A stretch of DNA of 26,513 bases from IMG/VR virus record IMGVR_UViG_3300013104_000733, positions 1 through 26,513 of that record, one strand, 5' to 3'. The stretch is from a virus. The notes below the pieces were generated by a model. It did no database searches, had not been told where the DNA came from, and saw only the letters and a list, made by a program, of their open reading frames with translations. Both the position numbers and the translations under genes were made by a program. Numbering within the stretch: the first letter of the stretch is position 1; each line of letters opens with the position of its first letter. Positions 1 through 26,513 of the stretch are shown here, piece by piece.

Positions 1-9
1 TACCGTCTT

Positions 10-1854
10 ATGGAGCAAAACCCGCAGTCACAGCTCAAGCTTCTTGTCACCCGTGGTAAGGAGCAAGGCTATCTGACCTATGCTGAGGTCAATGACCATC
101 TGCCGGAAGATATCGTCGACTCCGATCAGATCGAAGACATCATCCAGATGATTAACGACATGGGCATCCAGGTGGTTGAAGAAGCCCCGGACGCCGACGA
201 TCTGATGCTGAATGAAAACAGCTCCGATACTGACGAAGATGCCGCGGAAGCTGCCGCTCAGGTATTATCCAGCGTTGAATCTGAAATTGGCCGCACCACT
301 GACCCGGTTCGCATGTACATGCGTGAAATGGGTACCGTTGAACTGCTGACCCGCGAAGGCGAAATCGACATCGCGAAGCGTATCGAAGACGGTATTAACC
401 AGGTTCAGTGTTCCGTTGCTGAATACCCGGAAGCCATTACCTACCTGCTGGATCAGTACGATCGCGTTGAAGCAGGCGAGTCGCGCCTGTCAGATTTAAT
501 CACTGGCTTTGTTGATCCTAACGCTGAAGAAGACCTGGCACCGACCGCCACTCATGTGGGTTCTGAGCTGTCTGAAGCCGATCGTAATGACGACGAAGAT
601 GACGACGAAGAGAGCGATGACGACAGCTCTGACGACGATAACTCTATCGATCCAGAACTGGCGCGCGAGAAGTTCTCTGACCTGCGCACGCAGTACGAAA
701 CCACGCGTGACGTGATCAAAAGCAAAGGACGCAGCCATGCTGCCTCGGTTGCCGAGATCCAGAACCTGTCTGACGTCTTTAAGCAGTTCCGCCTGGTACC
801 GAAGCAGTTCGACTACCTCGTGAACAACATGCGTGAAATGATGGAGCGTGTCCGTACTCAGGAACGTTTGATCATGAAGCTGTGTATTGAAGTGTGCAAA
901 ATGCCGAAGAAAAACTTCATTACGCTGTTCACCGGTAACGAGACTAACGAGAGCTGGTTCAAAGCCGCACTGGCCATGAACAAGCCGTGGTCTGAAAAAC
1001 TGCTGGACGTGCAGGATGACGTGATGCGTTCTCTGCAGAAACTGGCCCAGATTGAAGAAGAAACCGGCCTGACCATCGAGCAGGTGAAAGACATCAACCG
1101 TCGTATGTCGATCGGTGAAGCGAAAGCCCGCCGCGCGAAGAAAGAGATGGTTGAAGCTAACCTGCGTCTGGTCATTTCCATCGCGAAGAAATACACCAAC
1201 CGTGGTCTGCAGTTCCTGGATCTGATTCAGGAAGGTAACATCGGCCTGATGAAAGCGGTTGATAAGTTCGAATACCGTCGCGGCTATAAGTTCTCAACTT
1301 ATGCCACATGGTGGATTCGTCAGGCGATTACCCGTTCTATCGCTGACCAAGCGCGTACCATCCGTATTCCGGTGCATATGATTGAGACCATCAACAAACT
1401 CAACCGTATCTCGCGCCAGATGCTGCAGGAGATGGGACGCGAGCCGACGCCAGAAGAACTGGCTGAGCGCATGTTGATGCCTGAAGATAAGATCCGTAAG
1501 GTGCTGAAGATTGCCAAAGAGCCTATCTCTATGGAGACGCCGATTGGTGATGATGAAGATTCACATCTGGGTGATTTTATCGAAGACACCACGCTGGAGC
1601 TGCCGCTGGACTCTGCCACCTCTGAGAGCCTGCGTTCTGCCACCCACGACGTGCTGGCTGGCCTGACCGCCCGTGAAGCCAAAGTGCTGCGCATGCGTTT
1701 CGGCATCGATATGAACACCGACCACACGTTAGAAGAAGTGGGCAAACAGTTTGACGTTACTCGTGAGCGTATCCGTCAGATTGAAGCGAAAGCCCTGCGT
1801 AAACTGCGCCATCCGAGCCGCTCGGAAGTGCTGCGTAGCTTCCTCGACGACTAA
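10..1854 (+). CDS. rpoD: RNA polymerase primary sigma factor RpoD (sigma-70)
   Basis: This is the housekeeping sigma factor, which directs core RNA polymerase to -35/-10 promoters. The 614 residues match the usual enterobacterial length (E. coli 613). Region 1.1 is at the N-terminus. Region 1.2 begins near [12 protein letters not shown] (about residue 97). A very acidic stretch of Asp/Glu/Ser lies at about 190-212 in the non-conserved region. Region 2 contains the conserved block [20 protein letters not shown] and the [10 protein letters not shown] segment that melts and reads the -10 element. Region 4 ends with the helix-turn-helix [20 protein letters not shown]. Start: ATG at 10; upstream sequence is outside the window. 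It differs from E. coli mainly in the acidic region and the segment after it, which points to a more distant enterobacterium. Identification is certain. Confidence 0.99.
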
Positions 1855-1863
1855 GTCAGTTAA

Positions 1864-1888
1864 AACCCCGGTTCACCGGGGTTTTTTT
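1864..1888 (+). terminator. Rho-independent terminator of rpoD
   Basis: A perfect 8-bp stem (AACCCCGG / CCGGGGTT) with a TTCA tetraloop is followed by seven T residues, ten bases after the rpoD stop codon. The mug gene converges from the other side and ends at 1926. Confidence 0.95.
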
Positions 1889-1925
1889 ATATCTGCCGCC
1901 CTGCCCCACTTTTCACGCCTGACCT

Positions 1926-2441
1926 TTAACCTTGTGCCTGTAGCGCATCGTACATCTGACGATACATCGCCACCATCTCTTCCAGTGATGCCCGATTCAG
2001 TCCGCTGGGATTCGGCAGCACCCATACCTGGGTTTTCCCCATATATATGGGCTGCTCTCCCCACTCCACCTTGCTCTGCCGAAACGCGCGCTTAAAGGCA
2101 TCCTTACCCAGGATAGCCAGCGCGGCAGGCTGATAACGTAGCACCTTGTCCATCAGCCGCTGACCGCCATCCCGTAGCTCATCACCACCCAGTTCATTCG
2201 CCTGAATGGTCGGACGCTCGACCAGCATCGTAATACCGCAGCCGGTTTCCAGTAAACGCTGCTCCTCTTCCGGCTTCAGCTGTTGCTCGGTAAAACCTGC
2301 CAGATGAATCACCTTCCAGAAGCGGTTACCCGGATGCGCAAAATGATAGCCGGTGTGCGCCGTCGACTGACCGGGATTGATGCCGCAAAACAGCACGTTC
2401 AGGTCCGGTGCGATGATATCGGTGATGTTGTGTTCGCTCAT
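1926..2441 (-). CDS. mug: G/U mismatch-specific DNA glycosylase Mug
   Basis: Removes uracil and ethenocytosine opposite guanine from double-stranded DNA, as part of base-excision repair in the cytoplasm. The product is 171 residues (E. coli Mug 168). The active-site loop FCGINPG and the helix-insertion motif LPNPSGLNRAS are both present, as is the FAHPGNRFWKV block. Start: the reading frame is open 13 codons further upstream, but the ATG at 2441 is preceded by an AGGAG ribosome-binding site and matches the family N-terminus (SEHNITDIIAPDL corresponds to E. coli VEDILAPGL). The gene is convergent with rpoD, as in E. coli. Confidence 0.97.
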   Translation of the reverse strand: MSEHNITDIIAPDLNVLFCGINPGQSTAHTGYHFAHPGNRFWKVIHLAGFTEQQLKPEEEQRLLETGCGITMLVERPTIQANELGGDELRDGGQRLMDKVLRYQPAALAILGKDAFKRAFRQSKVEWGEQPIYMGKTQVWVLPNPSGLNRASLEEMVAMYRQMYDALQAQG

Positions 2442-2698
2442 GGGGCTCCTGGCTTTGCGCTGCGTCTTACAGCCGCTCACGCATCCTTATTCATCATAAT
2501 CTTGCCACTGATTAAAGCGCATTTGCCGGTTAACGTCCTGGCCTGAGTGGGCTTTTTTTATTGTTAAGCGGGGAAAGACATTTAAGGATAACAGCGTCAG
2601 TTGCACCGCCGCCCATCAGCCAGAGATTTTCGTCTGTTTTATCATAGTTATCAGCAAGTAAAACATTGCTGCTTATTTCAGCAACCAGCCGAACAACG

Positions 2699-2735
2699 CT
2701 GGATTGCCCCGGACAGATACTTTATAATCCCCGCT
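2699..2735 (+). promoter_or_regulatory. Promoter of ileX
   Basis: A consensus -10 box TATAAT at 2723-2728 is followed by a GC-rich discriminator (CCCCGC), typical of stringently controlled stable-RNA promoters. The -35 is poor; CTGGAT at 2699-2704 gives an 18-base spacer. Transcription would start about 5-8 bases before the mature tRNA. Confidence 0.7.
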
Positions 2736-2740
2736 CCATT

Positions 2741-2816
2741 GGCCCCTTAGCTCAGTGGTTAGAGCAGGCGACTCATAATCGCTTGGTCGCTGGTTCAAAC
2801 CCAGCAGGGGCCACCA
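2741..2816 (+). tRNA. ileX: tRNA-Ile2 with CAU anticodon (lysidine-modified)
   Basis: A complete 76-base cloverleaf with an encoded CCA end. The acceptor arm GGCCCCT pairs with AGGGGCC. The D loop contains AGTGGTTAGA, the anticodon loop CTCATAA has CAT at 2774-2776, and the T loop is TTCAAAC. The sequence is almost identical to E. coli ileX, and the position after mug is the same, so this is the minor isoleucine tRNA that becomes a reader of AUA after lysidine modification, not a methionine tRNA. The integrase remnant starting at 2911 indicates that the gene has served as a phage attachment site. Confidence 0.95.
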
Positions 2817-2845
2817 AATTTAATGATGAAAATCATGCAGTTAAT

Positions 2846-2869
2846 CCACCTCACAAGGGTGGGTTTTTT
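2846..2869 (+). terminator. Terminator after ileX
   Basis: CCACC (2846-2850) pairs with GGTGG (2858-2862), followed by six T residues at 2864-2869. It lies 30 bases after the tRNA. Confidence 0.75.
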
Positions 2870-2910
2870 GTTTTCAGAATTCGTCATTGGTCGTAAAATA
2901 CCAGATATAG

Positions 2911-3813
2911 ATCTTCTCAAACGGCCGAGAAGGCAAAATGATTCGCCGCCAGTTTGCGATGAAGGGCGGAGCACAATCCTATGAGAAATTCATAAAAGAA
3001 CAGGCTCAAGATAAGCCCTGGTTGGGAGATAAAGCAGATAAGCGGCGAACCATAATGGCTTTTGCCTGCGAGGTAATGGGAAACCAACTTGCAACTAAGT
3101 TTAACGCGAAAATTTTTGCTTCTTATCGCGAGTAGCGGTTAAGTGGCAAAATTACCTGCTCCAACCGAGTGGAGACGGTAACGCCTCGTACGGTCAATTT
3201 AGAGCTGGTGTATTTCAGGGCAATGTTTAACGAGTTACGCCGATTGGATGAATGGACCGCACCCAACCCGTTAGAGGACGTGCGCGAGTTTAAAATCAGT
3301 GAATCGGAAATGGCGTATCTCACCATTGAGGAAATCAGAACCCTTCTCCAAGAATGCGAGAACAGCCGCTCCAAAGATCTGACAACTATTGTAAAAATCT
3401 GCCTGGCAACTGGTGCACGATGGAGTGAGGCCGAAGGCTTAAAGGGAAACCAAATCCGCGCCGGTCAGATCATCTACGTTAAAACTAAAGGCAAGAAAAA
3501 CCGAGCGGTGCCGATAACTGAAAAATTACAGGCTGAACTGCCATCGACAAGAAAAGCACAGTTGCTCTTTAAACCATGCTACTCAGCCTTTAGAAAGGCC
3601 ATGCAACGCGCTGGCATAGAGACACCTGCAGGGCAATTGACGCATGTTTTAAGGCATACCTTTGCGTCTCATTTCATGATGAACGGAGGCAATATCCTAG
3701 TGCTTCAGCGAATATTGGGGCATACAGATATTAAGGTTACGATGCGTTATGCACACTTTGCGCCAGACCATCTTTCAGAAGCAATGATTCTTAATCCATT
3801 AAGAAAAATATGA
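2911..3813 (+). pseudogene. int: Degraded P2-type tyrosine integrase
   Basis: Homology to P2 integrase begins abruptly at about 2911 in an open frame (SNGREGKMIRRQF corresponds to P2 RPTGRNGKRIRRKF), so roughly the first 20 residues are gone. After the DKRR motif about 25 residues of the core-binding domain are missing. An in-frame TAG interrupts the gene at 3133-3135; the same frame then continues with no shift to 3813. The C-terminal catalytic domain is otherwise complete. It has Arg in TGARWSEA, Lys in VKTKGKKNR, the HxxR box HVLRHTF, His in LGHTD and Tyr in RYAHF. A GTG at 3169 could start a separate 214-residue catalytic fragment, but without arm-binding and core-binding parts it is unlikely to recombine DNA. 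The sequence looks like the residue of an old prophage integrated at ileX. Confidence 0.9.
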
Positions 3814-3899
3814 TAAAGAAGCCAGTGAGACCATCATGTTTAACTTTGACACTCAATGAAATTTAGTGGCTTTTCGAGGGTGAAGAATTCAATCTTATT

Positions 3900-3927
3900 T
3901 TTACATTAATGGATTACCAATAATATA
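3900..3927 (+). promoter_or_regulatory. Candidate promoter of the MBL-fold gene
   Basis: TTTACA at 3900-3905 and AATATA at 3922-3927 are separated by 16 bases in very AT-rich DNA. An AGGA ribosome-binding site follows just before the ATG at 3939. This suggests the cargo gene has its own promoter and is transcribed independently of phage regulation. Prediction from motif only. Confidence 0.4.
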
Positions 3928-3938
3928 TAGGATATATC

Positions 3939-5045
3939 ATGAGCATAACTGTTTATAACGTTAAACAAGGCGATTCGTTCTTAATCAATAACGAAAGATG
4001 TTTGAGTGATGTTTTACCATTACTGATAGACACAGGATACAAGTCACAAAAAATTCATATGAGACTACCTTCTTCACTGGGTGATCTCGCTGTTCTGATA
4101 ACGCATTCCCATAAAGATCATATGGGCGGTTTAATGGATTTAATCGCAAGCTCTAGTGTAAAAGTTCATGAGTTGTTTATCCCTTGGTATTTACCTGAAA
4201 TTCTTGAAATAAACAGAATACTTAAAAAGGATTACGCAGCTTATAAAAAACTATCGATTCCGAAACTAAAAAGTATAAAAGTTTCTTTTTTAGGTGAGGG
4301 CGATTATGTTTTCCCAACCGGTTGTGATAACTTCAAAGTTCTAAACCCGCCTAAAAACACAAAGTCAGTATTTGATTGGTTTGACGAAAGAAATCCGAAT
4401 AATGACGATTATAGCCTTGAAGGTGTTGTGAGAAAATTGAATGAACTTGGATTTGAAATTGAGATAGAAGAAATTGTTAATTATGTTCCGGATTTTACCC
4501 CTGAAGAATCCTCAGAATTATATCAAGAACAAGCAAAACAGTTCGTTATAAAATTCTTCACTTCTATGCATTCATTCCTTAACAGCGCAACCAGAAATAA
4601 TATAACAAGCCTTGTAAGAAATCATCTAAAGTTATTATCCAACCACACCAGCATAGTATTTAAATATAAGTGCTACATAGATGAAATATCTTGGCTCTTC
4701 ACTGGTGATGCGGATATAAGTGCATTCAACCGAATGATGAATGGTCAATACAGCAATTATTTAAGAGCGGATGTATTGAAAGTGCCGCATCACGGTTCAG
4801 CGCATAATATGGACTTATCAATAGTGAGTCACATTCAACCAACCTATGCTGTCATAAGCCATAATAATTTTAAATCTAATCACATTGATCCGCATCCAAC
4901 TACGGTAGTACTTAACACTTTAAACCAACATGGCGTTGATATCTTCTATACTAACGACGTAAAAAAACCTAAATTTTCCCCTCCGTTTTCTACCATAAAA
5001 AGCAATTACCACACAAACTTTCAGGGGCTTTTCAAATTTCTATAA
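3939..5045 (+). CDS. Standalone ComEC-like metallo-beta-lactamase-fold hydrolase
   Basis: The 368 residues have no signal peptide and no membrane helix, so the protein is probably cytoplasmic. Metal-binding motifs of the metallo-beta-lactamase fold are visible: THSHKDHMGG at residues 55-64, FTGDAD at 254-259, and the ComEC-type KVPHHGSAHN at 281-290, with a final histidine motif PHPTT near 318-322. Between the first and second motifs lies an unusually long insertion (about residues 120-240) rich in charged residues. The gene is AT-rich compared with its surroundings, has its own AGGA ribosome-binding site, and sits between an integrase remnant and an attachment-like repeat, so it looks like cargo of a mobile element. 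Standalone proteins of this type occur in accessory islands, and some nucleases and phosphodiesterases share the fold. A role in phage defence or DNA processing is possible but not shown here. Confidence 0.75.
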   Translation: MSITVYNVKQGDSFLINNERCLSDVLPLLIDTGYKSQKIHMRLPSSLGDLAVLITHSHKDHMGGLMDLIASSSVKVHELFIPWYLPEILEINRILKKDYAAYKKLSIPKLKSIKVSFLGEGDYVFPTGCDNFKVLNPPKNTKSVFDWFDERNPNNDDYSLEGVVRKLNELGFEIEIEEIVNYVPDFTPEESSELYQEQAKQFVIKFFTSMHSFLNSATRNNITSLVRNHLKLLSNHTSIVFKYKCYIDEISWLFTGDADISAFNRMMNGQYSNYLRADVLKVPHHGSAHNMDLSIVSHIQPTYAVISHNNFKSNHIDPHPTTVVLNTLNQHGVDIFYTNDVKKPKFSPPFSTIKSNYHTNFQGLFKFL

Positions 5046-5145
5046 ATTCGCTAAAGATGTCAAATCTTGTGTTAACAGTTATACATTTTCAATTACAAGA
5101 CTAAAAAATTTTCTTCGAGATTTCGTCGCTTAAGTTATTTGAAAA

Positions 5146-5187
5146 ATGGCAGCAAAGTGGCAGCAGAGCTCAACGCTATGTGCCACT
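5146..5187. repeat. Short TGGCAGCA repeats, possible integrase arm sites
   Basis: ATGGCAGCA (5146-5154) and GTGGCAGCA (5157-5165) are direct repeats 11 bases apart. A related GTGCCAC in the opposite sense follows at 5180-5186. They lie about 70-110 bases before the attachment-like sequence, the spacing expected for arm-type integrase-binding sites. No other function is evident. Confidence 0.35.
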
Positions 5188-5257
5188 TCTCAGCACTATA
5201 CGGCCTAAAGAAAACATCAATATCAGTAAGTTACTGATTTCACTCGCTTCAAAATGG

Positions 5258-5280
5258 GACTCATAATCACTTGCTCACTG
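5258..5280 (+). repeat. Diverged copy of the ileX anticodon region (probable att site)
   Basis: Twenty of 23 positions are identical to ileX 2770-2792: GACTCATAATC is identical, then CTTG, TC and CTG match with single G/A or G/C differences between them. Both copies are in the same orientation. With the integrase remnant lying between them this fits a pair of attachment sites about 2.5 kb apart, with crossover in the anticodon stem-loop. The differences would have accumulated after the element lost mobility. Confidence 0.6.
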
Positions 5281-5445
5281 ACTTAAGTCTAACGAAAATG
5301 AAGCTTGTAAGCTTAGCCAAAATTTCAAAATGACTTGCTGGGGTAACATTCAATTTTTTTCGATTACATCGATAAACAGGTTGCAGCAAAATACGATATT
5401 ACTGTGAGGAATTTAAAATGATAGATATAAACCCTGTATTTAGAA

Positions 5446-5622
5446 TTAAACCCACTTACTATATCTTACATAAAGATAAGCAACGATACTGACCCAGGCA
5501 AAGAAAAACCCCATAGGATAAAATGGAACAAATCACACAATAAAATAAGCGCCAACAGCACTGGCTATAATCGGTACAAGATAGAAAAATGATTGCATTA
5601 ACCATACAGTAAAAAGCTTCAT
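5446..5622 (-). pseudogene. Interrupted small two-helix membrane protein
   Basis: From an ATG at 5622, preceded by a GGAG ribosome-binding site, the frame encodes 29 residues ending in a hydrophobic segment (LVPIIASAVGAYFIV). It then meets TGA at 5533-5535. The same frame continues for 28 more codons with a second hydrophobic segment (MGFFFAWVSIVAYLYV) and ends with TAA at 5446-5448. The continuous phase and composition on both sides suggest one protein of about 58 residues with two transmembrane helices, broken by a single nonsense change (perhaps from TGG). The 29-residue peptide alone might still be made. I recognise no family; small phage superinfection-exclusion proteins look like this in outline. 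Confidence 0.45.
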
Positions 5623-5756
5623 TTACTCACAACTCCATCAAAGCCTCTACTATTTAATCAAACTCGTAATGGCCACATTAAAAACTTCACAATATCGAAA
5701 TTTGGTTTTTTTTCATTTACCACACATATAATTAACTCAACATTTCACCCACAAAT

Positions 5757-5948
5757 TTATCCCTTCGGCTCAATTCCCCTTGCCTTTAATGCCTCCCTCG
5801 CCAGATTCTTTAACCAGCTTGCCAGACTAATTCCTTCTTCAGTTGCAACCGCATCGAGCTGTTTTTTCAAGGCGGGATCAATGCGCATTTTAAATTGTGG
5901 GGACTTGCCTCCACCTTTTGGTTTTTTTTCACGCATTATTATTGACAT
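5757..5948 (-). CDS. Ribbon-helix-helix (Arc/CopG-type) DNA-binding protein
   Basis: Sixty-three residues. A basic N-terminal tail (MREKKPKGGGK) precedes a beta strand PQFKMRIDPALKKQL and two helices (LDAVATEEGISLASWLKNLAREALKARG), the layout of a ribbon-helix-helix dimer that reads DNA with its strand. Start: ATG at 5948 after AAGGAG; ATG at 5936 is an alternative. It is transcribed divergently from the hypothetical gene at 6086, and the shared intergenic space holds two long inverted repeats that could be its operators. No partner toxin is visible next to it. Confidence 0.75.
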   Translation of the reverse strand: MSIIMREKKPKGGGKSPQFKMRIDPALKKQLDAVATEEGISLASWLKNLAREALKARGIEPKG

Positions 5949-5979
5949 GTGGCTACCTACTCCTTCAATTTAGCCTTAT

Positions 5980-6052
5980 AAAAGACCACACTAACACGAG
6001 GTCTTTTAAGAGAGCAACGCTCCGGCAGTGATGCAACACATACCGGAGCGTT
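5980..6052. promoter_or_regulatory. Two inverted repeats in a divergent intergenic region
   Basis: AAAAGACC (5980-5987) pairs with GGTCTTTT (6000-6007) across 12 bases. AACGCTCCGG (6016-6025) pairs with CCGGAGCGTT (6043-6052) across 17 bases. Both arm pairs are perfect. They could be operators for the ribbon-helix-helix protein or stem-loops in the leader of the 6086 gene; the first could also act as a weak terminator. Confidence 0.45.
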
Positions 6053-6085
6053 TAACCACAACGTTCAGTGTTAAGGAACAACGCT

Positions 6086-6616
6086 ATGGCTAATACCGAT
6101 AGTAACACAACCGCCCATCATCAAATCGTGGACATTCAGCCAGTTATCGGATCTGCGATCTCAAACCTCTTGAAAACGCCGCTCGGCACCACGCACGATC
6201 TCTTTCAGGTGCTGGATACGTGCGTGCGCTATGTCGATGCCCTGGTGGAATGTAACGAGCTCGCAGCTCGCATGGCGCTATGCGGTCGCCTGCTTGCTGC
6301 ACTGGAAGTCCTGAGGGTTCTGTTGGACCAGCCACTGCCAGAACACCTGATTGAGCGCCCCACAGTGGAGAAAGGTGATGACAAAGCCTGTCGCACCAAG
6401 GATTTGATAGACTCGGAAGAGATGCGGCAATATTGCAGCGCGTTAACGTTAGTATTGCTGAATCAGCAGGCCCCGGCAGACTTGCAAAAACATATCACCG
6501 GCTTGTTATTCCAGATGGTTAACATCATGGCTGATGACTTAACCGCGCCGCGCTTTGTGCGAACAGAGTCGGGGCTAGTGATGATTGAGAGCAAATTTAC
6601 ACATATCGTTCACTGA
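6086..6616 (+). CDS. Hypothetical helical protein
   Basis: The 176-residue soluble protein is predicted largely helical and leucine-rich in its middle (VLDTCVRYVDALVECNELAARMALCGRLLAALEVLRVLL), with a polar linker around residues 100-110 and a second helical part after it. I recognise no family and no catalytic motif. The start is the ATG at 6086 behind AAGGA; an in-frame ATG at 6068 lacks a site. Its base composition is close to the host and unlike the AT-rich DNA just before it. It is followed by a strong hairpin at 6627. It may be an accessory gene at the ogr end of the prophage, but nothing shows its role. Confidence 0.6.
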   Translation: MANTDSNTTAHHQIVDIQPVIGSAISNLLKTPLGTTHDLFQVLDTCVRYVDALVECNELAARMALCGRLLAALEVLRVLLDQPLPEHLIERPTVEKGDDKACRTKDLIDSEEMRQYCSALTLVLLNQQAPADLQKHITGLLFQMVNIMADDLTAPRFVRTESGLVMIESKFTHIVH

Positions 6617-6626
6617 TTTTGGACCC

Positions 6627-6654
6627 TTCCCTTCTTCCGCAGGGAAGAAGGGAA
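6627..6654. terminator. Strong hairpin after the 6086 gene
   Basis: TTCCCTTCTTCC (6627-6638) pairs with GGGAAGAAGGGAA (6642-6654) around a three-base loop, ten bases after the stop codon at 6616. There is no T run, so termination may be inefficient or the hairpin may protect the mRNA end. Confidence 0.5.
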
Positions 6655-6964
6655 TTCGCATGCAAAATTTAAAATCTCACTGTTGACTCACTCTCAGTGC
6701 CAAAATGCTTTATAGCCCTGAGTTTTCTTCTGCCGAAAATACCGCCACAATTCATCTCCATTCACTGGACATATATTTTGTCGTGCTGACACTCCTGAAA
6801 TCTTTTCATTCCCGTACAGTTATTGTCATTGTCCCCAAGGGCCCGCGCCCTACCCGCCGTACAGTTATTAACAGAACTCCCAGAGGCCGCTGTCGCGCCC
6901 TTAAACATCTACGGCGCGCGGGCCTTCAGCCTCATCTCTCAGCGATCCTATCCAGGCCGCAGCC
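6655..6964. other. Intergenic stretch with a doubtful 48-codon frame
   Basis: No convincing gene. On the minus strand an ATG at 6908 opens a 48-codon frame ending at 6762. It contains SSVNNCT and then NDNNCT, both encoded by the repeated TAACTGTACGG motif. It lacks a clear ribosome-binding site and is better explained by the origin-like repeat described at 6857-6880. GC-rich, partly complementary blocks (around 6839-6848 and 6914-6925) flank that repeat and could fold over it. Confidence 0.4.
6857..6880 (+). repeat. Exact second copy of the 24-bp origin-like motif of gene A
   Basis: These 24 bases (beginning CCGTACAGTTATT and ending AACAGAACTCC) are identical, and in the same orientation, to 22771-22794 inside gene A, 15.9 kb away. 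The first 13 bases also occur at 6812-6824, 45 bases upstream. In P2 the nick site of the A protein lies within gene A in a sequence that, from memory, resembles the complement of this motif (GGAG..CTGT.AATAACTG). The copy lies outside gene A, just beyond the ogr terminator. It could be a second origin, a relic of another gene A, or a dispersed repeat. Confidence 0.6.
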
Positions 6965-6990
6965 ATAAAAAAACCCGCTTTCGCGGGTTG
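6965..6990 (-). terminator. Terminator of the D-ogr transcript
   Basis: On the minus strand AACCCGC - GAAA - GCGGGTT is followed by a T run (6966-6971 read in reverse). The hairpin starts about five bases after the ogr stop codon and marks the left end of the late operon. Confidence 0.92.
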
Positions 6991-6993
6991 GGC

Positions 6994-7215
6994 TTACAGC
7001 AGCTGCGGTGAGGGGTTATTGCTGCCTTTTGCCATCATCGGCACCGTATTGATCTGCGCCGGTTCGACGATAATCCCGGACACGCTCTCCAGGGTTTTAA
7101 AGGTACAACTGCAGTTAATGTTCTGGCACTGGTGATAACGTTCTTTCGTCTCTTTCGAAACGTAGCGACTGCTTTTCGTATGGGCGGCGGTCTGACATTT
7201 TGGGCAATGCATCAT
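6994..7215 (-). CDS. ogr: Ogr/Delta-type late transcription activator
   Basis: Zinc-finger activator that recruits host RNA polymerase to P2-type late promoters. The 73 residues (P2 Ogr 72) show the family pattern: CPKC near the N-terminus and CQNINC later, giving Cys-X2-Cys-X22-Cys-X4-Cys. The core KERYHQCQNINCS is nearly identical to P2 Ogr KERYHQCQNVNCS. Start: ATG at 7215 behind GAGAGGAG (ATG at 7212 is equally possible); the open frame seven codons upstream has no family match. It is the last gene of the late block. Two TTAG-N7-CTAA dyads lie just upstream, suggesting direct control by the cI repressor, as in 186, where CI represses the B (ogr-like) promoter. Confidence 0.95.
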   Translation of the reverse strand: MMHCPKCQTAAHTKSSRYVSKETKERYHQCQNINCSCTFKTLESVSGIIVEPAQINTVPMMAKGSNNPSPQLL

Positions 7216-7245
7216 GGTGGTTCTCCTCTCTGGCATACAACAACA

Positions 7246-7292
7246 TTAGCCAAAGACTAAACAAAAAGCAACTTAAATTAGACTTAATCTAA
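7246..7292. promoter_or_regulatory. Two repressor-like dyads upstream of ogr
   Basis: TTAGCCAAAGACTAA (7246-7260) and TTAGACTTAATCTAA (7278-7292) both fit TTAG-N7-CTAA, with centres 32 bp apart (about three helical turns). The second differs at only one central base from the dyad at 25902-25916 in front of cI. It also overlaps the stop codon of D. The placement fits an ogr promoter controlled by the prophage repressor. Confidence 0.65.
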
Positions 7293-8446
7293 CCAGCCTG
7301 TTTTTCCACTAAGACGTAATCCACGTTTTCAACCATCAGCTCCAGGTTCAACAAGGTGGTAAATCCACTTTTATCGATGGTATGCACGATATTGGTAATC
7401 AGCCATTTTTGATTATCGATGACCGATTTAAAGCCCTGGGCTTTGACCGGCGTTTCAGGAATCAGCTTTGCAGCGCCCAGTGCCAGTAGGATCTTCAACG
7501 TAGCCCGGTTACGTTGCAGATCCTGCCACTTCGCTTTAGCCGCCTCCTCTGCTTCCTCCTGGCTACTGAAGTGCGTATTCAGTACATACAGCTTCTTATT
7601 GCTGCCAAAAACATAGGTTTTTCCCGGGTCTTGTTGCCCGATTGTGGGGATATTTTTGGCCGCCGGATGGACAGGGTTCACCGCCGGTGTTGCTGGCGGT
7701 ATCGTGTTGACGGTTATCCCTTTCTGCTGCGCCTTTTTCTGATCGTACCATTTTGCTTCAACGCCACTGTAATCGTCGCGCTTAAACAATTTGTACTCAT
7801 ACTTATCGCCATCCTGTCGGTTCAGATTCAGAAGTGGAATCGGCTGTCCGCTCACGGTCACGCCCTTCCCGGGGGCAAAGAACAGCAGCGTCTTATCTTT
7901 TATTGCCGCCACCGCGCCAACCAGCATTGCCAGCCGGGTAATGAACGTGCCGTCCGTTTCCTGTGTCTGATCGATATGCTTAATCTTTTTTCTGGCTATC
8001 TCCGGCCGCACGTCGGAGGTAAGTCCGTTACGTTTCGCGATTTTGTCCACAACCTCGCCAACCGTCATGTCTGGATACGAATCAGTGATTTTAACATCGA
8101 GCGAACCGCTAAAATCGGCGCTTCGGGCGACAACCGTTATCGTGTCCGGCGCGCCCTGGTAGGTGACCTGATCAATGATGTAGGAGCCTTTATCTGCAAG
8201 CGGCTGCCCCTTCCAGCCTATCTCTAAGACTATTTTCGCGCCAAAGGGCGGCATGACCAACTGGCCGTCACTGTCGTCGAGCACCAGGTCCAGCTGATCG
8301 ACCTCCAGGCCGCGGTTGTCCGTTAACTTCAGAGAAATCAGCCGTGGGCGAATATCTTCCGTTTTATCTTTCGTCTCAATTTTGATAGTAAAGTCCGGCG
8401 TAGGCGCGACGCGCAGGGGCACTGGAATCGGGACGATATCGCTCAT
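7289..8446 (-). CDS. D: Tail protein D (baseplate hub, late control D family)
   Basis: Homologue of P2 gpD, the hub component that links the tail tube to the spike gpV. The 385 residues compare with 387 in P2. Recognisable parts are the N-terminal PTPDFTIKIETKDKTEDIRP, the hub domain with VVARSADFSGSLD and TFITRLAMLVGA, and a C-terminal LysM-like region (about 290-340) followed by VDNQKWLITNIVHTID. Start: ATG at 8446, with GGAGG eight bases upstream, directly after the U stop codon; an ATG at 8461 lies inside U. It is followed by ogr in the same transcript. Confidence 0.93.
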   Translation of the reverse strand: MSDIVPIPVPLRVAPTPDFTIKIETKDKTEDIRPRLISLKLTDNRGLEVDQLDLVLDDSDGQLVMPPFGAKIVLEIGWKGQPLADKGSYIIDQVTYQGAPDTITVVARSADFSGSLDVKITDSYPDMTVGEVVDKIAKRNGLTSDVRPEIARKKIKHIDQTQETDGTFITRLAMLVGAVAAIKDKTLLFFAPGKGVTVSGQPIPLLNLNRQDGDKYEYKLFKRDDYSGVEAKWYDQKKAQQKGITVNTIPPATPAVNPVHPAAKNIPTIGQQDPGKTYVFGSNKKLYVLNTHFSSQEEAEEAAKAKWQDLQRNRATLKILLALGAAKLIPETPVKAQGFKSVIDNQKWLITNIVHTIDKSGFTTLLNLELMVENVDYVLVEKQAG

Positions 8447-8447
8447 C

Positions 8448-8951
8448 TCAGCGCCCTCCATTCAGCGCAGAAGTGGCGCTATTGATGACAGAGCCGACCC
8501 GTTGCGCTGCGTCGCTGACCCGGTTTTGCAGTTCTTCCGCCTGCCTTTTTAAGTCCCCGAACATACTGGTTAGTGAATCGTCTACCCGCATCAGGTTGAG
8601 GGTAAAGCCTATCTTGCGCGCGCTGCCGTCGCTGTAGAACTCCGTATGCGTCGCCGAGAAATCCGTCACAACAAACATGCCGTAAATAATGCCATTGCCG
8701 CCAATCAGCGGCCACGCCAGCCCTTCATCGGCCATAGTCTTCAGCGCCAGCAGTGTGACATTGCCGCCGGTGATTTCAGGCCGGAGTTCGCCAGACAGCT
8801 TGATTTTATCGTCGCCGCCGCCCAAAAACTGGGTCGACTCACGACGCCCCACGCGGCTGTTTTTCGCCCAGCGATAGGTAATGTCATGCTGTAAATTGTC
8901 GAAGGGAAGGGTTTGCCGTACAAACGGCATCATGCCTAATATCATCATCAT
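8448..8951 (-). CDS. U: Tail protein U
   Basis: Homologue of P2 gpU, a structural tail protein needed for tail assembly. The 167 residues (P2 159) align along the whole length: FVRQTLPFDNLQHDITYRW, SRVGRRESTQFLGGGDD, the ELRPEITGG motif, and GLAWPLIGGNGIIYGMFVV. The C-terminus is a polar helical tail. The start has three ATG codons in a row (8951, 8948, 8945), and which is used cannot be decided. It is spaced six bases from T and directly abuts D, so the three genes form one unit. Confidence 0.93.
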   Translation of the reverse strand: MMMILGMMPFVRQTLPFDNLQHDITYRWAKNSRVGRRESTQFLGGGDDKIKLSGELRPEITGGNVTLLALKTMADEGLAWPLIGGNGIIYGMFVVTDFSATHTEFYSDGSARKIGFTLNLMRVDDSLTSMFGDLKRQAEELQNRVSDAAQRVGSVINSATSALNGGR

Positions 8952-8957
8952 GGTTAA

Positions 8958-11204
8958 TTAATCCAGACTAAACATGGAGTTATAGCTATGGTCAGACGTG
9001 GACCATGGCGATGCAGTGGAATACTGCGCAACGGCCTGTCCAATCGCCTGAGGCTCACCTGTCGCATAGATATTGTTGGTGACCGTGTGCTGACGGTTAT
9101 CCACGTTTGAATTGTTAACCGAGGGCAAAGGCTGATTGAGCGTGCTGTTCAGGCTGGCGCGCGATGCAGCCGGACGGGCATCCGCGTTATCCTCATCCTC
9201 TTCATCCTGCTCGCGCATTTTGGGCGGAGGCAGCTTGTCTTTCACCTTGTCAGATTTCTCATCGATGATGCCAAGCTTGCCCAGCACCCAGTCAATGCCG
9301 CCTCGCAGCTGATTCAGGGCTTCACCGGGTAATTTGAGTGCCGTCGCCAGCATATTGCCGAAGCGCTGTCCCATCTCACCTGCCGAGGCCAGTTCCTGTT
9401 GAGAAAACTTCACCGGTTCCAGCAGCTTTGAGAACCAGGCTCCCAGCTCGGACACTTTATTGCTGAACCAGTCAAATACCGGCTTCAGCGGCGCGAACGC
9501 GTCGCTTATCGGCCCCATCGCCGCACTGAAGCCCTGAGCGATGCCGCTGATAAAGGCGCTAATCGGTTCCCAGTACTGATAAACCAGCATGGCCCCCGCC
9601 GCGATAGCGGCACCAAGCACCACCACCGGCAGCGTGATCGCTCCCAGCGTGGCCGTAATGGCGCCGCCGATGATGGCAAATGCACCGCCCAGCAGCTCCA
9701 CGCCCGCCATGATGGTGCTCAGCCCGCTAATGACCGGCCAGGCAATGTTCCCGACGCTGGCCAGGGAATCCACCAAGGTCAGCCCACCGGCCGCCAGCGT
9801 CAGCAGGCTGTCAGAAAGTTGAGGATTGATATTCATGACGCCGGTCAGAACGGACTGAACGGATAAGCCGTCCTGACTGATAGCTTGCAGGTTAGTATCC
9901 ACAGAGGCATCTGCTGCAGGCGGCTGGGCAGCGGGCGCCTGAGAGAGCTGATCCAGCCGGCCACTGGCCGCGCCCTTCATCAATGCTGCAGCAGGTGCGG
10001 CGCCCTGTTGACCAAAGATGGCCTGCAGATAAGTGGCCTGCTGGGCAGCGTCGAGCTTGTTTTTCTCAAACGCCGCCTGCACCTGGCTGAGCACCGCGAA
10101 AATGGGCTGACTGTTGCCCTGGTCGTCAGCGGTTTGCACATTCAACGCTTTAAGCGCGCTGTCTGCGCTGGCATCAGGCGCCTGAACGTGCGTTAACATC
10201 GCACTGGCGCCGGCGCCTGCCTGGCTGCCCGTTATACCGTTTTCCGCCAGCACGCCCATCATGGCCGCGGTCTGGCCAACGCTTACACCGGCGTCCTTCG
10301 CGGCTGGCCCTACGGCGACCATCGCCGTCTTAAGTGCGGCAAAATCGGGTGTTTTATTGGCAAAGGTCGATGAGAGCACGTCGCCTAACTGACCAACCTG
10401 GTCATCTGCAATGCCGAACGCGTTTTTAATATTGAGCACCAAAGACGCGCTTTCTTGCATGCTACGTTGCGTCGCGTTTGCAAGGTTAGCTACTGCCGGT
10501 GCTGCAGCTTTTGCCTCACCCGATGAGCCACCCGATTGCGTAATCGCCGCGCGGGCTTGCACAACCTCATTTGCAGGTGACAGATAATCGATAACTTTGC
10601 GACCCTTCTCGACAAAGTCTTTGGCTTTCGAACTGGCGCTTTGTACGTTATCTGCCAGCGCCATGCCCGCACGGTAACGTTCACGGGTGCGGTTGAGTTT
10701 GTCCTGACGCTGATTTAGCAGATTCATGGACTCACCCTGCGCATTGAGGGTGGATGTCGTGCGCTCTGTTTGTTGATTTAGCTTCTGGCGCTCGCTGCTC
10801 AACCGGCGCGTGGAAATTCCCGCCTCGTTCAGGGACTGGCGCTGATCCTGTACTGACTGACGCAGTTGAAGGTTTTTTTGCTGCAGCGCGTTAGCCGACT
10901 GACGCAGCTTATCCAGCGCCTGGGTTTGTTCCGCGGTAGGGTTTTGAGTGTTTTTAAGTTGAATGGCAAGTGCCGCTGCTTCTGCCCGGGTATTTTTAAG
11001 ATTTTGTTGGGTCAGCGTCAGTTCTTTGCGGGTTTCACGGAACCCTTCAATCTGCGCGGATTTGGCGTTGAGCTCGTCCAGGCGATCCTGCGTTTCCTGG
11101 ATATCCGCAGACAGCTTTTCGGTTTCTTTACGTACGGCATTGAACGGGCGCGTAGCCCGATCAACCGCTTCCAGCAGCACTTGCAGCTTGAGCGTGTTAC
11201 TCAT
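8958..11204 (-). CDS. T: Tail tape-measure protein T
   Basis: Sets tail length and threads the tube lumen. The 748 residues are somewhat shorter than P2 gpT (815), predicting a tail roughly 8 percent shorter if the usual proportionality holds. The first 170 residues form a long charged coiled coil (repeated LTQQNLKNTRAEAAALAIQL-type heptads). A TP901-like core follows (about 190-400, including AAMMGVLAENGITGSQAGA). A glycine/alanine-rich hydrophobic stretch of possible membrane segments lies at about 475-545. The tail is polar and Asn-rich. The ATG at 11204 overlaps the end of the E' frame (ATGAGTAA), so translation of T is coupled to the frameshift product. Confidence 0.93.
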   Translation of the reverse strand: MSNTLKLQVLLEAVDRATRPFNAVRKETEKLSADIQETQDRLDELNAKSAQIEGFRETRKELTLTQQNLKNTRAEAAALAIQLKNTQNPTAEQTQALDKLRQSANALQQKNLQLRQSVQDQRQSLNEAGISTRRLSSERQKLNQQTERTTSTLNAQGESMNLLNQRQDKLNRTRERYRAGMALADNVQSASSKAKDFVEKGRKVIDYLSPANEVVQARAAITQSGGSSGEAKAAAPAVANLANATQRSMQESASLVLNIKNAFGIADDQVGQLGDVLSSTFANKTPDFAALKTAMVAVGPAAKDAGVSVGQTAAMMGVLAENGITGSQAGAGASAMLTHVQAPDASADSALKALNVQTADDQGNSQPIFAVLSQVQAAFEKNKLDAAQQATYLQAIFGQQGAAPAAALMKGAASGRLDQLSQAPAAQPPAADASVDTNLQAISQDGLSVQSVLTGVMNINPQLSDSLLTLAAGGLTLVDSLASVGNIAWPVISGLSTIMAGVELLGGAFAIIGGAITATLGAITLPVVVLGAAIAAGAMLVYQYWEPISAFISGIAQGFSAAMGPISDAFAPLKPVFDWFSNKVSELGAWFSKLLEPVKFSQQELASAGEMGQRFGNMLATALKLPGEALNQLRGGIDWVLGKLGIIDEKSDKVKDKLPPPKMREQDEEDEDNADARPAASRASLNSTLNQPLPSVNNSNVDNRQHTVTNNIYATGEPQAIGQAVAQYSTASPWSTSDHSYNSMFSLD

Positions 11205-11648
11205 CTGAGGTTACTCCACTGCGGATCATCACTCTATGCCGCCAGTCGAGTAACTCTTCCAGCGACATGGGATACATTTCTGAGGGTGGCCAGTGAAAAA
11301 CGCTGGCAATATCGGCCATCAGGTCATTGACCGTCAGATCGCGGGGCCAGCTTACGCGGCCGATTTCGCTGACAAAAAACCAATCACCTTGCCGCCCAGG
11401 GCAATCAGGTCAACTGGGTCCAGTGCGTTGCACTCTGCTTTGGTCAGCGATGGCATGGTGATGCGGGGCAGCACCATCAACAGGGCATCCACATCGGACG
11501 AGGCCAGATCAGCCAGCCGCACACCGCGCAGCGCGCCGGCGGTCGGTTTCACCAGCTCAACCTGAGCGATCACCACATCGCCACGTGAAATCGGGCTTTC
11601 CAGCACCACCAGGTTTTCTTTCAGTTCTGGCTTATCAAGCTGTTCCAT
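11197..11648 (-). CDS. E: Tail assembly chaperone E+E' (programmed -1 frameshift product)
   Basis: Ribosomes that slip by -1 on the heptamer T TTT TTG (plus-strand 11373-11379, read in reverse) leave the E frame and continue to a TAA at 11197-11199. The extension reads VSEIGRVSWPRDLTVND and then FHWPPSEMYPMSLEELLDW, closely like P2 E' (FHWPPAEM...LPELMDW). The heptamer is the same as in P2 and lies near the end of E, as in other long-tailed phages where a fixed ratio of short to extended product chaperones the tape measure. E' has no start of its own. Conservation of slip site and reading frame shows selection for tail assembly. Confidence 0.9.
11352..11648 (-). CDS. E: Tail assembly chaperone E (unshifted product)
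   Basis: 98 residues (P2 gpE 91). N-terminal MEQLDKPELKENLVVLESPI, then RGDVVIAQVELVKPTAGALRG and LMVLPRITMPSLTKAECNAL, the typical gpE pattern. It binds the tape-measure protein before tube polymerisation. The start ATG at 11648 follows a GGAG-like site within a 54-base gap after FII. The -1 frameshift near its end produces E+E'. Confidence 0.92.
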   Translation of the reverse strand: MEQLDKPELKENLVVLESPISRGDVVIAQVELVKPTAGALRGVRLADLASSDVDALLMVLPRITMPSLTKAECNALDPVDLIALGGKVIGFLSAKSAA

Positions 11649-11702
11649 TTTTTCTCCATCCCAATCAAGAGGGGCCAGCGCAGGACGCGCCGGCCGTTGT
11701 TA

Positions 11703-12215
11703 TTACACCAGGCCGAGGTTTTTACGGCGCTGTTCCAGACGATCGACGCCGTTGACCTTCTCCACCATGTTGACGGTGTCGATTTCAATCAGCTCTTTGC
11801 CATTCCAGGTCAGTTTGAAATAGGTGTTTTTACTGGTGATTTTGGTTTCGGTGTTTTCGCCCTGTTTGGCTTCACCGAAGTCAAAGGACTGGTGCTTACC
11901 GCGTACTTCGATTTCCACGGCGATTTCTTCGCCGGTGTCATCACGCTGATAAGAACCGGTGAAACGCAACGGTACGTTCGCCATCGCGCCCCACTGGCTT
12001 AATACCAGCTCATCCATCCCGCCCAGCGTCCACTCCATATCGAGTGCCGCATCGTCCAGGCCGTTATCAATGAATGCCGCACCGTTCATACCGCCAGCGC
12101 GGTAGGTATCCAGCTTGCGAGACAGCTTCGGCAGCGTAACTGCGGTGACGATGCCCTGATAGCTGTTTGAATCGTTGAAGAGGTTCAACCCCTTGAGTTT
12201 ACGTGGCAGTGCCAT
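11703..12215 (-). CDS. FII: Tail tube protein FII
   Basis: Major tube subunit that polymerises inside the contractile sheath. The 170 residues (P2 172) begin ALPRKLKGLNLFNDSNSYQG and include TLPKLSRKLDTYRAGGMNGA and the GGMDELVLSQWG block, all signature parts of the P2 FII family. It lies 12 bases after FI. An intact frame supports a functional contractile tail. Confidence 0.95.
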   Translation of the reverse strand: MALPRKLKGLNLFNDSNSYQGIVTAVTLPKLSRKLDTYRAGGMNGAAFIDNGLDDAALDMEWTLGGMDELVLSQWGAMANVPLRFTGSYQRDDTGEEIAVEIEVRGKHQSFDFGEAKQGENTETKITSKNTYFKLTWNGKELIEIDTVNMVEKVNGVDRLEQRRKNLGLV

Positions 12216-12227
12216 TTATCCGGCTCC

Positions 12228-13397
12228 TTAGCTGTTTACGGATGCGGCGAAGTTCGCCAGATAGGTATCGGTGATGCGCTGACGCAGGGTCAGATCTTCC
12301 AGCGGCGGCACCGGCGTGTAGTCGTAATCGATAAACAGTTTGCCCGCCTTCAGGCTCTCTTTATCGTTGGCGCTTTCGTCGTACCAGCAGTTGGCGCCCA
12401 GCAGATAACCGGCGCTGACCAGCTCACGGAACTTGGCATTGATACCGGCGATGATTTCGCGTACCAGTACTGGCGTCAGCGGTTTGTCGTTGGCCCACAT
12501 GTGCGCTTCCGCCATGGTATCGGCCAGAACCTGTGCTGAACGGGTGTAGTTTTCAAAGGCAAAAAGTGGATCGTCACTGCAGGTGCGGTTGCCCCAGAAA
12601 CGGAAACCGTCCTTGCGAATCAGCGTGGTAACACATTTTTCGTTCAGCAGATCGGCATCGGTGCCGGTCTGTTGCAGATCCCAGAAAACATCTGCAGAGA
12701 TACCCGTCACGCCATTGACGCCCACGTTAGACAGGGTTTTATGCCAGCCGGTGTCGTTGTCAATTTTGGCGCGCAGACCCAGCGCACGTGCGGTGGCATA
12801 AGCCATTTCAGATTTATTGGTTGCCGTGTTCCAGGCAATAAAATCTGGCCAGATCACCATCAGCTCGCGCTGGCTGAAGTTTTCGCGGTACTTCATGGCG
12901 TCAGAAATGGTTTTGCTGTTCCAGGCAGAGACGTAGGCAAAGCCACGCAGCTGCTGGGCAATGCTGGCCAGCGCTGTCGCCACTTCCAGCGAATCCAGAC
13001 CCGGCACGCCAAGAATGCGCGGTTTAACACCCAGCTGCGTTTGCGCGCTGAGCAGCGCCTTCATGCCGGTGTATTTACCGTTCGCATCCGTCGAGCCAAT
13101 CAGGTTAGAGGTGGTTTCAGCCTGGCTCGCGCCTTCTGCTACGCGAACCACGACGGTTACCGGCTTCGCCTGGTCAGCAATCGCCTGCAGCGCGGCTGCT
13201 AACGTGCCTTTGGTGCCGGCTTTACCGATAGCTGCCTGCACGTTGGTCAGCAGAACAGGTGTGTTAAGAGGAAATGCCGTTGCATCAGCATCTTCTGCGG
13301 TGCAGATCATGCCAACAATGGCGGTTGAAACTGTTGAAATGGTGCGTGTACCGTCATTGACTTCGACGACGCGGACACCGTGATGAAAATCAGACAT
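12228..13397 (-). CDS. FI: Contractile tail sheath protein FI
   Basis: Forms the outer sheath whose contraction drives the tube through the target envelope. The 389 residues compare with 396 in P2. Family features are the N-terminal [18 protein letters not shown], the central [12 protein letters not shown] and [14 protein letters not shown], and the C-terminal [27 protein letters not shown], the part that handshakes with neighbouring subunits. Start: ATG at 13397 with CGGAG nine bases upstream; a GTG three codons earlier is less likely. It heads the FI-FII-E-T-U-D-ogr block. Confidence 0.95.
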
Positions 13398-13477
13398 CTG
13401 TAGCACTCCGTGTTGTGGGTGTGCTCAGAGTGTCAGGTCAGTGAAAAGGATGCATGCGATTGCGGTTTGCTGATCGT

Positions 13478-14056
13478 TCAGTAAGAAGAACCGCGTAAAT
13501 GGTGCTGTTTTGGCGCTGGAATATAACGATAAATGGTTTTGGTTGAAACATCTAATACGAGTGCAACCTGATGAAGCGTGGCGCCATTCGCCATCATCCG
13601 TTCCGCTCTGGCAACGACTTCCGGTGTCATAATGCGCCGGCGGCCACCAATGCGTCCTTTCTCACGCGCAGCGGTCAGGCCGGCACGCGTTCGCTCGACA
13701 ATCAATTCGCGCTCCATCTCCGCCAGTGCGCCCATCACATGAAAGAAAAAACGGCCCATCGGTGTGCTGGTATCGATGCTGTCCGTGAGGCTACGAAAGT
13801 TTACCCCGCGTTCGCGCAGCTCCTCGGTGAGCATGACCAGGTGACGCATGCTGCGGCCCAGTCGATCGAGCTTCCATACCACCAAAGTATCGCCCTCTTT
13901 TAACGTCCGCAGCGCCCGCTTTAAACCAGGCCGCTCGCTGGTCTTGCCGCTGATTTTATCCTCAAAAATCTGTTCACAATTTGCGCTCTGCAGCGCATTC
14001 CGTTGCAAATCGGTGTTTTGGTCATTTGTTGACACCCTGACATAGCCAATCAGCAT
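13478..14056 (-). CDS. Serine DNA invertase (Gin/Cin/Pin type)
   Basis: Site-specific recombinase that inverts the adjacent fibre segment. The 192 residues (Gin 193) carry the catalytic serine at position 9 (IGYVRVSTNDQNTDLQ). The catalytic arginines lie in VWKLDRLGRSMRHL. The long dimerisation helix includes GRFFFHVMGALAEMERELI, and the Hin-type DNA-binding helix-turn-helix is GATLHQVALVLDVSTKTIYRY. Start: ATG at 14056 after GGAG. The gene sits about 65 bases from the first crossover site and reads away from it, the standard arrangement in Mu, P1 and invertible tailocins. Such enzymes need the host Fis protein bound at an enhancer, often inside the invertase gene; I did not identify that enhancer by eye. 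Confidence 0.95.
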   Translation of the reverse strand: MLIGYVRVSTNDQNTDLQRNALQSANCEQIFEDKISGKTSERPGLKRALRTLKEGDTLVVWKLDRLGRSMRHLVMLTEELRERGVNFRSLTDSIDTSTPMGRFFFHVMGALAEMERELIVERTRAGLTAAREKGRIGGRRRIMTPEVVARAERMMANGATLHQVALVLDVSTKTIYRYIPAPKQHHLRGSSY

Positions 14057-14121
14057 CGTTTTTTCTCCGGTAAAAGGTGAGGAGTTTGCCATTGTGCAGG
14101 TGAGGCGGGCCAGGGGTTTGT

Positions 14122-14147
14122 TTCATCAAAACCTCGGTTTGGGAGAG
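14122..14147 (+). other. Crossover site of the fibre switch (invertase-proximal)
   Basis: A 26-base site: arm TTCATCAAAACC, central TC (14134-14135), arm GGTTTGGGAGAG. Nineteen bases (AAAACCTCGGTTTGGGAGA) recur inverted at 16373-16391. The form resembles the known gix/cix sites (AAACC - two bases - GGTTT core with 12-base arms). The core dinucleotides of the two sites match in inverted orientation, as needed for inversion. Confidence 0.85.
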
Positions 14148-14870
14148 AAGTTTTCTGGCAGGCTTATTCGTACGATTGTTATGAGCACATCTGGCAATTA
14201 CACACCTGATCCGGAGGCAAAGAAAGTACGTTGCCAATTAGTCGGTGCGGGGGCTAGTGGAAGTAGTCCTGCAACAACAGATGCTGCTTCATATACTGCT
14301 GCTGGTGGGGGCGGTGGTGGCGGAGGGTTTGTGGAATTTGAAATTGATCTTATCGTTACAAAAATTACCAACTTACCCGTGACTATAGGATTGGGTGGTG
14401 CAAGTGTCACTGGTTCAGTAGGTATTATTGGAGGAACAACTTGGTTCGGAACCAAAATTTATGCATCGGGCGGAAGTTCAGGTTCTATTTCCACACGTCC
14501 ACAAGTTAATTACACAAATGCGGTTAATTCTCTTATGGTCATTCCAGGTGTTCCAGGGATTGGGGAATTCAAAGAAACAGAATTGGGTTATAAGCTTTTG
14601 CGTAAATCTAACGGTACTTATGGGGGCTGGGGGTACTTGGGAACACAAGGGCAACTTGGTGGATCAGGTGGTGCAAGTATGCTATCCGGAGAAGTATTCG
14701 CTGCGGGTAATGGAGGTTTTGGTAATAATGGGGCAGATGCAGGTTATGGCGCTGGAGGCAGTGGGACATGTAACTTGTATAATGATCCTTATCCTGAAGT
14801 GCTTACTTACTCTGCCAAACCATCAGGCGCAGGTGCCAATGGCGTTGCAATCTTTTATGAGTACTCATAA
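14136..14870 (+). CDS. Silent alternative C-terminal cassette of the tail fibre
   Basis: An open frame runs on the plus strand from the crossover site without a good start of its own (no ribosome-binding site upstream of the shared NLGLGE). After inversion the constant fibre N-terminus (about 202 residues) would be joined in frame here, because NLGLGE is encoded in the same phase at both sites. The cassette adds about 245 residues, predicting a fibre of roughly 447 residues. It is rich in glycine (a run of eight Gly, then TIGLGG, GGTTWFG, GGSGGAS, GGFGNNGADAGYGAGGSG) and ends GAGANGVAIFYEYS, the style of glycine-rich phage fibre-tip domains. Lower GC than the constant part suggests separate origin. 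In the present orientation it is not expressed as a fibre. Confidence 0.85.
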   Translation, partial: GLGEKFSGRLIRTIVMSTSGNYTPDPEAKKVRCQLVGAGASGSSPATTDAASYTAAGGGGGGGGFVEFEIDLIVTKITNLPVTIGLGGASVTGSVGIIGGTTWFGTKIYASGGSSGSISTRPQVNYTNAVNSLMVIPGVPGIGEFKETELGYKLLRKSNGTYGGWGYLGTQGQLGGSGGASMLSGEVFAAGNGGFGNNGADAGYGAGGSGTCNLYNDPYPEVLTYSAKPSGAGANGVAIFYEYS

Positions 14871-15082
14871 TGAATAAGCAATATGCAGTAATAAAAAATG
14901 GCGATTGTGTCGTTGAGAACACTATTGTAGCACCGGCTGATTATCAGATTGATGGTTTTTATTTAATAGAGTTGAGTGAAAATAATCATGCTCAGCCAGG
15001 TGCATTTTACAATTCTGAAAGCGGAAGGTTTTATGGTGATAGCGATTATATGACAGACTATAAAAAATTCACAATAGGATAA
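14870..15082 (+). CDS. Small gene paired with the silent fibre tip
   Basis: 70 residues (MNKQYAVIKNGDCVVENTIV...), with ATG overlapping the cassette stop codon (TAATG), so it is translationally coupled to the silent tip. It begins with a short beta-rich motif (YAVIKNGDCVVENTIVAPADY) like other small phage proteins next to fibre genes. It probably replaces the Tfa chaperone for the glycine-rich tip after inversion. AT-rich like the cassette. No family is recognised with certainty. Confidence 0.65.
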   Translation: MNKQYAVIKNGDCVVENTIVAPADYQIDGFYLIELSENNHAQPGAFYNSESGRFYGDSDYMTDYKKFTIG

Positions 15083-15212
15083 GGTTATTTTTAGTGGTGA
15101 CTATTTTAAGCGGCATTTCGATAGGGATAAGATAAGTTATAGAGTTGTTCTAAATTTATTTATTTAAATTCTAGCACTTTGCTCTTTGTAAAACTGCCTG
15201 AAAAATTAGGCT

Positions 15213-15242
15213 AAAGGTAGCGTTTATCGCTACCTTTTTTTT
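15213..15242. terminator. Bidirectional terminator inside the invertible segment
   Basis: AAAGGTAGCG (15213-15222) pairs perfectly with CGCTACCTTT (15228-15237), with a T run on the plus strand and a shorter A run on the other side. It lies between the two convergent chaperone genes, so it ends the fibre transcript in either orientation of the segment. Confidence 0.88.
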
Positions 15243-15268
15243 CACAAACGCTTAATTCTCAAACGCTA

Positions 15269-15862
15269 TTAAGGTTTTTTCGGCCAGCTAATCTCAGGGG
15301 CTGTCGAAACATCCACGACCTTGACAGCAGATTTATATGCCATCCATGCTGAAAGCTTTGCTTTATCAGTATCGCTAATATCTCCAAGCAATAATTCAAT
15401 TCGCCAGTCAGATATCATCATTTCAACTTCACTCAAAAGTTCTCGACGAAATTTTTCAGCACTTGCTATATCTGCTTCGTGTTGGGCCACCAGATCCAAA
15501 ATCCAGTTATCCCCGTCCCATTTATCATATTGTGAGTCTGGCTTTTTGGGCGTGGTACTTATTGGATAATCTCCCAAATTTTTTATAATAAATGGTTTTC
15601 CGTTTGTAATGTCATAAACGGTTTCACCCCGATGATCGCTAACATACTCCCAAGATAAAAGATCTTCAGCCCTGCAAACCGCCATTCCATCCTTATTTTT
15701 TAAAGGCGCATCGATACATGAATTGGCAGGAATGCCAACACCTAAAGCCAGACTTTCAATGCCGGATGAAAGGTATTCACGTGAGATCTCATCGAAATTA
15801 TAAACTCTGACGTCCCCAGCCTTAACGGCTATAAAGTTTTTATCTAATTCAGCCTGATTCAT
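15269..15862 (-). CDS. G: Tail fibre assembly chaperone (Tfa family), active orientation
   Basis: 197 residues of the Tfa/P2 gpG type, which fold and may cap the fibre tip. The conserved C-terminal part includes SQYDKWDGDNWILDLVAQHE and ISDWRIELLLGDISDTDKAKLSAWMAYKSAVKVVD, ending APEISWPKKP, which is the usual Tfa signature. ATG at 15862 overlaps the end of the fibre gene. The gene lies entirely inside the invertible segment, so it is switched together with its cognate fibre C-terminus. Confidence 0.92.
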   Translation of the reverse strand: MNQAELDKNFIAVKAGDVRVYNFDEISREYLSSGIESLALGVGIPANSCIDAPLKNKDGMAVCRAEDLLSWEYVSDHRGETVYDITNGKPFIIKNLGDYPISTTPKKPDSQYDKWDGDNWILDLVAQHEADIASAEKFRRELLSEVEMMISDWRIELLLGDISDTDKAKLSAWMAYKSAVKVVDVSTAPEISWPKKP

Positions 15863-16992
15863 TATGCAGCCCTTACAATGTAATTAAATGCGATATTCCT
15901 AGGGCGCATGGTTATCCATACAGAACCCTCTTTACTGTAAACTATATTACTAGCGCCTCCACTAACGCCATTATCCTGAGCAAGACTGTTTGTAAGATCT
16001 GAATTATTGGGTGCCCGATAAATACCGCCTGGCGATGCTACTGACTTAGTTACAAAGTCGGCCCCAGAATAGGCCATACCGATATAAACACCACTACTGT
16101 CAACATCACTACCGTTATAATCCATCATGCCTGTACGAAGATAAGTCGGAATCTGGGCTGCTAATAACTCACGGTCAGAATCGACTCCCCGCCCATCATC
16201 CCATCCACGAATAAACTCCCCACGTAAATCCGGTAATTTTAGTGATGGATAGGCCTTTGCCAGAAGCGGGTACTGAGCAGAGGTGATAGCTGCACCATTA
16301 CATTTTAACCAACCAGTTGGCGGGTTCGCAGATGGCCACGGAACCGGCACCCCCACCGGTAAAGCGGAGCCTTCTCCCAAACCGAGGTTTTTAAGAACCT
16401 CCGCCACCAGCCCCGCGTCTTTAATTTCTGCCAGCGCTTTAGCCGTTTGCAGATACTGGCTATGGGGATTGGCCGCATCGATATGCTTCTTCATCACGTC
16501 GTCGGTGTAGGCTTTCACCTCGATGACTTTGTCATCCACATACTGGCGCGTGGCGAGCACAACTGAAGGGTCAATTTTCAACGTGACGGCACTGGTGCTG
16601 TTCACGATCAGGATCATGCGCACGGTCTGAGTACGACCGCTGCCCTCCTGCAGTTGCGGCTTGTAGGTTTCCGCGCAGTTCGCGACGGCAATCAGCACGC
16701 CGTCGGCGTCATACAGGCCAATCTCACGGATCCAGAAGCCGCCTTCGCCTTCAGGGATAATCTGTTCAGCGATAATCTGGCTGCTGTTCGCGGCATCCAC
16801 CTTCAGCGAATTCAGCGCGGCACGGCGCTTTTCGCCCACCAGTTTGGTCTGCGCAGGATCGGGCGTAGGCAAAACACCGCCGCCGTCACCCACCGCCATC
16901 TGGGTAATCTGCAGTTGGGTTCCCAGGGCCGCGGCATTGGCCAGCTTTGCCGCGCCCTGATTGGTCAGTAGGGCAAAATATTTCGTTGTCAT
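15862..16992 (-). CDS. H: Tail fibre H, expressed version
   Basis: Receptor-binding fibre, 376 residues, much shorter than P2 gpH (669). Residues 1-150 form the baseplate-attaching tail-collar domain of the DUF3751 type (KYFALLTNQGAAKLANAAAL, GGFWIREIGLYDADG). Residues about 165-200 form a helical linker, and NLGLGE (about 200-205) is the crossover point. The variable C-terminus has a collar domain (PTGWLKCNGAAITSAQYPLL, LPDLRGEFIRGWDDGRGVDS) and ends MRPRNIAFNYIVRAA. The ATG overlaps the stop of I (ATGA). Only the C-terminal 174 residues lie inside the invertible segment, so inversion leaves the attachment part constant and changes the binding tip. Confidence 0.93.
   Translation of the reverse strand: MTTKYFALLTNQGAAKLANAAALGTQLQITQMAVGDGGGVLPTPDPAQTKLVGEKRRAALNSLKVDAANSSQIIAEQIIPEGEGGFWIREIGLYDADGVLIAVANCAETYKPQLQEGSGRTQTVRMILIVNSTSAVTLKIDPSVVLATRQYVDDKVIEVKAYTDDVMKKHIDAANPHSQYLQTAKALAEIKDAGLVAEVLKNLGLGEGSALPVGVPVPWPSANPPTGWLKCNGAAITSAQYPLLAKAYPSLKLPDLRGEFIRGWDDGRGVDSDRELLAAQIPTYLRTGMMDYNGSDVDSSGVYIGMAYSGADFVTKSVASPGGIYRAPNNSDLTNSLAQDNGVSGGASNIVYSKEGSVWITMRPRNIAFNYIVRAA
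16372..16397 (+). other. Crossover site of the fibre switch (within H)
   Basis: The arm TTCTCCCAAACC, central GA and arm GGTTTTTAAGAA form a near-palindromic 26-base site inside the H coding sequence. Its inner 19 bases are the reverse complement of 14128-14146. Recombination between the two would invert about 2.25 kb (14135-16384). Confidence 0.87.
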
Positions 16993-17597
16993 GCTCTCAC
17001 TTCCGTCAGGTCAATAAGATGGACCGCTGCGCCGGTGTAACCGGAACCGCCTGCGGTGATAACTTCAGGTGTATAGGGGTAAACAGTAAGCTCATCGCCA
17101 CTGTAACTGGCGGCCGCAACAGGAACGGTGCCGGTGCTGTCCAGGTTGATGGATAACCCAGTCAGGTGGCGACTCACCGGCTTGGCATCGGCAATCAGCC
17201 GCTCCAGCTCGTTGTACATCGCTTCGGTAATACCGGTTTCCAGTACGCCGACATCAAGGCGAAAGGTGCCGGGCGCTTCATTGGTTTGCCACCATTCCTT
17301 AATGCGAATCAGGTAGCCCAGTGGCTCCACCACACGACGCAGCGACCCAATCGTCCCTTTGTGTTTATGGATATATTCCGATGCAGCAACCACGCTGCGT
17401 TTCGTGCTTTCGCTCCAGCCCGAATCCCAACGATCCACCGACCAGGCCCAGGCCAGGTAAGGCAGTAGCTCCACCGGACAGGTCTGCGAATTCCATAACT
17501 GGCGCAAAGGAACAGGAATGGATTCCAGCGCTGCGCAGGCTTCAGCCGCGGCAACTTCCAGGGCTGATGAACCCGTTGGCAGCAGGCGTTTACTCAT
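16989..17597 (-). CDS. I: Baseplate protein I
   Basis: Homologue of P2 gpI (tail formation, baseplate wedge). The 202 residues contain the family block LPYLAWAWSVDRWDSGWSES followed by KRSVVAASEYIHKHKGTIGS and VEPLGYLIRIKEWW, and then RLIADAKPVSRHLTGLSI. It overlaps J by eight bases and H by four, so J-I-H are coupled. P2 gpI is 176 residues; the extra length is a C-terminal tail with SYSGDELTVYPYTPEVI. Confidence 0.93.
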   Translation of the reverse strand: MSKRLLPTGSSALEVAAAEACAALESIPVPLRQLWNSQTCPVELLPYLAWAWSVDRWDSGWSESTKRSVVAASEYIHKHKGTIGSLRRVVEPLGYLIRIKEWWQTNEAPGTFRLDVGVLETGITEAMYNELERLIADAKPVSRHLTGLSINLDSTGTVPVAAASYSGDELTVYPYTPEVITAGGSGYTGAAVHLIDLTEVRA

Positions 17598-18498
17598 CGG
17601 AACCTCCTACCGTGATCTGGTAGCCGGTGCAGAACGCCGCCTGGGTTTTATCCAGCACCACATCGGCCACCGGCTGGGCCAGTTCGACGCGCTGTACACC
17701 TTCTACATGTAGCGCGGCATACAGCGCAGACTTGCGAATATCGCGGCCTAAACGTGCCTGGGTGTTTACAAATGCCTTGAGCTTCGCCTCGGATGCGGCA
17801 CGGATGGGCTCCGCCTCGGGACCGGGATACAAATACAGCGTGGCGTCAACGCGGTAATCCACAATCTGAGCCGACTGGACGGTAACCCGGTCAGCAACCG
17901 GACGGACATCTTCGTCATTTAGCGCGGAATTCACGATCGCCAGCAGGTCGCTGCCCGCCGCACCGTTGCCTTCGCGGGACAGCACGGTAATCGTGACGCT
18001 GGCGGGAGAGGGACTGATAGCCGAAGCATCGGCTACGCGGCCATCGGCGCTACGAGCATGAAATTCGTAAGCACCGGACGGCCCCGCAACACTCAGCCCT
18101 TCAAACGCGGCGGCAATGCGGGCACGGAAGTCTTCATCCCGCTCCATTACCGCCTCAACGGGCGGCGTAGCGGTATTATCCGCCGGCGTCAGCACCAGCC
18201 GCGTCACGCCGTTGTTGGCGCCCAGTTGATCCAGATCGCTGCCGTTGGCCCAGGCCACCATCACCGCCTTGGCCGCCTCGTTGATGCGCTGACGCAGAAT
18301 GACTTCCCGGTAGGCGTTCTCCTGCAGGAGTTTCACCAGCGGGTCGGACTCCAGCGCCAGAACCCGGGCAACCGATGCCTGCTCGTCTGCAGGATAGAGC
18401 GAAATCAAGGTGGCTTTGCGTTCGGCAAGCAGCGTTTCATAGTCCAGCGTTTCCACCACGTTTGGCGCAGGCAGCTGGCTCAGATCGATAGTAGGCAT
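17590..18498 (-). CDS. J: Baseplate protein J
   Basis: Baseplate wedge protein at the edge of the baseplate, required to close the hub-wedge complex. The 302 residues (P2 302) have the N-terminal TIDLSQLPAPNVVETLDYET and the core LLQENAYREVILRQRINEAA. ANGSDLDQLGANNGVTRLV and GPSGAYEFHARSADGRVADA follow, all typical of the gpJ family. It starts three bases after W. Confidence 0.95.
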   Translation of the reverse strand: MPTIDLSQLPAPNVVETLDYETLLAERKATLISLYPADEQASVARVLALESDPLVKLLQENAYREVILRQRINEAAKAVMVAWANGSDLDQLGANNGVTRLVLTPADNTATPPVEAVMERDEDFRARIAAAFEGLSVAGPSGAYEFHARSADGRVADASAISPSPASVTITVLSREGNGAAGSDLLAIVNSALNDEDVRPVADRVTVQSAQIVDYRVDATLYLYPGPEAEPIRAASEAKLKAFVNTQARLGRDIRKSALYAALHVEGVQRVELAQPVADVVLDKTQAAFCTGYQITVGGSDE

Positions 18499-18501
18499 GA
18501 T

Positions 18502-18852
18502 TCAACTCACAGGGACGGTTAACGAAAAATCCTGCGCGGTGTCCGCACGGTTGCCGGTGATTTCCACCACCATCCCGCCGTCAAACGCAGATTCAAAATT
18601 AATGGCAGTCAGGCTGATGCGCGGCTCCCACTGCAGGATCGCCATATAACAGGCCGACATGATTTGCAGGCGCAACCGGTCGTTCTGCGGCTGGTCGATT
18701 AGCGCCGACAACAGTGACCCGTAGTTACGGCGCATCACCCGCGATCCCAGCGGCGTCGTCAGAATGTCACGGACGGACTGGCGGATATGCTCCAACTCAA
18801 CGAGGGTTACGCCTGTTTCGCGGCTCATGCCGGTGTAGCGTGCTGTTGTCAT
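18502..18852 (-). CDS. W: Baseplate protein W (gp25-like)
   Basis: 116 residues (P2 115) homologous to T4 gp25, which nucleates sheath assembly on the baseplate. Conserved parts are TLVELEHIRQSVRDILTTPL, GSRVMRRNYGSLLSALIDQP and WEPRISLTAINFE. The start ATG at 18852 overlaps the stop of V (ATGA). The frame is open further upstream, but that stretch is antisense to V and has no family match. Confidence 0.95.
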   Translation of the reverse strand: MTTARYTGMSRETGVTLVELEHIRQSVRDILTTPLGSRVMRRNYGSLLSALIDQPQNDRLRLQIMSACYMAILQWEPRISLTAINFESAFDGGMVVEITGNRADTAQDFSLTVPVS

Positions 18853-19433
18853 AATGGTGCTCCTGTGGTGCCACCGCTGTCGCCCGGATGCTGGTGCGTA
18901 TGCAGCACTTTGCCGTTGGAGGCGAAGCTGCCGCCGCTGTGCGACACATCGCCCTTCATGGTGCCACCCTGGGTCACTTCCAGCGTGGCGGTTTTCAGTA
19001 ACGTGGTGCACTCCACCTCTGGCGTATCCAGCAGGATTTTGACAGCCGCCTTGATCGTCGCCGTCTGAATCCCTTCGGCTTTCAGCGCGCCGGTTGCAGG
19101 CTCGTATTCAATGACCGCGCCATCGGGAAAAGAGTAGTGCAGCGCATCGGCAGAGGCCGAGGGCGCCGGGCTGGCGTCAGAGAACACGCCGGGTAACACG
19201 AAGCCGCTGTTCAGCTCACCGCCCAGGCTTAAGATCAGCACCTGCTCGCCTGGCGACGGCGCATTCCATGAACGGGTTCTTCCCGCCCGGGCACTTAGCC
19301 AGTGCAGCCAGTCAGTGGTGTTATCGCCGGTTTTTACCCGGCAGGTTCCCGCCTCCAGATTGATGGCGGCAACGGTGCCAATGCGGACCATGTTGCGCAG
19401 CAAGCGCTTGATTTCTAATATTTGCTCGTTCAT
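18849..19433 (-). CDS. V: Baseplate spike protein V
   Basis: Central spike that punctures the target membrane. The 194 residues (P2 211) begin with an OB-fold domain (RIGTVAAINLEAGTCRVKTG, SPGEQVLILSLGGELNSG), then a beta-helix spike. The end HTHQHPGDSGGTTGAPL carries the paired histidines that bind iron in the P2 spike tip. It heads the V-W-J-I-H-G block. A late promoter would be expected upstream, in a gap of only 92 bases, but I could not identify one. Confidence 0.95.
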   Translation of the reverse strand: MNEQILEIKRLLRNMVRIGTVAAINLEAGTCRVKTGDNTTDWLHWLSARAGRTRSWNAPSPGEQVLILSLGGELNSGFVLPGVFSDASPAPSASADALHYSFPDGAVIEYEPATGALKAEGIQTATIKAAVKILLDTPEVECTTLLKTATLEVTQGGTMKGDVSHSGGSFASNGKVLHTHQHPGDSGGTTGAPL

Positions 19434-19519
19434 GGCATTAGTTTCTCGTTGCAGGAGAAAAGCGGCAATCGAATGCCGTTTACCCAGGGATGGCTAAACA
19501 GCGCGTCAGCGGATAAGGG
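19430..19519 (-). other. 29-codon open frame coupled to V, where gene S should be
   Basis: Between R and V a frame opens right after a TAA (19520-19522) and runs 29 codons (SADALFSHPWVNGIRLPLFS...) to a TGA overlapping the V start. It has no start codon of a usual type. The ATGA junction is what a real upstream gene would show. It may be the end of a deleted gene or chance. P2 gene S (tail completion, about 150 residues) is not present in this 92-base gap. Confidence 0.25.
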
Positions 19520-19525
19520 TTATCG

Positions 19526-19993
19526 TTATGTTTTCCATTCGCTGACTAGCTTGCCTTTGATGTACAACTGCCAGGGGCGCTCAACATTTTCCGGCATAGC
19601 CGGTTCTGGCAGATGCGTGATGTGTAATGCGCCGTTCTGCTGCTCAACCCAGACGCGTTCGGTCAGTTGCAGAGTGATATTCACCTTACTGCGCCCATCG
19701 CCGGTTGCCTCAAGGGTGAAGGTAAAGCCGGTGCGACGTTTCTCATCCGAAACCATGATGTCGGGCTGGTTTTCCCGAAGCCATGTCAGCAGGGGAACCA
19801 TGATCAGATCGATATCCTCTGCGAAGTCAGTAATCGTGACGGCCAGCTGGAAGTGGTATTCAAACGACAGCGAGCTGGCCAGCGTGGAAACCAGGTTTCC
19901 GGACTGAATCGCTATCGTCAGGTTGTCAGGATTTTGCTGAAGCAGCGGAACGCTGTTTATCAGCACCTGGCGTAGTTGGTTCGCTTTCAACAT
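19526..19993 (-). CDS. R: Tail completion protein R
   Basis: 155 residues, exactly the length of P2 gpR. Matches include LASSLSFEYHFQLAVTITDF, VPLLTWLRENQPDIMVSDEK and the C-terminal RPWQLYIKGKLVSEW (P2 RPMELYINGELVSKW). Two consecutive ATG codons (19996, 19993) follow AGGAG; the second agrees with P2. The protein acts at the head-proximal end of the tail. R is kept while its usual partner S is missing, which fits a tail that no longer joins a head. Confidence 0.93.
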   Translation of the reverse strand: MLKANQLRQVLINSVPLLQQNPDNLTIAIQSGNLVSTLASSLSFEYHFQLAVTITDFAEDIDLIMVPLLTWLRENQPDIMVSDEKRRTGFTFTLEATGDGRSKVNITLQLTERVWVEQQNGALHITHLPEPAMPENVERPWQLYIKGKLVSEWKT

Positions 19994-20246
19994 CATGCTG
20001 CTCCTGGCACGCTTTAATCATCTCAATCTGCAACCCGCACGATGCGAGCGCAGCCTCTAACTGGCGGTTATCCGCCGCCAAATCACCCTGCGTCTGCAGG
20101 TTGTTTTCCGGAATGGGGCAACTTGTCACGCGTGGACAACCAGTCCAGATAATCTCGGGCATTGCTGAAGGCCGGACGGCTGTGCAGCCGGATAACGTCA
20201 GCAGGCAAAGCAGCAGCGCTCCAGGCACGTAAAGCGGGATTGGCAT
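19926..20246 (-). CDS. lysC: LysC / Rz1-like outer-membrane spanin lipoprotein
   Basis: 106 residues starting at ATG 20246 behind GAAGAG. The N-terminus has a lipoprotein signal PLYVPGALLLCLLTLSGC with the lipobox LSGC, so the mature protein is anchored in the outer membrane and exposed to the periplasm. It starts inside lysB in another frame, the embedded arrangement of Rz/Rz1 pairs. It overlaps the start of R by about 70 bases. Together with LysB it would fuse the inner and outer membranes at the last step of lysis. It is somewhat long for Rz1 and ends in a polar tail. Confidence 0.88.
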   Translation of the reverse strand: MPIPLYVPGALLLCLLTLSGCTAVRPSAMPEIIWTGCPRVTSCPIPENNLQTQGDLAADNRQLEAALASCGLQIEMIKACQEQHDVESEPTTPGADKQRSAASAKS

Positions 20247-20517
20247 CGGTTTCTCTTCTGATAATGGTTTCACGATGGAGCGCCTGCGCGCTGGCCTGGT
20301 TCTGAAGCAGCCGCAGCGCCGCCTCACGTTTTCGGCTAGCCTGGATATCCGCATCGAGTTGGGCCAGCGCCTTGTCCCGGCTGCTGACGTCAGCCGCCAG
20401 CGTACTCACCCTGCGCTGTGCCTCATCCCGTTGATGAGTCATCACGCTAAGGCGCCAGCCGGTTAAGCCCAGGGCAATAAGCAAAATGGCGATCGCCAGT
20501 GCAACCAGTCGCATCAT
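20083..20517 (-). CDS. lysB: LysB / Rz-like inner-membrane spanin
   Basis: About 144 residues from the ATG at 20517 (a second ATG at 20514), preceded by AAAAGGAG. One N-terminal transmembrane helix (LVALAIAILLIALGLTGWRL) is followed by a periplasmic coiled coil (residues about 30-95, HQRDEAQRRVSTLAADVSSR) and a proline-containing end. This is the membrane-spanning partner of LysC. The start overlaps the endolysin stop codon. Confidence 0.9.
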   Translation of the reverse strand: MMRLVALAIAILLIALGLTGWRLSVMTHQRDEAQRRVSTLAADVSSRDKALAQLDADIQASRKREAALRLLQNQASAQALHRETIIRRETDANPALRAWSAAALPADVIRLHSRPAFSNARDYLDWLSTRDKLPHSGKQPADAG

Positions 20518-21023
20518 GCCGCTCCTTTTAAACACCACGCCATTTCGCGCTGGCGACGGTTATCCAGGCCCGGGTTGTAGGTGCCTTTGACATATACCCA
20601 GCGCTTAAGCTGCAGGCAGGCATCGTGCCAGCGGCCGCTGTTGATCAATCCCGCCAGCGTTGAGTGACAGGCGGCGTGCACGCCAACGTTAAAACCGAAT
20701 GACACCACCGCGTCATAAACCTGGTACGGCATTTCACGTGGCATGCACTGGTCGATCCCGCGTTCAACGCGCATCACGTCGTAAACCAGGTTTACTGCGG
20801 CCTGGCGCTCGTTCACCACGCTGGTCGGGGTAACACCTTGCGTGTGACCAATGCCGTTGGTCCAGACGCCGGCGCTGCACTGATAGGGCGAGGTGCGGCA
20901 GCCTTCTGCATCGGCAATCAGCTTCAGGCCGGCTTCAGAGGTTTTCAGCATGTTGATTTGCGGTAGCAACGCGGCCAGGGCCAGTACGGCCGCCACGGCG
21001 CAACGTTTAGCGGTCTGGCTCAA
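20514..21023 (-). CDS. SAR-type GH24 endolysin
   Basis: Cuts peptidoglycan glycosidic bonds to release the particles. Starting at TTG 21023 (AGGGG upstream, overlapping the holin gene) it has 169 residues. A weakly hydrophobic N-terminal segment (CAVAAVLALAALLPQI) is typical of a signal-arrest-release anchor, allowing Sec export without a holin pore. The catalytic Glu is in ADAEGC, followed by Cys eight residues later (PYQCSAG) and Thr in GIGHT, giving Glu-8-Cys-5-Thr where T4 lysozyme has Glu-8-Asp-5-Thr. This is not the P2 gpK type, so the lysis module has been exchanged relative to P2. Confidence 0.9.
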   Translation of the reverse strand: MSQTAKRCAVAAVLALAALLPQINMLKTSEAGLKLIADAEGCRTSPYQCSAGVWTNGIGHTQGVTPTSVVNERQAAVNLVYDVMRVERGIDQCMPREMPYQVYDAVVSFGFNVGVHAACHSTLAGLINSGRWHDACLQLKRWVYVKGTYNPGLDNRRQREMAWCLKGAA

Positions 21024-21231
21024 AGTTAAGCCCCTGTAAGTTGCGCTGCTGTAGCTCGTAAGTTTTGCGACGGTAGTGCCAGTTGATAAAAAACGTCGCA
21101 ACGTTGGTGCACATGGTCAAAACGGCGACGCCAGAGCCAACCATAAAGGCGATATCCTGCGGTGTGTGACGTCCAAACCACATCAGGACGATCCCGATGA
21201 GGTAATTAATCAGAGAACTGATTTTTTCCAT
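21007..21231 (-). CDS. Phage holin (two-helix type)
   Basis: 74 residues with start ATG at 21231, five bases after X. Two hydrophobic helices, ISSLINYLIGIVLMWFG and IAFMVGSGVAVLTMCTNVATFFI, are followed by a basic cytoplasmic tail WHYRRKTYELQQ. It occupies the place of P2 gene Y. Working with the SAR endolysin it would act as a pinholin or holin that depolarises the membrane and sets lysis time. The frame overlaps the endolysin start. Confidence 0.87.
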   Translation of the reverse strand: MEKISSLINYLIGIVLMWFGRHTPQDIAFMVGSGVAVLTMCTNVATFFINWHYRRKTYELQQRNLQGLNFEPDR

Positions 21232-21236
21232 TGGCG

Positions 21237-21440
21237 CTAATCCCACAGATTGAGGGTTTCACCCGTGGCCGCCTGAGGCAGCTCCGGTAACACCACTCTG
21301 CATCCGTGCGGTAATGTTGGGCCTTGTTCTGCCAGGCCAGGATTGGCGGCATAAACCTGTTCAACCGCCTGCTGCGTGCGTCCGTAGTAACGCCAGCAGA
21401 TCTCATCAACGGTTTCTTCCTGTTGTGCGTAAATCAGCAT
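21237..21440 (-). CDS. X: Tail protein X
   Basis: 67 residues, the same as P2 gpX, with a LysM-like fold: ETVDEICWRYYGRTQQAVEQ, VYAANPGLAEQGPTLPHG, then ETLNLWD at the end. It is needed for tail assembly. Start: ATG 21440 after AAGGGG. This is the first gene of the tail and lysis block; in P2 the gene before it is the head-completion gene L, which is absent here. Confidence 0.95.
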   Translation of the reverse strand: MLIYAQQEETVDEICWRYYGRTQQAVEQVYAANPGLAEQGPTLPHGCRVVLPELPQAATGETLNLWD

Positions 21441-22130
21441 TGATTGGCCCCTTATGAGCGTAAAAGCCATGGTCGAGTAGGCGATAAGTTGAGAACATCC
21501 GCTGTCGTGGTGACAGGCAATAAAGGCCCCGTTGGCCAACAGAAACCTGTTCAGAGAATTGCACCGTCGGGCCACCAAACCGCCCTGAAGCCGAATCCGG
21601 ATAACCCGGATACGCGATGTGCATTGGCCTTCGCGCAGAGCGATCCAGAGATTGCTGTGCCTGCCGCTTGTCAGAAGTAGTGTGTGCCTCAGCAGGCGCT
21701 TGCTCAACGCAAGGCCGTCCGCTCAAGGCTGGGCGGGCAGAGGGTTACACCCTGGATGCGGGCGCCGATGGAAGGGTCGCGAAAGCGCTGGGATGACGTG
21801 AGCGTATTTGCTTTCACAGCGACGACCGGGAGAGGTCGTAAGCCAGCAACAGGAAAGGGGCAGTAACCAAAAGATTGCCGCGAACGCTGACAGGAAAGCG
21901 GCCGGGATAACGTTATTCAGTAAAGGTGGGGGAAGACTACGCCTGGCGAACAGGGGTTGCTGCAAACGCCTGCAGGCAGCAGATGCCCGGCGTTTTCGGT
22001 CGGTCATGACGCAATGTCAGCGATAAAACGTACTGGCGCGGTTTTGCTGTTGCCCGCGCCTGAACCCTCTCATCCGTTAAGATGGCTCAGGCAACGGACA
22101 ACCGTCCTGATGTCACAGTGAACGCGTCGC
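21441..22130. other. 690-base stretch without a convincing gene (site of the missing head genes)
   Basis: Open frames exist on both strands but they overlap each other in GC-rich DNA, lack good ribosome-binding sites and match no phage gene I know. In P2 this interval would hold cos and Q, P, O, N, M, L (about 6 kb). I found no portal, terminase, scaffold, capsid or completion motif and no sequence resembling the P2 cos end. The promoter for X and the lysis genes must lie here; I could not identify an Ogr dyad with confidence. Confidence 0.7.
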
Positions 22131-22132
22131 CA

Positions 22133-22327
22133 TCATGATTTTTTTAAAGGCGTCGCCGCAAAGACAACAGAAAAGTGGTTATCGGAAAGGGTGTAGTTCG
22201 CAGCGATTTCAGCGATCAAATTTAACGCGATTTCCCTGTCACGCTCCCGGCAGGCTCCTTCACTGGTAAGCCTGGCGATAAGTTCGACGCGTTCAAGCAT
22301 GACTCGCTCATGTAATTCATTTCCCAC
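22133..22327 (-). CDS. Small SOS-controlled gene in the position of tum (DinI-like?)
   Basis: 64 residues if started at the GTG at 22327, which has GGGGGAGG six bases upstream. The open frame reaches an ATG at 22357, but that lies inside the LexA box and is not plausible. The protein (ERVELIARLTSEGACRERDR..LIAEIAANY, DNHFSVVFAA) roughly follows the pattern of DinI-like proteins (short strand, two helices, SVxxAA strand), which is only a weak match. In 186 and Fels-2 the LexA-controlled antirepressor gene tum lies at this place beside gene A. A role in induction or tuning of SOS is inferred from position and LexA box, not from sequence. Confidence 0.6.
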   Translation of the reverse strand: MGNELHERVMLERVELIARLTSEGACRERDREIALNLIAEIAANYTLSDNHFSVVFAATPLKKS

Positions 22328-22347
22328 AATTCCCTCCCCCAAATAAA

Positions 22348-22367
22348 TACTGTACATACATACAGTA
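22348..22367. promoter_or_regulatory. LexA (SOS) box
   Basis: TACTGTACATACATACAGTA is a near-perfect 20-base palindrome differing at only two positions from the E. coli consensus TACTGTATATATATACAGTA. It ends about 20 bases before the GTG start at 22327, overlapping the expected promoter. A box this strong means tight repression and full release only after substantial DNA damage. Confidence 0.95.
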
Positions 22368-22564
22368 GCATAGCATTCATTAACTGTGGAAGCGTTTTAA
22401 GATAGTTCGTAAAAAATTATATCATGTTGATAGGCATCAACTTTTGTTGTACTGCCTGCCAGACAGGTGAAGGCACACTTACGCCAGAAGCGTAAGAAAA
22501 ATCAATAGATTTTCTTCATTTACCCATCCAAAACAGCAGGTTTTCACTCCGCCTTTTCGTCACG
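22368..22564. other. Intergenic region between gene A and the SOS gene
   Basis: No gene seen. It contains an inverted repeat GTTGAT-AGGC-ATCAAC at 22426-22441 and two adjoining hairpins: CTTACGC/GCGTAAG at 22478-22496 and an AT-rich AGAAAAATC/GATTTTCT at 22495-22515. The hairpins lie 50-90 bases after the stop of gene A and may terminate its transcript. The first repeat may be a regulatory site for the SOS gene. Confidence 0.45.
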
Positions 22565-24628
22565 TCAGGGCGAAAAAGAAATCCTCACCGTTGGCTGGGC
22601 TGCAGGAAAAGCATCGCCTCTGTCGTCGCCTGAAACAGGGCCAGGAATGCGTAAAGGCGAAGCCCGGCAGATAAACCTGGAAGCCCTTTCGCCTTGGTGA
22701 CCTCTGCGCCACGGATCTGTGCGCAGATCGTCAGATACCTCACTTCCGGCATAAAAACGGCTTACGGGGTCCGTACAGTTATTAACAGAACTCCAAGACA
22801 ACGAAGCGGACTGGCTTTTTTCGTCGCCCGCATCTTCAGCACGTTTGGGCACCAGCTTCCATAGCTTTAACCGCGTCAGGACTGGCGTATCAGCACCAAC
22901 AGCAGTGGCATAAACGCCCTTAATTGACTGGATTTCCTCACCAAACGCATTACAGCTTTCGGCGGGCTGGTACCAGGTGCGCACCGCAAGCGCGTCGCGT
23001 TTAACGAACGGGCCGCCCTGGGCATTGATGTAGTCGGCCCATTGACCGGCATCGGCCGCATCGTGCACCGCGGCGAATTCCACGCTCAGGCCATGCGCGG
23101 TTTCGGTGTCCGCCATGCGGCGAAGTTCGCGATAAACTGTTACGGGCGCGCCTCCAATAAACTGAAACTGGCGGATGTGCCAGCGTGCTGCCCATGCCGA
23201 CACCGCCATCGCCGTCTCCCTTAGCGGTTTACCGCTCTCGTTATCCCGCTCGCCCTCGAGCGCATAGCCGTCAATGTTTTTAGAAACATATTTGGCAACA
23301 TAGCCGGTCGCGCTGCCTTTCGCCGGATCGATCGCTTCGACGTGAAAACGGGCTTTACGTGCATTTGCGCTGTTCAGTTCCTCACTGTCCTGCTGGCAGG
23401 CGTAATGGCGCAGGATCTCGTCTACGCGGTTAACGTCTTCAGGGCGCATAAACATCAGCAGATGCCAGTGGGGCGTGCCATCATGATGCGGCTCCGCAAC
23501 CCGTAAACCAAAAATGCTGATCTTTTCACGATGCAGTTTGGCCCGCACTTTTTGCCAGAGTGAGCAGAGATAGCGCTGTGTTTCGGCCGGGCTGGCCCCC
23601 GTCCATTTAGCGTTACGGTGACCACTCTGCAAGGTCGCGTGATAGCGTGACGGCGCGGTTAACGTGTAGAAGCAGGCCCGAAAGCCCATATCCTGACAGA
23701 TGGTTTCGAAGCCACGAATACGCGTCATCAGTTCAGCACGACGAATAGCCGGATTGGCTACGCTGCCGTCGTATTTTTCAATCAGGCTGATGCGGTTGCC
23801 CTCTTCATCCTCCAGATCCATTCCCTGAAGGAAATCACGGGTACGTCGGCGTTGCTCACGCCATTCCGCTACGGCCATAAGGCTGGCATAAGGGGAATGC
23901 GTTTTATTAACGTTTGCCAGGGCGATATGCAGATGTTCACGCCAGAAGGCACTGATACGACGCAGCTGGCCTTTCCACCATTTTTCCGCCTGCATACGCA
24001 GAATGGCTGAGGTCACCGCTTCAGGGCAGAATACGCGGGCGCTGACGGTTTCCCATAAAGGCGGCGTCTGACCCAGCTCACGGGTGATCACCGCCGCGGT
24101 CATATACAGTCTGTGGGTATAACGGTAGTCCGTATCGGTTTGGGCGTGAGTGTGCAGTTGCACCAGCTCCGCGTGAATGAAATGCGCGATATCCCCTGCC
24201 AGCACATCAGTGTCGGCACGGGACATATCCGCAAGGCGGTTAAAGCGTTTCATCAGTTCCCACAGCGTGCCGGCGGCTCTGGCTGCCCCCTGCGGGCAGG
24301 ACATGCTGCGGGTCAGCTGTGCGACAACGCCCGTGCGCATATCATGCAGTTGATAACGTCGGTTAACAGCGTCAACACGTGGCAATGTGCGCTCAACAAA
24401 GGTTTTTGCTAAGTAGGCATTGGCCCGGGCTGTTCCCTGCTGCTGCTCCAGACTGGCAAGACGACGCTTCACGTCCATCTGGACAATGCTGGGCTGGGCA
24501 CGAAGAATTTTCTGTCCGTGCAACCACGCCGCAATCTGTCGATGACGGTGCTGCTGCTGGTCATGGGTCAGATACGGGCTGGCTATCGCCAGCCGCGGGG
24601 CATTCCACGGGTAAGCGAACGACATCAT
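22565..24628 (-). CDS. A: P2-type rolling-circle replication endonuclease A
   Basis: HUH-superfamily nickase that starts rolling-circle replication. In 687 residues the metal-binding HUH motif is at about 381-389 (HHDGTPHWH, before LLMFMRP). Two catalytic tyrosines, Y443 and Y447, lie in TGYVAKYVSKN, the double-tyrosine arrangement of P2 A (Y450/Y454). The P2 protein is 761 residues. After SSVNNCT (613-619), which is encoded by the origin-like motif, the sequence becomes Arg/Ser/Pro-rich and unlike the family, so the end may be frameshifted; a neighbouring frame reads TKAKGLPGLSAGLRLYAF. ATG at 24628 overlaps the TraR-like stop. Retention of a replication gene in a headless element is notable. 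Confidence 0.93.
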   Translation of the reverse strand: MMSFAYPWNAPRLAIASPYLTHDQQQHRHRQIAAWLHGQKILRAQPSIVQMDVKRRLASLEQQQGTARANAYLAKTFVERTLPRVDAVNRRYQLHDMRTGVVAQLTRSMSCPQGAARAAGTLWELMKRFNRLADMSRADTDVLAGDIAHFIHAELVQLHTHAQTDTDYRYTHRLYMTAAVITRELGQTPPLWETVSARVFCPEAVTSAILRMQAEKWWKGQLRRISAFWREHLHIALANVNKTHSPYASLMAVAEWREQRRRTRDFLQGMDLEDEEGNRISLIEKYDGSVANPAIRRAELMTRIRGFETICQDMGFRACFYTLTAPSRYHATLQSGHRNAKWTGASPAETQRYLCSLWQKVRAKLHREKISIFGLRVAEPHHDGTPHWHLLMFMRPEDVNRVDEILRHYACQQDSEELNSANARKARFHVEAIDPAKGSATGYVAKYVSKNIDGYALEGERDNESGKPLRETAMAVSAWAARWHIRQFQFIGGAPVTVYRELRRMADTETAHGLSVEFAAVHDAADAGQWADYINAQGGPFVKRDALAVRTWYQPAESCNAFGEEIQSIKGVYATAVGADTPVLTRLKLWKLVPKRAEDAGDEKSQSASLSWSSVNNCTDPVSRFYAGSEVSDDLRTDPWRRGHQGERASRFICRASPLRIPGPVSGDDRGDAFPAAQPTVRISFSP
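22771..22794 (+). repeat. Origin-like motif inside gene A, duplicated at 6857
   Basis: On the coding strand this reads GGAGTTCTGTTAATAACTG, then TACGG. From memory it resembles the P2 replication origin, which also lies within gene A and has GGAGTCCTGTCAATAAC around the nick. The exact 24-base sequence recurs in the same orientation at 6857-6880. The identity to the P2 nick site is recalled and needs checking. Confidence 0.65.
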
Positions 24629-24852
24629 CGCGTATTCCCGTAGTGAAGACGTGCTCTCAGCTCGCTCAACTCCTGACAGGAGAGGCAGCGGGTCACGCCC
24701 TGCAGCGCACGACGGCGCGCTTCAGGAATCGGTGCGTCGCACTCTTCACAGAGCGAGGCGCCGATCGCCACAGGACGTTGCGTAACCTGCGCGATATTTT
24801 GCGCCAGGATTTCCTCGCTGCGCTGCTGCGCAATATCGATTGCATCTGCCAT
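24625..24852 (-). CDS. TraR/DksA-type zinc-finger protein
   Basis: 75 residues: a helical N-terminus (IDIAQQRSEEILAQNIAQV) followed by the four-cysteine finger CEECDAPIPEARR ... CLSCQEL (Cys-X2-Cys-X17-Cys-X2-Cys), as in phage TraR-like proteins (P2 orf82 position). Full TraR acts in the RNA polymerase secondary channel without ppGpp; this one may modulate host transcription during induction. It overlaps A by four bases (ATGA) and is adjacent to the gene upstream. Confidence 0.9.
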   Translation of the reverse strand: MADAIDIAQQRSEEILAQNIAQVTQRPVAIGASLCEECDAPIPEARRRALQGVTRCLSCQELSELRARLHYGNTR

Positions 24853-25070
24853 TAGCGCATCTCACCTGATTCGTTTTCATAACGCTCAGCTTCAGATCGC
24901 AACAGCTCTGCTGCTTCGATGCCGTTTAGCGTCTGCCGCGTAATGTGCGCTGCCATCGCACTCAGCCGCTTCGCCACGGCCAGCGCGCAGGCTTTACGCT
25001 CATTATCGAGCAGTTTATTGAGGGTAAAGGCCATGGCGTCGTTCATTGGATGTGTCTCTTTATTCATCAT
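24852..25070 (-). CDS. Small early protein, DUF2732-like
   Basis: 72 residues, helical (MAFTLNKLLDNERKACALAV, then IEAAELLRSEAERYENESG). It resembles the DUF2732 proteins found next to the TraR-like gene in P2 relatives. The start ATG at 25070 follows GGAGAG; ATG codons at 25067 and 25097 are alternatives. Function unknown. The ATG of the TraR-like gene shares a base with its stop, indicating one operon. Confidence 0.7.
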   Translation of the reverse strand: MMNKETHPMNDAMAFTLNKLLDNERKACALAVAKRLSAMAAHITRQTLNGIEAAELLRSEAERYENESGEMR

Positions 25071-25136
25071 TTCTCTCCAGATTTTGGGCAAAGGCATGCC
25101 CGACGGGTTTACGTCATCACGTCAGGGGTGATTTAT

Positions 25137-25505
25137 TTATTCAGGCAGAAAGCAGTCACCCGTTGAGAACTGACGCGGCAACATGTTTCCCCAGCGGGCC
25201 AGCTTATTCATTGCTAAAATGATGTGCTCACGGCGCGCCTGGTCAAAAAACTGGAAAGGCTTGCCAATGTCTTCCAGCCTGAACATGCCCGGGCAGTCGC
25301 GGTTAGCCAGGGTTAATACGCAAAATTTAAAGTCATCATTTTGACGATTAAAATAGCGAAGCGATGGGTTTCGGTTGTGATCGCGCAGCAAGCGCCAGTG
25401 TTGTCGAAACGCATCAAACGTCATTTTTTCGCTGTGGCAGTCTTGCTCTGCGGTGAAACGTGGCCCGGCAGATGACTGACTGATGACCTGGACGGTGCGG
25501 TTCAT
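25137..25505 (-). CDS. Early protein, probably P2/186 replication protein B-like
   Basis: 122 residues beginning at ATG 25505 behind GGAGGAG. The core MTFDAFRQHWRLLRDHNRNPSLRYF and the segment FRLEDIGKPFQFFDQARREHII..NKLARW recall the phage B proteins that help load the host DnaB helicase for lagging-strand synthesis. The identification is from memory of the family and less sure than for gene A. It would be the first gene of the early leftward operon, since nothing recognisable lies between it and cI. Confidence 0.5.
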   Translation of the reverse strand: MNRTVQVISQSSAGPRFTAEQDCHSEKMTFDAFRQHWRLLRDHNRNPSLRYFNRQNDDFKFCVLTLANRDCPGMFRLEDIGKPFQFFDQARREHIILAMNKLARWGNMLPRQFSTGDCFLPE

Positions 25506-25900
25506 AGGCTCCTCCGAAAACGTTGCAGCGGGTTTTGACGAATCAATACCCTCATCGTTATTACAGTGACGTTTTACTGGCGGCGGATTCGCGCCTGTCT
25601 CATCCATAACGCTCGTTAAGCATTAAGCGAAACGGCAGGTGCGCAGACGGTTTCCCCCCAGATTGCCCCGGGCAGGGCGCGTTGCTGCGCCAGCCGCGGC
25701 CTGAGAGCGCTTTCGACCCTGAAAGCGCGCTTTTACGCGCCTCTCCACGTGCGCTGACTGCATTAGCCCTGCATCTCATTGCGACAATAAGGTTCTGGCT
25801 TGATGATTGTAAAAATGAGCCTCATCAGGCAAAATCTTGAGTTATCAGATAAAGCCGCACCCTGTTGCATCATTCAAAGGCTAACTTAAACTGGAGGATA
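25506..25900. other. Early control region lacking cox/apl, cII and fil
   Basis: About 395 bases with no recognisable gene on either strand. In 186 and P2 this place holds apl or cox, cII and fil. A 24-codon frame on the plus strand (ATG 25815, MSLIRQNLELSDKAAPCCII...) has no ribosome-binding site. The early leftward promoter must lie here or in the dyad region to the right; a GC-rich inverted stretch around 25707-25740 (GAAAGCGCGCTTTTACGCGC) could form a hairpin in its leader. Confidence 0.55.
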
Positions 25901-25917
25901 CTTAGACTAAATCTAAG
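25901..25917. promoter_or_regulatory. Probable cI operator
   Basis: CTTAGA-CTAAA-TCTAAG is a perfect 6+6 inverted repeat immediately before the cI start. Its inner 15 bases (25902-25916) differ at one central position from the dyad upstream of ogr at 7278-7292. Its position fits autoregulation and control of the divergent early promoter. Confidence 0.75.
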
Positions 25918-25928
25918 TGTCAATAAAA

Positions 25929-26513
25929 ATGAGCGTTTATACTAATTTCAAATTTCCGAACTCGAGCGCAGAAGCTCTGGATCGCGTTGTCGATGCCTAC
26001 GGCTTTACCATGAAAATGCAGCTTGCAGATCACCTTGGAATTGCAGCAAGTAGCCTGTCTGCACGCTATAAACGTGATGTTTTTCCTTCAGATATCGTTT
26101 TACAGTGCGTGATGGAAACGGGCGCAGACCTGCAATGGTTGATCACAGGCAAAGGCTCAAAATTCTCTGAAAGCAAACCCGACACGCCCACACTGATTAG
26201 AAAAAAGCTAATCAGCGGCAAAATCGAGGAAGCGGGTTATGTGATGCTGGATAAAGCGTTATACGCGCCATTGAAACAGGAACCGCGCAGTGCTTTCTTA
26301 CTGTTGGCGGAAACCACCCAGTACATCATCGATACCGATTTTGAAGATATGCATGACGGCGTCTGGTTGGTCGAAATTGAAGGAACCGCCAGCGTCAGGA
26401 CGCTAACGCGCATTCCGGTCAGGAAGGTGCACGTCAGCGGCATCGGCGTAGCGTTTGATTGCGGGATTGATGATATCAGGCTGATTGGCCGCGTGGTTCT
26501 GACGATTCAATAA
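25929..26513 (+). CDS. cI: 186-type CI repressor
   Basis: Maintains the silent state by binding operators as large oligomers. From ATG 25929 the protein has 194 residues (186 CI 192). The N-terminal helix-turn-helix is EALDRVVDAYGFTMKMQLAD, followed by HLGIAASSLSARYKRDVFP (186: ...YGFSQKIQLANHFDIASSSLSNRY). It continues TGADLQWLITGKG. The C-terminal oligomerisation domain includes DGVWLVEIEGTASVRTLTR and FDCGIDDIRLIGRVV (186: FECGIDDIKTLGRVV). A GTG at 25917 lies in the operator and is less likely. There is no Shine-Dalgarno close to the ATG, so translation may be weak or leaderless. It is not LexA-like and has no Ser-Lys autocleavage motif that I can see, so an antirepressor is needed for induction. 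Confidence 0.93.
   Translation: MSVYTNFKFPNSSAEALDRVVDAYGFTMKMQLADHLGIAASSLSARYKRDVFPSDIVLQCVMETGADLQWLITGKGSKFSESKPDTPTLIRKKLISGKIEEAGYVMLDKALYAPLKQEPRSAFLLLAETTQYIIDTDFEDMHDGVWLVEIEGTASVRTLTRIPVRKVHVSGIGVAFDCGIDDIRLIGRVVLTIQ

Follow-up and report, generated by a model that had tools for sequence, protein, structure and literature searches.

A predicted tail-fibre switch between collar-type and glycine-rich tips in a headless P2-type tailocin element

Can a single tailocin locus exchange one fibre tip for another of a different fold? The question is raised by a stretch of 26,513 nucleotides, here called the window (IMG/VR record IMGVR_UViG_3300013104_000733, positions 1 to 26,513), in which a first-pass annotation made from the letters alone had described a fibre-switching module. 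We conclude, with a probability of about 0.92, that the window carries a switch acting on the tail fibre of a headless, P2-type tailocin and having two orientations, one presenting a collar-type tip and the other a glycine-rich (Gly-rich) tip. The switch mechanism is well supported.

The carrier element

The features that bear on the nature of the carrier are the following (positions in the window).

10-1854, + strand: host rpoD, the flank that defines the pantailocin island (PMC12873547)
12228-13406, - strand: tail sheath gene of the P2 FI type (PF04984), adjoining the switch
16989-21707, - strand: tail genes I, J, W, V and R, lysis genes, and X
21708-22564, no strand: the place that capsid, portal and terminase genes hold in P2; none are here, and replication gene A directly follows X

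The window opens with rpoD, mug and an integrase piece, followed by P2 genes D, U, T, E', FII and FI and the switch. Beyond the switch lie I, J, W, V, R, the lysis genes, X, replication gene A and cI. Genes for a contractile tail, a baseplate, a fibre and lysis are all present. Profiles for the P2 capsid and portal (PF05125, PF04860) found no match in the window or in its eight closest headless records, and with this result the reading of the carrier as a complete phage was dropped. No head genes lie between X and gpA in the window, terminase being judged from the gene content there. The sheath gene occurs in all 22 records searched. Six close capsid-bearing records have two sheath genes each, which is consistent, on gene content, with a complete prophage beside the tailocin. 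By its gene content, the carrier is a headless P2-type tailocin element.

A record of P. ananatis JT1-188 aligns with 67% of the query at 98.3% identity (96-98% including rpoD). Its order starts with rpoD and mug, continues with tail genes, recombinase, fibre and lysis, and ends in X and the replication endonuclease, with no head genes. Because the element is headless, has the rpoD flank and is matched by this 98% identical P. ananatis locus, it very probably represents the pantailocin island, the host being assigned by similarity as Pantoea ananatis or a near relative. According to PMC12873547, the pantailocin island of Pantoea is defined by rpoD and sulP flanks; the window's record ends before the sulP side, and the rpoD flank alone was compared. 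Pantailocin (Stice et al. 2023, as cited in PMC12873547 and PMC13280938) resembles the window in its Pantoea host, its rpoD flank, its P2-type tail genes without heads and the presence of a DNA invertase in the locus. Recombination by the invertase of the Pantoea tailocin locus has been postulated to alter the killing spectrum (PMC13280938). The fibre inversion switch itself is of a known kind, and the pantailocin invertase had been noted in earlier work.

Anatomy of the switch

The switch lies between the sheath gene and tail gene I, and consists of the following features.

13478-14092, - strand: Gin-type serine DNA invertase (PF00239 and PF02796, resolvase and HTH_7; PHROG 125, DNA invertase)
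13972-14034, no strand: candidate recombination enhancer in the 5' part of the invertase gene, with two Fis-like sites (13972-13986 and 14020-14034)
14122-14147, + strand: left crossover site, core TC
14130-14870, + strand: Gly-rich fibre tip, silent at present, of 246 codons counted from the site (NLGLGEKFSG...; PF21722, phrog_863)
14870-15082, + strand: 70-residue partner of the Gly-rich tip, a probable minimal chaperone (phrog_18617, function unknown)
15269-15862, - strand: Tfa, the tail fibre assembly chaperone that serves the collar tip (PF02413)
15862-16992, - strand: fibre gene as a whole, 376 residues in the present state
15862-16389, - strand: expressed collar-type fibre tip (PF07484)
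16372-16397, - strand: right crossover site, within the fibre gene; its core reads GA on the + strand
16390-16992, - strand: constant N-terminal fibre part (PF12571), kept in all relatives

The invertase aligns over its own length with a solved DNA invertase (4m6f; phmmer 2e-82), and the RVSTNDQ motif is kept. The annotation of a serine invertase, a small recombinase of the DNA-invertase group, was sound. Alignment to solved DNA invertases places the start most likely at Met13 (14056) and not at 14092, which would give a protein of 192 aa. The two Fis-like sites within the gene are spaced by exactly 48 bases and score 18.8 against a shuffle 95th percentile of 17.7 at that spacing, although the consensus is crude and the evidence weak. 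We infer that the candidate switch may use Fis and an enhancer.

The two crossover sites are imperfectly palindromic 26-base sequences with a non-palindromic core dinucleotide (TC/GA). They lie in inverted orientation and are alike at 23 of 26 bases. Both contain the same 19 contiguous bases, AAAACCTCGGTTTGGGAGA, and an inverted repeat search returned the pair 14122-14146 / 16373-16397 at 92%. The inverted pair with its 19 shared bases and common core is therefore as first annotated. A scan of the whole window for the 19-base site gave no third copy with three or fewer mismatches. The number expected by chance is 0.00, and shuffled sequence contained none even with three mismatches, against two in the window.

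The invertible segment between the sites measures 2.25 kb. Flipping it in silico between the core dinucleotides produces a single open fibre ORF of 447 residues, compared with 376 in the present state, and the reading frame of the fibre is left open in both orientations. The NLGLGE codons stand in the same phase at both sites, and both this phase and the fibre of about 447 residues had been anticipated by the annotation.

In the mechanism that we propose, the Gin-type invertase would recombine the two inverted sites and so flip the segment between them. The present state would yield the constant N part of the fibre with the collar-type tip, followed by the Tfa chaperone. After the flip, this N part would instead be fused in frame to the Gly-rich adhesin tip, followed by the 70-residue partner, which would probably act as a minimal chaperone. 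A population would then release tailocins of two binding specificities.

Fibre tips and their partners

The two cassettes are convergent, and their contents agree with the annotation: a collar-type tip plus Tfa in the expressed one, a Gly-rich tip plus the 70-residue gene in the silent one. The collar tip is related to the tip of T4 gp37 (E 5e-13) and to short tail fibres. The AlphaFold model of the Gly-rich tip (pLDDT 71, with poor distal loops) matches the Pam3 fibre gp24 (7ypx_A) with a Foldseek E of 3.7e-6, a Z of 19.6 and an rmsd of 4.0 over 190 residues. The modelled tip has the Pam3/S16-type adhesin fold, with TNF-like sheets and stacked Gly-rich loops. Profiles of the tip gave marginal matches to PDB sequences, the Pam3 fibre appearing at E 0.04 amid unrelated G-protein chains, and the likeness to this fibre is convincing by fold comparison of the model only. 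A match of the model to the ALK glycine-rich domain (Z 8-10) was read as common fold only.

Pam3 gp24 is a fibre with TNF-like and glycine-rich receptor-recognising domains that resembles S16 gp38 (PMC9608196). Like the pair in the window, gp24 and gp25 are a Gly-rich tip of the same fold made with an adjoining chaperone; unlike it, they are not subject to inversion (PMC9608196). Since the collar tip is PF07484 and T4 gp37-like and the Gly-rich tip is PF21722 and Pam3 gp24-like, assignment of the two to different fold classes is supported, as is the earlier claim that they differ in structural class and have separate partners.

The 70-residue protein matched no family in Pfam, and phrog_18617 is its only PHROG match. 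Comparison with Tfa family profiles gave no significant match, and the C-terminal helical domain of Caudo_TAP was not found in the protein, which is too short and matches no Pfam or Tfa profile. Its profile also matches surface-anchored proteins (E 9e-5, half length). A Gly-rich-ended protein directly followed by a 65-73-aa homologue also occurs in loci L006 and L013, in Klebsiella phage P18-100 and in a Wanchaivirus. The corresponding partner in locus L018 has 72 aa (...VENIII...QPGMFLNKADGLFYQDK), a likeness judged by eye. Other Gly-rich tips in related loci have a partner of 58-63 aa or of 129-136 aa. These 60-aa and 130-aa families are related (profile comparison, 99.4% probability), the longer partner being equivalent to the shorter plus the C-terminal Tfa helical part. 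Profile comparison of the 70-aa family with these two did not show homology (25% and 1.4% probability, respectively).

A low-confidence model of the 70-residue protein finds its best match, a weak one, in the N domain of Pam3 gp25 (7ypx_a; Z 2.6, rmsd 2.8 over 45 residues; Foldseek probability 0.25). In Pam3, this domain binds the Gly-rich tip (PMC9608196). Given this best match to a tip-binding domain, we propose that the partner is probably a minimal chaperone. Pam3 gp25, at 162 residues, includes a helical domain for trimerisation, whereas the partner in the window has 70 and is without that domain (PMC9608196). It is rather unlikely that the protein instead belongs to the structure of the tip itself or is a subunit that binds the receptor, as T-even gp38 does in capping gp37. 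A structural role would fit the absence of the Tfa helical domain and the position of the gene, always directly behind that of the tip. However, behind other Gly-rich tips the homologous place is held by proteins combining an N domain with a Tfa helix, and the best structural match, albeit weak, is itself a chaperone.

Switching in related loci and known systems

In viral contigs, this fibre N part occurs together with a related invertase in 55 distinct loci, 48 with at least two tips and four with three. Several near-identical loci differ in orientation. In the comparison of L022 with L104 the flank aligns directly at 98.8% and 2253 bases are inverted at 98.4%, and L019 and L106 differ by 2553 bases inverted at 99.4%; the breakpoints in both pairs are at the crossover sites. 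L022 is also inverted between these sites relative to the near-identical L018 (pairwise comparison). The invertases of the inverted sister loci are 99-100% identical. Both states are seen for the Gly-rich/collar pair, with the Gly-rich tip on in L048 and L077 and the collar tip on in L053 and L056 (opposite states compared for L048 with L053 and L056, and for L077 with L053). In the lineage of the window, the collar-Tfa cassette is expressed in L020 and is silent and inverted in L021 (98.65%). L018, with a fibre N part 99% identical to that of the window, expresses its Gly-rich tip and 72-aa partner. In L013, a capsid-bearing phage, a Gly-rich fibre of 447 residues is fixed, the partner adjoining it and no invertase lying beside it.

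Judging from the sister loci, both orientations of this kind of switch exist in nature, and we infer that the window's own copy may invert today. These natural inversions, together with the anatomy, bear out the annotation of an invertible fibre switch. The annotation had also singled out the difference in class between the tips. The difference holds, but as a distinguishing trait it is common: by simple sequence rules, Gly-rich tips are mixed with other tips in 23 of the 48 multi-tip loci, and with collar tips in 12 of these 23. Swapping across classes is genuine, though recurrent among relatives. A DNA search of named phages with the switch region gave no match. In genome_contigs, scans with the 70-residue protein and with the Gly-rich tip gave no relatives, which tells little as relatives exist elsewhere.

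The exact Gly-rich tip of the window is silent in all its carriers (the window, L004/L020, L005/L029 and L006) and each record holds a single orientation, as might be seen in a frozen relic whose invertase or sites are dead and whose Gly-rich cassette is a decaying remnant. We consider this extremely unlikely. The dN/dS of the invertase is 0.02-0.05 (0.02 for the window and L005), and that of the Gly-rich tip is 0.12 between the window and L005, in both of which the cassette is silent; the collar tip gives 0.15 in the same comparison. A check of the silent cassette for a disabling mutation found none, neither stop nor frameshift. In addition, the 19 identical bases are kept at both sites, and the sister loci with near-identical invertases do show inversions. 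The silent tip is, by its substitution pattern, under purifying selection, and a silent reading frame so well preserved must, on this evidence, at times be expressed.

Tip diversity could instead arise as homologous recombination exchanges fibre loci horizontally, with inversion minor and the invertase a passenger. Such exchange has been demonstrated for carotovoricin, where about half of the loci are without an invertase (PMC13195805), and in our loci close relatives differ widely in their tips and the sets of tips are reshuffled. However, several locus pairs differ solely by a precise inversion between the crossover sites, and we regard exchange with a passenger invertase as very unlikely to be the explanation. 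Exchange and inversion probably both act, the former importing tips and the latter selecting among them.

The alternative fibre halves of Mu and P1 are related to each other. The Mu G segment (Gin) and the P1 C segment (Cin) resemble the window in invertase family, in inverted sites within the fibre gene, and in a constant N part joined to one or the other C part, each of which has assembly genes of its own (PMC12529663). The window differs from both in the different folds of its tips and in its headless carrier. Fibre inversion is also known for carotovoricin (PMC13195805, PMC12090994). Carotovoricin Er of Pectobacterium (ein invertase) is, like the window's element, a tailocin with invertase-driven fibre inversion, which alters its killing spectrum (PMC12090994, PMC13195805); unlike it, it belongs to another host genus, and a collar/Gly-rich class swap was not found in its descriptions. 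P2-like E. coli prophages likewise have an invertase and inverted repeats at the C end of the fibre, with three repeats and three alternative fibre ends in one prophage, and the tip fold classes of the P2-like inversion loci in EPEC prophages were left unanalysed there (PMC4272514). In the literature covered, of which the primary pantailocin paper was not a part, no description was found of collar tips being exchanged for Pam3-type Gly-rich ones, each with its matched partner.

It is plausible that the switch changes the type of receptor, which follows only from the different folds of the tips. We suggest tentatively, as a possibility short of likely, that P2-type tailocins and prophages generally swap folds and not just variants of a single fold: inversion would fuse one fibre base to collar or Pam3-type Gly-rich tips with matched partners, and for some Gly-rich tips the chaperone would have shrunk to its client-binding domain. 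If so, one genotype could bind two chemically different receptors. Should the receptors of the two tips be of different kinds, altering one surface structure would not easily let a target strain escape, and one producer clone would hedge between two killing spectra. The head genes have been lost but an intact and apparently selected switch has been kept, which suggests that the switch is useful to the bacteriocin and not only in phage infection. Because tip classes recur with particular partner classes, these loci may also provide a natural series on the minimum size of a fibre chaperone.

Further tips in related loci

A third cassette was identified in L005, a locus related to the window, at positions 4146-4960 between the Gly-rich cassette and the invertase gene. 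It consists of a tip of 115 codons and a gene encoding a Tfa-like protein of 150 amino acids. L029 lies on the same contig as L005. Three tips are also found in the related loci L017, L021 and L026, and the arrangement in these four loci is a shufflon-like array.

Several tips occupy a single locus in L018 (6001-8227). Here the expressed fibre is Gly-rich, has a partner of 72 amino acids and is preceded by a diverged site (KNLGFVEAV). The opposite strand carries the remnant of another Gly-rich cassette, and two more silent tips are present.

Another tip class, of approximately 258-260 residues (TGVVGTSRNA...), was identified in L028 (8588, minus strand) and in L160, L161 and L162. Some of these tips are followed immediately by an ORF of 61-62 amino acids.

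Interrupted loci

The silent Gly-rich tip of L014 (5974-6387) is shortened and fused to lysis genes, and the fibre and baseplate genes are therefore absent from this position. The junction reflects either a deletion or an assembly error. One related headless element has the record of a 29.6 kb circular plasmid, pJZ2-04 of Pantoea sp. JZ2 (L176, 1-29602), with interrupted frames in several genes (fibre, tape measure and gpD). This record represents either an excised island or an assembly artefact.

Possible cargo genes

In L013, a phage with a capsid, the position of the invertase in relatives is occupied by an opposite-strand gene (6998-7639) for a membrane-protein-like product of 213 amino acids, possibly a cargo gene.

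Positions 3939-5045 of the window encode a protein with a metallo-beta-lactamase fold (PF00753).

This gene is flanked by an integrase piece on one side and tail genes on the other, and may be a cargo or defence gene.
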